This document shows, piece by piece, positions 1 through 64,000 of a stretch of 64,000 nucleotides of DNA. The notes beneath the pieces were generated by a model. That model had not been told where the DNA came from. It searched no databases and was given only the letters and a program-made list of their open reading frames with translations. A program made the translations under genes and the position numbers. Location of the stretch: positions 62,001 to 126,000 of the forward strand of contig JAICSS010000005.1 in NCBI GenBank assembly GCA_025936755.1, written 5' to 3'. How positions within the stretch are numbered: position 1 is the stretch's first letter; the number at the start of each line of letters is the position of its first letter. Source of the stretch: Solirubrobacterales bacterium. GTDB lineage: Bacteria; Actinomycetota; Thermoleophilia; Solirubrobacterales; 70-9.

Positions 1-659
1 AGGTGCCGCTGGGGGCCGAGTGGCCGACGCCGGGCGAGAAGGTCGAGCGGATGGAGGAGGCGCTGGAGACGATCCGCGCCCTCTGGGAGGGCGAGCGGCT
101 CGACGGCGGCAGGCACTTCAAGACCGACCGCGCCTACGTCCACTCCCGGCCCGAGAACCGCCGGCCGCCGATCTACGTCTCCGCCTTCGGGCCCAAGGCC
201 GCGGCAGTCGCCGCCCGCCAGGGCGACGGCATCTGGACCCTCGCCGATCCCGAAGCGGTGCCGGAGATCCTCGACGCCTACCGCGGCGCCGCCGAGGACG
301 CCGGGCGGGAACCGGGTGAGGTGATCCTCCAGGCGGCCTTCTCCTGGGCGCCCGACGACGAGGCGGCGCTGGAGGGCTGCCGGGTCTGGAAGGGCGCGCA
401 GCCGAAGGAGTTCTACCGCGACGACTGGCACGACCCGCAGGCGATGTACGAGGAGGGCGAGCGCCAGGTCTCCGACGAGGAATTGAAGGAGGCGCTGATC
501 GTCGCCGCCGATCCGGAGACCCACGTCGAACGGATCCGCGAGGTCGAGGCGATGGGGGCAACCACGGTCGCCCTGATGAACAACTCCGGCGCCGATCCGC
601 TGGGCGCGATCGACGTCTACAAGAGCTCGGTGCTGCCGCGCCTCCATGGCTCTGCCTGA
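1..659 (+). CDS. Luciferase-like (LLM class) probable F420-dependent oxidoreductase, 5' truncated
   Basis: The frame is open from the left edge, so the N-terminus is missing and about 218 C-terminal residues remain. The opening stretch (PLGAEWPTPGEKVERMEEAL, then IRALWEGE) matches the middle of F420-dependent glucose-6-phosphate dehydrogenase-like members of the luciferase-like TIM-barrel family; PPIYVSAFGPKAAAVAARQGDG is the next conserved block, where the family lines its cofactor pocket. In actinobacteria these enzymes usually transfer hydride to or from coenzyme F420; the substrate cannot be told from this part. The stop is at 657-659, 31 bp before the next gene on the same strand. Confidence 0.85.
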   Translation, partial: VPLGAEWPTPGEKVERMEEALETIRALWEGERLDGGRHFKTDRAYVHSRPENRRPPIYVSAFGPKAAAVAARQGDGIWTLADPEAVPEILDAYRGAAEDAGREPGEVILQAAFSWAPDDEAALEGCRVWKGAQPKEFYRDDWHDPQAMYEEGERQVSDEELKEALIVAADPETHVERIREVEAMGATTVALMNNSGADPLGAIDVYKSSVLPRLHGSA

Positions 660-678
660 CCTCCAACCGGCGGTCGCC

Positions 679-684
679 TAGGCT
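679..684 (+). promoter_or_regulatory. Leaderless-type -10 box (TAGGCT) of the GNAT gene
   Basis: TAGGCT ends 6 nt before the ATG at 691, and there is no Shine-Dalgarno sequence. Transcription would start at or next to the A of the start codon. Confidence 0.55.
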
Positions 685-690
685 GCGCGC

Positions 691-1185
691 ATGGCCACCG
701 CCAACGACGTCCAGATCCGCGCGGCGAGCGAAGCCGACGTCGAGGTCCTCTACGACCTGATCGTCGAGCTCGCCTCCTACGAGAAACTCGGTGACGCCGT
801 CGCCGGCACGACCGAGACCCTGCGCCGCTCCCTCTTCGAGCAGGAGGTGGCGGAGGCCCTGCTGCTGGAGACCGCCGACGGCGAAGCGGTCGGCTACGCG
901 ATCTTCTTCACCAACTTCTCCACCTTCGAGTGCCGCCCCGGCATCTGGCTCGAGGACGTCTACGTGCGCCCGGAGCACCGCCGCGGCGGCATCGGCCTTG
1001 CGGTGATGGAGCACCTGGCGGGAATCGCCGCCAAGCGCGGCTACGCCCGCCTCGAATGGTGCGCCCTTCAGTGGAACGAACCGGCGCTCGACTTCTACGC
1101 CAAGCTCGGCGCCCGCCGCCTCGACGACTGGCGGATGCTGCGCCTCGAGGAGGACGGGATCAAACGGTTGGCCGGGCGCGCCTGA
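691..1185 (+). CDS. GNAT N-acetyltransferase, diamine/spermidine acetyltransferase-like
   Basis: 164 residues, the full length of a single-domain GNAT enzyme that moves acetyl from acetyl-CoA to an amine. The sequence NFSTFECRPGIWLEDVYV followed by RPEHRRGGIGLAVM is the acetyl-CoA pyrophosphate loop in the arrangement typical of spermidine/spermine N1-acetyltransferase relatives, and LEWCALQWNEPALDFYAKLGA is the usual C-terminal strand-helix. The polyamine substrate is inferred from family resemblance only. The ATG follows a TAGGCT box by 6 nt and has no SD, so the mRNA is probably leaderless. The 3' end overlaps the convergent sigma factor gene by 26 bp. Confidence 0.85.
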   Translation: MATANDVQIRAASEADVEVLYDLIVELASYEKLGDAVAGTTETLRRSLFEQEVAEALLLETADGEAVGYAIFFTNFSTFECRPGIWLEDVYVRPEHRRGGIGLAVMEHLAGIAAKRGYARLEWCALQWNEPALDFYAKLGARRLDDWRMLRLEEDGIKRLAGRA

Positions 1186-2410
1186 GTAGCAGCTCGCGCT
1201 CGCGCTCGTTCCCGGTCATCCCGGCGGCGCGGCGGAATTCGGCGGCGGCCTCTTCGCGGCGGCCGGCTTTCTCGAGCAGATCGCCGCGGACGCTGGGGAG
1301 GAGGTGGTATCGCGCCAGCGCCGGATCGTCTTCGATCCGCTCCAGGAGCTCGAGCCCGGCCTCCGGGCCGAAGGCCATGCCGAGCGCCACCGCCCGGTTC
1401 AGCTCGACGACGGGGGAGGGGGCGATCTGGGCGAGGGCGTCGTAGAGGGCGGCGATCCGCACCCAGTCGGTTTCCTCGGCCTGGAGGGCGGCGGCGTGAC
1501 AGGCGGCGATCGCCGCCTGCAGGCCGTAGGGGCCGAGCGGTCCCGGCAGCGCTTCTGCCAGCTCCAGCGCGCGGCGGCCGCGGACGATCAGCAGGGGGTC
1601 CCAGCGGCCGCGGTCCTGGTCGAGCAGCAGCACCGGGGCGCCGTCCGGCCCGCGCCGGGCCGCGCCCCGGGATGCCTGGATCTCCATCAGCGCCACCAGG
1701 CCGTGGACCTCGGGCTCGCCCGGCGCCAGCGCGGCGAGGATCCGGCCCAGGCGCAGCGCTTCCTCGCAGAGGTCGGCGCGGACCCAGTCCTCGCCGGCGC
1801 TCGCCGCGTAGCCCTCGTTGAAGACGAGGTAGATCACTTCCAGCACCGAGGGCAGGCGCTCCTTCAGCTCCGCGTTCCGCGGCGCCTCGAACGGCACCCT
1901 GGCGTCGCGCAGCGTCCGCTTCGCCCGGACCAGGCGCTGGGCCACGGTCGCCTCCGGGGCGAGGAAGGCGCGGGCGATCTCCGGCGTCGTCAGCCCGCCC
2001 AGCAAACGCAGGGTCAGCGCCACCCGCGCCTCGCGCGAGAGCAGCGGGTGGCAGCAGGTGAAGATCAGCGCCAGCAGGTCGTCGCCGATCTCCTCCTCGG
2101 CCGCCGTGAGCTCGGAGCGCTCGATCGCGAACAGCGCCCCGGCCTCGCGGGCGACCTCTTCGCGCTTGCGCTCGTAGGTCTTCTCCCGGCGCATGCGGTC
2201 GATCGCCCGGTTCTTCGCCGTCGCCATCAGCCAGGCGCCGGGGTTGTCCGGGACCCCGGCCTCCGGCCACGTCTCCAGCGCCGCCACCAGCGCGTCCTGC
2301 GCCAGGTCCTCGGCGAGGCCGACGTCGCCGGTCATCCGCGCCAGACCCGCGACGAGGCGGGCGGACTCGATCCGCCAGACCGCCTCGATCGCGCGCGTGG
2401 CCTCGCTCAA
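1160..2410 (-). CDS. ECF sigma factor of the ECF42 type with C-terminal TPR-like (DUF6596) domain
   Basis: 416 residues, far longer than an ordinary ECF sigma. Region 2 is near residues 15-80 (LAEDLAQDALVAALE, NPGAWLMATAKNRAID), region 4 near 115-165 (LTLRLLGGLTTPEIARAFL), and a helical extension follows (LEVIYLVFNEGY; LFRILAALAPGEPEVHG-like helices; VVELNRAVALGM). This is the ECF42 architecture, in which the extension replaces an anti-sigma factor and the partner gene encodes a DGPF/YCII protein. That partner lies directly upstream (stop at 2412, 1 bp gap). The TTG at 2410 is used because the family N-terminus begins there. Targets are unknown; the neighbouring DGPF gene is the usual one. 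Confidence 0.9.
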   Translation of the reverse strand: MSEATRAIEAVWRIESARLVAGLARMTGDVGLAEDLAQDALVAALETWPEAGVPDNPGAWLMATAKNRAIDRMRREKTYERKREEVAREAGALFAIERSELTAAEEEIGDDLLALIFTCCHPLLSREARVALTLRLLGGLTTPEIARAFLAPEATVAQRLVRAKRTLRDARVPFEAPRNAELKERLPSVLEVIYLVFNEGYAASAGEDWVRADLCEEALRLGRILAALAPGEPEVHGLVALMEIQASRGAARRGPDGAPVLLLDQDRGRWDPLLIVRGRRALELAEALPGPLGPYGLQAAIAACHAAALQAEETDWVRIAALYDALAQIAPSPVVELNRAVALGMAFGPEAGLELLERIEDDPALARYHLLPSVRGDLLEKAGRREEAAAEFRRAAGMTGNERERELLLRRARPTV

Positions 2411-2411
2411 A

Positions 2412-2801
2412 CTAGCCGCCGAAGTTCTCGCTGACGGCGTCCTGCACGTCCTGGGGGAAGTCCTCCATCTCGAAGACCCGCCGCACCTCGACCCGGCAGT
2501 TCCCGGCGGGGACGCGGCTGGCCCACTCCAGCGCCTCCTCCTTCGAGCGGGCCTGGATCAGCCAGTAGCCGCCGACGACCTCCTTCGCCTCGGCGAACGG
2601 CCCGTCGGTCACGCTTGCCTTTCCGTCGCCGTCGAAGCTGACGACGCCGCCCTCGCTCGGCGGATGCAGCCCGTCCAGCGACAGCAGCATCCCGGCCTTG
2701 CGCAGCTCCTCGTTGTAGCGGCCCATCGCCGCCACGGCCTCGGCCGTGGGGTTCCAGTCCTGCTCCTCGAGCTGCGGGTACATGAACATCATGAAGCGCA
2801 T
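2412..2801 (-). CDS. DGPF/YCII-domain protein, partner of the ECF42 sigma factor
   Basis: 129 residues starting at the ATG at 2801, which has a strong GAGGAGG ribosome-binding site 5-6 nt upstream; this decides against longer in-frame extensions. MRFMMFMYPQ opens the domain and VTDGPFAEAKEVVGGYWLI is the DGPF signature. YCII-like proteins adopt a dimeric ferredoxin-like fold with a conserved His/Asp pocket, but the reaction is unknown for DGPF members. It is co-transcribed with the sigma factor gene immediately downstream. The 212 bp between this start and the divergent DUF892 gene must hold promoters for both. Confidence 0.9.
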   Translation of the reverse strand: MRFMMFMYPQLEEQDWNPTAEAVAAMGRYNEELRKAGMLLSLDGLHPPSEGGVVSFDGDGKASVTDGPFAEAKEVVGGYWLIQARSKEEALEWASRVPAGNCRVEVRRVFEMEDFPQDVQDAVSENFGG

Positions 2802-2950
2802 CGGGTCCTCCTCTGTCGCGGGCGGCTGTTCCGCCCTTTTACCCCAACGACGAACGGCCGGCGTCGAAATCGACACGCCCCGAGAAACTTTTCCAAAAGC
2901 CTCCGGCTAGCCGCGCGCGCCGTCCGGGTCATTACCCTCCCGCGCCCCCA

Positions 2951-2975
2951 GTTTCGCCGCAAAACCGCTGGGTAG
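2951..2975 (+). promoter_or_regulatory. SigB/SigF-type promoter of the DUF892-histone tail gene
   Basis: GTTT at 2951-2954 and GGGTAG at 2970-2975 are separated by 15 nt, matching the GTTT-N12-16-GGGTA(T/C) pattern of SigB/SigF-family sigma factors. It points at the gene starting at 3014, leaving a short 5' UTR that contains AAGGAGG at 2996-3002. Confidence 0.65.
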
Positions 2976-3013
2976 GAAAACGCATCGGCAAAAGTAAGGA
3001 GGCGCGATTCGGG

Positions 3014-3706
3014 ATGGCGGACATGAACGAGCGTGACGCGAAGTTGGTCCAGTACCTCAGCGAGGCCTACGGCAAGGAGCGCGAACTGGAGGCTGCCCTC
3101 CAGGCCCATATCGCGATGACCGTCAAAGGGCCTTACAAAAAACGGCTTCAGCAGCACCTGAAAGAGACGAAAGGGCACGCCAGACAGGTCGAGCGCCGGA
3201 TCAAGAAGCTCGGCGGCGGCGGCCAGACCCTGCAGGGGGCGGTCGGCAAACTGACCGCGGCGGCGAAGGGGCCGCTCCACGCGATCCGCGGCAGCGGCGA
3301 GCAGGAGAAAATGCTGAAGAACGCCAAGACCGAGTACTTCAACGAGCACGAGGAGATCGCCACCTACCTCGCGATCGAGACCCTCGCCGAAAGGGTCCGG
3401 GACTCCGAGACGGCGAAGCTGGCGCGGGGTATCCGCCGCGAGGAGGAAAGGATGGCCAACTTCCTCCAGGGGCAGATCAAGTCGCTGACCGGAGCGGTCG
3501 CGCGGGAGGACATCCCCGCCGCCCAGCGCCGCAGCTCCAGCCCAGCGCGGAAAACCAAAAAAGCGGCGAGAAAACCGAGCCCGAAAAAGGCCCCGGCCAA
3601 ACGCTCGAGCTCGAAAGCGAAATCGCCGGCGAAACGCTCCTCCAAAACGAAAAAAACCGGTGGCCGCAAAGGCCGTTCCGGCAGAAAAGCCGCGGCGAAG
3701 CGCTAG
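3014..3706 (+). CDS. DUF892 (YciF-like) ferritin-fold protein fused to a histone H1-like basic tail
   Basis: 230 residues in two parts. Residues about 8-165 form a DUF892 four-helix ferritin-like domain (LVQYLSEAYGKERELEAALQ; HLKETKGHARQVERRIKKLG; NEHEEIATYLAIETLAERV; IRREEERMANFL), with Glu/His positions that could bind a di-metal site. Residues about 175-230 are almost only Lys, Arg, Ser, Ala and Pro, with AAKP/SPKK-like repeats as in H1-like bacterial proteins. I infer a DNA-associated, Dps-like stress protein; nothing in the sequence proves iron oxidation. SD AAGGAGG lies 11 nt before the ATG, and a SigB-type promoter lies upstream. The tail uses mostly AAA for lysine, unlike the GC-rich neighbours. 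It overlaps the convergent phosphatase gene by 4 bp. Confidence 0.88.
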   Translation: MADMNERDAKLVQYLSEAYGKERELEAALQAHIAMTVKGPYKKRLQQHLKETKGHARQVERRIKKLGGGGQTLQGAVGKLTAAAKGPLHAIRGSGEQEKMLKNAKTEYFNEHEEIATYLAIETLAERVRDSETAKLARGIRREEERMANFLQGQIKSLTGAVAREDIPAAQRRSSSPARKTKKAARKPSPKKAPAKRSSSKAKSPAKRSSKTKKTGGRKGRSGRKAAAKR

Positions 3707-6015
3707 GAGGGACTGGCGGCCGAACGGCCGATCGCGAGCTCCTGGTGCGCCTCGGCATCTGAGGCGCCCTGGGGGCGGATCGCGAGCACGACGAGGTCGT
3801 CGCGCAGCGTCCCCGAGCTGCGGCCGACGGCGTCGGCGCGGAGACGCTCGGTCACCTCGTCGAGCTCGAGGCCGCAAAGGCCCTGCGTCATCTCGGCGAA
3901 GCTCTCGGGGCCCTGGTGGGAGCCGGACGGGCCGGCCTCGAGCCAGCCGTCGGTGCAGATGGCGAGGGTGTCGGTTGCTTTGAGGGCGCATTCGTGGCGC
4001 TCGATATTGGCCTCGCGCCAGGCGCCGAGCACCGAGCCCCCGCCGAGCAGCCGCGGCCCCTCCGGGCCGGCCAGAACCGCCGGCGGGTGCCCCGCCGAGG
4101 CGAGCGTCAGGTGCCACCCGTCCTCTTCGCGGCGCAGGCAGGCGAGCATTCCCGTCGCGAAGTCGTTGAGGCTTTCGCCGCTCAACAGCAGCTCGTTGAC
4201 GCGGCGCAGGACCTCGTCGGGCTCGCCGATCTCCCGGGTCAGCCCGCGGACCGAGTGGCGCACCGCGACCGAGACGCCGGCGGCGGTGCTGCCCTTGCCG
4301 GCGACATCGCCGACGATGATCCAGCAGCCGTTCTCGCTCGGGATCACGTCGTAGAGGTCGCCGCCGACTTCGATCCCCTCGCCGGCCGCCTCGAAGACGA
4401 CGGAGATGGCGAGGCCCGGCACCTCGGCCGGCCGCGGCGGTCGCAGGCCCCGCTGCAGGTTCTTCGCCACCCGGTCGCGCTCCCGGTAGAGGCGGGCGTT
4501 GTCGAGCGCCAGCGCCGCCCTTTCCCCCAGCTCGGCGAGGAACTCGAGGTCGCCCTGGTCGTAGCGCATGTCTCCGTGGGCGTGGAGGAAGGAGAGGGCG
4601 CCCAGGGTGCGGCCGCGGGCGATGAGAGGGACCACCGCCGCCGAGTTGTAGCCGGCTTCGTGCATCAGCTCCAGGTGGTCGGCGTTCTGGGAGACCTTGT
4701 CGACCACCTCGGGCGCCTTCAGGTCGCGCCAGACCATCGGCTGGTTCAGCCGCAGGACCTGCGCCACCGGGTGCTCGCCCGTGGGGTCGAGCGGCTGCTC
4801 GCGCCGGATCCGTTCCAGCCGCGCCGCCATCTCCGGGTTGGCGCCGGCGACGACGCTGTCGCCGTACCAGCCGTCGGGACGGCGGAAGTCGATCAGGCAG
4901 AGCTCGGCCAGCTCCGGCACCGCGGTGGAGACGATCGTCCGCGCCGTCTCGGTCGGGTCGAGCGAGCTGTCGAGGAGGCGGCTGGCGGCGACGAGGAACT
5001 CCTGGGCGCGCCGCCGCCGCACCTCGGCGGTGATGTCGCGGGCGACGACCGAGGCCCCGATCAGCCCTCGCAGCGGGCTGCGGATCGGCGAGACGGTGAG
5101 CGAGACGGCGATCCGGGCGCCGTCGGCGCGGATCCGTTCGGTCTCGTAGGTCTCGAGCCGTTCGCCGCGCTTGATCCGGTCGAGGATCACCATCTCCTCG
5201 TTCTTGTGGTCGGGGGGGACGAGGAAGGAGACGTGTTCCCCGATCGCTTCCTCGGTGCTGTAGCCGTAGAGCCGCGTCGCGGCCGGGTTCCAGGTGGTGA
5301 CGATCCCGTCCAGGTCCTTGCTCAGGACCGCGTCCTGGGTTCCGCGCACGACCTCCGCCAGGTGCTGGCGGAAGCGCTCGGCTTCGGCGCTCTTCGCCTC
5401 CGCCCGGCGCCTGGCGATGAAGGTGCCGAGCTGATCGGCGAAGCTCGCCAGCAGCTCCATCAGCTCCTCGGACTGGGGGTTGAAGGAGGTGGTGTGGAAC
5501 TCGGCCACCGCGAGGACGCTCTCCGGCGAGCCGGTGGGAACGGGAATCGCCAGCGCCGCCTCCAGCCCCAGCTCGGCCGAGACTTCGAAGCGCGGCGTCG
5601 GCGTCGGGTAGGACTTGTAGTCGGGGGCGAGGGCGATCTCCCCGCTGCCCCAGGCGTCGCCCGGCAAGCCGGTGCCCCGCATGAAGTCGATCTCGCGGCT
5701 GCGCCGCCAGAGCGGCCGCGCGTCGAGGTCCGGCGTGCTCCAGCCCGAGACCAGCCGCAGCGGATCCTCCATGCCGGTCACTTCCCACATCGCCCCGGCC
5801 TCCCAGCGCAGGAGGCTGGCGACGATTTCGAGGAAGCGGGGAGCCACCTGGTCGAGGGAGTCGCCTTCGATCAGGCGAGCCGCAAGCTCACGCTGGCTCC
5901 TCAGGTAGCGCCACAGCTCCAATTCCTGCGGCTCTTGCATCGGGGTCACTCTTGCACGCGGGCACAGCGGGCGCTCGTTGCGGCTGTTCCGCCCCGGGGT
6001 GACAAATTCCGCCAT
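3703..6015 (-). CDS. Multi-sensor SpoIIE-type (PPM) serine phosphatase, GAF-PAS-GAF-PP2C
   Basis: 770 residues: GAF domain about 50-200, PAS about 210-335 (AVLSKDLDGIVTTWNPAA), second GAF about 345-500, and SpoIIE/PP2C phosphatase about 515-755. The catalytic metal-binding motifs are present: VGGDLYDV, VGDVAGKG, ASAGHPPAVL, CTDGWLEA and LRDDLVVLAI. Such enzymes dephosphorylate the STAS anti-anti-sigma factor and so release SigB/SigF. The STAS (11791), RsbW-like (12338) and SigB (13164) genes lie within 10 kb, so it is the likely environmental input. No membrane segment is seen, so it should be cytosolic. The ATG at 6015 has a GGGGGG run 8 nt upstream; an in-frame ATG at 5940 is the alternative. 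Confidence 0.92.
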   Translation of the reverse strand: MAEFVTPGRNSRNERPLCPRARVTPMQEPQELELWRYLRSQRELAARLIEGDSLDQVAPRFLEIVASLLRWEAGAMWEVTGMEDPLRLVSGWSTPDLDARPLWRRSREIDFMRGTGLPGDAWGSGEIALAPDYKSYPTPTPRFEVSAELGLEAALAIPVPTGSPESVLAVAEFHTTSFNPQSEELMELLASFADQLGTFIARRRAEAKSAEAERFRQHLAEVVRGTQDAVLSKDLDGIVTTWNPAATRLYGYSTEEAIGEHVSFLVPPDHKNEEMVILDRIKRGERLETYETERIRADGARIAVSLTVSPIRSPLRGLIGASVVARDITAEVRRRRAQEFLVAASRLLDSSLDPTETARTIVSTAVPELAELCLIDFRRPDGWYGDSVVAGANPEMAARLERIRREQPLDPTGEHPVAQVLRLNQPMVWRDLKAPEVVDKVSQNADHLELMHEAGYNSAAVVPLIARGRTLGALSFLHAHGDMRYDQGDLEFLAELGERAALALDNARLYRERDRVAKNLQRGLRPPRPAEVPGLAISVVFEAAGEGIEVGGDLYDVIPSENGCWIIVGDVAGKGSTAAGVSVAVRHSVRGLTREIGEPDEVLRRVNELLLSGESLNDFATGMLACLRREEDGWHLTLASAGHPPAVLAGPEGPRLLGGGSVLGAWREANIERHECALKATDTLAICTDGWLEAGPSGSHQGPESFAEMTQGLCGLELDEVTERLRADAVGRSSGTLRDDLVVLAIRPQGASDAEAHQELAIGRSAASPS

Positions 6016-6020
6016 TTACT

Positions 6021-6046
6021 GTTTCCCCCCATTGGCCCAAGGGTAG
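6021..6046 (+). promoter_or_regulatory. SigB/SigF-type promoter of the zinc-ribbon gene
   Basis: GTTT at 6021-6024 and GGGTAG at 6041-6046 with a 16-nt spacer, directed at the gene at 6095. It overlaps the upstream region of the divergent phosphatase gene. Confidence 0.65.
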
Positions 6047-6094
6047 TCAACCGTCCGACGGGCTTCGACAAAAGGGATAGACGGGAGACGCGAA

Positions 6095-6292
6095 ATGTTT
6101 CGGTGTGACAACTGTGGAAGCGGATACTCGGCGCAGGCGGCGGCGTCGTGGACGTCGTGTCCCCGCTGCCTGGCTAAAGAGAGGGTGCAGGTGCCCCTGG
6201 CCTTCGAGCTCGGCTGGCAGCGGCAGCGGGGCCAGGCCGAAGCCGCCGCGACGCCGGCGGAGAAGGCTCTCCCTCAGCCCGCCCTGCGTTAA
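6095..6292 (+). CDS. Small zinc-ribbon protein
   Basis: 65 residues. FRCDNCGSGYS and WTSCPRCLAKERV supply two CxxC knuckles, enough for one structural zinc site in the first 30 residues; the rest is polar and low in complexity. No catalytic motif is visible and I do not recognise a family name. The ATG is preceded by a purine-rich GGGAGA stretch and the gene follows a SigB-type promoter, which places it in the stress island. The 63 bp after it contain the promoter and palindrome of the next gene. Confidence 0.7.
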   Translation: MFRCDNCGSGYSAQAAASWTSCPRCLAKERVQVPLAFELGWQRQRGQAEAAATPAEKALPQPALR

Positions 6293-6310
6293 CCCCCGCC
6301 GACGGGGTAC
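6288..6310 (+). promoter_or_regulatory. Possible SigB/SigF-type promoter of the DJ-1/PfpI gene
   Basis: GTTA at 6288-6291 (one mismatch to GTTT) and GGGTAC at 6305-6310 with a 13-nt spacer. It is the weakest of the set at the -35, but has an exact -10. Confidence 0.45.
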
Positions 6311-6311
6311 T

Positions 6312-6337
6312 CGTGAGGTGACCGCAATCACCTGACG
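6312..6337. promoter_or_regulatory. Palindrome in the 5' UTR of the DJ-1/PfpI gene
   Basis: CGTgAGGTGA-ccgcaa-TCACCTgACG: 9 of 10 positions per arm are self-complementary. It begins 1 nt after the GGGTAC -10 box, so it covers the expected transcription start and could be an operator or an RNA hairpin. Confidence 0.5.
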
Positions 6338-6355
6338 AGAACGAGGAGGGTCGCG

Positions 6356-6931
6356 ATGTCCGACCGCCTGCAGGGAAAGAAGATCGCCTTCCTGACCGCC
6401 AACGAGGGGGTCGAGCAAGTCGAGCTGGTCGAGCCGCTGGAAGCGGTGCGCGAGGCCGGTGCCGAAGCCGAGCTGCTGGCGCCGGAGGCCGGCGAGGTCC
6501 AGGCCTTCAACCACCTCGACAAGGCCGACGCCTTCCCGGTCGACCGGGCCGTCGGCGAGGCCGACGCCGGCGAATACGACGGGCTGGTCCTGCCCGGCGG
6601 GGTCGCCAACCCCGACCAGCTGCGGACCAGACCGGAGGCGCTCGAGTTCGTGCGCGGCTTCTTCGAGGCGGGGAAGCCGGTCGGTGTGATCTGCCACGGG
6701 CCCTGGACGCTGATCGACGCCGGCGTCGCCGGGGGGCGCACCCTCACCTCCTGGCCGAGCCTGGAGACCGACCTGCGCAACGCCGGCGCCGAGTGGGTCG
6801 ACGAGGAGGTCCACGTCGACCAGGGGCTCGTCTCCAGCCGCAAACCGGACGACCTCGAGGCCTTCAAGGCGAAGATCGTCGAGGAGTTCGCCGAGGGCGT
6901 CCACGAGGGGCAGAAAGCGAGCGTGAACTGA
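6356..6931 (+). CDS. DJ-1/PfpI family protein (type 1 glutamine amidotransferase fold)
   Basis: 191 residues covering the whole fold. VICHGPWTL carries the nucleophile-elbow cysteine followed by histidine, and LPGGVANPDQLR is the conserved Gly-rich loop. PfpI/YhbO-like members act as stress-induced glyoxalases or deglycases; intracellular protease activity is the older name. Location is cytosolic. GAGGAGG lies 7 nt before the ATG. The stop overlaps the next start as TGATG (1 bp), so the two are translationally coupled. Such genes are common SigB/SigF targets, in line with the upstream GGGTAC promoter. Confidence 0.92.
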   Translation: MSDRLQGKKIAFLTANEGVEQVELVEPLEAVREAGAEAELLAPEAGEVQAFNHLDKADAFPVDRAVGEADAGEYDGLVLPGGVANPDQLRTRPEALEFVRGFFEAGKPVGVICHGPWTLIDAGVAGGRTLTSWPSLETDLRNAGAEWVDEEVHVDQGLVSSRKPDDLEAFKAKIVEEFAEGVHEGQKASVN

Positions 6932-7269
6932 TGCCGCCGCGAGGAGTGAAGAAAGGCAGCAAGCGCGACCGCCAGTACAAGCACATCAAGAAGAGCGAGA
7001 AGGAAGAGGGGCGCTCGGAGAAGCGGGCGGAGGAGATCGCCGCCCGTGCGGTCAACAAGGAAAAGGCGCGCTCGGGCGAATCGAAATCCTCCTCCCGCAG
7101 CTCGACCCGCGGGCGTTCGGCCAGCAGCCGCGGCGGCAAACGCTCTGGCCACGGCCCGGGCGGCCGCACCCGGGAACAGCTCTACAACGACGCCAAGAAG
7201 AAGGGCATCGAAGGCCGCTCGAAGATGAACAAGCAGGAACTCGAGCGGGCAGTGGCCGGCTCCAGCTAG
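6931..7269 (+). CDS. Basic protein with C-terminal Rho-N/SAP-like helix motif
   Basis: 112 residues. The N-terminal 45 residues (SKRDRQYKHIKKSEKEEGRS and following AVNKEKARSG) resemble small actinobacterial proteins often labelled plasmid stabilization protein; residues about 50-75 are a Ser/Arg/Gly-rich linker; residues about 80-110 (RTREQLYNDAKKKGIEGR, then SKMNKQELERAV) are a Rho-N/SAP-like helix-extended-loop-helix that usually binds nucleic acid. The start is fixed by the 1-bp overlap with the DJ-1/PfpI stop. I infer a nucleic-acid-binding stress protein; the exact role is unknown. Confidence 0.82.
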   Translation: MPPRGVKKGSKRDRQYKHIKKSEKEEGRSEKRAEEIAARAVNKEKARSGESKSSSRSSTRGRSASSRGGKRSGHGPGGRTREQLYNDAKKKGIEGRSKMNKQELERAVAGSS

Positions 7270-7295
7270 GAGCGACCAGCGATCCTCAGGCCTTT

Positions 7296-7565
7296 CTAGT
7301 TCCGCCGCAGGGAAGAGCGGGAGGTGATCCCGAAGAAGTCCTCGCGGCTGCCGTGGCGGGCCTCGCTGTAGACGAGCTCGAGGCAGCCGCACTGGATCAG
7401 GGTCTTGGCGTGGTAGGTGATCACGCCGAGGCTCGCGTCCAGCTCCTTGGAGAGTTCGACCGGGCTGGCGATCCGCCCCTGCAGCCGTTCGAGGATTTCC
7501 ACCCGCAGGGGATGCGACAGCGCCTTGATCAGTTCCTGATCGACTCGGTCCCGCCTCCGTGCCAC
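7296..7565 (-). CDS. Winged-helix transcriptional regulator (ArsR-like)
   Basis: 89 residues from the GTG at 7565, chosen because GGGGAGG lies 8 nt upstream and the domain begins at VDQELIKALSHPLRVEILER; a longer frame back to 7625 has no better start. The body (ASPVELSKELDASLGVITYH, then AKTLIQCGCLELV) is a typical winged-helix with recognition helix GVITYHAKTL. No metal-binding CxC motif is seen. It is clearly related to the regulators at 14162 and 15400 (shared HPLRxxIL and YHxxxL). It lies 37 bp downstream of the HAD gene on the same strand, probably co-transcribed. Confidence 0.85.
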   Translation of the reverse strand: MARRRDRVDQELIKALSHPLRVEILERLQGRIASPVELSKELDASLGVITYHAKTLIQCGCLELVYSEARHGSREDFFGITSRSSLRRN

Positions 7566-7580
7566 GGGGAGAACCTCCCC
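7566..7580. promoter_or_regulatory. Perfect inverted repeat overlapping the ribosome-binding site of the winged-helix gene
   Basis: GGGGAG-AAC-CTCCCC on the + strand, directly adjoining the GTG start at 7565 (gene on the - strand). In the mRNA the left arm is the SD itself, so folding would hide it. It could also be an autoregulatory operator. Confidence 0.55.
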
Positions 7581-7602
7581 GATCGGAAGCCTGCGGCCAA
7601 GC

Positions 7603-8262
7603 TCAATTCTTGGAGGATTCCGCAAACAGCGGCTCGAAATCCAGCTCCGCTATCGATTCGACCACCTGGGAGGCGCCCGCCTCGCGTAGCTCCGCCTCCG
7701 AGAAGCCGCCGGTGAGGACCGCCAGGGTGGGGATGCCGGCGGCCTTCGCCGCCTTCACGTCCCAGACCGAGTCGCCGACCATCACCGAGGGATCCTCGTT
7801 GCCGGCCTTCTCCAGCGCGGCGAGGACGAGGTCGGGGTCGGGCTTGGTGCTCTCGACGTCGGCGGCGGTGGTCCAGCCGTCGACCAGCTCGCGCGCCTCC
7901 AGCAGGTCGAGGTAGCGGTCCACCTCCTCCTGCTTGGCGGAGCTGGCGAGGATGACGCTGGCGCCGGCGTCGCGCAGCCGCTCGATCAGCTCCCGCGCCC
8001 CCTCCAGCGGCTCGACTTCGCCGATCAGCTCTCGGTAGGCCTCCGCCTCCGCCTCGCGGATCGCCTCCCCGTCCGCGTCTGCGGCCTCTTCGCCGATCAG
8101 GGAGTCGAGGATCTGGTCGCCGCCCATGCCGATATGGCGGTGGACCTTCCACATCTGAACCGGGTGGCCGTGGGCGTGCAGGGCCCGGTGCCAGGCGAGC
8201 GCGTGGTGGTAATTGGTGTCGACGAGGGTGCCGTCGACGTCCAGGATCGCGTTCAGCGACAT
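7603..8262 (-). CDS. HAD-superfamily hydrolase, phosphoglycolate phosphatase-like
   Basis: 219 residues with all four HAD motifs: ILDVDGTLVDT (nucleophile Asp and acid Asp), ILASSAKQE (motif II Ser), STKPDPD (motif III Lys) and VMVGDSVWDVKAAKAAG (motif IV acidic pair). The alpha-helical cap between residues about 18 and 90 is of the phosphoglycolate phosphatase/beta-phosphoglucomutase type. The substrate is unknown. The ATG at 8262 lies back to back with the DUF72 gene; a GGGTACCC palindrome sits 8 nt upstream of the start. Confidence 0.88.
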   Translation of the reverse strand: MSLNAILDVDGTLVDTNYHHALAWHRALHAHGHPVQMWKVHRHIGMGGDQILDSLIGEEAADADGEAIREAEAEAYRELIGEVEPLEGARELIERLRDAGASVILASSAKQEEVDRYLDLLEARELVDGWTTAADVESTKPDPDLVLAALEKAGNEDPSVMVGDSVWDVKAAKAAGIPTLAVLTGGFSEAELREAGASQVVESIAELDFEPLFAESSKN

Positions 8263-8277
8263 GGATGCGGGGTACCC
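8251..8277. promoter_or_regulatory. SigB/SigF-type promoter of the DUF72 gene with palindromic -10
   Basis: Forward: GTTC 8251-8254, 15-nt spacer, GGGTAC 8270-8275, then the ATG at 8286. The -10 is part of GGGTACCC (8270-8277); on the reverse strand GTTT (8292-8289) and GGGTAC are only 11 nt apart, a weaker promoter for the HAD gene. Confidence 0.5.
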
Positions 8278-8285
8278 GGCTGAGG

Positions 8286-9023
8286 ATGAAACATGTGCGG
8301 ATCGGTTGCTCGGGCTGGGTCTACGACTCCTGGCGCCACGGCATCTACAAAGGGGTGCCGCCGGCGCGCTGGCTCGAACGCTACGCCGAGGTCTTCGACA
8401 CCGTCGAGGTCAACAACACCTTCTACCGGCTGGTCAGGCGCGAGGCGGTGGAGGGGTGGGTGGAGCGCACGCCCCCCGGCTTCCTCTTCGCCGTCAAGGG
8501 CAGCCGTTACCTCACCCACATGAAGAGGCTGCGCGGGATCGAGCAGGGCCTCGCCCGCTTCTGGGAGCCGCTGGAGCCGCTGCGCGAGAGCGGCAAGCTC
8601 GGTCCGGTGCTGTGGCAGCTGCCCGGCAACTTCCACCGCGACGACGCCGTTCTCGCCTCGGCGCTGGAGCTGTTGCCGCCGGCCCGCCACTGTTTCGAGT
8701 TCCGCCACCCGAGCTGGTTCGTGCCGGCGGTGCGCCGGCTGCTGGAGGACCACGGCGCCTCGCTGGTGATCCCCCACGACGGCCGTCGCGAGCTGCCCGA
8801 GGCGCGCCCGGCCGGGGAAATCGCCTACCTGCGTCTGCACCACGGCGCCCGCGGCCGCAACGGCAACTACTCGAAGAGCGAGCTCGACCGCTGGCGGCGC
8901 CGGATCGCCGCCTGGCGGGTCCGGCGCGAGGTCTTCGCCTACCTCAACAACGACTGGGAGGAATTCGCTCCCCCCAACGCGATCTCGCTGCGCCAGGGGC
9001 TCTCGGTCCCGCAGCTGGCGTAG
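8286..9023 (+). CDS. DUF72 family protein (TIM-barrel-like)
   Basis: 245 residues. The N-terminal signature HVRIGCSGWVYDSWRHGIYK and the conserved EVNNTFYRL, FLFAVKGSRYLTH, LGPVLWQLP, CFEFRHPSWF and YLNNDWEEFAP blocks follow the DUF72 (YecE-like) order; all expected blocks are present. No function has been established for the family. I start at the ATG at 8286, because a SigB-type GGGTAC box at 8270-8275 would place the transcript start after the other in-frame ATG at 8265. A strong hairpin (9036-9069) follows the gene. Confidence 0.88.
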   Translation: MKHVRIGCSGWVYDSWRHGIYKGVPPARWLERYAEVFDTVEVNNTFYRLVRREAVEGWVERTPPGFLFAVKGSRYLTHMKRLRGIEQGLARFWEPLEPLRESGKLGPVLWQLPGNFHRDDAVLASALELLPPARHCFEFRHPSWFVPAVRRLLEDHGASLVIPHDGRRELPEARPAGEIAYLRLHHGARGRNGNYSKSELDRWRRRIAAWRVRREVFAYLNNDWEEFAPPNAISLRQGLSVPQLA

Positions 9024-9035
9024 GCGGGCGGCGAG

Positions 9036-9069
9036 GACATCGGCCCAGCCGGGTGGCCGGGCCGATGTC
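9036..9069. terminator. Bidirectional terminator-like hairpin
   Basis: GACATCGGCCC (9036-9046) pairs perfectly with GGGCCGATGTC (9059-9069), and GCC/GGC extends the stem inside the loop. It lies between the convergent DUF72 and 76-aa genes; there is no clear T-tract. Confidence 0.7.
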
Positions 9070-9085
9070 GGTCGGCATCCCTCTT

Positions 9086-9316
9086 CTAAGAGGAGAGGCG
9101 CGAGCGGAGGAGATCCTTGCCCTGCTCGGCGCCCTTGCGGCTCGTCTCCTGCGCGCGACGGAAGAAGTCGGCGAGGTCGGAGTCGCCGTCGCGCTCCGCG
9201 TCTTCGATGTAGGTCTCGAGTCGCAGCACGTTGCTGAGGCACTGCTCGACGAACCAGATGACGTTGTAGTCCTTGTCCTTGGTGCCGGTGATGTGGCCGG
9301 CCTCTTGCGTCCCCAT
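9086..9316 (-). CDS. Small conserved-type hypothetical protein, stress island
   Basis: 76 residues from the ATG at 9316, which is preceded by AAGGAG at 5 nt; a GTG 6 nt further upstream is less well placed. The sequence (MGTQEAGHITGTKDKDYNVI; WFVEQCLSNVLRLETYIEDA; FFRRAQETSRKGAEQGKDLL) is helical and soluble and looks like a widespread small actinobacterial protein of unknown function. It is driven by the leftward half of the bidirectional GGGTACCC promoter at 9334-9377. Confidence 0.75.
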   Translation of the reverse strand: MGTQEAGHITGTKDKDYNVIWFVEQCLSNVLRLETYIEDAERDGDSDLADFFRRAQETSRKGAEQGKDLLRSRLSS

Positions 9317-9333
9317 CCTCACTCCTTACGGTC

Positions 9334-9377
9334 GTTTCCGTTCATCCTCCGGGTACCCGGAGGGGAGGGCGGAAAAC
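9334..9377. promoter_or_regulatory. Bidirectional SigB/SigF-type promoter with shared palindromic -10
   Basis: Rightward: GTTT 9334-9337, N13, GGGTAC 9351-9356. Leftward: GTTT 9377-9374, N15, GGGTAC 9358-9353. The two -10 elements overlap in the palindrome GGGTACCC (9351-9358). Leftward it serves the 76-aa gene (start 9316), rightward the membrane protein/acidic protein/USP cluster. Confidence 0.7.
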
Positions 9378-9423
9378 GAAGACGCCGAGTTTCGTGCCCG
9401 CCTGGCAGGGGTACCGGCCCAGC

Positions 9424-9654
9424 ATGTACGTCATCCCGATTGTCCTGATCGTCCTGCTGGCGCTGATCGCGGTCGCCTGGTCGCCGATCTTCGCGCTGAT
9501 CTTCTTCGTGATCGGCTTCGTCGCCTTCCTCGCCTACGCGGGGATGAGCCGGCGCGCCGACGAGAAGCTGGCCCCGCCCGAGCAGCCCGGGCGTCAGCCC
9601 CAGCACCAGGCCCAGGGCGAGACCGGCATGTGGGGGGAGAGGAAGTCCTCGTGA
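9424..9654 (+). CDS. Small two-helix membrane protein
   Basis: 76 residues. Residues about 2-18 (YVIPIVLIVLLALIAVAW) and 20-40 (SPIFALIFFVIGFVAFLAY) are membrane helices; the tail is hydrophilic, rich in Pro, Gln and Arg. I prefer the ATG at 9424 over the in-frame GTG at 9394; neither has a good SD. It overlaps the next gene by 4 bp (GTGA), and a SigB-type promoter lies about 70 bp upstream, so it is probably the first gene of a stress operon ending with the USP-membrane protein. Confidence 0.7.
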   Translation: MYVIPIVLIVLLALIAVAWSPIFALIFFVIGFVAFLAYAGMSRRADEKLAPPEQPGRQPQHQAQGETGMWGERKSS

Positions 9655-9971
9655 GCGAGACCGAGAAGGACCCGATCGCCGAGGAAGAGGCCGACGCGGC
9701 GGCTGCGGAAGCCGCGCGGATCGGCGGCCCCGCCCCTGAGGACCCGGTCGACGACCCCGCCCTGCGGCCGCTGGTCGAGAGCGGCGAGGGCGAGTCCGAG
9801 GGGTTCGAGCTGGCCGAGGCGGAGCTGATCGACAACGCCGAGCACGGCGACGAAAAGGGGTTTCCGAACCGGGACGCCCCGCCGCCGGAGGAGCCGACCG
9901 ACACCGCCTTCGGCGAAGCGGACGAAGAGATTCCCCGGGACGCCGACGAGGCGATCCGCCGCGACGAGTAG
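9651..9971 (+). CDS. Acidic hypothetical protein
   Basis: 106 residues from a GTG overlapping the previous stop (GTGA), with a GGGGGGAGAGG SD. The composition is strongly acidic (Asp/Glu about one third) with Ala and Pro, for example AEAELIDNAEHGDEKGF and TAFGEADEEIPRDADEAIRR. No domain, signal peptide or membrane segment is visible; it is probably disordered. I do not recognise a family. The gene is inferred as real from the tight overlap, strong SD, and the AGGAGGT of the next gene right after its stop. Confidence 0.7.
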   Translation: MSETEKDPIAEEEADAAAAEAARIGGPAPEDPVDDPALRPLVESGEGESEGFELAEAELIDNAEHGDEKGFPNRDAPPPEEPTDTAFGEADEEIPRDADEAIRRDE

Positions 9972-9982
9972 GAGGTCCAGCC

Positions 9983-10795
9983 ATGCCCCGCCGAGTGATC
10001 GCGATCGTCACCGACGACCTCCACGGTCCCGAGCCGCTGCAGCAGCTCCAGGCCAACGCCAACGGCGCCGGAGTCGAGGTGCGGGTGGTCGTCCCCGCCG
10101 TGGAGGCGAGCTCGTTGCAGCACACCCTCGGCGACGTCGAGGGCCCGCGCGAACGGGCCGAGAGCCGGCTGGAGCGGAACCTGGAGGCGCTGCGCGACGG
10201 CGGCGTCGCCGTCAGCGGCGAGGTGGGGGATCCCGACCCCGTGCAGGCCGCCCAGGACGCCCTGCTGAAAGAGCCGGCCGACGAAGTTCTGATCTTCGCC
10301 CACGCCGAGGGGCAGGCCGAGTGGTACGAGAAGGGCCTCTACGAGCGCGCCCAGGAATCGATCGAGCCGCCGCTGCGGCTGGTGGTCCTCGAGCACGCGG
10401 ACAACGAGCCCGACCACGTCGTCGACGTCGAGGAGACCGGCCGCGGCACCGTCAACCCGATCGCCGACAAGGAAGTCGCCCGCGGCGCCTACATCCCCGG
10501 GATGACCCGCTCGGACCTGGCGGGGATGGTCGCCGGGATCCTCGGCACGATCGTCGTCGCGATCCTCGCCGCGGCGATCGCCGCCGGCGCCGGCCATGAG
10601 TCCGGCTGGGAAGCGGTGGCGATCCTGATTGCGATCGGCGTCGCCCTCGCCAACCTCGCCCACGTGGTCGGCCTCGGCATCTTCGAGAGCATCCGCTACC
10701 GCGGCGGCTTCGCCAGGTTCTTCCGCCGTCTCGCGCTGACGTTCACCCCGCTGGCGATCCTCGTCAACTTGGCGATCCTGGTCTTCGCCGTCTGA
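9983..10795 (+). CDS. Universal-stress-like domain protein with C-terminal membrane helices
   Basis: 270 residues. Residues 1-145 alternate strands and helices (RRVIAIVTDDLHGPEPLQQL; VEVRVVVPAV; ADEVLIFAHAEG; LRLVVLEHAD), like a Rossmann-type USP/permease-associated domain; residues about 175-270 hold three hydrophobic segments (MVAGILGTIVVAILAAAIAA; AVAILIAIGVALANLAHVVG; ALTFTPLAILVNLAILVF). A membrane-anchored sensor or effector is a reasonable inference; no ATP-binding GxxGxxxxG(S/T) motif is clear. AGGAGGT lies 6 nt before the ATG. Third gene of the presumed SigB-driven operon; it ends 3 bp before the convergent MscS gene. Confidence 0.72.
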   Translation: MPRRVIAIVTDDLHGPEPLQQLQANANGAGVEVRVVVPAVEASSLQHTLGDVEGPRERAESRLERNLEALRDGGVAVSGEVGDPDPVQAAQDALLKEPADEVLIFAHAEGQAEWYEKGLYERAQESIEPPLRLVVLEHADNEPDHVVDVEETGRGTVNPIADKEVARGAYIPGMTRSDLAGMVAGILGTIVVAILAAAIAAGAGHESGWEAVAILIAIGVALANLAHVVGLGIFESIRYRGGFARFFRRLALTFTPLAILVNLAILVFAV

Positions 10796-10798
10796 GAC

Positions 10799-11737
10799 CT
10801 ACTCGCCGCGCCGCGTTTCCGCGGTCGCCGGTTCCGAGCGGCGCAGGGCCTCCAGCACCTCCTCGGCCAGCTGCGAGCCGTCCTCGGCCCGCAGCGGCGT
10901 CGCGCTGACGCGGAAGACGACCGCGTCGCCGTCGAGCTCCTCCAGCGAGACGCTCGGCTTGTAGCGGGTGGGGACGGTGATCGCCTGCAGCAGCCGCTGC
11001 TCGATCTCGTGCGGGCTCGCCTGGGCCGGGAAGCGGACGCGGACGTCGACCTTGTCGGGCTCGCGCAGCGGCACGACGACGAGGCCGAGGAGGACGTTGT
11101 TCGGCACCAGCAGCCGGTCGGCCCCCTGGCTCAACGTCGTGTAGAAGAGGCCGAGCGAGGAGACCGTGCCCTCGAGCGAGCCGGCGAGTGCGCCGCCGAC
11201 CAGGCGCACCCGTTCGCCGACCCGGAAGGGCCGCGTGCTCTGCAGGACGATGCCGGCGAAGATCCCGCCCAGGGCCTGCTGCGCCGCCAGCCCCAGCAGG
11301 ACCGCGGTGAAGGCGCCGCCGACGGCGAGGGTGCTGGCGGTAACGCCGGCGATCCGCAGGGCGAGGATCACCACCGCCGACGTCGCCAGCAGGCGGATGA
11401 CGAAGCCGGTGGTGCCGGCGGTGGCCGGGTCGAGCCGCCGGTAGAGGCGGGGGGAGAGGCCCTGCGCCAGCCAGTGCACGGCGGCGGAGCCGACGACGAC
11501 GAGGACGACGACGGTCCCGATCCGGATCCACTGCCCGTACCCGGGCGCGATCTGGTGCCGGTGGCCGTAGACGAAGAGGGTGCCGGCGATCGCCAGCAGC
11601 GCCAGCAGCAGGCCGCCGAGCTGGCGCTTGGAGAACCGCGGCGCCAGCTCGTCGCCCAGCCCCAGCGAGTGCCAGGCGTGGCTGCGGGTCTCGAACAGCT
11701 CGCGGGGGAGCCGGGGGCGGCGCGGCGCAGGGGACAT
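10799..11737 (-). CDS. MscS-family mechanosensitive ion channel
   Basis: 312 residues. TM segments are near residues 40-60, 72-95, 108-130 and 135-160; the last (AVGGAFTAVLLGLAAQQALGG) is the Gly/Ala-rich pore helix, followed by the beta domain (RPFRVGERVRLVGGALAGSL; LVPNNVLLGLVVV) and a C-terminal alpha/beta region. It would open on membrane stretch to relieve hypo-osmotic stress. The start at the ATG at 11737 lacks an SD; a reverse GGGTAG lies 11 nt upstream but without a GTTT partner. Osmotic stress is a usual theme of SigB islands. Confidence 0.9.
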   Translation of the reverse strand: MSPAPRRPRLPRELFETRSHAWHSLGLGDELAPRFSKRQLGGLLLALLAIAGTLFVYGHRHQIAPGYGQWIRIGTVVVLVVVGSAAVHWLAQGLSPRLYRRLDPATAGTTGFVIRLLATSAVVILALRIAGVTASTLAVGGAFTAVLLGLAAQQALGGIFAGIVLQSTRPFRVGERVRLVGGALAGSLEGTVSSLGLFYTTLSQGADRLLVPNNVLLGLVVVPLREPDKVDVRVRFPAQASPHEIEQRLLQAITVPTRYKPSVSLEELDGDAVVFRVSATPLRAEDGSQLAEEVLEALRRSEPATAETRRGE

Positions 11738-11790
11738 CGAGAAGCGGCTACCCGAGGGTCGGGACGCCTATTCCCCCATTTGGCCGGAAC

Positions 11791-12153
11791 TCAGGCGGCG
11801 AGGGCGGCGAGGGCGTCGTCGCGGGTGAGGTGTACCGGGATCGAGAGCTCGAGGCCGGTGATCTCCAGCACCCGGCGGACCTGGTCGTTCTGGCTGCAGA
11901 TGACCAGGGTGCGACCCCCCTCACCGCCGTCGAGACGCTGCCAGGCGCGGACGATGAGGGCGATCCCGGTGGAGTCGATGAACTCGCAGCCGGAGAGGTC
12001 GATGAGGACCGAGCCGGTGGCGTCGCCGAGTATCTCCTCGAGCGGAGCCTCCAGTTCAGGGGCGGTGCTCAGATCGAGCTCGCCGCGTACCGAGACGGTC
12101 CGGACGCCGTGCTCGAGATCTCCCACTTTCACCTCGAACGGGGCTGGGTTCAC
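11791..12153 (-). CDS. STAS-domain anti-anti-sigma factor (SpoIIAA/RsbV-like)
   Basis: 120 residues, one STAS domain. VRGELDLSTAPELEAPL is the N-terminal signature, and LSGCEFIDSTGIALIVRAW carries the phospho-acceptor Ser in DSTG. Unphosphorylated, it should bind the RsbW-like kinase encoded divergently at 12338 and free the sigma factor at 13164; the phosphatase at 3703 should reactivate it. GTG start with a TAGCAT box 6 nt upstream and no SD, hence probably leaderless and constitutive, separate from the SigB-type promoter that points at the kinase gene. Confidence 0.93.
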   Translation of the reverse strand: MNPAPFEVKVGDLEHGVRTVSVRGELDLSTAPELEAPLEEILGDATGSVLIDLSGCEFIDSTGIALIVRAWQRLDGGEGGRTLVICSQNDQVRRVLEITGLELSIPVHLTRDDALAALAA

Positions 12154-12159
12154 GGGACG

Positions 12160-12165
12160 ATGCTA
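12160..12165 (-). promoter_or_regulatory. Leaderless-type -10 box (TAGCAT) of the STAS gene
   Basis: On the - strand TAGCAT ends 6 nt before the GTG start at 12153; no SD is present. Confidence 0.5.
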
Positions 12166-12193
12166 GCGCAGGCAGCCAACATTGCCGCACGGC

Positions 12194-12219
12194 GTTTTGC
12201 CGCCCGGCGGCAGGGGTAA
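12194..12219 (+). promoter_or_regulatory. SigB/SigF-type promoter upstream of the RsbW-like gene
   Basis: GTTT 12194-12197, 16-nt spacer, GGGTAA 12214-12219, directed at the anti-sigma gene, giving a 5' UTR of about 110 nt. This would put the anti-sigma factor under its own sigma factor. Confidence 0.55.
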
Positions 12220-12337
12220 GCAGGCTTTGTAGAAGAGGCGACGGTTATGCTCGCGCCTCTGGATCACGAGCCTCGGCGTTCCTGGGGGCAGGCTGGAACT
12301 TTTGAATACCTCAACCAACGATCGAACGGGGCTCCAA

Positions 12338-13138
12338 ATGTCCCTCCCGGCCCGGGCGGAGAACGTGGCGGTCGTTCGCCACGCGCTAGCCGGCCTGGCG
12401 GAACGGCTGGGGATGGACGAGGCGTCGCTGGCGGACCTGAAGACGGTCGTCACCGAGGCCTGCATGAACGTCGTCCTACATGCCTATGCGGGCAGCGAGC
12501 CGGGGCCGCTCGAGGTCGAGGCCGAGAGCGACGTCGACGGGCTCACGGTCGTGATCCGCGACCACGGCACCGGGATCAGGCCGCGTCCCGACGTCGAGCG
12601 CCCGAGCCTGCGGATCGGGCTGACCCTGATCGCCGCCCTCTCCAGCAGCTTCGAGATCAAGGGCGGCGCCGACAAAGGCACCGAGATCCGCATGCACCTG
12701 CCGCTGCAGGCGCGCGAGGACGGGGCCGTCACGGGCTCCACCTTCGCCGTCACCGCCGACCCCGAGACCCGGATCCGGGTCGGCCCGCCGGAGATCGTCG
12801 GCCCGGTCCTCAGCCGTGCCCTCTCCGCCCTCGCCGCCCGCCAGGACATCAGCGTCGACCGGCTCTCGGACACGATGCTCCTCAGCGACGCGATCTCGGC
12901 CCGGGCGCCCCAGGGCTTCACCGACGGCCACGTCTCGCTCAGCATCGCCGAGCTGCCGGAAGGGATCGAGCTCAAGGTCGGGCCGATGACCCACGGCGGC
13001 GCCGAGCGCCTGCGCGCCAGCTTCGAGCTGCCCGAGGTCGGCGGCTCGCTGGAGAAGCTGACCGACGAGCTGCGGGTCGAGGAGGGCGACGAAGGCGAGT
13101 ACCTCGTCGTCGCGATCTCCTCCTTTTCGAAGAACTAG
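12338..13138 (+). CDS. RsbW-like anti-sigma factor / serine kinase with C-terminal extension
   Basis: 266 residues. Residues 1-125 form a GHKL ATPase fold: DLKTVVTEACMNVVLHAY (N box with Glu and Asn), VIRDHGTGI (G1 box) and LRIGLTLIAALSSSFEIK. These kinases phosphorylate the STAS protein and bind SigB/SigF. Residues about 135-266 add a second half with GHKL-like topology but no ATP motifs, longer than an ordinary RsbW (about 160 residues); it may be a degenerate duplicated domain. ATG 12338 is used because MSLPARAENVAVVR is a family-like start; TTG 12302 is possible. It converges on the sigB gene. Confidence 0.88.
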   Translation: MSLPARAENVAVVRHALAGLAERLGMDEASLADLKTVVTEACMNVVLHAYAGSEPGPLEVEAESDVDGLTVVIRDHGTGIRPRPDVERPSLRIGLTLIAALSSSFEIKGGADKGTEIRMHLPLQAREDGAVTGSTFAVTADPETRIRVGPPEIVGPVLSRALSALAARQDISVDRLSDTMLLSDAISARAPQGFTDGHVSLSIAELPEGIELKVGPMTHGGAERLRASFELPEVGGSLEKLTDELRVEEGDEGEYLVVAISSFSKN

Positions 13139-13144
13139 GAAGAC

Positions 13145-13159
13145 GCCGGCTGCGCCGGC
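13145..13159. terminator. Short bidirectional hairpin between rsbW-like and sigB genes
   Basis: GCCGGC-tgc-GCCGGC between the two convergent stop codons; a GC-only stem with no T-tract. Confidence 0.45.
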
Positions 13160-13163
13160 ACGC

Positions 13164-13982
13164 CTACTCGGCGTCGGCCGCGGCGCCGCTCTGCTCGGCG
13201 ACCTCGGCGCGGATCCGCTCCAGCGTCCGTCGCAGGATCCGCGAGACGTGCATCTGCGAGTGGCCGATCCGCTCGGCGATCTGCGACTGCGTCAGATCCT
13301 CGACGAAGCGCAGCTGCAGGACGAGGCGCTCGCGCTCGTCGAGGTGGGGGAGGGCCCCCTCGAGGGCCAATTTGTCCTCGATCAGCTCGTAGCCGGCGTC
13401 CTCGTCTCCGACCCACTCGGAAGCCGGCGATTCTTCGGCGTCCTCGCCGCCGACCGGCCGGTCGAGCGAGAGCGGGCGGCGGTTGTGGTTCGCCTCGAGC
13501 ACCTCGAGCACGTCCGTCGGGTCGACCTCGAGCCGCTCGGCGATCTCGCCGACCGAGGGCGAGCGCTGCAGCTGGACGGTCAGCTCGGCGATCGCTTTCT
13601 CCACTTCGGCCATGCGGTCGTGGAGGCCGCGAGGGACGCGGACGGTCCAGACGCGGTCGCGGAAGTGGCGCTTCAGCTCGCCGAGGATCGTCGGCGAGGC
13701 GAAGGCGGTGAAGGGGGCGCCGCGGTCGGGGTCGAAGCGGTCGATCGCGTTGACGAGCCCGAGGCTCGCCACCTGCAGGAGGTCGTCGAAGGACTCGCTG
13801 GCCCCGCGGTAGCGCAGAGCGAGGTTTTTCGCGAAGGGCAGGTAGCGGCGGACGAGCTCCTCGCGGATCGCCGGGTCGCGGTCTTTGACGAAGCGCGCCC
13901 AGAGTATGCGCTCGCTCGCCAGGCCCTCACCGGGCCCTGGGCTCGACTGGTCTGAGCTTTTCGGCGTCTCTTCGCTTTTCAC
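13164..13982 (-). CDS. SigB/SigF-family alternative RNA polymerase sigma factor
   Basis: 272 residues with regions 2 to 4: region 2 (YLPFAKNLALRYRGASESFD, DLLQVASLGLVNAIDRFDPD and FTAFASPTILGELKRHFRD), region 3 (RSPSVGEIAERLEV), and region 4 with the HTH LTQSQIAERIGHSQMHVSRI. The order and length are those of SigB/SigF/SigG stress and sporulation sigmas; no region 1.1. It should recognise GTTT-N12-16-GGGTA promoters, several of which occur between 2.9 and 12.2 kb. GTG start; no clear -10 is seen in the 179 bp upstream. Its likely regulators are the RsbW-like, STAS and SpoIIE-type proteins here. Confidence 0.93.
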   Translation of the reverse strand: MKSEETPKSSDQSSPGPGEGLASERILWARFVKDRDPAIREELVRRYLPFAKNLALRYRGASESFDDLLQVASLGLVNAIDRFDPDRGAPFTAFASPTILGELKRHFRDRVWTVRVPRGLHDRMAEVEKAIAELTVQLQRSPSVGEIAERLEVDPTDVLEVLEANHNRRPLSLDRPVGGEDAEESPASEWVGDEDAGYELIEDKLALEGALPHLDERERLVLQLRFVEDLTQSQIAERIGHSQMHVSRILRRTLERIRAEVAEQSGAAADAE

Positions 13983-14161
13983 AGCATCGATCGATTGAGC
14001 GGCGTTACCTGTCCAACGTGGCTGCCCTGGGAGCGTCAGTCCGAAGCTGTGCAGCGCGACGGCAGGGAACGGCCGTCACGGCAACGATAGCGGGAGGAGT
14101 AGATGGGCCAACGGCGGCGCCGCTCGGGCGGGGAGCGGCGCCGGTCGGCGTCAGGGGGCGC
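13983..14161. other. Intergenic region between sigB start and the winged-helix gene
   Basis: 179 bp. It contains the hairpin at 14115-14143 and otherwise no recognisable promoter, ORF or repeat; no GGGTA-type box faces the sigB gene, so SigB autoregulation by this route is not supported. Confidence 0.5.
14115..14143. terminator. Terminator-like hairpin after the winged-helix gene
   Basis: CGGCGCCGCTC (14115-14125) and GAGCGGCGCCG (14133-14143) pair perfectly over 11 bp with a 7-nt loop, 18 bp downstream of the leftward gene ending at 14162. Confidence 0.65.
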
Positions 14162-14773
14162 TCAGGAGGCGGGGGACTCGGACTTCGCTTCGGCGTCGCT
14201 CGGCGACTTGAAGTGGAGCATCACGACTTTGGCGAGCATGCTGTCCTCGTCGCCTGCCGCCAGCCGCTCGCTGGCCTCGGCTTGGATCTCGAGCAGACGC
14301 TCGAGGGTGCCCGCCAGGAGGTCCACGGTGTCTTCCCAGCCCTTTTTGTCGACGACCATCGGGGTTCGGCTCAGATGCCGATCCTCGAGCTCGTCCAGGG
14401 TGCCCTTGTCGAGCGCTTCCTCGACATCGTCGAAAGCGGACTTCAGCATCGCTCCCGACAGTCCTGGTCGCAGGCTCTTCGGCAGCCGGGACCATTCGCT
14501 GTCGGTGAGGAACTGGCGGCGGGTGGCGCGGTAGAAGTGCTCGGTGGCGCCGCGCCGCTGCTTCGTGTCGACGAGCTCGATGCAGTCGTATTTCTCGAGC
14601 ACGCGGACGTGGTAGGCGACGAGGTTGAGGCTCTGGTCGAGTTGCTGGGCGAGCATGTTCGGGCTCGCCACCTTCTCGTTCAAAATGATCAGGATCTGCA
14701 CCCGCAGGGGGTGGGCGAATGCTTTGGCGACTATCTGTTCGACGCCATCTTGCTTTTTCTTGGTCTTCGGCAT
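14162..14773 (-). CDS. Winged-helix regulator with C-terminal helical domain
   Basis: 203 residues. Residues 10-95 are an ArsR-like winged helix (VEQIVAKAFAHPLRVQILII; LAQQLDQSLNLVAYHVRVLE; RRGATEHFYRATRRQFL), nearly colinear with the regulators at 7296 and 15400. Residues about 105-190 form a mostly helical domain (LSGAMLKSAFDDVEEALDKG; TVDLLAGTLERLLEIQAEAS) that may bind a ligand or dimerise. AAAAGG lies upstream of the ATG at 14773. The AT-rich region beyond the start separates it from a possible small peptide gene running the other way, so it may control that gene. Confidence 0.87.
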   Translation of the reverse strand: MPKTKKKQDGVEQIVAKAFAHPLRVQILIILNEKVASPNMLAQQLDQSLNLVAYHVRVLEKYDCIELVDTKQRRGATEHFYRATRRQFLTDSEWSRLPKSLRPGLSGAMLKSAFDDVEEALDKGTLDELEDRHLSRTPMVVDKKGWEDTVDLLAGTLERLLEIQAEASERLAAGDEDSMLAKVVMLHFKSPSDAEAKSESPAS

Positions 14774-14909
14774 GGCCTTTTCTCGGGTTGGTTCCAGGGG
14801 TGATGGCCGATACGAAGACTTTACACCTTGTCAATCAGGATTTTCACAACGCTCCCGCGTTTTCCGATTATTGACGAGTTTTACTGGTACGACCTTGATT
14901 GCTGGAATT

Positions 14910-14922
14910 GTTTAGAGTAAAC
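14910..14922. promoter_or_regulatory. Palindrome GTTTA-gag-TAAAC, candidate operator
   Basis: Perfect 5-bp inverted repeat overlapping a TAGAGT -10-like hexamer; the size and spacing suit a dimeric winged-helix regulator. Confidence 0.45.
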
Positions 14923-14924
14923 AT

Positions 14925-14944
14925 CAGTCAGTCAAATCTGACTG
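14925..14944. promoter_or_regulatory. Palindrome CAGTCAG-N6-CTGACTG, candidate operator
   Basis: Perfect 7-bp inverted repeat with a 6-nt spacer, 2 bp after the GTTTA-gag-TAAAC palindrome and about 50 bp before the small ORF. Confidence 0.5.
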
Positions 14945-14992
14945 GAGCCGCGGGGGAGCGGCCCGCAATCGAGGGAGAGGGGAGGTGGACCC

Positions 14993-15049
14993 GTGAGGAT
15001 CGAGACCGAGGAGCGTGTGGCTCCGACTGCCATCACCAAGGGCTCCTAA
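14993..15049 (+). CDS. Possible 18-residue peptide gene
   Basis: GTG at 14993 followed by 17 codons and TAA; the product reads MRIETEERVAPTAITKGS. A purine-rich GGGGAGGTGG lies about 8 nt upstream, one of the strongest ribosome-binding sites in the window, and a 14-bp hairpin begins 17 bp after the stop. AT-rich promoter, SD, ORF and terminator together look like a complete mini-gene. I know of no family. It could be a signalling or leader peptide, a RiPP-like precursor, or simply part of an untranslated RNA. Winged-helix regulators lie on both sides. Confidence 0.4.
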   Translation: MRIETEERVAPTAITKGS

Positions 15050-15066
15050 GCCTGGGAAGTCCTTTC

Positions 15067-15099
15067 GGGGACGGCGATCGCTCGTCGATCGCCGTTCCC
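15067..15099. terminator. Bidirectional terminator hairpin
   Basis: GGGGACGGCGATCG-ctcgt-CGATCGCCGTTCCC: a 14-bp stem with one G-U pair, followed on the + strand by GTTTCTCT. It ends both the small rightward ORF and the leftward regulator pair. Confidence 0.75.
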
Positions 15100-15110
15100 G
15101 TTTCTCTGCG

Positions 15111-15383
15111 CTACCGGTCCAGCAGCTCGTTGCACCGGAGCGCCGCGCGGGTGGGGAGGACGAATTCCCCGCCATCGTGCAGGAGGCCGGCCGCGGTCAG
15201 TTCCCGCACCGCCCTTTCGACCGCGTCGCGCTCGGCGAAGCCGCTGCGATCGCTTCCCAGCTCCCGATTCAACTCCGCCAGCGTCAGCTGGGCTGGGTGG
15301 AGGTCCAGCAGCTGCCGCAGCACCGCGGACTCCACCCCCTCGTCTTCGGCCCAGGTGGTCTGGCTCACTCTAGATTCGTTCAT
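15111..15383 (-). CDS. Small helical/winged-helix-like protein
   Basis: 90 residues. ESAVLRQLLDLHPAQLTLAE, then LNREL...ERDAVERAVRELTAAGLL and EFVLPTRAAL have the shape of a minimal winged helix (three helices and a hairpin), as in PadR/MarR-like small regulators. GGGAGG lies 5 nt before the ATG at 15383. The gene follows the regulator at 15400 by 16 bp and shares its orientation, so the two form an operon ending at the 15067-15099 hairpin. DNA binding is inferred from shape and context. Confidence 0.72.
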   Translation of the reverse strand: MNESRVSQTTWAEDEGVESAVLRQLLDLHPAQLTLAELNRELGSDRSGFAERDAVERAVRELTAAGLLHDGGEFVLPTRAALRCNELLDR

Positions 15384-15399
15384 TCGCGCCTCCCTGGCG

Positions 15400-15735
15400 T
15401 CAAGTCGGAGCGCCGTCGGATTTCTCTCCGGTTCCGCTCCGATCGCTTTCCCCTAGGCCGAGAACCTGCAGCGCCCATGGCGCCTCCACGGTGCTGCGGT
15501 AGAAGTGCTGCACCGAGCCCCTTGCGGGCCTCGTCCTGACCAGAGTTATCGCACGGCACTCGGCCAGAACCCGGACGTGGTAGCTGATGTTGCTCAGGGG
15601 CTGCCGCAGGCGGTCCGACAGCCCGCGGGGGCTGGCCGCCCTGCCGTCCGCCATCTCGCGCAGGATGCGACGGCGCAGCGGATGGCGCAGGGCGCGCAGC
15701 AGGTCCGTTTCCTCGTTGCGGTCGATCGGTGCCAT
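15400..15735 (-). CDS. Winged-helix transcriptional regulator (ArsR-like)
   Basis: 111 residues. ETDLLRALRHPLRRRILREM, SPRGLSDRLRQPLSNISYHV and ARGSVQHFYRSTV align with the regulators at 14162 and 7296, sharing HPLRxxIL, the recognition helix NISYHVRVL and the wing ending HFYR. There is no obvious metal-sensing site. The ATG at 15735 follows TAGACT by 10 nt. The last 25 residues are polar and probably disordered. First gene of a two-gene operon with 15111. Confidence 0.85.
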   Translation of the reverse strand: MAPIDRNEETDLLRALRHPLRRRILREMADGRAASPRGLSDRLRQPLSNISYHVRVLAECRAITLVRTRPARGSVQHFYRSTVEAPWALQVLGLGESDRSGTGEKSDGAPT

Positions 15736-15745
15736 GACGATCGCC

Positions 15746-15751
15746 AGTCTA
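15746..15751 (-). promoter_or_regulatory. -10 box (TAGACT) of the 15400-15111 regulator operon
   Basis: On the - strand TAGACT lies 10 nt before the ATG at 15735, giving a leader of only a few nt. Confidence 0.45.
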
Positions 15752-15787
15752 GGAGAAACGGAAAGCTGTTGTCTGTAGGTCTTTTGT

Positions 15788-17704
15788 CTATGGGGCGCCG
15801 GCGTCCTCGCGCACCCCGCCCATCTCGGTGAACACGGCGGTGAAGCCGCCGTCGCCGCGCTTCTCGTCGGCGATCACGTGGGAGACGGCGTTGATCAGCG
15901 CCAGGTGGGTGAAGGCCTGGGGGAAGTTGCCCAGGTGCCGGCCCGACTCGGCGTCGAGCTCCTCGGCGAAGAGGTCGAGCCAGCCCGCCGCCCCGAGCAG
16001 GCGTTCGCAGAGCTCGCGGGCGCGTTGGGGCTCGCCGATCTCCGAGAGGGCGGAGACGAGCCAGAAGGAGCAGATCAGGAAGGTGCCCTCGCGGCCCTGG
16101 AGGCCGTCGTCGGTCTCCTCGACCTTGTAGCGGCAGACGAGCCCGTGCGCGGTCAGGTCGGCGGCGATCGCGTTGACGGTGGCGCGGACCCGCGGGTCGT
16201 CCGGGGGGAGGAAGCGGAAGAGCGGGATCAGCAGCAGCGAGGCGTCGAGGGCGTCGGTCTCGTAGTGCTGGCGGAAGACGCCGTCGCGGACGCCGCGCTC
16301 GAGGATCTCGGCCTTGAACTCACCGGCCTTGGCCTGCCACTCGCCGGCCAGCTCCTCGAAGCCGCCGAACCGCGCGAGGCGGGCGCCGCGGTCGACCGCG
16401 ACCCAGATCATCAGCTTCGAGGAGACGTAGTGCCGGGGCTCGCCGCGGGACTCCCAGATCCCCTGGTCGGGGTGCGGCCAGGCCTCGATCGCCGCCTCCA
16501 CCTGGTAGCGGATCAGCTCGCGCGTCGCCGCCGTGCCGCGCCCCCGCAGCGCCTTTTCGTGGACGTAGATCGAATCGAGCAGCGAGCCCCAGACGTCGTT
16601 CTGGCGCTGGTCGTAGGCGCCGTTGCCGATCCGCACCGGCTTGGCGCCGCCGTAGCCTTCGAGGTGGTCGAGCGTCTTCTCGGTGAGGTCGCGCTCGTGC
16701 CCGATCCCGTACATGATCTGCAGGTCCGGCCGGTCCTTGCAGACGTCGACGATGAAGCGCATGAAGTCCCGCGCCTCGTGGTCGAAGCCGAGCGTGTGCA
16801 GGGCCCAGAGGCTGAAGGTCGAGTCGCGGATCCAGCTGAAGCGGTAGTCCCAGTTGCGTTCCCCGCCCGGCGTCTCCGGCAGCGAGGTGGTGGGGGCGGC
16901 GACGATGGCGCCGGTGGGGGTGTAGGTGAGGCCCTTGAGGACGAGGGCGGAGCGCTGCAGGTGGATCCGCCAGGGGTGGTCGGGGAAGTTGCCGTCGCGC
17001 AGCCATTCGCGCCAGAACTCTTCGGTCGAGTCGATCCGCTCGAGCGCCTCGGGGGCGCTGCGGGGACCGCCGAGCTCGCCGTCGCTCCAGGTCAGGGCGC
17101 AGAACGCCGTCTGGTCCTCGCGCAGGGTGACGCGGCCCCGTGCGGCGCCTTCCTCGATCTCCAGGTGCAGGTCGCTGGTCAGCAGCAGCTCGGTCCCGTC
17201 GGCGCCGGTGGCGGTCGCTTCGCCGAGCTCGCCGCCGTTCCACCGCGCGCCTTCGGAGCCGTAGCCGAAACGGGGGATGCACTCCATCTCCATCTCGACC
17301 TCGCCGTCGATGCAGGTCATCGTCCGCAGCAGCGAGCGGTCGTTTTCGTGCTCGGTGGCCGGGCGCCCCCGGCGGTTCTCCTCGTCGCCGTCGGCGGCGG
17401 CCCAGTCGGCGATCGTCAGCGCGTCCTTGACCACCACCCAGCCGGTGTCGGTGACCCAGGTGGTCTCGATCACCAGGGTGCCGGGCGCGTAGCGGCGGGC
17501 GATCGGGACGATCACCCCCTTCGGCCGCAGCAGCATGTGGCCGGCGCCGCGGTCGAGCAGGGCCGCGAAGGCGCTGGGGGAGTCGAAGCGGGGGAAGCAG
17601 AGCCACTCGACGCTGCCGCTGAAGGAGACCAGGGCGGAGGTGTGGCAATCGGAGAGGAAGCCGTAGCTCCCGATCGGGGGAAAGCGGTGGTTCTGGGAGC
17701 TCAC
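15788..17704 (-). CDS. Glycoside hydrolase family 15 enzyme (glucoamylase/trehalase-like)
   Basis: About 638 residues, the usual length for actinobacterial GH15 proteins. The N-terminal beta-sandwich begins FPPIGSYGFLSDCHTSALVS; the (alpha/alpha)6 barrel contains NWDYRFSWIRDSTFSLWALH, IWESRGEPRHYVSSKLMIW and GNFPQAFTHLALINA, with the catalytic Glu expected in the QGIWE(S/F)RG and TFL(I)CSFW-Glu regions. Members hydrolyse alpha-glucosidic bonds of trehalose or maltooligosaccharides. There is no signal peptide, so it is cytosolic, which favours trehalase over starch breakdown, but this is inference. The GTG at 17704 is preferred over the TTG at 17716; promoters for it and ctaG share 38 bp. Confidence 0.92.
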   Translation of the reverse strand: MSSQNHRFPPIGSYGFLSDCHTSALVSFSGSVEWLCFPRFDSPSAFAALLDRGAGHMLLRPKGVIVPIARRYAPGTLVIETTWVTDTGWVVVKDALTIADWAAADGDEENRRGRPATEHENDRSLLRTMTCIDGEVEMEMECIPRFGYGSEGARWNGGELGEATATGADGTELLLTSDLHLEIEEGAARGRVTLREDQTAFCALTWSDGELGGPRSAPEALERIDSTEEFWREWLRDGNFPDHPWRIHLQRSALVLKGLTYTPTGAIVAAPTTSLPETPGGERNWDYRFSWIRDSTFSLWALHTLGFDHEARDFMRFIVDVCKDRPDLQIMYGIGHERDLTEKTLDHLEGYGGAKPVRIGNGAYDQRQNDVWGSLLDSIYVHEKALRGRGTAATRELIRYQVEAAIEAWPHPDQGIWESRGEPRHYVSSKLMIWVAVDRGARLARFGGFEELAGEWQAKAGEFKAEILERGVRDGVFRQHYETDALDASLLLIPLFRFLPPDDPRVRATVNAIAADLTAHGLVCRYKVEETDDGLQGREGTFLICSFWLVSALSEIGEPQRARELCERLLGAAGWLDLFAEELDAESGRHLGNFPQAFTHLALINAVSHVIADEKRGDGGFTAVFTEMGGVREDAGAP

Positions 17705-17729
17705 GGAGGGAGCCAAGCTACCAGCGGGC

Positions 17730-17735
17730 TACGCT
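17730..17735 (+). promoter_or_regulatory. Leaderless-type -10 box (TACGCT) of the ctaG-like gene
   Basis: TACGCT ends 7 nt before the ATG at 17743; no SD. Confidence 0.5.
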
Positions 17736-17742
17736 GAAAACG

Positions 17743-18654
17743 ATGAGCACGCCGTTCGCCCACGTGGACGCGGTCTTCGCCCCGGTCGAGGTGCTGCCGC
17801 TGTTGGTGGCGGCCGTCCTCTACGGCAAGCGCTCCGTCACCCTGGCCGAGCGGGGCCGGCCGCTGCCGCTATGGCGCCAGCTCTGCTTCGCCGGCGGGCT
17901 GCTGACGATGGCGGTGGCCCTGGTCTCGCCGGTCTCCCACGTCGCCGAGGAGCTGGTGATCGCCCACATGGTCGAGCACCTGCTGCTGGGGGACGTCGCC
18001 ACCCTGCTCCTCGTCCTCGGCCTCACCGGCCCGCTGCTGCAGCCGATCCTGGCGATCCCGGTCTTCGACCGGCTGCGGATCCTCGCCCACCCGCTCGTCG
18101 CCTTCCCACTCTGGGTGCTCGACTTCTACTTCTGGCACATCCCGGTGTTCTACGACGCCGCCTACGGGGAGGCGGCGGTGCACGCGCTCGAGCACTCCAG
18201 CTTCGTCTTCTTCGGCTGCCTGATGTGGATGCCGATCTTCGGGCCGCTGCCGAAGCCGAGCTGGTTCAACGCCGGCTGGAAAGTCGCCTACGTGGTCGCC
18301 GTCCGCTTCGCCGGGGCGATCCTCGGCAACGTCCTGATGTGGTCGGGCACGGTGCTCTACCCGAAGTACGCCGCCGGCGAGGCCTACTGGAAGATCTCCC
18401 CGCTCGCCGACCAGAGCACCGCCGGCGTGGTGATGATGATCGAGGGGACCTTCCTCGGCCTCGGCCTGCTCGCCTGGGTCTTCTTCGAGGTCTCCCGCGA
18501 AGGGATCGAGAAGCAGCGCCTGCTGGACCTGGCGCTGGAGCGCGGGGTGGAGCTGGACGAGGCGCGGGCCCAGCGGGCGGTCGCCGCCGGGCAGGGGGCG
18601 CGGCTGGAGCGGCAGCTGACCGGCGCCGGGGGAGGCCAGGCGGGAGATGAGTGA
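17743..18654 (+). CDS. ctaG: CtaG-like cytochrome c oxidase assembly membrane protein
   Basis: 303 residues with about seven membrane helices. IAHMVEHLLLGDVATLLLVL, FYFWHIPVFYDAAYGE, ALEHSSFVFFGCLMWMPIFG and DQSTAGVVMMIEGTFLG carry the conserved His/Met positions of the caa3_CtaG family, which helps insert copper into cytochrome oxidase subunit I or II. The last 50 residues are a soluble charged helix. No oxidase genes are nearby. ATG start, probably leaderless. The stop overlaps a 39-residue ORF. Confidence 0.9.
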   Translation: MSTPFAHVDAVFAPVEVLPLLVAAVLYGKRSVTLAERGRPLPLWRQLCFAGGLLTMAVALVSPVSHVAEELVIAHMVEHLLLGDVATLLLVLGLTGPLLQPILAIPVFDRLRILAHPLVAFPLWVLDFYFWHIPVFYDAAYGEAAVHALEHSSFVFFGCLMWMPIFGPLPKPSWFNAGWKVAYVVAVRFAGAILGNVLMWSGTVLYPKYAAGEAYWKISPLADQSTAGVVMMIEGTFLGLGLLAWVFFEVSREGIEKQRLLDLALERGVELDEARAQRAVAAGQGARLERQLTGAGGGQAGDE

Positions 18655-18766
18655 GCTCGCCGAGCGGCTGCGCGCCTGGCTCGTCACCGGGCCGCTGGGG
18701 CGGGGGCTCTCCTTCGCGATCGACTTCGCCGTGGCGCTGCGGACGATGCTGGCCCAACGTCGCTAG
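18647..18766 (+). CDS. Possible 39-residue protein coupled to ctaG
   Basis: ATG at 18647 overlaps the ctaG stop by 8 bp; the product starts MSELAERLRAWLVTGPLGRG and ends in a hydrophobic helix and RR. A GGCGGGAG stretch sits very near the start. The tight overlap and full use of the 120 bp before tig support it; the tig -10 box overlaps its stop codon. The function is unknown and the length makes it uncertain. Confidence 0.42.
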   Translation: MSELAERLRAWLVTGPLGRGLSFAIDFAVALRTMLAQRR

Positions 18767-18769
18767 GGT
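18764..18769 (+). promoter_or_regulatory. Leaderless-type -10 box (TAGGGT) of tig
   Basis: TAGGGT ends 8 nt before the ATG at 18778; no SD. Confidence 0.55.
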
Positions 18770-18777
18770 CGTCGCCC

Positions 18778-20181
18778 ATGCAGACCACCCTGAAAGAGCT
18801 CCCCAACTCCCGCGTCGAGGTCGAGGTGGAGGTCGCCGCCGCCGACGTGGAGAAAGCGACCTCGCGCGCCGCCCGGGCGATGGCGAAGGAGATGCGGATG
18901 CCCGGCTTCCGCGCCGGCAAGGCACCGCCCTCGCTGGTGATCCAGCGCCTCGGTTTCGGCTCGGTGCTGCAGGAGGCGATCCGCGAGGCCCTGCCGGAGT
19001 GGTACGAACAGGCTCTGCTCGACGCCGAGGTGAGCCCGATCGGCGACCCCGACATCGAGATGGCCTCGGTGCCGGAGAACGAAGGCGAGCCGCTCGGGTT
19101 CAAGTTCGCGGTCGGGGTGCGGCCGGAGGCCGAGCTCGGTGAGTACAAGGGCCTCGAGGTCGGCAAGGAGGAGCAGGAGGTGCCCGACGAAATCGTCGAC
19201 ACCGAGGTCGAGCGGATCCGCGAGGGGTTCGCGCGGCTGGAGCCGGTCGAGCGCGAGGCGCGCGAGGGCGACTCGCTGCTGGTCGACTTCGAGGGCTTTC
19301 TCGACGGCAGCGCCTTCCAGGGCGGCGCCGCCGAGGACTACCTGCTGGCGCTCGGCTCCGGTCAGCTGATCGAGGGCTTCGAGGAGCAGCTCGTCGGCGC
19401 CAAGGCGGGCGAGGAGCACGAGGTGAACGTCACCTTCCCGGAGGACTACCAGGCCGAGCACCTGGCCGGCGAAGCCGCGGTCTTCAAGGTCAAGGTGAAG
19501 GAGGTGCGGGAGAAGGTCCTGCCCGAGCTCGACGACGACTTCGCCGCCGACGCATCCGAGTTCGAGACGCTGGAGGAGCTGCGCGACAGCATCCGCGAGA
19601 AAGTCGGCGCCGCCCTCGGCAGCCGCGCCGAGGAAGACTTCCGCGTCGCCGCGATCGACGCCGCGGTCGCCGAGGCGACGGTCGAGGTTCCGGCGGAGCT
19701 GGCGACGGCGCGGGCGACCGAACGCTGGGAGCGGATGGAACGGCAGCTGGCCGGTCGCGGCATGGACCCCAACCAGTTCCTGCAGATGCAGGGCAAAACC
19801 CGCGACGAGCTGATCGAGGAGACGAAAGAGGACGGGGAAAAGGAGCTGAAGCGCGAGGCGGTGGTGACCGCGATCGCCGAGGCGGAGGGAATCGAGGTCT
19901 CCGAGGCGGAGATGGTGGAGGCGCTGGAGCACAGCGCCGAACACGAGCGCACCACCCCCGAGAAGCTGCTCGAGCGGCTGCAGAAGAGCGGCCGCGACGC
20001 GATGATCCGCGAAGACCTGCGGGCCCGCAAGGCGATCGAGCTGGTCGCCGCCTCGGCCAAACCGATCCCGAAGGGCGAAGCCGACGCGCGCCAGGGGAAA
20101 GCCGAGGCGCGGGAGAAGCTGCTGGCGCCCGAGGAGGGGCAGAAAAAAGCCGGCGAGCTGTGGACGCCGGGCAGCGAATAG
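18778..20181 (+). CDS. tig: Trigger factor, ribosome-associated chaperone/prolyl isomerase
   Basis: 467 residues. N-terminal ribosome-binding domain with the signature [10 protein letters not shown] (residues about 41-50), FKBP-type PPIase domain about 165-245 ([34 protein letters not shown]), and a helical C-terminal substrate cradle. It binds nascent chains at the ribosome exit. The last 40 residues form a charged tail extension. ATG start 8 nt after TAGGGT. First of the tig-clpP-(clpX) set, with clpP 32 bp downstream. Confidence 0.97.
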
Positions 20182-20200
20182 CCCCATCGGGCGGTCTCTA

Positions 20201-20206
20201 TAGAGT
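20201..20206 (+). promoter_or_regulatory. Leaderless-type -10 box (TAGAGT/TATAGA) of clpP
   Basis: TAGAGT ends 7 nt before the ATG at 20214; TATAGA (20199-20204) overlaps it. No SD. Confidence 0.5.
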
Positions 20207-20213
20207 GCGAGCC

Positions 20214-20798
20214 ATGAGTCCTCTGGTCCCGATGGTGGTCGAGCAGACCTCGCGCGGCGAGCGCGCTTTCGATATCTACTCGCGCCTGCTCGGCGAGCGG
20301 ATCATCTTCCTCGGCACCCCCGTCACCGACGACATCGCCAACCTGATCGTCGCCCAGCTGCTGCACCTGGAGTCCGAGGACCCCGACAAGGACGTCAGCC
20401 TCTACGTCAACTCGCCCGGCGGCTCCGTTTACGCCGGCCTCGCGATCTACGACACGATGCAGTTCATCAAGCCCGACGTGCAGACGATCTGCGTCGGCGT
20501 GGCGATGAGCATGGGGGCGCTGCTGTTGAGCGGCGGCGCCGCCGGCAAGCGGATGGCGCTGCCGAACTCGAAGATCCTGATCCACCAGGTCTCGGCCGGG
20601 TTCCAGGGTCAGGCGACCGACATCGAGATCCACGCCAAAGAGATCATCGACGTCCGCCGTCGCCTCGACGAGATCATCGCCCAGCACACCGGGCAACCGT
20701 TCGAGAAGGTCACCAAAGACACCGAGCGGGACTACTTCATGAGCGCGGAGGAGGCGAAGGAGTACAACATCGTCGACCGCGTGATCGAGCACCACTGA
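20214..20798 (+). CDS. clpP: ClpP protease proteolytic subunit
   Basis: 194 residues, standard length. The catalytic triad is visible as Ser99 ([10 protein letters not shown]), His124 (ILIHQVSAG) and Asp173 ([18 protein letters not shown]). It forms the tetradecameric chamber that degrades proteins unfolded by ClpX or ClpC. The ATG at 20214 gives the usual short N-terminus ([20 protein letters not shown]), and the next region encodes a fragment of an M23 peptidase and two reverse-strand acetyltransferases before clpX, so the classical clpP-clpX adjacency is broken. Confidence 0.97.
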
Positions 20799-20822
20799 AG
20801 CGCGCCTCCGTCCTCCTCTTCG

Positions 20823-21047
20823 TTGCGCTGGCGTGAAGGCGAGGACCGCAGCTACTTCTACGCCCACATGTCCCGCCCGGCGCGTTTCCACCGCGGCCAG
20901 CGGGTGTGGGAGGGCGAGCGGATCGGCGCCGTCGGCGAAACCGGCAACGCCGCCGGCACCGGCTGCCACCTGCACTTCGAGATCCACGTCCACGGGGCCC
21001 CGATCGACCCCGAGCCGGCGCTGCGGCGCTGGGACCGCTACAGCTAG
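20823..21047 (+). pseudogene. C-terminal fragment of an M23-family peptidase
   Basis: 74 codons from a TTG. SYFYAHMSRPARFHRGQRVW, ERIGAVGETGNAAGTGCHLH and FEIHVHG are the C-terminal half of the LytM/M23 fold, including the HxH zinc ligands, but the upstream His/Asp ligand half is missing, and clpP ends only 24 bp before it. It cannot form a complete metallopeptidase. I read it as a remnant left when a larger gene was deleted. The stop overlaps the convergent GNAT gene by 4 bp. Confidence 0.7.
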
Positions 21048-21535
21048 CCCTCCTGGCGCAGCGCCCGTTCGAACCAGAGGTCGGCTTTCGGGTTCTCGTT
21101 GTAGGCGGGGACTTCGCGGTAGCCGGCCGAGCGGTAGAGACCGACGGCGGGGGTGAGATAGTCGGAGGTGTCGAGGCGAACGGCGCCGCAGCCGTGTTCG
21201 AGCGCGATCTGGTCGAGCCGGGCGAGGATGCGCCGCCCGAGCCCGGTCCCGCGGTAGGTGGGCGCCACGTACATGCTCTTCACCTCGGCGACGTCGGTGT
21301 CGAGGTGGCGGACGCCGCCAAGGCCGGCCGGCCGGCCGCCGGCGAGGGCGAGGAGGAAGACGCCGTTCGGCGGCGCGAGGTCCGCCGGCGGCCCCTTCGC
21401 GATCTCCTCGTCGAGGTCGATCCCGGCCTCTTCGCGGTCGTAGACCAGGGGGCCGTCGGCCTCGCGCACGAAGTCGGCGTAGAGGTCGAGAACGCGCGGA
21501 TCGTCGCGGTTGACCGGCTCCAGGGAGAAATTCAC
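21044..21535 (-). CDS. GNAT family N-acetyltransferase
   Basis: 163 residues from the GTG at 21535. VKSMYVAPTYRGTGLGRRIL is the acetyl-CoA-binding Q/RxxGxG/A loop, followed by VRLDTSDYLTPAVGLYRSAG typical of the family C-terminus. The longer in-frame region upstream lies antisense to nothing conserved and overlaps the next gene, whereas a TAGCGT box 7 nt before this GTG supports the shorter form. The substrate is unknown. It lies 46 bp downstream of another GNAT gene on the same strand. Confidence 0.82.
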   Translation of the reverse strand: MNFSLEPVNRDDPRVLDLYADFVREADGPLVYDREEAGIDLDEEIAKGPPADLAPPNGVFLLALAGGRPAGLGGVRHLDTDVAEVKSMYVAPTYRGTGLGRRILARLDQIALEHGCGAVRLDTSDYLTPAVGLYRSAGYREVPAYNENPKADLWFERALRQEG

Positions 21536-21542
21536 GGAGATG

Positions 21543-21548
21543 ACGCTA
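21543..21548 (-). promoter_or_regulatory. Leaderless-type -10 box (TAGCGT) of the GNAT gene at 21044
   Basis: On the - strand TAGCGT ends 7 nt before the GTG at 21535; no SD. Confidence 0.5.
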
Positions 21549-21581
21549 ACGCGTTGCTGAAATCCCCTGACGCCGGGGCCC

Positions 21582-22037
21582 TCAGACCCGCAGTTCGTAG
21601 CTGAACCACTCGCTGCGCTGGGTGCCGGTCGAGTCGTAGAGGCGCTGGGCGGTGTGGTTGTCTGGCGCGGTCGACCACTCGACGAAGGGGACGCCGCGCT
21701 CGCGGGCGACATCCGCGGTTGCCTCGATCAGGGCGCGGCCGACGCCCCGGCCCCGCGCCGACTCCTCGACGAAGAGGTCGTTCATCAGCACGCTCTCGCA
21801 GGCCTCGAGCGAGCTGAAGTGCCAATAGAGGCAGGCGTAGCCGACCAGGCGCCCGTCGTGGCGGGCGCCGAGCAGGAGGCCGTCCTCGCTCGGCGCCAGG
21901 AAGCGGCGGAAGAAGGCGCGGTTGCGCCCCTCGTCGATCTCCTCGACCTCGTAGAAGCGCTGGTAGGCGGCGATCAGCGGCAGCAGCCGCTCGAACTCCC
22001 CGACGGCGATCGGGGCGATCTCGACCTCGGCGGACAC
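21582..22037 (-). CDS. GNAT family N-acetyltransferase
   Basis: 151 residues. YACLYWHFSSLEACESVLMN, then DLFVEESARGRGVGRALIEA is the acetyl-CoA loop, and FVEWSTAPDNHTAQRLYDST the C-terminal signature; this resembles SAT-like/aminoglycoside-type small GNATs. The GTG at 22037 is chosen because TACCGT lies 6 nt upstream. The substrate is unknown. It shares with the other GNAT the odd position between clpP and clpX. Confidence 0.82.
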   Translation of the reverse strand: MSAEVEIAPIAVGEFERLLPLIAAYQRFYEVEEIDEGRNRAFFRRFLAPSEDGLLLGARHDGRLVGYACLYWHFSSLEACESVLMNDLFVEESARGRGVGRALIEATADVARERGVPFVEWSTAPDNHTAQRLYDSTGTQRSEWFSYELRV

Positions 22038-22043
22038 GTGTGC

Positions 22044-22049
22044 ACGGTA
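22044..22049 (-). promoter_or_regulatory. Leaderless-type -10 box (TACCGT) of the GNAT gene at 21582
   Basis: On the - strand TACCGT ends 6 nt before the GTG at 22037; no SD. Confidence 0.5.
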
Positions 22050-22190
22050 GCGCCACGCAAGCCTGCGCTCATGTGCAGGGACAGCCGAGCCGATGCCGTA
22101 AACGACCCTCACGAACCGGTGCAGGTCCCTGTCTAAGCTTTGGGGCGCCGCCGGAGGCAAGAGATTCGTCCCGTTTAGGAGGGGATTCCG

Positions 22191-23477
<1,287 letters not shown>

Positions 23478-23479
23478 CC

Positions 23480-23521
23480 CTTCCGACTTTTGCCCCACCC
23501 CAGTGGGGACAAAGTCGGAAG
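23480..23521. terminator. Long-stem hairpin after clpX
   Basis: CTTCCGACTTT (23480-23490) pairs with AAAGTCGGAAG (23511-23521); CCCCAC/GTGGGG continues the stem inside. It starts 3 bp after the clpX stop and ends 9 bp before the valS -10 box. Confidence 0.7.
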
Positions 23522-23529
23522 CGGCTATC

Positions 23530-23535
23530 TAGACT
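23530..23535 (+). promoter_or_regulatory. Leaderless-type -10 box (TAGACT) of valS
   Basis: TAGACT ends 6 nt before the GTG at 23542; no SD and no T-box leader. Confidence 0.55.
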
Positions 23536-23541
23536 CGGCGC

Positions 23542-26109
23542 GTGGACGCCGGGCAGCGGAAAAAGCTGGAGGAAACGACGCGGTACGACCCGACCGAGAT
23601 CGAGGCGCGGATCTTCGCGGAGTGGATTGAGGGGGGGTATTTCCACCCGGATGCGGAGGGGTCGGCGGAGGAGAACTTCTCGGTGGCGATCCCGCCGCCG
23701 AACGTGACCGGGGCGCTGCACATGGGGCACGCGCTGAACGGGTCGATGCAGGACGCGCTGGTGCGGATGAACCGGATGCGGGGGCGCAACACGCTCTGGA
23801 TCCTCGGCACCGACCACGCCGGGATCGCCACCCAGGCCGTGGTCGAGAAAGAGCTGAAGAAGGAAGGGGTGAGCCGCCACGACCTCGGCCGCGAGGCCTT
23901 CGTCGAGCGGGTCTGGGAGTGGAAAGCCGAGTACGGCTCGCGGATCGTCGAGCAGTACAAGCGGCTCGGCGCCTCCTGCGACTACGAGCGCGAGCGCTTC
24001 ACCCTCGACGAGGGCTACGTGAAGGCGGTCTACCGCGTCTTCAAGCAGCTCTACGACAAGGGCTACATCTACCGCGACAACTACATGGTCAACTGGGACC
24101 CCGGTTCGCACTCGGCGATCTCCGACCTCGAGGTCGAGAACCGCGAGGTCGAGGACGCCCTCTATTCGATCGATTACCCGGTCGAGGGCTCCGAGCGGGT
24201 GCTGACCGTCGCCACCGTGCGGCCGGAGACGATGCTGGCCGACACCGCCGTCGCCGTGAACCCGGGGGACGAGCGCTACGCCGACCTCGTCGGCAGGTTC
24301 TGCGTCCTGCCGCTGGTCGGGCGCCGGATCCCGATCATCGCCGACGAGCACGTCGACGTCGAGTTCGGCACCGGGGCGCTGAAGATCACCCCCGGCCACG
24401 ACCCCAACGACTTCGAGATCGGCCGCAAGCACGGGCTCGAGGAGATCGGCGTGATCGGCCCCGACGGGCGGATGACCGAGGAGGCGGGCGAGTTCGCCGG
24501 CCTCACCGCGGCGGAGGCGCAGGAAGCGGTCGTCGCGGCGCTGCGCAGCGAGGGCCGGCTCCGCGCCGAGGAGCCCTACACCCACTCGGTCCCCTTCTCG
24601 CACCGCTCCGGCGAGCGGATCGAGCCGCTGATCTCGCTGCAGTGGTTCTGCCGCATGGACGAGCTGGCCCGGCCGGCGATCGAGGTCGTCCAGCGCGACG
24701 AAGTGAGGATCGCGCCGTCGCAGTGGAAGCGGGTCTACCTCGACTGGATGCGGGAGATCCGTCCCTGGTGCATCTCCCGCCAGCTCTGGTGGGGGCACCG
24801 GATCCCGGTCTGGTACTGCGACGCCTGCGAGGAGACGATCGTCGCCGAGTCCGAGCCCGAGCGCTGCGGAGCCTGCGGCGGCGAGCTGCGCCAGGAGGAG
24901 GACGTCCTCGACACCTGGTTCAGCTCGGCGATCTGGCCTTTCGCCACCCTCGGCTGGCCCGACGACACCCCCGAGCTGCGCGCCTTCTACCCGACCAGCT
25001 TCCTGACCACGGCACGGGAGATCCTCTTCCTCTGGGTGGCGCGGATGATCATGACCGGGCTCGAGTTTCCCGGGGCGATCCCCTTCCGCGACGTCTACGT
25101 CCACTCGGTGATCCAGGCCCGCGACGGCCGCCGGATGTCGAAGAGCCTCGGCACCGGGATCGACCCGCTGGAGGAAATCGACGTCCACGGCGCCGACGCG
25201 CTGCGCTTCGGCCTGCTGGCGATGTCCTCGACCCAGGACGTGCGCTTCTCCGACGCCAAGGTGCAGCAGGGCCGCGACCTCGCCAACAAGCTTTGGAACG
25301 CGAGCCGGCTGATCCTCCTGAACGCGGCCGAGGCCTCGCCGGCGCCGCGGCCGACCTGCGTCGAGGACCGCTGGCTGCTCTCGCGGCTGGAGCGCACGGT
25401 CGCCTCGGTGACCGGGAAGCTCGAGACCTACGACTTCGCCCACGCGGTCGGGGAGGCCTACTCGTTCTTCTGGCGCGACCTCTGCGACTGGTACCTGGAG
25501 ATCGTCAAGCCGCGGCTCTACGACGGCGAGGAGGAGGTCGCGGCGACGCTCCTCTACGCGCTGGAACGGGTGCTGGGCCTGCTGCACCCGCTGATGCCCT
25601 TCGTCACCGAGGAGATCTGGAGCTACCACCCGGCCCGCCAGGGGCACCTGGCGGTGCACTCGTTCCCGGGCGCCGACGAGTCGCTGATCGACCCGGCCGC
25701 CGAGGACGACGTCGAGGGCGGGATCCGGCTGACCCAGCGGCTGCGTGCCTGGCGCGACCTCGCCGGGGTGCCGGCGGGGAGCGTCCTCAGCGGGTTGCTC
25801 GACGGGGTGAGACCCCCCAACTTCGTCGGACGCCTCTCGAGGTTTGAGTTCGCCGATGCGATGGCCGGGGGTTCACCGGAGGCGGTCGCGTCGGTAGGCC
25901 CGATCCGGATCCTGCCTTCCAACCAGCTCGATGCCGCCGCTGTCACCGAGCGCCTCGACAAGCGCCGAGAGGAACTGCAGGCCGAGGTCGAGCGCGGCGA
26001 GCGCAAACTCGGCAACGAGAAGTTCGTCGCCAAGGCTCCGTCCGAGGTGGTCGAGGAGGAGCGGGGAAAGCTGGAGCGCTACCGCAACGAACTCGCCGAG
26101 CTGACCTGA
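23542..26109 (+). CDS. valS: Valyl-tRNA synthetase
   Basis: 855 residues. Class I signatures: PPPNVTGALHMGHALNG (HIGH equivalent HMGH) and RRMSKSLGTGIDP (KMSKS equivalent MSKS). The editing CP1 insertion (about 190-340), anticodon-binding helical domain (VGEAYSFFWRDLCDWYLEIV) and the C-terminal coiled coil (RLDKRREELQAEVERGERKL) are all present, typical of ValS and not IleS. It charges tRNA-Val. GTG start just after a TAGACT box. The stop overlaps the apparent CTG start of folC as CTGA. Confidence 0.97.
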   Translation: MDAGQRKKLEETTRYDPTEIEARIFAEWIEGGYFHPDAEGSAEENFSVAIPPPNVTGALHMGHALNGSMQDALVRMNRMRGRNTLWILGTDHAGIATQAVVEKELKKEGVSRHDLGREAFVERVWEWKAEYGSRIVEQYKRLGASCDYERERFTLDEGYVKAVYRVFKQLYDKGYIYRDNYMVNWDPGSHSAISDLEVENREVEDALYSIDYPVEGSERVLTVATVRPETMLADTAVAVNPGDERYADLVGRFCVLPLVGRRIPIIADEHVDVEFGTGALKITPGHDPNDFEIGRKHGLEEIGVIGPDGRMTEEAGEFAGLTAAEAQEAVVAALRSEGRLRAEEPYTHSVPFSHRSGERIEPLISLQWFCRMDELARPAIEVVQRDEVRIAPSQWKRVYLDWMREIRPWCISRQLWWGHRIPVWYCDACEETIVAESEPERCGACGGELRQEEDVLDTWFSSAIWPFATLGWPDDTPELRAFYPTSFLTTAREILFLWVARMIMTGLEFPGAIPFRDVYVHSVIQARDGRRMSKSLGTGIDPLEEIDVHGADALRFGLLAMSSTQDVRFSDAKVQQGRDLANKLWNASRLILLNAAEASPAPRPTCVEDRWLLSRLERTVASVTGKLETYDFAHAVGEAYSFFWRDLCDWYLEIVKPRLYDGEEEVAATLLYALERVLGLLHPLMPFVTEEIWSYHPARQGHLAVHSFPGADESLIDPAAEDDVEGGIRLTQRLRAWRDLAGVPAGSVLSGLLDGVRPPNFVGRLSRFEFADAMAGGSPEAVASVGPIRILPSNQLDAAAVTERLDKRREELQAEVERGERKLGNEKFVAKAPSEVVEEERGKLERYRNELAELT

Positions 26110-27359
26110 TCGACTCCGACGCATATCTGGACTCGCTGGAACCGGTCGGCTGGCGGCTCGGGCTCGAGCGGATGCGCAAGCTGACGACGGCGCTCGGCCT
26201 GCCGCAGCACCGCTTCGCCTCCGTCCATGTCGTCGGGACCAACGGCAAGTCCTCGGTGACGCGGATGACCGCGGCGCTGCTGGAAGCGCACGGCCTCCGC
26301 GCCGGCGCCTCCGTCTCGCCCCACACCGAGCGCTGGTCGCAGCGGACGCTGGTCGGCGGTGAGGAGATCGAGCCGACGCGCTGGGCGCAGGCGGTCGAGC
26401 AGGTCGCCCGCGCCGCCGAGGGAGTGAACCGCAGCCTCGAGGAGGGGGAGGCGGTGACCCAGTTCGAGGCCGCGACCGCGGCGAGCTTCGTCGCCCTGGC
26501 CAGCGCAAGGGTCGAGGCGGCGGTGATCGAGGCCGGCCTCGGCGGCCGGCTCGACGCGACCAACACGATCCCCTCCAAGGTCACCGTCCTCACCTCGATC
26601 GGCCTCGACCACACCGAGTGGCTGGGGGAGACCGAGGCTGCGATCGCGGCCGAGAAGATGGCGGTGCTGCGCGACCAGACGACCCTGGTCCTGGGCGAGG
26701 TCTCCGCCGAGGTGGGGGAGCTGGCCGAAGCGACGGCGCGGGACCGGGGGGCGCACCTGGTCCGGGCGCCGGCCGATCCGGGGGCCGCGGTGCGGCTGCG
26801 GGCGCCGGGGGAGTTCCAGCGCCGCAATTTCGCGATCGCCCGGGTTGCGGCCGAGGCGTTCCTCGGCCGCCCGCTCGAGCCCGATCGGGTCGCAGCGGCC
26901 GCCGCCGCCGTCACGGTCCCGGGGCGCCTGGAGCAGATCGCCGAGCGCCCGCCGGTCTTCCTCGACGCCGCCCACAACCCCGCCGGCGCCGCGGCCCTGG
27001 CGCGCTCGCTGCCGGCGCTCGCCGAAGGCAGGGGCGTGGTCGCCGTCCTCGCCGTCCTCGCCGACAAGGACGCGGCGGCGATGGTCGCGGCGCTGGCGCC
27101 TGTCCTCGACCGCGCCGTCTGCACCGAGTTGCCAGCGAGCGCCCTGGAAGGACACGGCCGCCCCGGCGCCCGCTCGCGCCCCGCGGCGGAGCTGGCCGCC
27201 GCCTGCGAGGCGGCGGGCTTGCAAGCCGAGGCCGAGGCCGATTTCGGCTCGGCGCTGGCACGCGGCAGGGCGCTGGCCGCGGAGGGGCCGGAGGGCCTGC
27301 TCCTCGTCGCCGGTTCCCACTATGCAATCGCCCCCGCACGGGCGCTGATCGCGGCTTGA
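26106..27359 (+). CDS. folC: Folylpolyglutamate/dihydrofolate synthase; apparent CTG start
   Basis: 417 residues counted from the CTG at 26106, which overlaps the valS stop as CTGA, the same geometry as the ATGA/GTGA overlaps elsewhere in the window. The conserved N-terminal helix (AYLDSLEPVGWRLGLERMRK) lies upstream of the first ATG (26172), so a start there would cut into the fold; no ATG/GTG/TTG is available further upstream. VVGTNGKSSVTRMTAALLEA is the P-loop, GLGGRLDATNTI the omega-loop region, and DAAHNPAGAAALARSL the C-terminal domain signature. It adds glutamate to folates. Confidence 0.94.
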   Translation: MIDSDAYLDSLEPVGWRLGLERMRKLTTALGLPQHRFASVHVVGTNGKSSVTRMTAALLEAHGLRAGASVSPHTERWSQRTLVGGEEIEPTRWAQAVEQVARAAEGVNRSLEEGEAVTQFEAATAASFVALASARVEAAVIEAGLGGRLDATNTIPSKVTVLTSIGLDHTEWLGETEAAIAAEKMAVLRDQTTLVLGEVSAEVGELAEATARDRGAHLVRAPADPGAAVRLRAPGEFQRRNFAIARVAAEAFLGRPLEPDRVAAAAAAVTVPGRLEQIAERPPVFLDAAHNPAGAAALARSLPALAEGRGVVAVLAVLADKDAAAMVAALAPVLDRAVCTELPASALEGHGRPGARSRPAAELAAACEAAGLQAEAEADFGSALARGRALAAEGPEGLLLVAGSHYAIAPARALIAA

Positions 27360-27377
27360 CTGTGCGAGGATTCGGGC

Positions 27378-27503
27378 ATGGATCGCCCTCGCAGCGCCGG
27401 TTCCGAACTGCTCTCGATGATGGGGCTCGTCGCCGCCGTCGTCGCGATCGTGATCCTCGTCTTCTTCGGCGTCGGCTACCTGTTCGGAAGGCTTTTCCTC
27501 TAG
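27378..27503 (+). CDS. Small single-helix membrane protein
   Basis: 41 residues: a polar start (MDRPRSAGSELLSMM) and one membrane helix (GLVAAVVAIVILVFFGVGYL) ending FGRLFL. The ATG lies 18 bp after folC. Codon usage fits a coding gene and the hydrophobic pattern is unbroken. The function is unknown; the charge pattern suggests N-terminus inside. Confidence 0.6.
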   Translation: MDRPRSAGSELLSMMGLVAAVVAIVILVFFGVGYLFGRLFL

Positions 27504-27577
27504 CGACAGGGTTAGCGTCGCCCACGGCGAAGTAGACTGCCGCCCCCTCGGCGCGCCCCCAGCCACAAATCTTGCCT

Positions 27578-28192
27578 ATGCCTCTAGCGATCTTCGGCAT
27601 CACCAACGACGGCCTCAATCTGGTCGCCACCCTCTTCCTGCTGATGCTGGTCGTGCTCTGGCTGGCGCTGATCGTCTACACCTACCTCGACGCCCGCCGC
27701 CGCATCTCCGACCCCTTCCTCGTCGCCTGCGCCACCGTCGCCTCCTTCTTCCCCTTCATCGGCACCGCCGTCTACGCGATCGTGCGGCCGCCGGAGTACC
27801 TGGAGGACGCCCACGAGCGCGAGCTGGAGATCAAGGCCGCGGAGCTGCGGGTGCGGCAGCTGCGCGACCAGAGCTGCCCCAACTGCGAGTACCCGGTCGA
27901 GAAGAACTACCTGCGCTGCCCCAACTGCCAGCAGCGGCTGAAGGACCCTTGCCCGAGCTGCGGCAAGCCGGTCGACCCTCGCTGGGGGCTCTGCCCCTAC
28001 TGCGAGACCAGCCTCGGCGGCGGCGAGCGGGCGCGCCGCAAACGTAGGAACCCCGAAGAGCGCCCGCCGCAGCAGCGCCAGGCGCCGCCGCGCCGCAGGA
28101 AAGCGCCGCCGGAGGCGGAGCAAGGGGACTCGGAAACCAAAGAGCAAAGGAGCCCCCGCCGTGAGCCGGACCCTGATCCTCGTCAAGCCTGA
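27578..28192 (+). CDS. Membrane protein with double zinc-ribbon domain
   Basis: 204 residues. Two N-terminal hydrophobic segments ([40 protein letters not shown]), then a charged helix, then CxxC pairs at [22 protein letters not shown] and CPYCETS, forming two zinc ribbons like the DZANK type, and a Pro/Arg/Glu-rich tail. It is probably anchored in the membrane with ribbons inside the cell; no function is known. The ATG at 27578 is chosen over the TTG at 27572. The last 32 bp overlap ndk. Confidence 0.78.
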
Positions 28193-28568
28193 CGCCTTCG
28201 AACGCGCCCTCACCGGCGAGGTGATCGCCCGCTTCGAGCGCAAGGGGCTGCGGATCGCCGCCCTGAAGTCGATGCGCGCCAGCGAGGAGACCGCCAACGA
28301 GCACTACGCCGAGCACTCCGACAAGCCCTTCTTCGGCGAGCTGGTCTCCTTCATCACCGGCGGCACCCTGGTGGCGATGGTGCTGGAGGGCGAGGAAGCC
28401 GTCAAGGCGGCGCGTCAGCTGATCGGCGCGACCAATCCGGTCGAGGCCGCTCCCGGCTCGATCCGCGGCGACTTCGCGCTCGAGGTGACCTTCAACATGG
28501 TCCACGGCTCCGACTCCGAGGAGTCGGCCGAGCGCGAGATCGGGATCTGGTTCCCCGAGCTCTCCTGA
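28161..28568 (+). CDS. ndk: Nucleoside diphosphate kinase
   Basis: 135 residues, normal length. [19 protein letters not shown] opens the ferredoxin-like fold; His115 in NMVHGSDS is the phospho-histidine; Lys in LVKPDA and Arg/Asn in [17 protein letters not shown] complete the site. It balances NTP pools by moving phosphate from ATP. GTG start inside the previous gene. A CTCTCCTGA repeat follows, at the stop and again 14 bp downstream where maf begins. Confidence 0.96.
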
Positions 28569-28578
28569 CGGACCTCTC

Positions 28579-29124
28579 CTGAAGCTGGTCCTCGCATCCG
28601 GATCCCCGCAGCGGCGGGAGATCCTGCAGAAGCTGGGCCTCGAGTTCGAGGTCCTCGTCCCCGGGGTCGAGGAGCTGACCCGCGGCGATCCCGAGCAGCT
28701 CGTGGTCGAGAACGCGCGGCGCAAGGCGGCGGCGGTGCGAGGCGAGCTCGTGATCGCCTGCGATACCGACGTCGTCCTCGACGGCGAGGTCCTGGGCAAG
28801 CCGGAGAACGCGGAGGAGGCGCGCGCCTACCTCGACCGCATGTCCGGCCGCGCCCACACGGTGATGAGCGGACTGGTGGTCGTCGCGGACGGCGAGGAGC
28901 GGAGCGGGCTGGAGAAGACCGAGGTGGTCTTCAGGCGACTCTCCGCGGAGGAGAAGGAGCGCTACGTCGCCTTCGGCGAGTGGCGGGGTCGCTCGGGCGG
29001 CTACGCGATCCAGACCCTCGGCTCCTCGCTGGTGGAGCGCCTGGAGGGCAGCGTCTCCAACGTGGTCGGGCTACCGGTCGGCCTGCTGGCGGAGCTGGCA
29101 CCCGCTCTGTTCGAGCAGCGGTGA
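28579..29124 (+). CDS. maf: Maf-type nucleotide pyrophosphatase; apparent CTG start
   Basis: 181 residues from the CTG at 28579. The essential N-terminal motif KLVLASGSPQRREIL begins at the second codon, and the only canonical start in frame (GTG 28702) would delete it together with the first 40 residues. The domain continues with LVIACDTDVVLDGEVLGKPE and YVAFGEWRGRSGGYAIQ. Maf proteins remove pyrophosphate from dTTP/UTP-type or modified nucleotides and can arrest septation. It lies 10 bp after ndk with no SD. Annotated from a canonical start it would look like a truncated protein. Confidence 0.92.
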   Translation: MKLVLASGSPQRREILQKLGLEFEVLVPGVEELTRGDPEQLVVENARRKAAAVRGELVIACDTDVVLDGEVLGKPENAEEARAYLDRMSGRAHTVMSGLVVVADGEERSGLEKTEVVFRRLSAEEKERYVAFGEWRGRSGGYAIQTLGSSLVERLEGSVSNVVGLPVGLLAELAPALFEQR

Positions 29125-29181
29125 GCCGGACCCCCTACCGCGGCTGACGACACCCAGCGTGCAGCCCCTGCAAAGCCGGAT

Positions 29182-29232
29182 TTTGCGGCTCTGCGATGAT
29201 TTGCGGCCTGGAAGGTCGAATCGATCCGCAAA
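29182..29232. promoter_or_regulatory. Upstream region of the mre operon with TTTGCGG repeats
   Basis: TTTGCGG occurs at 29182-29188 and 29200-29206, and its complement CCGCAAA at 29226-29232, in the 124 bp between maf and mreB. The pattern of direct and inverted copies suggests a binding site for a regulator of rod-shape genes. Confidence 0.4.
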
Positions 29233-29248
29233 GGGCTTGTGATTGGGC

Positions 29249-30289
29249 ATGCTCAGTCGTTTGATCCGCCTCGGTGGCCGCGACATGGCCGTCGACCTCG
29301 GAACCGCAAACACGCTCGTTTACGTGCGCGGGCGCGGAATCGTCCTCTCGGAGCCCTCGGTGGTCGCGATCGACTCCCTCAGCGGCCAGGTCCACGCCGT
29401 CGGCGTCGAAGCGAAGCGGATGCTGGGTCGGACCCCGGGGACGATCACCGCGATCCGGCCGCTCAAGGACGGGGTGATCGCCGACTTCGACGTCACCGAG
29501 CAGATGCTCCGCCACTTCATCATGTCCGTCCACTCCAGCCGCTTCGCCCACCCGCGGGTGGTCGTCTGCGTTCCCTCCGGCGTCACCGGAGTCGAGAAGC
29601 GCGCGGTCGAGGAGGCCTGCCTCTCGGCCGGCGCCCGCCAGGCCTACCTGATCGAGGAGCCGATGGCGGCGGCGATCGGCGCCGGGCTGCCGGTGGCCGA
29701 GCCGACCGGCTCGATGATCGTCGACGTCGGCGGCGGCACCACCGAGGTCGCGGTGATCAGCCTCGGCGGCATCGTCGTCTCGCAGTCGATCCGGGTCGGC
29801 GGCGACGAGCTCGACGAGGCGATCGTCGCCCACTGCAAGCAGAACTACAAACTGGCGATCGGCACCCAGACCGCGGAGGAGGTGAAGCTCGAGGCCGGCT
29901 CGGCCTCGGCGCTGCCGGAAGAGGTGCGGACTGAGATCCGCGGCCGCGACCTCGTCTCCGGCCTGCCGAAGACGATCGAGCTGACCTCGGAGGAGGTGCG
30001 GGGGGCGCTGGAGGAGCCGGTCAGCCACATCGTCGCCGCGGTCAAGGAGACGCTCGACCGCACTCCCCCGGAGCTCGCGGGTGACATCATGGACCGCGGC
30101 ATCACCCTGGCCGGGGGCGGCGCGCTCCTGCAAGGCTTGGAGCAGCGCCTGCGCGACGAGTGCCAGATGCCCTGCCAGCTGGCAGAGTCGCCGTTGACGT
30201 GCGTGGCGGTCGGCTCGGGCATCTCGCTCGAGGAGGTCGAGACGATCCACCGCGCCGGTCGGAACAACGGAGCGCGACCCCGGCGCTAG
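29249..30289 (+). CDS. mreB: MreB, actin-like rod-shape determinant
   Basis: 346 residues, typical. Actin-fold phosphate loops: [20 protein letters not shown] and [19 protein letters not shown]; the adenosine motif is [16 protein letters not shown]. It makes membrane-bound filaments that guide the elongasome encoded downstream. ATG 29249; TTG 29243 is possible. C-terminal extension [12 protein letters not shown]. First gene of mreB-mreC-mreD-mrdA-rodA. Confidence 0.97.
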
Positions 30290-30336
30290 CCGGCCGCAGC
30301 CCCAATGCGAACCACCCGAGAACTTAGGTCCACAAC

Positions 30337-31185
30337 GTGTATCGAAAGCAAGTACGCCGCCGCCGGGCGGTGCTCGCGCTGCTGATAGTCGGCTCCTTCG
30401 CCCTGCTGACCCTCACCTACGGGCAGGGGTCCAACGGCATCCAGCGCGGCGTCAGCACCGTCTTCAACCCGATCCTCTCGGTCGCCGACCGGGCGCTGAA
30501 GCCCGCTCGCGACCTCGTCAACTGGTTCGACGAGACCTTCGACGCCAAGGGCCGCAACGCGCGCCTGCACTCCGAACTGGAAGCGGCGCGCGAACAGGCG
30601 GTGGGGGCGAAGGCGGCGCTGGAAGAAAACGAACAGCTGCGCAAGCTGGTCAAGCTCGACGACGGCGGCGCGATCCCGGGCGGCTACACCGAGGTGACCG
30701 GCCGCGTGATCGGGCGCTCGCCCACGGTCTGGTTCGCCGACGTGACGATCGACGTCGGCTCCGGGGACGGGGTCGAGGTCGACGACCCGGTCGTCAACGG
30801 CGACGGGCTGGTCGGCAAAGTCTCCGCCGTCACCGGCGGCTCGGCGCGGGTGACGCTGATCGCCGACCACTCAAGCGCCGTCGGGGCGAAGATCGTCCCC
30901 GAGGGCGCCCAGGGGGTCTTGAAGCCTTCGGTCGGCGATCCCGGGGACCTCATCCTCGACTTCCTCAGCTCCGAAAAGCTGATCGGCAAGGGCCAGGACG
31001 TCGTCACCTCGGGCTGGCGCGGTCAGGGGATCGAATCGGACTACCCGCCGAACCTGCCGATCGGCGAAGTCGTCGAATCCCCGCTGCTCGAGCAGGAGGC
31101 CCAGCAGCAGGTCCACGTCCGCCCCTTCGCCGACCTGCGCGACTTAGACATCGTTCAGGTCCTGACCGGAGGATCTCGCGGGTGA
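30337..31185 (+). CDS. mreC: MreC, rod-shape protein
   Basis: 282 residues. N-terminal membrane helix (VLALLIVGSFALLTLTYG), coiled coil about 65-105 (ARLHSELEAAREQAVGAKAA) and two beta domains (VTGRVIGRSPTVWFADVTID; GDGLVGKVSAVTGGSARVTL). MreC links MreB to PBP2 in the periplasm-like zone. GTG start; a TTAGGT lies 7 nt upstream. It overlaps mreD by 4 bp (GTGA). Confidence 0.95.
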   Translation: MYRKQVRRRRAVLALLIVGSFALLTLTYGQGSNGIQRGVSTVFNPILSVADRALKPARDLVNWFDETFDAKGRNARLHSELEAAREQAVGAKAALEENEQLRKLVKLDDGGAIPGGYTEVTGRVIGRSPTVWFADVTIDVGSGDGVEVDDPVVNGDGLVGKVSAVTGGSARVTLIADHSSAVGAKIVPEGAQGVLKPSVGDPGDLILDFLSSEKLIGKGQDVVTSGWRGQGIESDYPPNLPIGEVVESPLLEQEAQQQVHVRPFADLRDLDIVQVLTGGSRG

Positions 31186-31730
31186 TCCTCACCCCCAACA
31201 TCCTCGCCCGCCTGGTCGCGATCCTCGTCGGCGGCGTCATCCTCCAGCTCACCTTCTTCTCCCGGGTCGCCCTCTTCCACGTCAGCCCCGACCTGCTGCC
31301 GGCGCTGGTCGTGGTCCTCGGCCTCCTCGGCGGCTCCCTCACCGGCGCCGTCTGCGGCTTCTCGGCCGGCTTCCTGCTCGACTGCCTGCTGATCGTGCCG
31401 CTCGGCGGCGGCTCGCTCGTCCTGCTCGCCGTGGGCTACCTCGCCGGCCTCTTCCGCGAGCGCTTCGAGATCCACAGCCCGCTGGTGCCGCCGCTGCTCT
31501 GCATGGGGCTGACCCTGTTCGCCGAGCTCGGCTTCGGCGCGGTCGAGCTGATGCTGGGCCTCGACGCGCCGGTCAGCACCCTGGTCATCCGCGACATCCT
31601 GCTGAAGAGCATCTTCGCCTTCTTCGGCGGCTGGGCGATCTACGTCGGGGCGCGGCGGGCGCTGCGGCCGGCCCTGGTCGAGGAGCCGATGGCGCGGCGC
31701 CGCAGGCGACCGTCGTGGTCGGGGGCCTAG
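31182..31730 (+). CDS. mreD: MreD, rod-shape membrane protein
   Basis: 182 residues with about five membrane helices (ILARLVAILVGGVILQLTFF; LLPALVVVLGLLGGSLTGAV; GFSAGFLLDCLLIVPLGGGS). GFxxGxxxD is the MreD signature, here GFSAGFLLDC. It sits in the membrane with MreC and RodA. GTG start overlapping mreC. The last 20 residues are basic (MARRRRRPSW). Confidence 0.93.
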   Translation: MILTPNILARLVAILVGGVILQLTFFSRVALFHVSPDLLPALVVVLGLLGGSLTGAVCGFSAGFLLDCLLIVPLGGGSLVLLAVGYLAGLFRERFEIHSPLVPPLLCMGLTLFAELGFGAVELMLGLDAPVSTLVIRDILLKSIFAFFGGWAIYVGARRALRPALVEEPMARRRRRPSWSGA

Positions 31731-31734
31731 GGCC

Positions 31735-33597
31735 TTGTTCGCGCGCAACGACCACATGCCCAAGGGCAGCCGCCTCTCGCTCCGCGTCGCCGTCGTCGGC
31801 GGCGTCGGGATGGTCCTCTTCGCGGTCCTCTTCTTCCGCCTCTGGAACCTGCAGATCATCTCCGGCGACAAGTACCTGGCCGAAGCCAAGAACAACCGCA
31901 CCCACGAGTTCAAAGTGATCGCCCCCCGCGGCGACATCCTCGACCGCAACGGCGAAGTCCTGGTCGACAACCGCACCAGCCTGGCGCTGCAGCTGAACCC
32001 GCAGAAACTCCCCGGAGATGCGGCCGAAGAACGGGCCGAGCTGACGCGGCTGGGGGGCCTGGCGCACATGTCCCTGCGCCAGGTCCGCCGCACGATCGAG
32101 GAAGGCGAAGAAGTCGCCGCCGGGGCGCCGGTGACGCTGCGCCGGGACGTCGGCTTCGACCTCGTCGCCTACGTCGAAGAAAACCAGGACGAATTCCCCG
32201 GGGTGGCAGTCCAGCGCGTCTTCGTCCGCCATTACCCCGACGGGTCCCGGGCCGCCCACATCCTCGGCAGCGTCGGCGAGATCGACGAGGAAGAGCTGAA
32301 GGAACCGCAGTACAAGGCCCTGGAGCCGGGAGACGAGATCGGCCAGGCGGGGGCCGAGTACACCTACGACAAGTTCCTCCGCGGAGACCCGGGGCTGACC
32401 CGGATCCAGGTCAACGCGCTGGGCCAGCCGACGCCCGGCGGGCAGCTGGTCTCGATCCCGCCGACGCCGGGGGACAGCCTCAAGCTGACGATCGACGGCG
32501 ACGTCCAGACCGCCGGCGAAGCGGGTCTGGCGGCGCGGGGGCTGCCGGGCGCGTTCATCACGATGAACATCGACAACGGCCAGATCCTGGCGATGGGGTC
32601 GAACCCGACCTTCGACCCATCCGACCTGATCGAACCGAGTCAGGCGCAGGTCAACGAACTGTACAGAGACCCGGTGCTGGCGCCTTTGGTGAACCGGGCG
32701 ACCGAAGGCGCCTACCCGACCGGCTCGACCTTCAAGATCATCACCGCCCTGGCGGCGCTGGAAAACGGGGTCATCACCCCGGACAAGGTGGTCCAGGACA
32801 ACGGCCGGATCAAGGTCGGCGACCAGCCCTTCGAAAACGCCGGCGGCGTCGCTCACGGACCGGTGGAACTGCGCCGCGCGCTGCAGGTCTCCTCCGACGT
32901 CTACTTCTACCTGCTCGGCCTCGACATGTGGGAAACGAACGACCTGCAGGAATGGGCGCACAAGCTCGGGATCGGCCGCCCGGCCGGCCTCGACCTTCCC
33001 GAGGAAGGGGAAACGCTGCTGCCGAGCAAGGCGTGGCACGAACAGTTCGTCAAGGAAGGCCGGGCGCTGGAAGACCGGCCCTGGTCGGCCGGCGACAACA
33101 TCCAGCTCGCCACCGGCCAGGGGGACCTGCAGACCAACCCGCTGCAGATGGCGCTCGCCTACGCCGCGCTCGGCAACGGCGGCACGATCCCGACCCCGCA
33201 CGTGGGGCTGGAAGTCGAGGACGCGGCCGGGCGGGTGTTGAAGGAATTCGAATTCAAGCCCCAACGGCATATCCACATCGACCCCGGCAGCCGCACCGCG
33301 ATCCTCGAAGGCCTGCACGCCGCCGCGCAGGAAGGCGAAGGCACCGCCGTCAGCGTCTTCGGCGGCTTCCCGATCGACATCGCCGGCAAGACCGGGACCG
33401 CGGAACGTCCCGGCCACGGCAACCAATCCTGGTTCGCGGCGCTCTCTCCGTACCCGAACCCGCGTATCGTGACCATTGCCACCGTCGAGGAAGGCGGCTA
33501 CGGAGTCGAATCCGCTGCCCCGATCGTGCTCGACATCCTCGAAGCGATCTACAACAAGAAGGCGTCAGCTGTCTCCAGCGGCGGTGGAGCCGAATGA
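31735..33597 (+). CDS. mrdA: PBP2-type peptidoglycan transpeptidase (elongasome)
   Basis: 620 residues. One N-terminal membrane helix (VAVVGGVGMVLFAVLFFRLW), a dimerisation/pedestal domain (IAPRGDILDRNGEVLVDNRT), and a transpeptidase domain with SxxK at Ser331-Lys334 (YPTGSTFKI), SSD about 386-388 and KTGT at 552-555. Its partner is the RodA glycosyltransferase encoded next (ATGA overlap). TTG start, with ATG 31756 as the alternative. Glutamate is coded far more often by GAA than in the neighbours, and an AGA arginine occurs, so codon use is atypical for the operon. Confidence 0.95.
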   Translation: MFARNDHMPKGSRLSLRVAVVGGVGMVLFAVLFFRLWNLQIISGDKYLAEAKNNRTHEFKVIAPRGDILDRNGEVLVDNRTSLALQLNPQKLPGDAAEERAELTRLGGLAHMSLRQVRRTIEEGEEVAAGAPVTLRRDVGFDLVAYVEENQDEFPGVAVQRVFVRHYPDGSRAAHILGSVGEIDEEELKEPQYKALEPGDEIGQAGAEYTYDKFLRGDPGLTRIQVNALGQPTPGGQLVSIPPTPGDSLKLTIDGDVQTAGEAGLAARGLPGAFITMNIDNGQILAMGSNPTFDPSDLIEPSQAQVNELYRDPVLAPLVNRATEGAYPTGSTFKIITALAALENGVITPDKVVQDNGRIKVGDQPFENAGGVAHGPVELRRALQVSSDVYFYLLGLDMWETNDLQEWAHKLGIGRPAGLDLPEEGETLLPSKAWHEQFVKEGRALEDRPWSAGDNIQLATGQGDLQTNPLQMALAYAALGNGGTIPTPHVGLEVEDAAGRVLKEFEFKPQRHIHIDPGSRTAILEGLHAAAQEGEGTAVSVFGGFPIDIAGKTGTAERPGHGNQSWFAALSPYPNPRIVTIATVEEGGYGVESAAPIVLDILEAIYNKKASAVSSGGGAE

Positions 33598-34796
33598 ACA
33601 CCTACGCAACCCGCACCAGGAACTCCCGGCCCGAGCCCTTCGCGGTCCGCGTCGGCATCGCCGAGCGCCTCGGCCTCGCCCACATGGACTGGCCGCTGAC
33701 GATCGCCGCCGTCGCCCTGATCGCCTTCAGCGTCTTCGTCCTCGGCGAGGCGACCCAGAACGACATCCCCGGCGACCCCCACTACTACCTCGACCGGCAG
33801 GCGATCTACGCCGGCCTCGGCATCGTCGGAATGCTGCTGGCGACGCGGATCGACTACTCGCGCTTCCGCGAGCTGAGGGTCGGGATCTACACCTTCCTCT
33901 GCGCCAGCGTCTCGCTCGTCTTCGTCTTCGGCTTCGCCGCCCGCGGCTCGCGGCGCGCCTTCGAACTTCCCCTCTTCAGCTTCCAGCCGTCGGAGCTCGG
34001 CAAGCTCCTGCTCGTGCTCGCGCTTGCCGGGTTCGTGATCGACGGCGCCAGGCGGGGGTCGGCGGTGCAGCGCACCGTCCGCTACCTCTGCCTCGGCCTG
34101 GCCCCGGCCGGGCTCGTCTTCCTCCAACCCGACCTCGGCACCTCCCTGGTGTACGTGGTCGCCACCCTTGCCGTCATGTACTTCGGAGGCGTCCCCTGGA
34201 CGCACTTCGCGGTCATCGGCGGGGCCCTCGTCGCGCTTGTCGCGATCGTCCTGGTCGTCGCTCCGGCGGCCGGCGTCCCGCTGCTCAAGGGCTACCAGAA
34301 GGAACGTCTGACGTCCTTCCTCAGCCCCCACGAGCACGAAGGCGGCGCGGGCTACCAGCAGAACCAATCGAAGATCGCCACCGGCTCCGGTCAGTTCACC
34401 GGCCGCGGCGACAAAGCCACCCAGACGCGGCTCGACTTCGTTCCCGAGCGGCACACCGACTTCATCTTCGCGGTGATCGGTGAGCGCTACGGGTTCATGG
34501 GCGCCGCGTTCGTCCTATCCCTTTACGCCCTGCTCTTCTGGCGGGCGCTGCGGATCACGACACTCTCGAAGAACGCCTACGGAACCCTGGTGGCCGGCGG
34601 CATCGCCGTCGCGCTGCTGTTCCAGACCTTCGTCAACGTGGGGATGAACCTCGGGATCATGCCGATCACCGGGATCCCCCTGCCGTTGATGAGCTACGGA
34701 GGGTCCTCCGTGCTCGCTACTTTCCTGGCGATCGGAGTTCTTCAGAGCATCAACGTCCAAGCGCATCTCAGCCAGAGGGGAAGGTTCGCCTGGTGA
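33594..34796 (+). CDS. rodA: RodA, SEDS-family peptidoglycan glycosyltransferase
   Basis: 400 residues with about ten membrane helices. Signature blocks: FSFQPSELGKLLLVLALAGF, LVFLQPDLGTSLVYVVATLA, KATQTRLDFVPERHTDFIFA and ITGIPLPLMSYGGSSVLATF. The invariant Asp of the SEDS family lies in the QPDLGT/LDFVPERHTDF regions. It polymerises lipid II along with PBP2. ATG start overlapping mrdA by 4 bp; a 54-bp gap precedes rng. Confidence 0.97.
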   Translation: MNTYATRTRNSRPEPFAVRVGIAERLGLAHMDWPLTIAAVALIAFSVFVLGEATQNDIPGDPHYYLDRQAIYAGLGIVGMLLATRIDYSRFRELRVGIYTFLCASVSLVFVFGFAARGSRRAFELPLFSFQPSELGKLLLVLALAGFVIDGARRGSAVQRTVRYLCLGLAPAGLVFLQPDLGTSLVYVVATLAVMYFGGVPWTHFAVIGGALVALVAIVLVVAPAAGVPLLKGYQKERLTSFLSPHEHEGGAGYQQNQSKIATGSGQFTGRGDKATQTRLDFVPERHTDFIFAVIGERYGFMGAAFVLSLYALLFWRALRITTLSKNAYGTLVAGGIAVALLFQTFVNVGMNLGIMPITGIPLPLMSYGGSSVLATFLAIGVLQSINVQAHLSQRGRFAW

Positions 34797-34850
34797 TCTC
34801 TGGAAAGAGAGCCGGCATCGCGTACCTAAACGAACTGAGCTGAAACACAA

Positions 34851-36701
34851 ATGAAAAAAACGATTTTGGTCTCCGCCGAGCGCGGTGAGACCCGTGTCGC
34901 CGTCCTCGAGGCAAAGCAGAAGGGCGGCAAAGCCAGCGTCGCGGAGCTCTACATCGAGCGCCGCGGCCGCCGCTCCATCGTCGGCAACATCTACAAGGGC
35001 AAGGTCGACAACGTCCTGCCCGGGATGGAGGCCGCCTTCGTCGACATCGGCCTCGAGCGCAACGGCTTCCTCCATGTCGACGAGATCGTCCTCCCGAACG
35101 GCGAACAGGCCCCCAAGCGCGGCCGCGGCAGCGGCCGCCGCATCAACGAGCTGATCAAGCCGGGGCAGGAGATCCTCGTCGCGGTGGTCAAGGACCCGCT
35201 GAAGTCGAAGGGCGCCCGGCTCTCGATGAACCTCTCGATCGCCGGCCGCTACCTCGTCTACGCCCCCCAGGGCGGCGGCGTCGGCGTCAGCCGCCGGCTC
35301 GCCGACAAAGAGCGCGATCGCCTGCGGAAGATGGTCGACCGCACCTACAAAGGGCCGGGCGGGCTGATCGTCCGCACCGCCGCCCACGGGGCGAAAAAAG
35401 CCGACTTCGTGCGTGAGATCAGCTACCTGCAGAAGCTGAACGAGGTGCTGCAGCGGCGCTCCGAGTCGACCAAGGCGCCGGCCCTGGTCTTCCAGGAGGC
35501 CGACCTCTCGGTTCGCGTCCTCCGCGACGTCTTCCTCAACGAGTTCGAAAAGGCCGTGATCGACTCGCCGAAGCAGTTCGAGCGGGTCACCAGCTTCTTC
35601 CAGCGCACCGCGCCGGAGCTGGTCGGCGGGGTCGAACTCTACGAGGGCACGAAGCCGCTGTTCGACAAATGGAAGGTCAACGAGGCGATCGAGTCGACCC
35701 TGAACCGGCGGGTCGACCTGCCCTCCGGCGGCTACCTGATCATCGACTACACCGAGGCGCTGACGGTGATCGACGTCAACAGCGGCTCCTTCACCGGCCG
35801 CGGCAAAGGCGGCCTCGAGGAGACGATCACGAAAGTCAACACCGAGGCCGCCGAGGAGGCGGTGCGGCAGCTGCGCCTGCGCGACATCGGCGGCATCATC
35901 GTCGTCGACTTCATCGACATGGCCCGGGCCAGCAACCGCGACAAGGTGCTGAAGACGATGCGCAAAGCGCTCGACGCCGACAAGTCGAAGAGCTACGTGG
36001 TCGAGGTCTCGCCGCTGGGGCTGGTCGAGATGACCCGCCAGAACATCACCGACGGGGTGCGGGAGATCCTCACCGCGCCCTGCCCGACCTGCCACGGCGA
36101 GGGGGTCGTCCTCTCGGCCGAGACGGTGGCGCTGGAAGGGGTGCAGAAGCTGCGCGACATCGCCGGTGAGCACGGCGACGTCGAGGCTTTCCTGATCCGC
36201 GTCAACCCGAAGGTGGCGCACGAGCTGACCGACGAGGAGAGCGGCCTCGCCGAGCTCGAGCAGGAAACCGGCAAGCGCTTCCACTTCGAGGGCGGCGACG
36301 CTCTGCCGATCGGCACCTTCGAGCTGGTCGAGTCCGGCAGCCGCAGCGAGATCGAGGAGCGGGCGCTGCCGTTCAAGGTCGGCGAGGAGGTGCTGGTCAA
36401 GATCGACGAGCCGCACATGTACAACGCCGACGACGCCGTCGCCCGGATCGACTCCTACATCGTCAGCGTCACCGGCGGCGGCCGCTTCGTCGGCGAGCGC
36501 AAGCTGGTGCGGATCGACGAGGTCGAGCGCTCGGCGGCGATCGCCTCGCTGCTGGGAGGCGGCGAGTCGTCCAACGGCTCCGGAGGAGGCGAGGAGAACG
36601 GCTCCCAGCTAGAATCCTCCGCTCCTTCGCGCAAACGCAGTCGTGGCCGCCGGGGCGGTCGTGGGCGTTCGCGCGCCAATCAAGGCAGCAAGGACGAATG
36701 A
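34851..36701 (+). CDS. rng: Ribonuclease E/G family endoribonuclease
   Basis: 616 residues. S1-like domain about 35-120 (IVGNIYKGKVDNVLPGMEAA, FVDIGLERNGFLHVDEIV), RNase H/DNase I-like catalytic core with Asp residues in LTVIDVNSGSFTG and GIIVVDFIDMA, and the Zn-link CPTCHGEG near 408. The C-terminal 60 residues are Arg/Gly-rich (KRSRGRRGGRGRSR), an RNA-binding tail. It processes rRNA and degrades mRNA. The ATG at 34851 has no SD; TACCTA lies in the 54-bp gap. The stop overlaps rplU by 4 bp (ATGA), so rng-rplU-rpmA are coupled. Confidence 0.95.
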   Translation: MKKTILVSAERGETRVAVLEAKQKGGKASVAELYIERRGRRSIVGNIYKGKVDNVLPGMEAAFVDIGLERNGFLHVDEIVLPNGEQAPKRGRGSGRRINELIKPGQEILVAVVKDPLKSKGARLSMNLSIAGRYLVYAPQGGGVGVSRRLADKERDRLRKMVDRTYKGPGGLIVRTAAHGAKKADFVREISYLQKLNEVLQRRSESTKAPALVFQEADLSVRVLRDVFLNEFEKAVIDSPKQFERVTSFFQRTAPELVGGVELYEGTKPLFDKWKVNEAIESTLNRRVDLPSGGYLIIDYTEALTVIDVNSGSFTGRGKGGLEETITKVNTEAAEEAVRQLRLRDIGGIIVVDFIDMARASNRDKVLKTMRKALDADKSKSYVVEVSPLGLVEMTRQNITDGVREILTAPCPTCHGEGVVLSAETVALEGVQKLRDIAGEHGDVEAFLIRVNPKVAHELTDEESGLAELEQETGKRFHFEGGDALPIGTFELVESGSRSEIEERALPFKVGEEVLVKIDEPHMYNADDAVARIDSYIVSVTGGGRFVGERKLVRIDEVERSAAIASLLGGGESSNGSGGGEENGSQLESSAPSRKRSRGRRGGRGRSRANQGSKDE

Positions 36702-37015
36702 GCGATTACGCAGTCATAGAGAGCGGCGGTAAGCAATACAAAGTCGAGGAGGGCACGTCCCTGCTCGTCGACCGGCTCGACGCCAAGGAGGGCGACAAAG
36801 TCGCCCTGCGCCCGGTCCTCTTCCGCGGCGACGACGTCGTCGCCGGGGCGAAAGACCTGGCCAAGGTCAAAGTCGAGGCCAAAGTCACCGAGCACCTGCG
36901 CGGGCCGAAGATCAAAGTCTTCAAATACAAGGCGAAGAAGGGCTACCGCCGGCGCGCCGGCCACCGCTCCGAGCTGACCCGCCTCGAGGTCACGAAACTG
37001 AAAGGGAAAGGCTAG
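36698..37015 (+). CDS. rplU: Ribosomal protein bL21
   Basis: 105 residues. [20 protein letters not shown] is the L21 N-terminus and [20 protein letters not shown] the signature. It binds 23S rRNA in the large subunit. The ATG overlaps the rng stop (ATGA); bL27 follows after 2 bp. Confidence 0.98.
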
Positions 37016-37017
37016 GC

Positions 37018-37272
37018 ATGGCGCACAAGAAAGGTCTCGGCTCCAGCCGCAACGGCCGCGAATCGAACCCGAACATGCTCGGCGTCAAGGTCTTCGCCGG
37101 CCAGCGCGTCTCCGGCGGCGAGATCATCGTCCGCCAGCGCGGCACCCGCTTCTGGCCCGGCGACGGCGTCGGCCTCGGCCGCGACCACACGATCTTCGCC
37201 ACCCGCGAAGGCGTCGTCGACTTCAAGCCGTCCCGCAAGGGGCGCACCATCAGCGTTCTCGCTGACGGCTAG
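37018..37272 (+). CDS. rpmA: Ribosomal protein bL27
   Basis: 84 residues. [20 protein letters not shown], then [20 protein letters not shown] and [12 protein letters not shown]. The N-terminal tail reaches the peptidyl-transferase centre; there is no cleavable leader of the firmicute type. The coding region ends 15 bp before a hairpin and obgE. Confidence 0.98.
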
Positions 37273-37287
37273 TCAGAACCCAGCGCC

Positions 37288-37325
37288 CGCTGATTTTTGC
37301 TCCCTGCAGGGGGCACAATTCAGCG
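37288..37325. terminator. Hairpin between rpmA and obgE
   Basis: CGCTGA/TCAGCG (37288-37293, 37320-37325) encloses TGCTCCC-tgca-GGGGGCA (37298-37315), with an ATTTTT run between. Two-part stem, possible terminator or attenuator ahead of obgE. Confidence 0.55.
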
Positions 37326-37332
37326 ATAGCCG

Positions 37333-38625
37333 ATGTACGACAAGGCAAAAATCTGGGTCGAGGGCGGCGGCGGCGGCAACGGGTCGATCTCGTTCCGGCG
37401 CGAGGCCCACGTGCCGCGGGGCGGGCCGGACGGCGGCGACGGGGGGCATGGCGGCGATGTGGTGCTGGCCTGCGATCCCTCGCGGCGCGATCTTGGCGCG
37501 CTGAAGGGGAGCAAGCACTTCCGCGCGCAGCGGGGGCGGCATGGGGAAGGTTCGAACCGGCACGGGGCGCGGGGCGAGGACCGGGAGATCCCGGTGCCGC
37601 CGGGGACGCAGGCGACGGCGGTCGACGGCAGCTCGATCGACCTGGTGACGGCGGGGCAGCGGGCAGTGGTCGCGCGCGGTGGGCGCGGCGGTCACGGCAA
37701 CAGGCGCTTCGCCAACTCGACCCGGCAGGCGCCGCGGTTCGCCGAGAAAGGCAGCAGCGGCGAAGCCGACTGGATCGAGCTGCGGCTGAAGCTGCTCGCC
37801 GACGTGGGGCTAGTCGGTCTCCCCAACGCGGGCAAGTCCTCCCTGTTGAGCCGGCTGACCCGGGCGGCGCCGAAGGTCGCCGACTACCCCTTCACGACGA
37901 TCTCACCGGTCCTCGGCACGATCGAGGGCGAGGACCGCCAGGCGGTGGTCGCCGACATCCCCGGCTTGATCGAAGGCGCCGCCGGGGGCGCTGGGCTGGG
38001 CCACGAGTTCCTCGCCCACGTCGAGCGCTGCTCGATGCTGGTCCACCTCGTCGACCTGGCGCCGCTGGACGGCGACCCGGTCGCCAACTACGAGACCGTG
38101 CGGGCCGAGCTGACGGCGCACGGCGCCGGGCTGGAGCGGCTGCCGGAGCTGATCGCCCTCAGCAAGCGCGACCTCCTGCCGATAGAGCGGGTCGAGGCGG
38201 AGGTGGCGGCGTGGCGCGAGCGCCTTGGCGACCGCGCCCTCGGCGTCCTCGCGATCTCCTCGGCGACCGGTGAGGGCCTGGACGAGCTGCGCCGGCAGGT
38301 CCTCGCCGAACTCCCCGAGACCGTTTCGGCGCCCGCGGCCGCAGTCGCCGCGGATGGCGACGAATTCGAGGCCGAGCACCGGGTCTACCGTCCCGCCGGC
38401 GAGGGCGGCTACTGGGTCGAGCGCGAGGAGGACGGCGGCTTCCGCATCCTCGGCCGCGGCGTCGAGATGCTGTTCGAGCGCCACGACACGAAAAACGAGG
38501 AGGCGCTCGCCTACCTGGAGCAGCGGCTGAAGGAGATGGGCGTCCTCGCCGCCCTCGACCGCGCCGGCTTCGCAGCCGGCGACGACGTGAGGATCGGCGA
38601 GCACGAGTTCGAGCTCCACATTTAG
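37333..38625 (+). CDS. obgE: Obg GTPase (CgtA)
   Basis: 430 residues. Gly-rich Obg fold 1-160 (AKIWVEGGGGGNGSISFRRE; RGGPDGGDGGHGGDVVL; ARGGRGGHGNRRFANSTRQA), GTPase domain about 160-335 with G1 GLPNAGKSSL, switch TTISPVLG, G3 ADIPGLIEGA and a G4 variant SKRD in place of NKxD, then an OCT-like C-terminal domain (YRPAGEGGYWVEREEDGG). It assists 50S assembly and the stringent response. ATG start; no SD is seen. Confidence 0.97.
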   Translation: MYDKAKIWVEGGGGGNGSISFRREAHVPRGGPDGGDGGHGGDVVLACDPSRRDLGALKGSKHFRAQRGRHGEGSNRHGARGEDREIPVPPGTQATAVDGSSIDLVTAGQRAVVARGGRGGHGNRRFANSTRQAPRFAEKGSSGEADWIELRLKLLADVGLVGLPNAGKSSLLSRLTRAAPKVADYPFTTISPVLGTIEGEDRQAVVADIPGLIEGAAGGAGLGHEFLAHVERCSMLVHLVDLAPLDGDPVANYETVRAELTAHGAGLERLPELIALSKRDLLPIERVEAEVAAWRERLGDRALGVLAISSATGEGLDELRRQVLAELPETVSAPAAAVAADGDEFEAEHRVYRPAGEGGYWVEREEDGGFRILGRGVEMLFERHDTKNEEALAYLEQRLKEMGVLAALDRAGFAAGDDVRIGEHEFELHI

Positions 38626-38637
38626 GCCCTCGATGAC

Positions 38638-39366
38638 TCAGCTCAGGCTGGAGAGGCCGGCGGCGACGGCGAAGCCGAGGACGGTGACGAGGCCGGCGCC
38701 GCGGCCGGCGTCCTCGCGGGCGTCGGGGATCATCGAGTCGATCAGCATCACCAGCAGGGCGCCGGCGGCGAAGCCGTCGATCGCGGCGCGGGCGTCGGCG
38801 CTGACGGCGTCGGCGGCGAGGTAGCCGACGACGGTGGCGAGGGCGCAGATCGCCGTCACCAGCACCCACAGCCGCAGGATCGCCTCACGGGAGCGGCCGG
38901 CGTTGCTCATGTCGGTTGCCGAGCCCAGGGACTCCGGCAGGTTGGAGACGAAGATCGCCACCAGCAGCGAGATGCCGACGCCGCCGCCGGCGGCGATTCC
39001 GATCCCCAGCACCAGCTGCTCCGGGATCCCGTCGAGGAAGGCGCCGAGCGCCAGGGCGGTGCCGCTGCCGCTTCCTTCGGTCCGTCCCTGGCGGCCGCGC
39101 CCGGTCGACATCCGCCGCGAGATCAGGCCGTCGAGGAAGTAGTAGGCGAGGGCGCCGGCGGCGAGGCCGGCGCCGGTGAAGCCGGCGCCGCTGATCGCGA
39201 TCCCCTCGGCGGCGAGCTCGAAGCTGACGGCGCTGATCAGCGCCCCGGCCCCGAAGGAGAGGACGTAGCCGACCTGTCGCGACGGCCAGCGGCGGGCGAA
39301 GCTGAACGCAGCGCCGATGACCAGCGAGCTTGCGGCGAGCGCTCCCCAGCCGATCGCGGACCCCAT
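38638..39366 (-). CDS. ZIP-family metal transporter
   Basis: 242 residues with about eight membrane helices. LGAFLDGIPEQLVLGIGIAA and VAIFVSNLPESLGSATDMSN contain the H/N-x-x-x-E-type metal-site positions of TM4 and TM5 (here DGIPE and NLPES), and a hydrophilic His-poor loop (RRMSTGRGRQGRTEGSGSG) separates TM3 and TM4. Zinc or another divalent metal is likely. The ATG at 39366 is 19 bp from the divergent proB start; an ATG at 39387 would overlap it. It ends 12 bp from the convergent obgE. Confidence 0.85.
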   Translation of the reverse strand: MGSAIGWGALAASSLVIGAAFSFARRWPSRQVGYVLSFGAGALISAVSFELAAEGIAISGAGFTGAGLAAGALAYYFLDGLISRRMSTGRGRQGRTEGSGSGTALALGAFLDGIPEQLVLGIGIAAGGGVGISLLVAIFVSNLPESLGSATDMSNAGRSREAILRLWVLVTAICALATVVGYLAADAVSADARAAIDGFAAGALLVMLIDSMIPDAREDAGRGAGLVTVLGFAVAAGLSSLS

Positions 39367-39372
39367 CTCGGC

Positions 39373-39378
39373 TACTTT
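39373..39378 (+). promoter_or_regulatory. Leaderless-type -10 box (TACTTT) of proB
   Basis: TACTTT ends 7 nt before the ATG at 39386 and overlaps the upstream region of the ZIP gene; no SD. Confidence 0.5.
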
Positions 39379-39385
39379 CCCCGCC

Positions 39386-40474
39386 ATGACCCTCGTCGTC
39401 AAGCTCGGATCCTCGATCGTCGCCGCCGACGACGGCGAGCTGCGCAGCGACGTGCTCGATTCCGTCTGCGAGCAGGTGGCGCGCCTGGAGCAGGGAGGAG
39501 AGCGGGTGGTGATGGTCACCTCCGGCGCGATCGCCCGCGGAGTGCGGATGCTGGAGCTGCCGGCGCGGCCGCGGGCGATGGACGAGCTGCAGGCAACCTC
39601 GGCAGTCGGGCAGGGAGACCTGTTTCGCGCCTACGAGAGCCGTCTCTCCTCGCACGGCACCCGCGCCGCCCAGGTACTGCTGACCGCCGCCGATCTCGAC
39701 GCCCGCACCAACTACCTGAACGCGAACCGGACCCTGCGCCGGCTGATCGAGTGGGGGGTGGTGCCGGTCGTCAACGAGAACGACACCACCGCCACCGACG
39801 AGATCAGCTTCGGCGACAACGACTTCCTCGCCGCCCAGGTTGCGGTGCTGCTCGAAGCGCGGCTGCTGGTGCTGCTGACGAACGTCGACGGCCTCTACGC
39901 TCGCGATCCGGACCTCGACCCAGAGCCGGAGTTGATCGCCGAGGTGGCCGACCTTTCCGAGCTCGAGGGGTTGACGATCGGGGATCGCACCTCCGCCTTC
40001 GGCTCTGGCGGCATGCGCAGCAAGGTCGCGGCGGCGGAGATGGCGAGCGAGGCCGGGATACCGGCGACGATCTGCAACGGGACCGAGGCGGGCACGCTGC
40101 TCGATGCGGCCGCAGGCGGGACGGGTGGCACGCGCTTCCTCGCGCAGGAGGGAAGGGAGTCCCGCTTCAAGCTTTGGCTGAAATATGCGAAGCCGATCCG
40201 CGGCAGGGTCGAGGTCGACGACGGCGCTGCACGCGTCCTGCGCGAAAGCGGTTCCAGTCTGTTGCCCGTGGGGGTTTCCGATGTGCACGGGCCCTTCGAA
40301 GCCGGCGACGCCGTTTCGGTCGTCGGCGGCGGCGGCGACATCGGCAAGGGCATCAGCGAGTACTCCTCGCACGAGCTGACCCGCGTCATGGGGAAGCAGA
40401 GCGCCCAGGTCCGCGAGCTGCTGCCGCACGCCGCCGACGAGGTCATCCATCGCGACCGGTTCGTCCTCCTCTGA
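39386..40474 (+). CDS. proB: Glutamate 5-kinase
   Basis: 362 residues: amino-acid kinase domain 1-255 (TLVVKLGSSIVAADDGELRS; MVTSGAIARGVRML; VVPVVNENDTTATDEISFGD; FGSGGMRSKVAAAEMASEAG) and a C-terminal PUA domain (RVEVDDGAARVLRESGSSLL). First step of proline synthesis from glutamate. ATG start, probably leaderless. A hairpin separates it from proA. Confidence 0.96.
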   Translation: MTLVVKLGSSIVAADDGELRSDVLDSVCEQVARLEQGGERVVMVTSGAIARGVRMLELPARPRAMDELQATSAVGQGDLFRAYESRLSSHGTRAAQVLLTAADLDARTNYLNANRTLRRLIEWGVVPVVNENDTTATDEISFGDNDFLAAQVAVLLEARLLVLLTNVDGLYARDPDLDPEPELIAEVADLSELEGLTIGDRTSAFGSGGMRSKVAAAEMASEAGIPATICNGTEAGTLLDAAAGGTGGTRFLAQEGRESRFKLWLKYAKPIRGRVEVDDGAARVLRESGSSLLPVGVSDVHGPFEAGDAVSVVGGGGDIGKGISEYSSHELTRVMGKQSAQVRELLPHAADEVIHRDRFVLL

Positions 40475-40475
40475 C

Positions 40476-40520
40476 TCGCCTGTTCCCTTTGGTCGACTGA
40501 CAACGAAAAGGAACAGGCGA
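40476..40520. terminator. Long-stem hairpin between proB and proA
   Basis: TCGCCTGTTCC (40476-40486) pairs with GGAACAGGCGA (40510-40520), and CTTT/AAAA adds partial pairing inside. It starts right after the proB stop and ends 10 bp before the proA -10 box. Confidence 0.7.
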
Positions 40521-40530
40521 ACGAAGGCAC

Positions 40531-40536
40531 TACCCT
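40531..40536 (+). promoter_or_regulatory. Leaderless-type -10 box (TACCCT) of proA
   Basis: TACCCT ends 6 nt before the ATG at 40543; it decides for this ATG over the TTG at 40537. Confidence 0.5.
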
Positions 40537-40542
40537 TTGCCG

Positions 40543-41808
40543 ATGGCCGCCACCGAGACGACCGTCGCTGAGAGCTGCGCCGCCGCGAAGCGGGCGGCAC
40601 GGGGGATTGCGACCGCCAGTACCGAGGCGAAGAACGCCGCTCTGGAGGCGACCGCGCGACTGCTCGAAGAGCGGTCCGGCGACATCCTCGAGGCGAACGC
40701 CGGCGACCTCGCCGACGAGCGGGCCGAGGGGCTGACCGAGGCCCTGCGCGATCGGCTGCGGCTGACGGCCGAGCGCGTCACCGCGATGGCCGAGGGGGTG
40801 CGGGTGGTCGCCGCGCTCGGCGATCCGGTCGGTGAGGAGCTGGAACGGAAAACGCTCGCCAGCGGCCTCGACCTGCGCAAGGTCCGGGTGCCGCTCGGCG
40901 TCGTCGCCGTCGTCTACGAGGCGCGTCCGAACGTGACGATCGACTGCGCGGCGCTGACGATCAAGAGCGGCAACGCGATCGTCCTCCGCGGTTCCAGCTA
41001 CGCCGAGCGCTCCAACGCGGCGCTGGCGGCGATCGTCCGCGAGGCGCTGGCCGAGGCGGGCCTGCCCGAGGACGCGGTGCTCTCGCTCGGCGGCGGCGGC
41101 CACGAGGAGCTGGCCGAGCTGGCGACCCAGGAGGGGCTCGTCGACCTGCTGATCCCGCGCGGCGGCGAAGGCCTGAAGGCGGCGATCAAGAAGGTGGCGA
41201 CGGTGCCGGTGATGTACGCGGCCGCCGGCAACTGCCACGTCTACGTCCACGCCGGCGCCGACCCGGAGATGGCGCGGCGGATCGCGGTCAACGCCAAGGT
41301 CCAGCGGCCGGGCGTCTGCAATGCCGCCGAGACGCTGCTGGTCGACGCCGCGGTCGCCGACCGCTTCGTGCCCGCCGTCCTCGCCGACCTCAGCGCCGCC
41401 GGGGTCGAGCTGGTCGGCGACGAGCGCGCCCGCGCCGCCGCCGGCGAGGTGTCCGTCGGCACCGCCGGCGAGGAGGACTGGGACAGCGAGTACCTCGGCC
41501 TGAAGATGGCGGTCGCCGTCGTCGACGGGGTCGAGGAGGCGATCGACCACGTCAACCGCCACGGCACCGGCCACTCGGAGGCGATCGTCACCGCCGACGA
41601 GCAGGCGGCCGAGGCCTTCGTCAGCGGCGTCGACGCCGCCGCCGTCTACGTCAACGCCTCGACCCGCTATACCGACGGCTTCGAGTACGGGATGGGAGCC
41701 GAGATCGGCAACTCGACCCAGAAGCTGCACGCCCGCGGCCCGATCGGGATGCGCGAGCTGACCACCTTCAAGTACGTGGCGCGCGGCGACGGCCAGGTGC
41801 GTGAGTAG
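40543..41808 (+). CDS. proA: Gamma-glutamyl phosphate reductase
   Basis: 421 residues, aldehyde-dehydrogenase-like fold. The catalytic Cys is in QRPGVCNAAETLL; the NADPH region is LPEDAVLSLGGGGHEELAEL, and the substrate region VPLGVVAVVYEARPNVTIDC; the C-terminus has GFEYGMGAEIGNSTQKLHAR. Second step of proline synthesis. It overlaps nadD by 8 bp, so proA-nadD-rsfS are coupled. Confidence 0.97.
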   Translation: MAATETTVAESCAAAKRAARGIATASTEAKNAALEATARLLEERSGDILEANAGDLADERAEGLTEALRDRLRLTAERVTAMAEGVRVVAALGDPVGEELERKTLASGLDLRKVRVPLGVVAVVYEARPNVTIDCAALTIKSGNAIVLRGSSYAERSNAALAAIVREALAEAGLPEDAVLSLGGGGHEELAELATQEGLVDLLIPRGGEGLKAAIKKVATVPVMYAAAGNCHVYVHAGADPEMARRIAVNAKVQRPGVCNAAETLLVDAAVADRFVPAVLADLSAAGVELVGDERARAAAGEVSVGTAGEEDWDSEYLGLKMAVAVVDGVEEAIDHVNRHGTGHSEAIVTADEQAAEAFVSGVDAAAVYVNASTRYTDGFEYGMGAEIGNSTQKLHARGPIGMRELTTFKYVARGDGQVRE

Positions 41809-42412
41809 CGGCGAAAGCGCCGCGATCGGCGTGCTGGGGTCGGCCTTCAACCCCCCGCACCTCGGTCACCTGGCGCTCGCCCAGGAGGCTCTTTGGCAGC
41901 TCGGCCTCGACGAGGTGGTCCTCGTCCCCACCGGCCACGCCCCGCACAAGCGGATCGCCGAAGACCCCGGCCGCGAGGCGCGGATGGAGATGACGCGGCT
42001 GGCGGCGGCCGAAGACGGTCGCTTCTCGGTCTCGGCGCTGGAGGTCGAGCGCGAAGGGCCGTCCTACACGTATGAGACCTTGGAGTCGCTTGCAGAGGAA
42101 CGGGCCGACAGGGAGCTGGTGTTCGTGATGGGGGCGGACGCTGCGGTCGGGCTGGAGAGCTGGCGGCGGCCGCAGCGTGTGGTCGAGCTGGCCCGGATCG
42201 CGGTGGCGCGGCGCGAAGGCGTCTCCGACGCCGAGGTCGGTACGGTGATGCGCAGCCTCGGCTGCGAGGAGCGGGCGACGATGCTGGAGATGCCGCAGTT
42301 CGGGGTTTCCTCCTCGGCGGTCCGGGAACGGGCCAGGCAGGGACGGCCGCTGCGCTACCTCGTGCCGCAGCCCGTCGCCGACTACATCGAAGAGAAGGGG
42401 ACCTACCGGTGA
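41801..42412 (+). CDS. nadD: Nicotinate-nucleotide adenylyltransferase
   Basis: 203 residues. GVLGSAFNPPHLGHLALAQE is the nucleotidyltransferase GxFNPxHxGH motif, VLVPTGHAPHK the substrate loop, and FGVSSSAVRERARQGRPLRY the ISSTxIR-type motif. It makes deamido-NAD from NaMN and ATP. GTG start inside proA, GTGA overlap with rsfS. Confidence 0.96.
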   Translation: MSSGESAAIGVLGSAFNPPHLGHLALAQEALWQLGLDEVVLVPTGHAPHKRIAEDPGREARMEMTRLAAAEDGRFSVSALEVEREGPSYTYETLESLAEERADRELVFVMGADAAVGLESWRRPQRVVELARIAVARREGVSDAEVGTVMRSLGCEERATMLEMPQFGVSSSAVRERARQGRPLRYLVPQPVADYIEEKGTYR

Positions 42413-42795
42413 ACCAGGCGCAGTCCGAGCAGCTGGCGCGGCAATTGGCCGCGATCGCCGACTCGAAAAAAGCCGAAGACGTCGTCGTCCTCGACATGCG
42501 GGATCTGGTCGCCTACACCGACTTCCTCGTCATCTGCACCGCCCGCGGCGAACGCCAGGCGCGGGCGATCGTCGACGAGGTACGGGTGCGGGTGAAGCGC
42601 GACGCCGGCCTGCTGCCGGGTGGCGTCGACGCCGGCGGCGAAGCGGGGTGGACGATCTTCGACTACCTCGACTGCGTCCTCCACGTCTTCACGCCGGACG
42701 CGCGCGAGCGCTACGGGCTGGAGGAGCTGTGGCGCGACGCGCCCCGGCTGGAGCTGGATTTCGAAGCTCCGGAAGCTTCCTCCGCGGCTATGTGA
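42409..42795 (+). CDS. rsfS: Ribosome silencing factor RsfS
   Basis: 128 residues. KKAEDVVVLDMRDLVAYTDF, then LVICTARGERQARAIVDEVR and WTIFDYLDCVLHVFTPDARE are the family signatures. It binds uL14 and blocks subunit joining in slow growth. GTG start overlapping nadD. A leaderless-type promoter for the next gene lies after its stop. Confidence 0.96.
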   Translation: MNQAQSEQLARQLAAIADSKKAEDVVVLDMRDLVAYTDFLVICTARGERQARAIVDEVRVRVKRDAGLLPGGVDAGGEAGWTIFDYLDCVLHVFTPDARERYGLEELWRDAPRLELDFEAPEASSAAM

Positions 42796-42819
42796 CGAAA
42801 TAACGTCCGAGCGCCCCCA

Positions 42820-42825
42820 TACGGT
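42820..42825 (+). promoter_or_regulatory. Leaderless-type -10 box (TACGGT) of the coiled-coil gene
   Basis: TACGGT ends 8 nt before the ATG at 42834; no SD. Confidence 0.5.
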
Positions 42826-42833
42826 GCGGCGCG

Positions 42834-43547
42834 ATGAGTGGGTTCAGGCGTTCGCTGTTGGGCTATCGGCGCAGGGAAGTGGAGGATGCGATCTCCCTTC
42901 GCGACGCCCGCATCCTCGGGCTCGAGCTGACCGGCGACTCCCAGCGCGGGAAGCTCGAGGAGCTGGAGGGCGAGACGCAGGTCCTCTCCGGGATGGTGCT
43001 CGAGCGCGAGCGCGAGATCCGCGTCCTCGGCCAGCGCCTGCGCGAGGCCAACGAGTGCCACGACCGCAGCATCGCCTCGCTCGACGCGATCACCTCCCGG
43101 CTCGAGGAGCTGGAGGCGCAGGCGCGGGGGCAGGCGACGCGGATCCGGATGAAAGCGCTGCGCGAGGCGGTCGAGGTGAGCAAGAAGGTGAAGGCGCTGA
43201 CCGACGCCGAGCCGGAGCTCCACGAGGCTCAACCGCAGCCGCCCTCCGGATCGGAGTCCGAGGGCCTCTTCGCCGGCCGGGTCAAGCTCGAGATCGGCCC
43301 GCTCGACGACTTCTCCCAGCTGGTCGGCTTCGAGGACGCCGTCGGCCAGGTCGGCGCCTCCGAGATCTCGGTCGAGCGCTTCTCCGAGGGTCGCGCCACC
43401 TTCTCGATGAACCTCGACCAGCCGACCGACCTCGTGCACGAACTCGAGGAGCTCTCGAACCTCGACTTCAGGGTCCGTCACACCGCTCCGGACAACCTGA
43501 TCCTCGACGTCGACGAGGACCAGGGTCCGGAGCAGCGCGCCGCCTAG
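42834..43547 (+). CDS. DivIVA-like coiled-coil protein with C-terminal alpha/beta domain
   Basis: 237 residues. FRRSLLGYRRREVEDAISLR resembles the DivIVA/GpsB lipid-binding N-terminus (FRRxxxGYxxxEVD), followed by a long coiled coil to about residue 120 (RILGLELTGDSQRGKLEELE; EREREIRVLGQRLREANECH). A linker leads to about 75 residues (VKLEIGPLDDFSQLVGFEDA; VGASEISVERFSEGRATFSM; LDFRVRHTAPDNLILDV) with a ferredoxin-like beta-alpha-beta pattern. I do not recognise the whole protein; a role in envelope or signalling scaffolding is inferred. Probably leaderless. Confidence 0.72.
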   Translation: MSGFRRSLLGYRRREVEDAISLRDARILGLELTGDSQRGKLEELEGETQVLSGMVLEREREIRVLGQRLREANECHDRSIASLDAITSRLEELEAQARGQATRIRMKALREAVEVSKKVKALTDAEPELHEAQPQPPSGSESEGLFAGRVKLEIGPLDDFSQLVGFEDAVGQVGASEISVERFSEGRATFSMNLDQPTDLVHELEELSNLDFRVRHTAPDNLILDVDEDQGPEQRAA

Positions 43548-43561
43548 CGCCCTGGCGTCGC

Positions 43562-43567
43562 TAAACT
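43562..43567 (+). promoter_or_regulatory. -10 box (TAAACT) of tRNA-Ala
   Basis: TAAACT lies 13 nt before the first base of the tRNA gene. Confidence 0.55.
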
Positions 43568-43580
43568 GAGCCCTGTGAAT

Positions 43581-43653
43581 GGGGCTGTAGCTCAGCTGGA
43601 AGAGCGCATCGCTGGCAGCGATGAGGTCAGGGGTTCGAGCCCCCTCAGCTCCA
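43581..43653 (+). tRNA. tRNA-Ala (anticodon GGC)
   Basis: 73 nt folding into a full cloverleaf: acceptor GGGGCTG/CAGCTCC with the G3-U70 pair that identifies tRNA-Ala, D arm GCTC...GAGC, anticodon stem CATCG/CGATG with loop CTGGCAG (anticodon GGC), variable AGGTC, T arm AGGGG-TTCGAGC-CCCCT, discriminator A. The CCA end is not encoded. Confidence 0.98.
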
Positions 43654-43858
43654 CTGACGTCTTCTGCCCACCATCTGGGCGGCAACGGCTGTATCTGACG
43701 CAGCCCTAGCCGCCTCCCCTCGTCGAGTTGTTCCGGCCTCGCCTGGCTTCGCCATGGGCGAAACCAGACGTACCGGAATGCGCATGTCGCGGGATCTATT
43801 CCGCGGGTTGAGTTCACCTCTATGGACGTTGGGCCGGGAGCCCAATTCCCTGCGCTAG
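43654..43858. other. Intergenic region after tRNA-Ala
   Basis: 205 bp with no supported gene. A weak hairpin GCCCA-ccatc-TGGGC lies 20 bp after the tRNA and could end its transcript; TTCGCC-at-GGGCGAA at about 43750 is a second short palindrome. No attachment-site repeat of the tRNA 3' end was found within the window. Confidence 0.5.
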
Positions 43859-44125
43859 ATGCCGCGACGCGACGACCCCCAGATCGGTCTCGGGAAGGCC
43901 ATCCGCAGCCTCCGCCGGGAGAGGGGTTTGAGCCAGGAGGCCCTCGGCAACGAGGCTGAAATCCACCCGACCTGGATCTCCCACATCGAGTCGGGCCGGA
44001 TCAACCCGACCTGGGGGAACGTGCGGCGCATCGCGAGAGGGCTGGACATGCCGCTGGAGCGGCTCGCCGCCCTGGCCGAGGAGTTCGAGCGCGAGCTCGG
44101 AGCGGCCGGGTCGGGCAAGCGCTGA
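43859..44125 (+). CDS. XRE-family HTH regulator
   Basis: 88 residues, essentially one Cro/CI-type HTH domain: LGKAIRSLRRERGLSQEALG, NEAEIHPTWISHIESGRINP and TWGNVRRIARGLDMPLERLA. The recognition helix is PTWISHIESG. It may act alone or regulate the membrane protein gene 28 bp downstream. ATG start next to a TAG triplet; no clear SD. Confidence 0.88.
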   Translation: MPRRDDPQIGLGKAIRSLRRERGLSQEALGNEAEIHPTWISHIESGRINPTWGNVRRIARGLDMPLERLAALAEEFERELGAAGSGKR

Positions 44126-44153
44126 GGGCTCAACCGGGCGGCGTTCGGTGCCG

Positions 44154-44885
44154 ATGCTCCTGGGGATGAGCGCGAACCAGCATGTCTTCAGCCACGGCAT
44201 GCGAGATACGCGTGCCACGCTCGAATCCTGGAGCGAGCGGCCCTGGCGGGTGCTGCGGGCGTGGCTCGCTCTCAGCCTGGCGATCGCGCTGGCGCTGCTG
44301 ACGGCGACCTGGGCGGTGGCCGGGCTGCTGACCCCGGACCTGACCCCGGTCCACATCGCCGGCCTCACCTACCCGAGCGGGCCCGGCGACCTGCTGCCGA
44401 TCCTCTGGCGTAACTCGCTCGTCCTCGCCCTCCACGGCACCGCCTGCGTCGCCGGCTTCATCGCCGGCGCCTCGATGCCGATCGCCGCCGCGCAGCGAAC
44501 CGGGCTCAGTCGCTGGATCCACGTCAAGGCCGGCGAGTTCGCGATCCTCTTCGTCTGCGCCGTCACCCTCTTCTCGCTCTCGACCCAGGCGCTCTACCTC
44601 GGCTTCCAGGGCTCGACGATCGCCTACCAGCTGCACATCTCCCGCTTCGAGCTGATCCTCAGCGTGCTGCCGCACGCGCTGCCGGAGCTGACCGCGCTCT
44701 TCCTCCCGCTCGCCGCCTGGCTGATCGCCAGCCGCCGCGGCGAGTGGAACCAGCTCCTCGCGGCGACCTGCATCACCGTCGCCCTGGCGATCCCCACGCT
44801 CGTGATCGCGGCGACGATCGAGGTCTACGTCTGGCCCCACATCCTCCGGGAGCTCTCCGGCGTCACCTACTCCTACCCAACCTGA
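44154..44885 (+). CDS. SpoIIM-like (DUF95) integral membrane protein
   Basis: About 243 residues with five to six membrane helices. ILWRNSLVLALHGTACVAGF and LSVLPHALPELTALFLPLAA are like the N-terminal NN-x-x-A and HG-x-x-E blocks of the stage II sporulation protein M family (EVLPHALPE carrying the HxxxE). In non-sporulating actinobacteria such proteins are of unknown function, sometimes paired with RDD or ABC genes; none is here. The start is uncertain: GTG 44148, ATG 44154 or ATG 44166. XRE gene upstream, leuS downstream. Confidence 0.72.
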   Translation: MLLGMSANQHVFSHGMRDTRATLESWSERPWRVLRAWLALSLAIALALLTATWAVAGLLTPDLTPVHIAGLTYPSGPGDLLPILWRNSLVLALHGTACVAGFIAGASMPIAAAQRTGLSRWIHVKAGEFAILFVCAVTLFSLSTQALYLGFQGSTIAYQLHISRFELILSVLPHALPELTALFLPLAAWLIASRRGEWNQLLAATCITVALAIPTLVIAATIEVYVWPHILRELSGVTYSYPT

Positions 44886-44928
44886 CGCGCCGCGGCAGCA
44901 CCTCGCCCTCGTAAGATCGCAGCCGCGG

Positions 44929-47424
44929 ATGGCGGGCTACGAACCGAAAGAGATCGAGCGCAAGTGGCAGCGGGTATGGGCCGAGGAGAAGACCTGGGAG
45001 GTCGCCAACCCCGGCCAGCCCGGCTTCGACGAGCGCAAGCCGAAGTCCTACGTGCTGGAGATGCTGCCCTACCCCTCGGGCGAGCCCCACGTCGGCCATC
45101 TCAAGTGCTACGCGGTCGGCGACGCGATCGCCCACTTCCGCCGCCGCCACGGCTTCGAGGTGGTCCACCCGATGGGGTACGACTCCTTCGGCCTGCCGGC
45201 GGAGAACAACGCGATCAAAACCGGCGAGCCGCCGCGGGTCGCGACCGAGCGCTCGATCGAGTCCTTCCGGCGCCAGTTCCGCGAGTGGGGGATCTCGATC
45301 GACTGGTCGCGCGAACTGGCGACCCACACCCCCGAGTACTACCGCTGGACCCAGTGGATCTTCCTGCAGCTGTTCGAGAAGGGGCTCGCCTACCGGACCG
45401 AGGCGCCGGTCCAGTGGTGCCCGAAGGACGCGACCGTGCTGGCCAACGAGCAGGTCGTCGACGGCCGCTGCGAGCGCTGCGGGACCGAGGTCGTCCAGCG
45501 CAACCTCGAGCAGTGGTTCTTCCGCATCACCGATTACGCCGACCGTCTGCTGGAGGACTTCGAGGAGCTCGAGTCCTGGCCCGAGCACGTGATCACGATG
45601 CAGCGCAACTGGATCGGCCGCTCCGAGGGAGCCGAGGTCGTCTTCCGCTGCGAGGAGGCCGACCTCGACTTCCCGGTCTTCACCACCCGCCCCGACACCC
45701 TCTTCGGCGCCACCTTCTTCGTGCTGGCGCCCGAGCACCCGGAGCTGGAGCGGCTGGTGGCGGGAACGGCCGCCGAGGAGGAGGTGCGCGAGTACGTCAA
45801 CCGGGTCGGACGCGAGTCGGCCGAGGAACGCGGGGCGGAGGACCGCGAGAAGACCGGCGTGCCGCTGGGGCGCAGCGTCGTCAACCCGGTCAACGGCGAG
45901 GAGATCCCGATGTTCGTCGCCGACTACGTGCTGATGGAGTACGGGACCGGGGCGATCATGGCGGTGCCGGGCCACGACTCGCGCGACTACGAATTCGCCC
46001 GGAAGTTCGGGCTGCCGGCCAAGCGGGTGATCGAGGGGAGCGAGGAGGAGGAGTCGCGCGACGAGGCCGGCCTGCCCTACTCCGGCGACGGGCCGATGAC
46101 CGGCTCCGGCCGCTTCGACGGCAAGGACAACCGCGAGGCCTACGCGGAGATCGTCGCCTGGCTCGAGGGCGAGGGCCGCGGCAAGCCCGCCGTCAACTAC
46201 CGCCTGCGCGACTGGCTGGTCTCGCGCCAGCGCTACTGGGGGGCGCCGATCCCGGTCGTCTACTGCGAGAAGTGCGGGATCGTCCCGGTGCCCGAGGAGC
46301 AGCTTCCGGTCGAGCTGCCGGAGATCGAGGACTACGCGCCGCAGGGCAAGAGCCCGCTGGCCGCGGCGGAGGACTGGGTTGCGACCGAGTGCCCGCGCTG
46401 CGGCGCCGCCGCCCGCCGCGAGACCGACACGATGGACACCTTCGTCGACTCCTCCTGGTACTTCCTCCGCTACCTCGACGCGCACAACGAGGGGGCGGCC
46501 TTCGACCGCGCCGCGGTCGACCACTGGATGCCGGTCGATCAGTACATCGGCGGCGTCGAGCACGCGATCCTGCACCTGATGTACGCGCGCTTCTTCACCA
46601 AGGCGCTCTCCGACCTGGGCCAGCTCGGCGTCCAGGAGCCGTTCGCCAACCTCTTCACCCAGGGGATGATCACCCGCGACGGGGCGAAGATGTCGAAGTC
46701 GAAGGGGAACACGGTCAGCCCCGGGGACTACGTCGAGCGCTACGGCGCCGACACCGCCCGCACCTACGTCTGCTTCATGGGACCGCCCGAGCGCGGCGGC
46801 GACTGGACCGACGAGGGGGTCGAGGGCGTCAACCGCTTCCTCTCGCGGCTCTGGCGGCTCTGCGAGGAGGTCGAGGGCCGGGACACGGTCGGCGGCAGGG
46901 CCGCGGACCAGCAGACGATGGCCGCGGCGCACGAGCTCGAGGCCAAGCTCCACTGGGCGATCGACAAAGCTACTCGGGACTTCCAGCGCAGCTTCCAGTT
47001 CAACACCGTGATCGCCGCCGTGATGGAGCTCGTCAACGCGATCTATGCCCTCAAGGACCGGCTCTACGGAACCGCGGGCGGAGAGAAGCTCGTGCGCGAA
47101 GCGGTCGCCACCGCCGCTTCGCTGATCTTTCCCTTCGCCCCCCATCTCGGGGCGGAGATCTGGGAGCGGCTCGAAGGAAGCCGGGTCTGGGAGCAGCCCT
47201 GGCCGCAGGCCGACCCCGAAAAGCTGGTCAGCGACACGGTGACGCTCGTCGTCCAGGTCAACGGCAAGCTGCGCGACCGGATCGAGGCGCCGGCGGAGGC
47301 GCCGAAGGAGGAGCTGCTGCGGTTGGCCCGCGCGAGCGACAAAGTCGCCAGGCATCTCGACGGCGGAGAAATAGTCAAGGAAATTGTAGTTCCAGGCAAG
47401 CTGGTCAACCTGGTGGTGCGGTAG
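44929..47424 (+). CDS. leuS: Leucyl-tRNA synthetase
   Basis: 831 residues. HIGH motif as HVGH (LPYPSGEPHVGHLKCY), KMSKS at DGAKMSKSKGNTVSP; the CP1 editing domain lies after the zinc-like region (WCPKDATVLANEQV; CERCGTEVVQRNLE) and the leucine-specific/C-terminal domains are complete (TLVVQVNGKLRDRIEAPA). It charges tRNA-Leu. ATG at 44929; TAAGAT lies 11 nt upstream, a slightly long variant of the leaderless arrangement. Confidence 0.97.
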   Translation: MAGYEPKEIERKWQRVWAEEKTWEVANPGQPGFDERKPKSYVLEMLPYPSGEPHVGHLKCYAVGDAIAHFRRRHGFEVVHPMGYDSFGLPAENNAIKTGEPPRVATERSIESFRRQFREWGISIDWSRELATHTPEYYRWTQWIFLQLFEKGLAYRTEAPVQWCPKDATVLANEQVVDGRCERCGTEVVQRNLEQWFFRITDYADRLLEDFEELESWPEHVITMQRNWIGRSEGAEVVFRCEEADLDFPVFTTRPDTLFGATFFVLAPEHPELERLVAGTAAEEEVREYVNRVGRESAEERGAEDREKTGVPLGRSVVNPVNGEEIPMFVADYVLMEYGTGAIMAVPGHDSRDYEFARKFGLPAKRVIEGSEEEESRDEAGLPYSGDGPMTGSGRFDGKDNREAYAEIVAWLEGEGRGKPAVNYRLRDWLVSRQRYWGAPIPVVYCEKCGIVPVPEEQLPVELPEIEDYAPQGKSPLAAAEDWVATECPRCGAAARRETDTMDTFVDSSWYFLRYLDAHNEGAAFDRAAVDHWMPVDQYIGGVEHAILHLMYARFFTKALSDLGQLGVQEPFANLFTQGMITRDGAKMSKSKGNTVSPGDYVERYGADTARTYVCFMGPPERGGDWTDEGVEGVNRFLSRLWRLCEEVEGRDTVGGRAADQQTMAAAHELEAKLHWAIDKATRDFQRSFQFNTVIAAVMELVNAIYALKDRLYGTAGGEKLVREAVATAASLIFPFAPHLGAEIWERLEGSRVWEQPWPQADPEKLVSDTVTLVVQVNGKLRDRIEAPAEAPKEELLRLARASDKVARHLDGGEIVKEIVVPGKLVNLVVR

Positions 47425-47466
47425 CGCCCTCCGCGGGTGCCCGCGCTTCTGGTAGAAAGCCGCGGA

Positions 47467-47865
47467 ATGCTGGTCAGGCGATTGAACGAAGCCGCTGTCG
47501 AGGATTGGCACCGCCTCCGGGCCCACGTTCTCATGGACGCGGGCGAACTGGGGTCCCGCAACCTCTCCGTGACCTGGGTGACGGTGCCGGGTGGCGCCAG
47601 CCAGACGCTGCACTCCTCCGGCGAGGCCGAGCAGGCCTACGTGGTCGTCCGCGGCAACGGCACGATGTCGGTCGCCGGGGACACCCAGGAGGTGGCCGAG
47701 GGCGACCTGATCCTCGTCCCGCCCGCGACCGAGCACTCGATCGGCAACGAGGGCGAGGGCGAGCTTGCCTGCGTCTCGATCCAGTCGCCGCCGGTGGCGG
47801 CGGCGGAGCTGTACAGCGATCAATTGGCCGAGGTCGCTGGATATGACGACGACGATCAGTACTAG
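47467..47865 (+). CDS. Cupin-domain protein
   Basis: 132 residues from the ATG at 47467. Cupin motif 1 is GASQTLHSSGEAEQAYVVVR (His, Glu metal ligands), motif 2 VPPATEHSIGNEGEG (His), giving a single small beta-barrel. The substrate is unknown; possible roles are sugar isomerase, dioxygenase or a sensor domain. TAGAAA sits 8 nt before the ATG. It ends with a DDDDQY acidic tail. Confidence 0.85.
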   Translation: MLVRRLNEAAVEDWHRLRAHVLMDAGELGSRNLSVTWVTVPGGASQTLHSSGEAEQAYVVVRGNGTMSVAGDTQEVAEGDLILVPPATEHSIGNEGEGELACVSIQSPPVAAAELYSDQLAEVAGYDDDDQY

Positions 47866-47955
47866 CTCGTAGCCGCTCTTTCGCGCACCTTTTTCTCCTG
47901 AGAATTTGCCTTTCGCGCACCACGCGTGCGCCCGGTCCCACCAGCATCGGCGGCG
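47866..47955. other. Intergenic region between cupin and comEA-like genes
   Basis: 90 bp. Contains an AT-richer stretch (CTTTTTCTCC, GAGAATTTGCC) and a small palindrome GCGCAC-cacgc-GTGCGC at about 47916-47932; likely terminator plus promoter for the com genes. Confidence 0.45.
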
Positions 47956-48546
47956 ATGCCGGAGATGAGTCGGAGCCAGGTGATCGTGTACGCGGCGGTG
48001 GCAGCGGCGCTGCTGCTGGTTGGGGCGCGGGCGATCCGGGGGGAGGGGGCGACGGAGAGCTCCTTTGCCGCCGCCAGCGGAGGGGGGAGCGGCGGTTCCG
48101 GCAGCTTCTCGATCAGTGGGCCGGGCAGCGAGACGGTCGTCGACGTCACCGGCGCGGTCCGCCGCCCCGGGGTCTACCGGATGCCGGCCGGGAGCCGGGT
48201 GAACGACGCGGTCGCCCGGGCCGGGGGCGCGGCGCCGGGGGCGGAGCTGGAAGCGATCAACCTGGCCGCGCGGCTGGCGGACGGGCAGCAGGTGGTGGTG
48301 CCGAAGAGGGCGCCGGGCGCGGCCGCGGTCGCCGGGGCGGCGGAAACCGAAGAAGGGCCGATCAGCCTCGGCAGCGCGACCGTCGGGCAACTCGAAGGGA
48401 TCGAGGGGATCGGCCCGGTGACCGCCGCCGACATCGTCGAGTTCCGCGACGAACACGGCGGCCTCTCCTCGGTCGACCAGCTCGACCAGGTGCCCGGGAT
48501 CGGCCCGGCGACGATGGAGTCGCTGCGGGCTCGCCTGCAGCCGTAG
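47956..48546 (+). CDS. comEA: ComEA-like DNA-binding membrane protein
   Basis: 196 residues. N-terminal membrane helix (VIVYAAVAAALLLVGARAI), Gly/Ser linker, SLBB domain (VVDVTGAVRRPGVYRMPAGS; LADGQQVVVPKRAP) and a C-terminal double helix-hairpin-helix (SLGSATVGQLEGIEGIGPVT; LDQVPGIGPATMESLRARL). In competent bacteria it receives DNA outside the membrane and hands it to ComEC, which is encoded 6 bp downstream. ATG 47956 or 47965. Confidence 0.9.
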   Translation: MPEMSRSQVIVYAAVAAALLLVGARAIRGEGATESSFAAASGGGSGGSGSFSISGPGSETVVDVTGAVRRPGVYRMPAGSRVNDAVARAGGAAPGAELEAINLAARLADGQQVVVPKRAPGAAAVAGAAETEEGPISLGSATVGQLEGIEGIGPVTAADIVEFRDEHGGLSSVDQLDQVPGIGPATMESLRARLQP

Positions 48547-48552
48547 GCCGGC

Positions 48553-50337
48553 GTGCGCTCGCCGCGGCCGAGCCTGCCGATCCTGATCGGGATCGTCCTG
48601 CTGACGGTGGTCGCGCTGGGGAGGAGCGGCGAGATCCGGGAACGGGGAGCCGAAGGGATCGGGCGGGGGATGCCGGCGCGGGAGGCGGCGCTGGCACGGG
48701 GCTTCGTGCTCGGCGAAGACGGCGAAATCGACGAGAAGACCGCGGAAGACTTCCGCCGCGCCGGGCTCAGTCACCTGCTCGCGGTATCGGGGCAGAACGT
48801 CACCCTCCTGGCCTTGCTGGCGATGCCGCTGCTGGGGGCGCTGGGGGTCCCGCTGCGGGAGCGTCTGCTCTGGGTCCTGGCGCTGATCGCCGTCTACGTC
48901 CCGGTCGCCGGCGCCGGTCCCTCGATCCAGCGGGCGGGGGTGATGGGAGCGCTGGGGCTGCTGGCGACGCTGGGCGGGCGCCGCGCCTCGCGTCTCTACG
49001 CGCTGGCGCTGGCGACGGCGGTGACGCTGGCGATCGACCCTTCGATCGCCGGCGACGTCGGCTGGCAACTGAGCTTCGCGGCCGTGCTCGGGATCCTGCT
49101 GCTGGCCTCGCCGCTGCGGGACCGCCTGCTCGGGCTGCTGGGCCGTGGCCGCTGGCGGCGCGCATTGGCCGAGGGGGTGGCGGCGACCGTGGCCGCGACC
49201 CTGGCGACGGCGCCGCTGATCGCCTACCACTTCGAAACGCTCTCGACGACGACGCTGGTCGCCAACGTGCTGGCGCTGCCGGCGGTGGCGCCGGCGATGT
49301 GGCTGGGCATGTGCGGCGCCGGCCTCGCGCAGCTCCCCGGCGTGCCGCTCGAGCCCCTGAACGGGGTCGACGCCCTGCTCCTCGCCTACGTCGCGCAGGT
49401 GGCGGAATGGTGCGCGGCGCCGAGCTGGGCCCAGGTCGAGGTGCACCTGAGCGGAGGCGGTCTGATCGCCGCCTACCTGGGGCTGGGGGCCGGGTCGCTC
49501 CTCTGCTGGCGCTGGCCGCGACCGACGGCGGCGCTGGGCGCCCTCGCCCTCGCCTGCTGGCTGCCGCTGCCCTGGCCGGGCGGAGCGGCGGCGGAGCCGC
49601 CGGCGCGGGGCCTGCGGGTCGAGGTGCTCGACGTCGGCCAGGGCGACGCGATCCTCTTTCAGCCGGCCGCGGCCCCCGCCGTGCTGGTCGACGGCGGTCC
49701 GCCCGGGGACGGTCTCGCTCGCAAGCTCTCGGAGGCGGGGGTGGACCGCCTCGGCGCCGCCATCGTCACCCACGACCAGTCCGACCATGCCGGCGGGATC
49801 GAAGAGCTGCTCGGGTCGCTGCCGGTCGAACGGCTGCTCTTCGCCCGGCTCGATCGCGGGCTGCTGGCGCAAGCCGCGGCGGCCGGGGCGGAGCCGAAGC
49901 GGATCGCGGCCGGGAACGAGCTGCGGGTCGGCGGGCTGCGGATGCACGTCCTCTGGCCGCCGCCAGAGCTGCTGGGCGCCGCCGGCCGCGGTGAGGACCC
50001 GAACCAGCTGGCGCTGGTGATCGAGGCCCGCTGGCGGGACTTCAGCATGCTGCTCACCGCCGACGCCGAGGCCGAATCGGTGCCGATCGAACCCGGTCCG
50101 GTCGACGTGCTCAAGGTCGCCCATCACGGCAGCGACGACGCCGGCCTCGGTCCCCTGCTAGAGCGGACCCGGCCACGGCTGGCGGTGATCTCCGTCGGCG
50201 CGGGGAATCCATATGGCCACCCGACGCCGGGCACGCTGGCGACGCTCCGCGGTCACGGCGTGCCGACTTTGCGCACCGACGAATCGGGCGACATCACGAT
50301 CGAGGTCGGGCCGCACTCGATGCGCCTGGACAGATGA
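48553..50337 (+). CDS. comEC: ComEC-like DNA internalisation channel, short form
   Basis: 594 residues, shorter than the usual 700-800 because the N-terminal OB-like (DUF4131) domain is almost absent. Competence domain: HLLAVSGQNVTLLALLAMPL and about nine membrane helices to residue 345. C-terminal metallo-beta-lactamase-like domain: VLDVGQGDAILFQ, VTHDQSDHAGG (HxDxDH variant with Gln at the third position), KVAHHGSDDAGL and SVGAGNPYGHPTP. It should pass single-stranded DNA into the cell. GTG start. Confidence 0.9.
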   Translation: MRSPRPSLPILIGIVLLTVVALGRSGEIRERGAEGIGRGMPAREAALARGFVLGEDGEIDEKTAEDFRRAGLSHLLAVSGQNVTLLALLAMPLLGALGVPLRERLLWVLALIAVYVPVAGAGPSIQRAGVMGALGLLATLGGRRASRLYALALATAVTLAIDPSIAGDVGWQLSFAAVLGILLLASPLRDRLLGLLGRGRWRRALAEGVAATVAATLATAPLIAYHFETLSTTTLVANVLALPAVAPAMWLGMCGAGLAQLPGVPLEPLNGVDALLLAYVAQVAEWCAAPSWAQVEVHLSGGGLIAAYLGLGAGSLLCWRWPRPTAALGALALACWLPLPWPGGAAAEPPARGLRVEVLDVGQGDAILFQPAAAPAVLVDGGPPGDGLARKLSEAGVDRLGAAIVTHDQSDHAGGIEELLGSLPVERLLFARLDRGLLAQAAAAGAEPKRIAAGNELRVGGLRMHVLWPPPELLGAAGRGEDPNQLALVIEARWRDFSMLLTADAEAESVPIEPGPVDVLKVAHHGSDDAGLGPLLERTRPRLAVISVGAGNPYGHPTPGTLATLRGHGVPTLRTDESGDITIEVGPHSMRLDR

Positions 50338-50388
50338 CCGAATCGATAGTCGAGGAAGCCGATCCAATCGCTCTCGTCAGCCCCGCCG

Positions 50389-51138
50389 ATGCCGATGCAC
50401 GAACTGGTGCGCTCCAGCCTCCAAGCCAAGATCATCGGCCCCCTGCGAGGCCTCAGCTTCGCCGGCGACGGCCTGCCGGAACGGATGCGCAGCACCGCCT
50501 TTGCCTTCCTCGGCCTGACCGCGGCAGCGGGACTGACCCTGGTCGCGATCTTCGCCCAGCTCAACTTTCCGCTCCTCTCGCCGGCGCCGCTGCCTGGCGG
50601 CCCGGCGCGGGACGGCGCGGTCTCCAGGGCGGTGGCGCTCGACCGCAGCCCCGCTGCGTTCGAGCTGGCGAGCCCGGCGGCGACCCCCTCGAGCCGGCGC
50701 GGAGCCGGTGGCGAAGGCGGGGATGGCCCCGGCGGCGGTGGGGACGCGGTCGTGCCGTCTGTAGCGATCGGCACCGGAGCGGATGGTGGAACCTCGGGCG
50801 GCGAGGCAGTCGAAACGCCGACTTCGACCCCGACTCCGCCGCCCGCGCCGCCGTCGGAACCTGCGCAGGGCGGGGGCGCGCCGGCGGCCGCGCCGGATCC
50901 GGCCCCGGCGCCGAAGCCCGTCCCGACCCCCGTCCGGCCCCCCGCATCCGCGCCCCCGCCGGCGCCCGGCAACTCGCAGTCCTCCGCCGCGGCGAGCCAT
51001 GCCGGCGATCGCGGGATCGAAGCATCGTCGAAGCCGTCCCCGGAACCTTCCAGCTCCGGCGTCGCCGCCAGCGGGGCGGGCGCCCCGGAAGCCGCGCCGG
51101 GCAACGGCAACGGCAAAGCGCTCGGGCAGGGCAAGTAG
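50389..51138 (+). CDS. Membrane-anchored Pro/Ala/Gly-rich protein
   Basis: 249 residues. Residues about 28-57 are a membrane helix (STAFAFLGLTAAAGLTLVAI); the N-terminus is charged (ELVRSSLQAKIIGPLRGLS) and the remaining 190 residues are low-complexity Pro, Ala, Ser and Gly repeats, for example TPTSTPTPPPAPPSEP. No domain is recognised. It probably spans the wall like a linker protein. It sits between comEC and holA and could belong to the com operon or be independent. The ATG has no clear SD. Confidence 0.7.
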   Translation: MPMHELVRSSLQAKIIGPLRGLSFAGDGLPERMRSTAFAFLGLTAAAGLTLVAIFAQLNFPLLSPAPLPGGPARDGAVSRAVALDRSPAAFELASPAATPSSRRGAGGEGGDGPGGGGDAVVPSVAIGTGADGGTSGGEAVETPTSTPTPPPAPPSEPAQGGGAPAAAPDPAPAPKPVPTPVRPPASAPPPAPGNSQSSAAASHAGDRGIEASSKPSPEPSSSGVAASGAGAPEAAPGNGNGKALGQGK

Positions 51139-51156
51139 GCGGGCCGGGCCGCGATC

Positions 51157-51162
51157 TAGACT
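51157..51162 (+). promoter_or_regulatory. Leaderless-type -10 box (TAGACT) of holA
   Basis: TAGACT ends 8 nt before the ATG at 51171; no SD. Confidence 0.55.
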
Positions 51163-51170
51163 CGGCCCCG

Positions 51171-52151
51171 ATGGCCGAGGAGATGAAGCCGCTCTACCTG
51201 ATCGCCGGCAGCGACGGGGCGAAGATAGACGCGACCCGGGCACGGCTGCGAGCGCGGGCCGAGCGCGAGGGCGGAGCGGCGGCGCTGGAGGTGTACGAGG
51301 TCTCCGAGGGCAGGGGGATGCCCGACCACGAGGCGCTGCTGGCGGCGATCCCGGCGATGTCGCTGATGGATTCGCGCCGCTACCTGCTCGCCGACGGGAT
51401 CGAGCGCTGGCGCGACAAGCAGCTCGAGCCGGTGATCGGGGCGCTGGCGGAGCTGCCGCCGGACCTGACCCTGGTCCTGATCTGCCGCGACAAGCCGGCG
51501 GCGAAGCTGCTGAAAGCGGTGAAGGCGGCCCAGGGTGAAGTGCACGAATTCGAGGCGCCGAGGGCGCGGGAGATGCCACGGGTCCTGGTCGGCGAGGCGC
51601 AGCGGCTCGGCTTCCGCCTCGACCCGGCGGCGGCGCGGATGCTGGTCGAGCGGATGGGCGCGAACCCGGTCCGGCTCCGCAACGAGCTCGAGCGCCTCGC
51701 GCTCTGGGCCGGAAGCGGGGGAGAGGTGGGCGCCGCCGACCTGGCCGAGATGATCGCCGACACCTCCGAAGCCGCCGTCTGGTCGCTCTCCGACGCGCTG
51801 ATCGAAGGCGACGCCGCGGGCGCGCTGCGGATCGGCGAGCGGCTGATCGGGCAGGGGGAGAACGTCACCGGGCTGATCTACGGCCTCGCCTCGCGCCTGC
51901 GCGGGGCCTGCGCCGCCGCCGCCCAGCTCGAAGAGGGGATCCCCTCCCAGCAGGTCGAGTCCTCGCTGAAGATGCATCCCTATGCGGCGAAGCAGCTGGT
52001 CAAGCGCCTGGGGGGCACCGACCTCGCCAGCCTGCGAACGGCGACGGAGACCCTCGCCGACCTCGAGCTCTGGTGCCGAGGGGGCGCCGACTACGGCGAC
52101 GAGCTGGCGTTCACGCTGGCGTTGAGGAAAGCTGCTGCCGGCGCCGCCTGA
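51171..52151 (+). CDS. holA: DNA polymerase III delta subunit
   Basis: 326 residues. KPLYLIAGSDGAKIDATRAR, then LLAAIPAMSLMDSRRYLLAD and EFEAPRAREMPRVLVGEAQR follow the HolA family; domain III ends LKMHPYAAKQLVKRLGG (the typical HPYVVKK-like motif). It loads the beta clamp with delta' and tau. Start at the ATG 8 nt after TAGACT. Convergent with rpsT. Confidence 0.95.
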   Translation: MAEEMKPLYLIAGSDGAKIDATRARLRARAEREGGAAALEVYEVSEGRGMPDHEALLAAIPAMSLMDSRRYLLADGIERWRDKQLEPVIGALAELPPDLTLVLICRDKPAAKLLKAVKAAQGEVHEFEAPRAREMPRVLVGEAQRLGFRLDPAAARMLVERMGANPVRLRNELERLALWAGSGGEVGAADLAEMIADTSEAAVWSLSDALIEGDAAGALRIGERLIGQGENVTGLIYGLASRLRGACAAAAQLEEGIPSQQVESSLKMHPYAAKQLVKRLGGTDLASLRTATETLADLELWCRGGADYGDELAFTLALRKAAAGAA

Positions 52152-52224
52152 TCGGCGCATATCGGCGTCCTCGGTCGCTCGCGTGCAGAGCACGCCACGC
52201 TCCCTGCGTCCTTGATCTGCTTGA

Positions 52225-52488
52225 TCAGGCGGCGCCGGAGGCGATGCGGGCCGCTTTGGCCTTCTTGCGAGCGCCCGTATTGCGATGGAGGGCGCCCTTC
52301 TGCACGGCCTTGTCGATCTTCGAGACGAGGTCGCGCTGCTCGCTGGCGACGGAGTCGGCATCGCCGGACTCCACCGCGCTCTCGAGGCGGCGGAAGTGGG
52401 TCTTCACGGTGCTCGTGAGCAGGCGGTTCTCGGTCCGCTCGCGCTCGCTGCGCAGTATCCGCTTCTTCTGTGAGGCTATGTTGGCCAT
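52225..52488 (-). CDS. rpsT: Ribosomal protein bS20
   Basis: 87 residues. MANIASQKKRILRSERERTE, then NRLLTSTVKTHFRRLESAVE and KGALHRNTGARKKAKAARIA are the bS20 helices. It binds 16S rRNA early in 30S assembly. ATG at 52488 with only a weak GGGAA SD; a consensus-like TATAGT -10 lies 46 bp upstream on the - strand and overlaps the murJ -10. Confidence 0.97.
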   Translation of the reverse strand: MANIASQKKRILRSERERTENRLLTSTVKTHFRRLESAVESGDADSVASEQRDLVSKIDKAVQKGALHRNTGARKKAKAARIASGAA

Positions 52489-52533
52489 GTCAAGTTCCCG
52501 AGCGGGCGCCTTGCCGGCTCCGGGCGGCCGCCG

Positions 52534-52541
52534 ACTATAGC
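52534..52541. promoter_or_regulatory. Overlapping divergent -10 boxes of rpsT and murJ
   Basis: ACTATAGC reads TATAGC rightward (52536-52541) and TATAGT leftward (52539-52534), so the two promoters share bases and could exclude each other. Confidence 0.5.
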
Positions 52542-52543
52542 GA

Positions 52544-54262
52544 TTGAGACGAAGCTTGGAGACGCCCAGGGCACCTGACACCCCGAATCCCGACGAGCGG
52601 CCGATCGACGCCGAGGAGGCCGCGTTCGCCTCCGACGTCGGGGTCCGCGAGGCGGAGGGGTTCGATCCGGGCGAGGAATTCGGCTCCGAGCCGGCGCCGG
52701 GCAAACAGGGCGGCCGGCTTGCCCGCTCGACCGCCTTCTTCTCGATCGCGACCGCGGCCTCCCGCGTCGCCGGGCTTGGTCGTGAAGTCGTCGCCGCCGG
52801 CTACTACGGGGTCAGCGGCCCGGTATCGGCCTTCACGGTCGCCTTCCAGGTCCCGAACCTGATCCGCGCCCTCTTCGCTGACGCGGCGCTGCAGCCGGCA
52901 TTCGTCCCGGTCTTCACCGAACTGCTCGGCAAGAAGGCCTACAAGGAGGCCTTCCGCCTCGCCTCGACGATGCTGTTGCTGGTGACGATGGTGCTGGGGG
53001 CGATCACCGCTCTCTTCGTCCTCCTCGCGCCGGCGATCATGCCGGTCTTCGCGCCGGGCTTCAACCAGGAGATCACCGACCTCACCGTCTCGCTCTCCCA
53101 GGTCCTCTTCCCGATCCTGATCCTGCTCGGGGTCAGCGGCATCGTCGTCGGCATCCTCAACAGCTACGACCGCTTCGGCGCCTTCGCGATCTCGCCGCTG
53201 TTCTGGAACCTGACGATCATCCTCGTGCTGGTCCTCCTCGAGCCGAGGTTCCACGGCCAGAACAAGATCTACGCCTACGCGATCGCGATCCTCATCGGCA
53301 CCCTGGTCCAGCTGCTGATCCCGGCCTGGGACCTGCGCCACACGCCCTTCCGCTTCAGCTGGAGCTTCGACTGGCGCCACCCGGGGGTGCGGCGGGTGCT
53401 GGTGCTGATGCTGCCGGTGACGATCAGCCTCGGCCTGATCAACTTCAACCTGCTGATCAACAGCTTCTTCGGCAGCCTCGTCTCCGAGCATGCGCCGGCG
53501 GCGATCGACAAAGCCTTCCGCATCTACCAGCTGCCGCAAGGGATCTTCTCGGTGGCGATCGCGACGGTTCTGTTCCCGACCCTGGCGCGGTTCGCCAACG
53601 CCGGGGAAGTCGAGAACCTGCGGGCGACGATGGCCAATGGGATGCGCCAGATCCTCTTCGTTCTCGTGCCCGCGGCGGCGGCGATCCTCGCCCTCTCGGA
53701 CCCGATGATCCGGCTCGTCTATCAGCGCGGGGAATTCAGTCCGGCGGATACCGCCGTCGTCGCCACCGCCCTCTTCTGGTTCGCCTTCTCGCTGCCGACC
53801 AACGGCCTCTACCTGCTGCAGACGCGGACCTTCTTCAGCCTCCAGAAACCGTGGCAGGCGACGGCGCTGGCGGTGATCGACCTCGTCGTCTCGGCGCTGG
53901 CGGCGCTGGCGCTCTACAAGCCCTTCGGCGTCGGCGGGATCGTCGCCGGAACCGGGATCGGGACGACCGTCGCGGTCGTCGCCCAGGCGGTGATCCTGCG
54001 CCGCCGGTTCGGCGGCCTGGAGCTGCGGCGGCTCTGCTCCACCGCGGCGCGGATCACGGCCGCCGCCGCCGCCCTGGCAGGCGTCAGCTGGATCGTCTGG
54101 GACGTGCTCGACGAAGCGCTTGGACGCGGGCTTGGCGGGCAGATCATCTCTCTCGGCTCCGGTCTCGCCGCCGGGCTGGCCGTCTACCTCGCGGTCGCGA
54201 AGCTCCTGCGGGTGGCGGAGCTGGAGCAGATGAGCCGGCTGCTGCTGCGGCGGGGCCGCTAG
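52544..54262 (+). CDS. murJ: MurJ/MviN-like lipid II flippase
   Basis: 572 residues: an acidic N-terminal extension of about 65 residues, then about fourteen membrane helices of the MOP superfamily. Signature blocks are GRLARSTAFFSIATAASRVA, FQVPNLIRALFADAALQPAF, VPVFTELLG and YQLPQGIFSVAIATVLFPTL. It moves lipid II across the membrane. The start (TTG 52544 or TTG 52556) is uncertain because the promoter is so close. A polytopic membrane protein gene follows after 6 bp. Confidence 0.93.
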   Translation: MRRSLETPRAPDTPNPDERPIDAEEAAFASDVGVREAEGFDPGEEFGSEPAPGKQGGRLARSTAFFSIATAASRVAGLGREVVAAGYYGVSGPVSAFTVAFQVPNLIRALFADAALQPAFVPVFTELLGKKAYKEAFRLASTMLLLVTMVLGAITALFVLLAPAIMPVFAPGFNQEITDLTVSLSQVLFPILILLGVSGIVVGILNSYDRFGAFAISPLFWNLTIILVLVLLEPRFHGQNKIYAYAIAILIGTLVQLLIPAWDLRHTPFRFSWSFDWRHPGVRRVLVLMLPVTISLGLINFNLLINSFFGSLVSEHAPAAIDKAFRIYQLPQGIFSVAIATVLFPTLARFANAGEVENLRATMANGMRQILFVLVPAAAAILALSDPMIRLVYQRGEFSPADTAVVATALFWFAFSLPTNGLYLLQTRTFFSLQKPWQATALAVIDLVVSALAALALYKPFGVGGIVAGTGIGTTVAVVAQAVILRRRFGGLELRRLCSTAARITAAAAALAGVSWIVWDVLDEALGRGLGGQIISLGSGLAAGLAVYLAVAKLLRVAELEQMSRLLLRRGR

Positions 54263-54268
54263 CGACCC

Positions 54269-56311
54269 GTGCTCGACCTGGGGCGGTACCTGCTGGGGGT
54301 CCTCGAGCTCCTGCTGTTGGGCGGCTTCGCCTGGCTGGGCGGCGCGGCGGCGCGGTCGTGGCTGCTGCCGCGGTTCGAGGGAGCGCCGGCGCATCTGGCC
54401 TCGGCGGTGATCGCCCTCGCCCTGCTGATCTGGCCGGCGGAGCTGCTGGGGAGCTTCGGGTGGTGGAAGCCGCTGGCGTACGTGCTGCTCGTCGCGGGTG
54501 TGGGGCTTGGGCTTTGGAGGTTCCTGCCGCGGGCGTCCGAGGGGGAGGGGGGTCGCTCCCGTCCGCCTCGGCAAGCAAGGGTGGGAGCGACCCCCCTCCC
54601 GACGCTGGTCGGGCTACTCGTGGCGGCCGTTGCCGCGCTTCATTTCGCGGCCGGGGTGAAGACGCGGTTCTCGACGGGGATGACCGGGTTCGACAGCACC
54701 TGGTACCACGGACCGTTCGCGGCCGGGTTCTTCCAGAGCGGCGACACCTGGGATCTGCACTTCATCGCGCCGCAGTTCCTGGCCTGGTTCTATCCCGCCA
54801 ACGGCGAAATCTTCCACGCGGCGGGGATGCTGGCGTTCGGAAGGGATTTGACGTCGCCGCTGCTGAACCTGGGCTGGTTCGCCGGCTGCCTGGCGGCGTG
54901 CTGGTGCATCGGGCGCCCCTTCCGGGTGGCGCCGTGGTCGCTGGCGCTCGGGGCGATCGCGCTGAGTGTGCCCGCGCTGGCGGACCAGGCGGGAGAGGCG
55001 AGGAACGACATCGTCGGGATCTTTTTCCTGCTTGCTGCCGTGGCAATCGCGCTGAACGCGTGGAGCGGGAATGGCGGGACGGAAGAGAAGCTGGGTGAGG
55101 AGGGGGGCGCTGCGGGCGTCGATGCGTATCTCATGGTTGGCCTGGCCGCAGGCCTGGCGGCCGGGACGAAGCTGAACTTCCTGCTGCCGGCGGCGGTGCT
55201 GGTGCTCGGCTTGGCTTTCGTTGCGCCGCGCGGCTTAAAAGGCCGCGCATTTAGCGTGACGGCCCTGGCCGCCCTCGCCGGCGGCGGCTACTGGTACCTG
55301 CGCAACCTCGCCCACAGCGGCAACCCGCTGCCCTGGATCCACCACCTCGGTCCGATCGACCTCCCGGCGCCCGAACAGGCCCTCGGCGGTCGCGAAGCCC
55401 ACTCCGTTCTCGGCTACCTCGGCGACGGCGGCGTCTGGTCGGACTGGTTTCTCCCCGGCCTCCATCGGGGCCTCTGGCTCCTCTGGCCGCCGCTGCTCCT
55501 CGCAGCCCTCGCCGGTCTCCTCCTTGCAATCGCCCCGCTGCTCCTCCGCCGACGGGACGGAAACGGGCCACATAGGACCGGAATCGTCCCCTCGGCGGAG
55601 GTTTTGGCTGTGGCGGGAGCTGTGGGGCTGGCGTCCGCCCTGGCCTGGCTCGTGGCGCCGACGTCGGCGTCGGGCCCAGACGGGATGCCCCGCGGCTTCG
55701 AGTCCGGCCTCCGCTACCTCGCCCCAGCCCTCGTCCTCGGCCTCGCGCTGCTGCCAACGGCCCCCTGGATCAGGGTGTGGTCGAGCTTTGGCGCAGATAA
55801 CACGCCTAAGCTCAACCACACCCGAGGATCGGGCGCCAGGCGGGGGCTCATCGTGGCTGCGGCGGTGCTCCTGATGGCGATCGCGGTGGGCTATCCCATG
55901 CAGCGGCACTACCTGGAGTCCCGCTACGAGGACCCGACCTTCACCGCCCCCGGCCTCAACGCCGCCTTCGCCTGGGCCCGGGACGTCTCTGACGCCCGCA
56001 TCGCCACCACCAGCACCCGCCAGTACCCCCTCTTCGGCACCGACCTCTCCAACCACGTCCAGTACCTGGGGACGGAGCAATCTCACGGCGGCTTCAAATC
56101 TCCCGCCGACTGCCGGCAGTACCTCCAGCTCTTGGAAGAAGGCAGTTACGACTACGTCATAGCCACCCGCGACAGAGTGGAAGCCGGAAAGGCCCCATTT
56201 CCACTCTCGGCTGAGTGGACCGAAGCGGCCGGAGGAAAAGTCCTCTTACGCAAGCCCCCAACGGTCGTCTTCGAGCTGCCGGAAGCGCTTCGTCCCTCGG
56301 CGTGCAGGTGA
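54269..56311 (+). CDS. Large polytopic membrane protein, glycosyltransferase (GT-C)-like
   Basis: 680 residues with about a dozen membrane helices and a soluble C-terminal domain of about 140 residues (LNAAFAWARDVSDARIATTS; YPLFGTDLSNHVQYLGTEQS). TRFSTGMTGFDSTWYHGPFA is an extracellular loop with Asp residues placed like the catalytic loop of GT-C enzymes, which suggests a polyprenol-linked sugar transferase; this is inference. Tightly coupled to murJ. Four palindromes (54543, 55228, 55544, 55773) lie in its hydrophilic inter-helix regions, and a 92-bp hairpin follows. GTG start. Confidence 0.78.
   Translation: MLDLGRYLLGVLELLLLGGFAWLGGAAARSWLLPRFEGAPAHLASAVIALALLIWPAELLGSFGWWKPLAYVLLVAGVGLGLWRFLPRASEGEGGRSRPPRQARVGATPLPTLVGLLVAAVAALHFAAGVKTRFSTGMTGFDSTWYHGPFAAGFFQSGDTWDLHFIAPQFLAWFYPANGEIFHAAGMLAFGRDLTSPLLNLGWFAGCLAACWCIGRPFRVAPWSLALGAIALSVPALADQAGEARNDIVGIFFLLAAVAIALNAWSGNGGTEEKLGEEGGAAGVDAYLMVGLAAGLAAGTKLNFLLPAAVLVLGLAFVAPRGLKGRAFSVTALAALAGGGYWYLRNLAHSGNPLPWIHHLGPIDLPAPEQALGGREAHSVLGYLGDGGVWSDWFLPGLHRGLWLLWPPLLLAALAGLLLAIAPLLLRRRDGNGPHRTGIVPSAEVLAVAGAVGLASALAWLVAPTSASGPDGMPRGFESGLRYLAPALVLGLALLPTAPWIRVWSSFGADNTPKLNHTRGSGARRGLIVAAAVLLMAIAVGYPMQRHYLESRYEDPTFTAPGLNAAFAWARDVSDARIATTSTRQYPLFGTDLSNHVQYLGTEQSHGGFKSPADCRQYLQLLEEGSYDYVIATRDRVEAGKAPFPLSAEWTEAAGGKVLLRKPPTVVFELPEALRPSACR
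54543..54600. repeat. Palindrome inside the membrane protein gene
   Basis: Perfect 18-nt arms GGGAGGGGGGTCGCTCCC (54543-54560) and GGGAGCGACCCCCCTCCC (54583-54600) with a 22-nt loop. It encodes a low-complexity hydrophilic linker at residues about 92-111. Confidence 0.8.
55228..55248. repeat. Short palindrome inside the membrane protein gene
   Basis: GCGCGGC-ttaaaag-GCCGCGC (7-bp arms); the AT loop uses the rare codons TTA and AAA. Confidence 0.5.
55544..55600. repeat. Palindrome inside the membrane protein gene
   Basis: Arms CTCCGCCGACGGGACG (55544-55559) and CGTCCCCTCGGCGGAG (55585-55600) pair at 15 of 16 positions. It encodes residues about 426-444, a hydrophilic inter-helix loop. Confidence 0.75.
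55773..55823. repeat. Palindrome inside the membrane protein gene
   Basis: GGGTGTGGTCGAGCTT (55773-55788) and AAGCTCAACCACACCC (55808-55823) pair at 15 of 16 positions; GGCG/CGCC continues the stem. It encodes residues about 502-518. Confidence 0.75.
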
Positions 56312-56320
56312 AGCGTTCCT

Positions 56321-56412
56321 CCGGCGGGTGGCACGGCAGGGGGGACCACCCCTGAGGAAGCTTTAGCTACCGGAAGGGGTGGTGGGTCCCCTGCCGTGAC
56401 AGGACCCGCCGG
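56321..56412. terminator. Large nested hairpin between the membrane protein gene and lepA
   Basis: Three stacked stems: CCGGCGGGT/ACCCGCCGG (outer), CACGGCAGGGG/CCCCTGCCGTG, and ACCACCCCT/AGGGGTGGT (inner) around a loop of about 21 nt with a central AGCTTTAGCT. Begins 10 bp after the stop; terminator or a mobile palindromic element. Confidence 0.75.
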
Positions 56413-56448
56413 CCAACCACGTCCGTCCCTCATACTCATCCCCCGCCC

Positions 56449-58242
56449 ATGGACCACATCCGCAACTTCTCGATCATCGCCCACATCGACCACGGCAAGT
56501 CCACCCTGGCCGACCGCATCCTCGAGCTGACCGGCTCCGTCGACCCGAAGAAAATGCAGGCGCAGCTGCTCGACTCGATGGACCTCGAGCGTGAGCGGGG
56601 GATCACGATCAAGGCCCAGGCGGTGCGGGTCGAGTACACCGCCCGCAACGGCGAGACCTACCACCTGCACCTGATCGACACCCCCGGCCACGTCGACTTC
56701 TCCTACGAGGTCTCGCGCAGCCTCGCCGCCTGCGAGGGCGCCCTGCTGGTCGTCGACGCCGCCCAGGGAGTAGAGGCGCAGACGGTCGCCAACACCTACC
56801 TGGCGATCGAGAACGGCCTCGAGCTGATCCCGGTGATCAACAAGGTCGACCTGCCGGGCGCCGAGCCGGAGCGGGTCGCGCAGGAGATCGCCGACCTGCT
56901 CGGCGGCGACCCCTCCGAAGCGCTGCCGATCTCGGCCAAGACCGGGGAGGGCGTGCTGGAGGTCCTGGAGGCGATCGTCGAGCGGATCCCGCCCCCCGGC
57001 GGCAAGCCGGAGGCGCCCGCCCGCGCCCTCATCTTCGACTCCGAGTTCGACCCCTACCGCGGCGTCATCGCCTACGTGCGGATGGTCGACGGCTCCTTCG
57101 GCAAGGGCGAGCGGATCCTGGCGATGCAGAACGGGACCACCGCCGAGATCGACGACCTCGGTTTCTTCCGCCCGGCGATGACCGCGGTCGAGAGGATGGA
57201 CGCCGGCGACGTCGGCTACCTGATCACCGGGATCAAGGACGTGACCAAGCTGCGGGTCGGCGACACCCTCACGGCCCAGGGCAGCCCCGCCTCCGGGCCG
57301 CTGGAGGGCTACCGCGAGGTGCGGCCGATGGTCTTCTGCGGCCTCTTCCCGATCGACACCGACCGCTACGAAGACCTCCGCGACGCGCTCGAGAAGCTCT
57401 CGCTGAACGACGCCGCCCTCTCCTGGGAGCCGGAGACCTCCGAGGCGCTCGGCTTCGGCTTCCGCTGCGGCTTCCTCGGCCTTCTCCACATGGAGATCGT
57501 GCGCGAGCGCCTCGAGCGCGAGTACGACCTCGACCTGCTGGCGACGACCCCGAACGTGCGCTACCTGGTGAACAAAACCAGCGGCGAGACGGTGGAGGTG
57601 CACAGCCCGACCGACCTGCCCGACCCGGGGACGATCGAGACGATCGAAGAGCCCTACATCCGGGCGACGCTGATCTGCCCGAAAGAGCAGGTGGGGGCGG
57701 TGATGGAGCTCTGCCAGCAGCGCCGCGGAACCCACGTCGACATGCACTTCCTCAGCCCCGAGCGGGTGCAGATCCGCTACGACCTGCCGCTGGCCGAAAT
57801 CGTCCTCGACTTCTTCGACCTCCTCAAGAGCTCCACCCGCGGCTACGCCTCGCTCGACTACGAGCCGATCGGCAACCGCGTCTCCGACCTGGTCAAGGTC
57901 GACATCCTCCTCGCCGGCGACCGCGTCGACGCGCTCTCGATCATCGTCTTCCGCGACTTCGCCTACGACCAGGGCAAGCGCCTGGTCGGCCGCCTGCGGA
58001 AGACGATCCCGCGCCAGCTCTTCGACGTGCCGGTCCAGGCCGCGGTCGGCTCCAACATCCTCGCCCGCGAGACGGTCAAGGCCCTGCGCAAGGACGTCAC
58101 CGCGAAGCTCTACGGCGGAGACGTGACCCGCAAGAACAAGCTGTTGAAGAAGCAGAAAGCGGGGAAGAAGCGGATGAAGTCGGTGGGCCGGGTCGAAGTG
58201 CCGCAGGAGGCGTTCCTGGCGGTGCTGGAGATCGACGAGTAG
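56449..58242 (+). CDS. lepA: LepA (EF-4) translational GTPase
   Basis: 597 residues, complete. G1 [16 protein letters not shown]2 [11 protein letters not shown]3 [17 protein letters not shown]4 NKVDLPGA; domain IV/EF-4-specific C-terminal domain ends [20 protein letters not shown] and [19 protein letters not shown]. It acts at elongation and 30S assembly. The ATG is 37 bp after the large hairpin; no SD is clear. Confidence 0.97.
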
Positions 58243-58249
58243 CGCTCGG

Positions 58250-58320
58250 CGGGCGGGTCCTGTCTCCGATTGCGGGCTCTGCCTACCGGCAGAGTCCTCG
58301 CAATCGTCGCCACCCGCCCG
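58250..58320. terminator. Three-part nested hairpin after lepA
   Basis: CGGGCGGGT/ACCCGCCCG (outer), CGATTGCG/CGCAATCG, and CTCTGCC-tacc-GGCAGAG (inner). Begins 8 bp after the lepA stop and ends 17 bp before a TAGACT box. Its outer stem shares GGCGGGT/ACCCGCC-type ends with the hairpin before lepA. Confidence 0.75.
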
Positions 58321-58337
58321 ACTGGCCGCGTAGCCAA

Positions 58338-58343
58338 TAGACT
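58338..58343 (+). promoter_or_regulatory. Leaderless-type -10 box (TAGACT) of the hadA-like gene
   Basis: TAGACT ends 8 nt before the ATG at 58352; no SD. Confidence 0.55.
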
Positions 58344-58351
58344 GCCCGGCC

Positions 58352-58792
58352 ATGCCGCTTAAGACTGATGCAGTTGGAAAGGAATGGCCCGGCACCACGT
58401 ACCAGGTGGGGCGGGAGAAGATCAAGGAGTACGCGAACGCGCTGGGGATCGAGAACCCGGTCCACTTCGACGTCGAGGCGGCCCGCGCCGCCGGCTTCCG
58501 CGACGTCGTCGCGCCGCCGATGTTCGCGGTCGTCTACAGCAGCCCGGCCGTGGCGCCGGCGATCCTCGACCCGGAGGTCGAGCTCAACTTCGCGGCGATG
58601 GTCCACGGCGGCCAGGCCTTCGAGTGGGACGAGCCCGCCTGCTCGGGCGACGAGATCACGACCGCGACCAAGTGCCTCTCGATCGAGGAGAAGGACGGCA
58701 AGGGCTTCTACGTGTTCGAGACCAACAGCGTCAACCAGGACGGGGCACAGGTCGCCCGCGGAACCTGGACGCTGATCGTCAGGGGGGTTTGA
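58352..58792 (+). CDS. HadA/HadC-like MaoC-fold dehydratase subunit
   Basis: 146 residues, a single hot-dog fold of the FAS1-like dehydratase type: GKEWPGTTYQVGREKIKEYA, NALGIENPVHFDVEAARAAG, RDVVAPPMFAVVYSS and MVHGGQAFEWDEPACSGDEI. It lacks the complete catalytic Asp/His pair and should form a heterodimer with the product of the next gene, as HadA and HadB do in (3R)-hydroxyacyl-ACP dehydration. ATG start, probably leaderless. Whether it serves fatty acid synthesis or a specialised lipid is unknown. Confidence 0.88.
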   Translation: MPLKTDAVGKEWPGTTYQVGREKIKEYANALGIENPVHFDVEAARAAGFRDVVAPPMFAVVYSSPAVAPAILDPEVELNFAAMVHGGQAFEWDEPACSGDEITTATKCLSIEEKDGKGFYVFETNSVNQDGAQVARGTWTLIVRGV

Positions 58793-58793
58793 G

Positions 58794-59183
58794 ATGACTT
58801 TGAACGCAGGCGACCAGGTCCCGGAGCTGCGCGTCACCCCGGACAAGTACCTGCCGCACCGCTACGCGGGCGCCTCGGGGGACTTCAACCCGATCCACAT
58901 CGACGACGAGTTCGCCAAGGCCGTCGGGCTGCCGCGCAACATCCTCCACGGCCTCTACTCGATGGGGCTGGTGGCGAAAGCCAACGCCGCGCTGGCCGAC
59001 GGCGACCCGCGGGCGCTGAAGCGCCTCTCGGTGCAGATGCGCGGGATGGGCGTGCCCGAGCAGGAGATCGTCGTCACCGGCACGGTCAAATCGGCGGACG
59101 GAGGCCGGGTCGTGGTCGACACCGTCGCCGCCCAGGGCGAGACGACGCTGATCAAGAACGCCGAGGCCGAGCTCGCGCTGTAG
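58794..59183 (+). CDS. HadB-like MaoC-fold (3R)-hydroxyacyl dehydratase
   Basis: 129 residues. HRYAGASGDFNPIHIDDEFA is the hydratase-2 motif with catalytic Asp and His, followed by GLPRNILHGLYSMGL. It completes the active site of the pair with the gene 1 bp upstream. GGGGGGTTTGAG precedes the ATG as SD. The neighbouring hrcA gene has its own promoter. Confidence 0.9.
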   Translation: MTLNAGDQVPELRVTPDKYLPHRYAGASGDFNPIHIDDEFAKAVGLPRNILHGLYSMGLVAKANAALADGDPRALKRLSVQMRGMGVPEQEIVVTGTVKSADGGRVVVDTVAAQGETTLIKNAEAELAL

Positions 59184-59207
59184 GGGAGGGACGTTCGGCG
59201 CCCCTCC

Positions 59208-59213
59208 TAGAAT
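59208..59213 (+). promoter_or_regulatory. Leaderless-type -10 box (TAGAAT) of hrcA
   Basis: TAGAAT ends 7 nt before the ATG at 59221. No CIRCE operator is visible next to it. Confidence 0.55.
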
Positions 59214-59220
59214 TGCCCGC

Positions 59221-60246
59221 ATGTTGAGCGAGCGGCAGGAGCTCATATTGCGTCTCGTGGTCGAGGCCCACCAGGGGTCGGCCAGGCCCGTGCCTTCGAA
59301 GGAGGTGGCGGACCGGCCGGAGGTGGGGTGGGGGCCCTCGACCGTGCGGGCCGAGCTGGCGGCGCTGGAGGCCGCCGGGTACCTGACCCATCCGCACACC
59401 TCGGCCGGGCGCGTTCCCACCGACGCGGGTTATCGCCGCTACGTCGACCTGATGGTGGAGGCGGGGCCGGTGCCGGTGGCAAACGTCGAGCTGGAGCTGA
59501 CGCGCCTGCGCCGAGAGGTCGACGAGGCGATGCGGGAGACGACGGTGGCGCTGGCCCAGGTCACCGACCTGGTGGCGATGGCGACGGCGCCGCAGGCGAG
59601 CCTGACGGCGACGATCCACCGGGTCGAGGTCCTGCGCCTGCAGCCGAACAAGGTGGTGGTGATCGCGATCGCCTCGACCGGCGACGTCACCCGTCGCGTC
59701 TACGGCTTCGATCGGCCGCTCGACAGCGGCCTCGTCGAGTGGGCCTCGAGCTACCTCAACGAGCGGCTCTCCGGCCTCGGCGTCGGGGCGCGGATGATCG
59801 CCACCCGCCTCGCCGACCCCGGGCTGAACCGGGTCGAGGCCGACTTCATCGCCATCCTCGGCCGCACCTTCACCGACCTCGTCGCCGAAGAAGGCGGCGA
59901 GCTCTACCTGGAGGGGACCTCGCGCCTGCTCTCCGATGCCCATCGGCCCGACCTGCCGCGAGCCGACGAGCTGATGACGGCGCTGGAAAGGCGGGCCGGC
60001 GTGCTGCAGATGCTGCGCTCCTCGCTCGAGGAGCGCTCGGTCTTCTTCTGGATCGGCGGCGAGAACCCGCAGCCGGAGCTGCGCTCGGTCAGCGTCATCG
60101 GCGCCAACTACGGGCTCGGCCACCGCAACCTCGGCGCCGTCGGCGTCGTCGGGCCGCTGCGGATGGACTACGCGACCGCGATCGCATCGGTCCGCCACGC
60201 CGCCCGCGAGCTCTCCCGCTACTTCGAGACCGTCTACAGCGACTAG
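59221..60246 (+). CDS. hrcA: HrcA, heat-inducible transcription repressor
   Basis: 341 residues. Winged-helix N-terminus (LSERQELILRLVVEAHQGSA; WGPSTVRAELAALEAAGYLT; HTSAGRVPTDAGYRRYV), GAF-like body, and C-terminal NYGLGHRNLGAVGVVGPLRM and DYATAIASVRHAARELSRYF. It represses groE/dnaK-type operons through CIRCE; no CIRCE (TTAGCACTC-N9-GAGTGCTAA) is in this window. dnaJ follows after 3 bp. Confidence 0.96.
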   Translation: MLSERQELILRLVVEAHQGSARPVPSKEVADRPEVGWGPSTVRAELAALEAAGYLTHPHTSAGRVPTDAGYRRYVDLMVEAGPVPVANVELELTRLRREVDEAMRETTVALAQVTDLVAMATAPQASLTATIHRVEVLRLQPNKVVVIAIASTGDVTRRVYGFDRPLDSGLVEWASSYLNERLSGLGVGARMIATRLADPGLNRVEADFIAILGRTFTDLVAEEGGELYLEGTSRLLSDAHRPDLPRADELMTALERRAGVLQMLRSSLEERSVFFWIGGENPQPELRSVSVIGANYGLGHRNLGAVGVVGPLRMDYATAIASVRHAARELSRYFETVYSD

Positions 60247-60249
60247 CCG

Positions 60250-61362
60250 ATGCCCAGGGACTACTACGAGATCCTCGGCGTCAGCCGGGATGCGAGCGAG
60301 ACCGAGATCAAGAAATCGTTCCGGCGGCTGGCGCGGGAGCTGCACCCCGACGTCAACCAGGAGGCCGACGCGGAGGAACGGTTCAAGGAGGCGGCCGAGG
60401 CCTACGAGGTCCTCTCCGACGCCGAGCGGCGGCGCACCTACGACTCCTACGGCCACGAGGGCCTGCGCTCGGGCGGTTTCGACCCCGGCGCCGGCTTCGG
60501 CTCGATCGACGACATCTTCCAGGCCTTCTTCGGCGGCGGCGGCTTCGGGTTCGGCGGCCGGCGCGGGCCGGCGGCAGGCGGCGACATCGCGGCTGCGGTC
60601 GAGGTCGAGCTGGCCGAGGTCGCGACCGGGATCCGTCGCGAGATCGCCTACGACGTCGTCGCCCCCTGCCAGCACTGCCACGGCAACGGCGCCGAGCCGG
60701 GGACGCCGATCGTCACCTGCGAGCGCTGCGGCGGCGCCGGCGAGCTGCGGCAGGTGACGCGGACGCCGTTCGGGCAGATGGTCCGCGCCACCGCCTGCGA
60801 GCGCTGCGGCGGCGCCGGCAAGATCCCGCAGCAGCCCTGCGAGACCTGCGACGGCAGCGGGCGCACCCGGCAGAGCCGGACCAGCGCGATCGAGATCCCG
60901 GCCGGGATCGAAGACCGCCAGCGGATGCGGATCACGGGCGCCGGCCACGCCGGCGAAGCGGGGGCGCCGCCGGGCGACCTCTACGTCGAGGTCCGGGTGG
61001 CCGAGGACGAGCGCTTCGAGCGCGACGGCCCGGACCTGATCAGCACGGTTTCGATCCCCGCCACCGCGGCGATGCTGGGGACGACGGTGACGGTGCCGAC
61101 GCTGGAGGGCGAGGAGGAGATCGAGGTCGAGCCGGGTACCCAGCCGGGGACCGAAAAGGTCCTGCGGGGCGCCGGCCTGCCGCGCCTCGACAACCGCCGC
61201 CGCGGCAGCCAGCGGGTGGTCCTCGACGTCTTCGTCCCGACCAATCTCGACGCCGACCAGCGCGAGATCGCCGAGCGGCTCGACGAGAGCCTCGAGGAGG
61301 ACAACCTCGAGCCCCAGCACGGCGAGGGCCTGTTCTCACGCGTGCGCCGGGCCTTCGGTTGA
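60250..61362 (+). CDS. dnaJ: DnaJ-type Hsp40 co-chaperone
   Basis: 370 residues. J domain with HPD ([20 protein letters not shown]), Gly/Phe-rich linker, four CxxCxGxG repeats ([16 protein letters not shown] twice, CETCDGSG) and the substrate-binding C-terminus. It delivers substrates to DnaK, whose gene is not in the window, so this is the second type of dnaJ found beside hrcA in actinobacteria. prmA follows after 13 bp. Confidence 0.97.
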
Positions 61363-61375
61363 TGCAGGCAAATCC

Positions 61376-62245
61376 TTGATCCGCCTCGCGGTCCGCTGCG
61401 CGCCGGAGCAGGCGGAGCTGGTCCTCGCCGAGCTGACGGTGCTGGCGCCGAACGGGGTCGAGGAGGAGCGCGGGCCCGGCTACGTCGAGTACGCGATCTA
61501 CGGCGGCGAGGGGGAGCTGCCGGAGCTGGGAGATCTCGACGCCGCGGTCGCCGGCGGTCGGGTCGAGGTCACCTCGACGGAGATCCCCGACGACTGGGCC
61601 GACCGCTGGCGCGACTTTCACAAACCGCTGCTGGTCGCCGGGCGGCTCTGGCTGCGCCCCTCGTGGGAGCCGCGGCGCGAGGGGGCGGTCGACGTCGTCG
61701 TCGACCCCGGCCAGGCCTTCGGCACCGGCGCCCACCCGACCACCCGTCTCTGTCTCGAATTCCTCTGCGAGATCAAGGCCGGGGGAGAGCTGGTCGACCT
61801 CGGCACGGGCTCGGGCGTTCTGGCGATCGCCGCGGCGAAGCTCGGCTGGGCGCCGGTTCGCGCCTACGACCACGAGCCGGCGGCGATCGAGGCCACCGCC
61901 GCGAACGCCGAGGCCAACGGCGTCGATTTGAAGCTGGAGCGGATAAACCTGCGGGAACGGCTCCCCGGCCTTGCTCCCACTGTCGTCGCCAACATGACCG
62001 CCCCGATCCTCTTGGCCGTGGCAGAGCGGATGAAGGGGCGTGGACGGGGACCGGGGGAGGGGTCGGCGGACAACAGCGGGGAGGGTCCGGCGACCCCTCC
62101 CCCGGTTCCCGAGACGGTCGTTTGCTCCGGGTTGCTGCCGAACGAGGTGGACTCGGTAGCTGCCGCGTTTGGCGTTTCAGGTTTGAGTGAGGTGGACCGC
62201 CGCCAGGACGGCGACTGGGCCGCCCTCCTGCTCCGTCGGTCCTGA
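61376..62245 (+). CDS. prmA: PrmA-like ribosomal protein L11 methyltransferase with palindrome-coded insertion
   Basis: 289 residues. VDPGQAFGTGAHPTTRLCLE and LVDLGTGSGVLAIAAAKLGW are the PrmA/SAM-binding motifs, and VVANMTAPILLAVAERM the NxxxxP-like motif IV. Between it and PETVVCSGLL about 25 residues (KGRGRGPGEGSADNSGEGPA) form an extra loop encoded by a long palindrome (62046-62110). The enzyme trimethylates bL11 lysines. TTG start 61376. Confidence 0.9.
   Translation: MIRLAVRCAPEQAELVLAELTVLAPNGVEEERGPGYVEYAIYGGEGELPELGDLDAAVAGGRVEVTSTEIPDDWADRWRDFHKPLLVAGRLWLRPSWEPRREGAVDVVVDPGQAFGTGAHPTTRLCLEFLCEIKAGGELVDLGTGSGVLAIAAAKLGWAPVRAYDHEPAAIEATAANAEANGVDLKLERINLRERLPGLAPTVVANMTAPILLAVAERMKGRGRGPGEGSADNSGEGPATPPPVPETVVCSGLLPNEVDSVAAAFGVSGLSEVDRRQDGDWAALLLRRS
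62046..62110. repeat. Palindrome inside prmA
   Basis: Arms of 24 nt (62046-62069 and 62087-62110) pair at 22 positions; the perfect core is ACCGGGGGAGGGGTCG. It keeps the frame open and encodes the extra loop of PrmA. The core GGGGGAGGGG(GG)TCG also occurs in the palindrome at 54543. Confidence 0.8.
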
Positions 62246-62249
62246 GCTA

Positions 62250-62255
62250 TAGGGT
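62250..62255 (+). promoter_or_regulatory. Leaderless-type -10 box (TAGGGT) of the DUF2269-like gene
   Basis: TAGGGT ends 8 nt before the ATG at 62264; no SD. Confidence 0.5.
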
Positions 62256-62263
62256 TCCCGCCG

Positions 62264-62740
62264 ATGGTCCTGGCGAACATCACCGGCTACAGCGTCGGGC
62301 TCTTCATCCACATCCTCGCCGTGGTGCTGGCCTTCGGCCCGACCTTCGCCTACGGGCTGATCTTCTCGCTGATGCCGAAGTACCCGCGCTCGGCGCCGGC
62401 CTTCTTCGAGGCGATCCGCAAGGTCGACACCTACCTGGTCAACCCGGGGATGATCGTCGTTCTGCTGGCCGGGATCTACCTGATGTCGGATGGAAACTGG
62501 GACGGCGGCGAAGCGTTCATCGCCGTCGGCTTCCTCGCGATCCTGGTCCTCTTCGGTCTCCAGCACGCCTTCTTCCGGCCCCAGGGACGCAGGGCGCAGG
62601 AGCTGGCCGAACGCGACCTGAAGAGCGGCGACAGCTTCAGCGAGGAATTCGAAGAGATAAGCCGCAGGCTCGGCATGGTCGGGCCGATCGCCGGGCTGAT
62701 CGTCGTGGTGACGATCTTCTTCATGACCGTCAAGCCCTGA
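62264..62740 (+). CDS. DUF2269-like four-helix membrane protein
   Basis: 158 residues with four membrane helices: GYSVGLFIHILAVVLAFGPT, VNPGMIVVLLAGIYLM, FIAVGFLAILVLFGLQHAFF and GMVGPIAGLIVVVTIFFMTV. IHILAVVLAFGPTF with the conserved His fits the DUF2269 family of unknown function. A soluble loop lies between helices 3 and 4 (RAQELAERDLKSGDSFSEEF). ATG start, probably leaderless. Confidence 0.75.
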   Translation: MVLANITGYSVGLFIHILAVVLAFGPTFAYGLIFSLMPKYPRSAPAFFEAIRKVDTYLVNPGMIVVLLAGIYLMSDGNWDGGEAFIAVGFLAILVLFGLQHAFFRPQGRRAQELAERDLKSGDSFSEEFEEISRRLGMVGPIAGLIVVVTIFFMTVKP

Positions 62741-62783
62741 CGCCCTGTCCGGCACGGCTCCACAGTCGAGCCCGGCCCAGCCG

Positions 62784-63575
62784 GTGGGGATGTTCGACTC
62801 CGGCGTCGGCGGCCTGACCGTTCTGCACGAGTGCCTCGTTTCGCTGCCGCAGGAGGACTTCCTCTACCTGGGGGACACGGCGATGTTCCCCTACGGCGAC
62901 AAGGACCCGGCGGAGCTGCGGCAGCGGATCGGGCGGATCGCCGGTCTGCTGCTCGATCGCGGCGCCAAGCTGCTGGTGATCGCCTGCAACACCGCCACCT
63001 CGGTCGGCCAGGAGGTCGCCCGCGAAGTCGCCGCGGCGCGGGGGGTGGAGGTGGTGCCGGTGGTCGAGCCGCAGGCCGAGATCGCCGCCGCGATCACCGC
63101 CAACGCGCGGGTGGGGGTGCTGGCGACGCCGAACACCGTCGCCAGCGGCGCCTACCGGCGGGCGCTGGAAGCGGTCGGCCGCGGCCTCGACGTGGTCGAG
63201 GTGGCGGCGCCCGACCTCGCCTCCTTCATCCAGGACGGAGCGCTCTTCGACGGGGACACGATGGCGATGGCCCGCTCCTATTGCCGGCCGCTGCAGGAGG
63301 CGGAGGTCGACACCCTGATCCTCGGCTGCACCCACTACCCGCTGGTGGCGCCGATGCTGCAGCGGATCCTCGGCCGCGACGTGCGGCTGGTCAGCGGCGG
63401 CCACGCGGTTGCGGCGGCGGTGCAGCGGACGCTCGAGGGTTCCGGCCTCGCTCGGGAGGCGCGCGGCGAGGGGAGCTACGACTTCCTCTGCACCGGCGAC
63501 TGCGAAGCCTTCCACGAGATCGGCACCCGCTTCCTGCAGATGCCGCTGGGCGAGGTCGAGCAGGTCGAAATCTAA
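62784..63575 (+). CDS. murI: Glutamate racemase
   Basis: 263 residues from the GTG at 62784. FDSGVGGLTVLHECLVSLPQ is the N-terminus; the two catalytic Cys are in VIACNTATS and ILGCTHYPL; LGDTAMFPYGDKDP is the conserved loop. It makes D-glutamate for peptidoglycan. The frame is open upstream to a CTG at 62745, so a 13-residue longer form is possible. A double hairpin follows. Confidence 0.95.
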   Translation: MGMFDSGVGGLTVLHECLVSLPQEDFLYLGDTAMFPYGDKDPAELRQRIGRIAGLLLDRGAKLLVIACNTATSVGQEVAREVAAARGVEVVPVVEPQAEIAAAITANARVGVLATPNTVASGAYRRALEAVGRGLDVVEVAAPDLASFIQDGALFDGDTMAMARSYCRPLQEAEVDTLILGCTHYPLVAPMLQRILGRDVRLVSGGHAVAAAVQRTLEGSGLAREARGEGSYDFLCTGDCEAFHEIGTRFLQMPLGEVEQVEI

Positions 63576-63576
63576 G

Positions 63577-63600
63577 TTCTGCGCTGAAGCTGGCGCAGAA
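63577..63600. terminator. Hairpin after murI
   Basis: TTCTGCGC-tgaagctg-GCGCAGAA (perfect 8-bp stem) directly after the stop, followed by a second palindrome GCGCAC-cccac-GTGCGC about 12 nt downstream. Confidence 0.65.
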
Positions 63601-63682
63601 TCGGCACGTTTTGCGCACCCCACGTGCGCCGAGAACCGGCAGGCTCCACCGCATGCCCACTTTTAGTCTGAGCAATACCGTA

Positions 63683-63688
63683 TATACT
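63683..63688 (+). promoter_or_regulatory. Leaderless-type -10 box (TATACT) of the VapBC-like operon
   Basis: TATACT ends 6 nt before the GTG at 63695, the closest to TATAAT of all boxes here; the region 63655-63690 is AT-rich. It decides against the ATG at 63653. Confidence 0.55.
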
Positions 63689-63694
63689 CATCCC

Positions 63695-63940
63695 GTGGCC
63701 AAGGTGATGATCTCCGTTCCCGACGATCTCCTGGCGCGCTTCGACGCTCGGGCGAAGGCGCTGGGCGAATCGCGCAGCGGCCTTCTCCAGCGCTTGGCCG
63801 AAAGGGAGTTGGAGGCCGCCGAGGCCCGCGACCGGAGAGAGGTGAGGAAGATGTTGCGGCAGATCGCGTCCCTGGAGCCAGGGGACGAGCCCACCAGGTC
63901 CGCCGCCGAGATGGTTCGCGAAGACCGCGAATCCCACTAG
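63695..63940 (+). CDS. Ribbon-helix-helix antitoxin, VapB-like
   Basis: 81 residues. KVMISVPDDLLARFDARAKA, then LGESRSGLLQRLAERELEAA is a MetJ/Arc (CopG) ribbon-helix-helix DNA-binding domain; the C-terminal half (MLRQIASLEPGDEPTRSAAE) would wrap the toxin. It is followed without gap by a PIN-domain toxin. The GTG at 63695 fits the TATACT box. It should repress its own operon. Confidence 0.87.
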   Translation: MAKVMISVPDDLLARFDARAKALGESRSGLLQRLAERELEAAEARDRREVRKMLRQIASLEPGDEPTRSAAEMVREDRESH

Positions 63941-64000
63941 GTGTTCCTTCTGGACGCAAGCGTGTGGGCGGCGCTGGCCCTTCCCGAGGACGAGTATCAC
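63941..64000 (+). CDS. PIN-domain toxin, VapC-like (3' truncated by window edge)
   Basis: Only the first 20 codons are present: MFLLDASVWAALALPEDEYH. LLDASVWxALxLPEDE is the start of PIN-domain ribonucleases, including the first catalytic Asp. The GTG follows the antitoxin stop directly. A toxin cleaving tRNA or rRNA is expected; the rest lies beyond the window. Confidence 0.85.
   Translation, partial: MFLLDASVWAALALPEDEYH

What the first reader, a model, noticed from the sequence alone, without database searches (positions are those of the whole stretch)
9334..9377. One palindromic -10 serving two SigB-type promoters back to back
GTTT-N13-GGGTACCC-N15-AAAC reads as a SigB/SigF promoter on both strands, with the two -10 elements sharing the palindrome GGGTACCC. 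It sits exactly between two divergent stress-island genes. RNA polymerase could load in only one direction at a time, which would tie the two outputs in a fixed ratio. A second GGGTACCC (8270-8277) lies between the HAD and DUF72 genes.
Basis: partly seen in the sequence, partly recalled or inferred. Interest (0 to 1): 0.72.

Follow-up and report, generated by a model that had tools for sequence, protein, structure and literature searches.

The report
Back-to-back stress promoters, separate -10s
The palindrome is real, but comparison with relatives shows it most likely belongs to one stress-gene promoter only; the opposite gene has its own nearby promoter, so this is a tight pair of ordinary stress promoters rather than one shared switch.

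Summary
The letters are as described: GTTT 9334-9337, GGGTACCC 9351-9358, AAAC 9374-9377. No shuffle of the window gives the full motif. In this bacterial family, SigB-type sites with ATG at exactly that distance are about eight times commoner than in the control, which implies leaderless mRNAs. In the closest relative holding the same gene pair, the 9389 promoter and the minus-strand promoter are kept; the palindrome is lost (GGGTAGTC). The plus reading through the palindrome also has a 13-nt spacer, where true sites sit at background (mode 15-16). The minus gene's GGGTA site recurs in 59 of 80 orthologues across Actinomycetota; the palindrome is sporadic. Best explanation: two separate back-to-back SigB-type promoters, -35s 11 bp apart, with the palindrome a by-product of the minus promoter's -10. 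Such compact divergent pairs recur with unrelated partner genes. A post hoc association of palindrome+AAAC with divergent pairs (p about 0.002-0.015) keeps a weak bidirectional role open. The second palindrome (8270-8277), with both start codons 9-10 nt away, is the better shared-10 candidate. No transcript was measured.

The parts
9353..9377 (-). SigB-type promoter of the minus gene: -35 GTTT (9377-9374), N15, -10 GGGTAC (9358-9353)
   Evidence: site kept in G002; GGGTA upstream in 59 of 80 orthologues vs 2 control windows
9389..9414 (+). SigB-type promoter of the plus gene: -35 GTTT (9389-9392), N16, -10 GGGTAC (9409-9414), 9 nt before ATG 9424 (leaderless geometry)
   Evidence: conserved in G002 with 2 substitutions in 26 nt, both in the spacer
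9351..9358 (.). palindrome GGGTACCC: -10 of the minus promoter plus two bases
   Evidence: not conserved in G002
   Evidence: N13 at background; -10 lost in G002
9086..9316 (-). 76-aa conserved small protein without Pfam or NCBIfam model; leader with SD-like AAGGAG
9424..9654 (+). 76-aa small membrane protein (MYVIPIVLIVLL...), start codon 9 nt after GGGTAC
   Evidence: orthologue MYVIPLVLIVLL in G002
8270..8277 (.). second palindrome GGGTACCC; HAD ATG (8262, -) 9 nt and DUF72 ATG (8286, +) 10 nt from the respective GGGTAC: candidate shared -10
8251..8275 (+). SigB-type promoter of DUF72 gene: GTTC-N15-GGGTAC
   Evidence: GGGTAN 9-12 nt before start also at DUF72 genes of G002, G011, G032, G065, G058, G060
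13164..13982 (-). SigB/SigF/SigG-family sigma factor, presumed reader of these promoters
   Evidence: TIGR02980 262.3 bits, cutoff 234.35
12302..13138 (+). RsbW/SpoIIAB-like anti-sigma kinase; SigB-type site GTTT-N16-GGGTA at 12194-12218 upstream
11791..12153 (-). STAS anti-sigma-factor antagonist
   Evidence: TIGR00377, PF01740

Best explanation
The 107-bp region between the two start codons holds two separate SigB-type promoters, back to back. The minus promoter (-35 9374-9377, -10 9353-9358) drives the leadered 76-aa gene. The plus promoter (-35 9389-9392, -10 9409-9414) drives the small membrane-protein gene, most likely as a leaderless mRNA starting at or near ATG 9424. The palindrome is the minus -10 GGGTAC that happens to be followed by CC, and the plus 'GTTT' is the minus leader's AAAC seen from the other strand. 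Both genes would rise together because one sigma factor reads both promoters. With -35s only 11 bp apart, two polymerases may hinder each other somewhat. Shown by sequence: elements, spacing, conservation. Inferred: promoter activity, start sites, sigma identity, hindrance.
For: The plus promoter at 9389-9414 has N16 and ATG 9 nt after GGGTAC. GTTT-N10-20-GGGTA-N10-ATG gives 87 hits against about 11 in the control over 50 family genomes, spacer mode N15-16; in order-wide GGGTACCC rows ATG peaks sharply at 9 nt (13 of 93). In G002, with the same gene pair, both promoters remain while the palindrome is gone. N13 spacers are at background, 3 of 87. GGGTA lies upstream of the minus gene in 59 of 80 orthologues versus 2 control windows. 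In the two other orthologues that carry palindrome plus AAAC (G008, G130), the different divergent partner again has its own GGGTAN 9-11 nt before its ATG. 14 of 36 genome sites cluster in 35 kb around the sigma gene.
Against: Palindrome plus AAAC is found in 3 of 8 divergent orthologues and in none of 46 others (Fisher p 0.002; 0.015 within Thermoleophilia; post hoc), so a secondary bidirectional start is not excluded. The conserved stretch 9394-9423 is an open frame continuous with the gene, so part of its conservation could be coding. Only one relative shares the gene pair. No RNA data.
Confidence: 0.8

Rival explanations
1. One reading: one palindromic -10 is the main promoter for both genes, so polymerase loads in one direction at a time.
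For: The motif exists; palindrome+AAAC is associated with divergent orthologue loci; natural promoters with shared -10 elements are common in bacteria (PMC12825309).
Against: The plus gene has its own conserved, better promoter; palindrome lost in G002; N13 spacer at background; a transcript from the palindrome would carry a roughly 60-nt leader without a well-placed SD.
Confidence: 0.06
2. Mixed model: the two separate promoters do most of the work, and the palindrome adds a weak secondary plus start (a SigB-type version of the bidirectional promoters known for sigma-70), giving tandem plus promoters.
For: Symmetry of -10 elements gives divergent starts in many bacteria (PMC12825309); palindrome+AAAC co-occur in three divergent orthologues, all with N12-13 reverse spacers.
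Against: N12-13 spacers are not enriched among leaderless SigB-type sites; AAAC also occurs in the leaders of L003 and L005, which have no divergent SigB-type partner.
Confidence: 0.14

Closest known systems
SigB/SigF-type promoters of Gram-positive bacteria (B. subtilis GTTTAA-N12-14-GGGWAW; S. coelicolor SigB homologues, PMC8346170)
   Same: GTTT and GGGTA elements; GTTT-to-GGG distances of about 14-17 in the published examples match 15 and 16 here
Bidirectional promoters with shared -10 (Warman/Grainger, PMC12825309)
   Same: a symmetric -10 readable on both strands; predicted starts roughly 18-20 bp apart at the palindrome (my estimate)
   Different: those are sigma-70 promoters defined by mapped starts; here there is no RNA evidence and the plus gene has a separate promoter. 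That paper explicitly leaves separate divergent promoters out of the class
Leaderless transcripts of actinobacteria, e.g. M. smegmatis (PMC6448022)
   Same: transcription start at or near the start codon is common (24% of transcripts there)
   Different: here inferred from the fixed 9-nt distance only

Membership tests
SigB/SigF-type promoter (minus, 9353-9377; plus, 9389-9414) | GTTT-like -35 and GGGTA -10 with N14-17 between GTTT and GGG | tested here: met
   N15 and N16
SigB/SigF-type promoter (minus, 9353-9377; plus, 9389-9414) | conserved upstream of orthologues | tested here: met
   minus: 59 of 80 orthologues; plus: G002 only, the only relative seen with the pair
SigB/SigF-type promoter (minus, 9353-9377; plus, 9389-9414) | transcription depends on a SigB/F-family sigma factor | not testable with these tools
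   sigma gene present at 13164-13982; no expression data
   GGGTACCC
   minus N15 yes; plus N13 at background, 3 of 87
   G002 has GGGTAGTC
   no RNA data
Bidirectional promoter with shared -10 (second palindrome, 8270-8277) | both start codons at the leaderless distance from the shared -10 | tested here: met
   9 nt (HAD) and 10 nt (DUF72)
Bidirectional promoter with shared -10 (second palindrome, 8270-8277) | both readings have a -35 at a used spacing | tested here: not met
   DUF72 GTTC N15 yes; HAD has GTTT only at N11

The most novel reading that the evidence does not exclude
An alternative sigma factor of the SigB type uses truly shared palindromic -10 elements (GGGTACCC) to fire two leaderless mRNAs in opposite directions: at 8270-8277 (HAD/DUF72) in this window and, with the best anatomy seen, in relative G067, where GTTC-N15-GGGTACCC-N15-AAAC has start codons exactly 9 nt from each -10 on both sides (a baeRF family 10 gene and a phosphoribosyltransferase-like gene). 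The 9351-9358 palindrome would be a weaker relative of these.
Probability: 0.3. Interest if true: 0.5.

Novelty: new member of a known kind. Interest (0 to 1): 0.27.

Why it matters
It corrects a plausible but probably wrong reading: a palindromic -10 between divergent genes need not be a shared promoter, because GGGTAC followed by CC is common in GC-rich genomes and the second promoter can sit a few tens of bases away. It gives a usable rule for annotating this stress regulon in Thermoleophilia (start codon 9 nt after GGGTAN), points to a small uncharacterised protein that is a SigB-type regulon marker across Actinomycetota, and names better sites (8270-8277 here; G067) at which shared -10 use by an alternative sigma factor could be tested.

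Tried and rejected
Order-wide search for the exact motif: 3 sites in 232 genomes; the one in G172 lies inside a methylmalonyl-CoA-mutase-like ORF (named from its sequence, not scanned), so it is probably chance. AAAC as a dedicated reverse -35: rejected as the main reading because it also occurs in leaders without palindrome and without divergent SigB-type partner (L003, L005). Palindrome conservation: looked for in about 65-110 orthologues depending on how strictly duplicates are removed; sporadic. Doubly leaderless palindromes: 9 sites versus 3 in controls (one control site is palindromic and counted on both strands); four are upstream of MoaA-like genes with AGGGTACCCT and no GTTT, probably sigma-70-type TAnnnT elements (my inference), and several others lack a long ORF on one side. 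Conservation of the G067 site in its family: the leaderless GGGTAN site of the baeRF gene is common, but the palindrome with a divergent SigB-type partner was seen in G067 only. Literature searches found no paper on SigB promoters in Thermoleophilia and none on shared -10 use by SigB, in a library of open papers only.

Full report
Observation. The sequence at 9334-9377 is GTTT-N13-GGGTACCC-N15-AAAC. The complete motif is found once in the window and in none of 100 dinucleotide shuffles. The setting is a divergent pair: a 76-aa gene on the minus strand starting at 9316 and a 76-aa small membrane protein on the plus strand starting at ATG 9424. The palindrome is nearer to the minus gene (34 bp from its start) than to the plus gene (65 bp).

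A third site. Searching GTTT-N11-18-GGGTA in the window gave seven sites against 0.28 expected. One, at 9389-9413, lies between the palindrome and the plus gene: GTTTCGTGCCCGCCTGGCAGGGGTAC, spacer 16. Its GGGTAC ends 9 nt before ATG 9424.

Why the 9-nt distance matters. In 93 order-wide rows of GTTT-N13-17-GGGTACCC, ATG lies exactly 9 nt after GGGTAC in 13 and in 0-3 at every other distance. In 50 family genomes, GTTT-N10-20-GGGTA-N10-ATG has 87 hits against about 11 for the reversed control (my count of the printed columns), with spacers 14-17 making up 71 of 87 and N15 the mode. This is what a leaderless SigB-type mRNA would look like; leaderless transcripts are common in M. smegmatis (24%, PMC6448022).

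Conservation. G002 is the only relative seen with the same two genes in the same arrangement (minus gene 92% identical). There the plus promoter is kept, with two substitutions in 26 nt, both in the spacer, and the minus promoter is kept as GTTT-N17-GGGTAG, but GGGTACCC has become GGGTAGTC. The plus 'GTTT' at 9334 remains, but without a -10. A caution is that 9394-9423 is also an open frame joined to the gene, and two of the four changes there are at third codon positions, so its conservation could be partly coding.

The minus gene. It has no Pfam or NCBIfam model, yet 435 relatives were confirmed in named genomes, including Actinomadura, Nonomuraea, Geodermatophilus, Amycolatopsis and Rhodococcus (best 80 kept). 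GGGTA lies within 160 nt upstream in 59 of these 80, against 2 in control windows. The base after GGGTA is free (11 G, 9 A, 8 C, 1 T in 29 order-level loci), so the palindrome is not what is conserved.

Other palindromic orthologues. G008 and G130 also have GGGTACCC followed by AAAC at 12-13 nt. In both, the divergent partner is a different gene (an NAD-dependent epimerase, PF01370; and a Ku-like protein, named from its N-terminus only), and in both that partner has its own GGGTAN 9 or 11 nt before its ATG. Thus the palindrome is never the only candidate for the second gene. In nine divergent loci the two -10s are 0 to 58 bp apart, and in several the -35 elements overlap; in L062 the two -10s abut as TTACCCGGGTAA. 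The recurring architecture is therefore a compact pair of separate SigB-type promoters.

After removing near-duplicates, palindrome plus AAAC occurs in 3 of 8 divergent loci and 0 of 46 others (p 0.002), and in 3 of 8 versus 0 of 21 within Thermoleophilia (p 0.015). This was noticed after the fact, the numbers are small, and the grouping depends on a mechanical ORF rule, so I treat it as a lead.

Regulon. The sigma factor at 13164-13982 passes the SigB/SigF/SigG model, with RsbW-like and STAS partners beside it. Fourteen of 36 genome-wide GTTT-N11-18-GGGTA sites lie within 35 kb of contig 3 around it, about 0.5 being expected if spread evenly. That this sigma factor reads these promoters is inference.

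The second palindrome. At 8270-8277 the HAD start (8262, minus) is 9 nt and the DUF72 start (8286, plus) 10 nt from the respective GGGTAC. The DUF72 reading has GTTC at N15, and the leaderless GGGTAN is seen at other DUF72 genes; the HAD reading has GTTT only at N11. In G002 the two genes have separate -10s. A search for both-sided leaderless palindromes gave nine sites in 232 genomes against about three in controls. The best, in G067, has GTTC-N15 and GTTT-N15 on the two sides and long ORFs both ways (baeRF family 10 on one side, a QRPTase_N match on the other). Among 26 of its family's loci examined it too is a singleton.

Function. Published work on E. coli shows that bidirectional promoters do not compete at basal activity, and that strong activation in one direction represses the other (PMC12825309). 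A fixed ratio from mutual exclusion is thus not the expected outcome even if a shared -10 were used. For the pair described here, common control by one sigma factor suffices to co-regulate the genes; steric hindrance between polymerases with -35s 11 bp apart is possible but untested.

Limits. Everything rests on sequence. No start site has been mapped, one relative carries the informative synteny, and several counts use degenerate patterns with a simple reversed-pattern control.

Noticed in passing
window 9086-9316 (-) and loci L080-L159: An uncharacterised 76-aa protein (MGTQEAGHITGTKDKDYNVIWF...) without Pfam or NCBIfam model has 435 relatives in genomes of many Actinomycetota and a SigB-type GGGTA upstream in 59 of the 80 examined: a phylum-wide stress-regulon marker.
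   Followed up: partly
50 family genomes, e.g. window 9389-9426: SigB-type promoters in this family very often have ATG exactly 9 nt after GGGTAN, implying a leaderless branch of the SigB regulon (87 hits against about 11 in control).
   Followed up: partly
window 8270-8277: GGGTACCC with both flanking start codons (HAD, DUF72) at leaderless distance: better candidate for a shared -10 than the reported site.
   Followed up: partly
L189 (G067:C233:2705-2732): GTTC-N15-GGGTACCC-N15-AAAC with ATG 9 nt from each -10 on both sides, between a baeRF family 10 gene and a phosphoribosyltransferase-like gene.
   Followed up: partly
L002 2776-2802 and L161 (G002): The 8-mer GTTTACCC holds the -35 (GTTT) for the HAD gene and, on the other strand, the -10 (GGGTAA of GGGTAAAC) for DUF72: SigB-type -35 and -10 words overlap as reverse complements.
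   Followed up: no
L184, L185, L186, L190: AGGGTACCCT 9-10 nt from starts upstream of MoaA-like genes in four genomes, without GTTT; possibly sigma-70-type leaderless and two-sided -10 elements.
   Followed up: no
G000 contig 3, 39253-74218 (window up to about 12218): 14 of 36 genome-wide GTTT-N11-18-GGGTA sites cluster in 35 kb around the SigB/F/G sigma gene.
   Followed up: partly
window 9319-9345 (-): The leader of the minus gene contains a short ORF, ATGAACGGAAACGACCGTAAGGAGTGA, ending 2 nt before the gene's start codon; not present in this form in G002.
   Followed up: no
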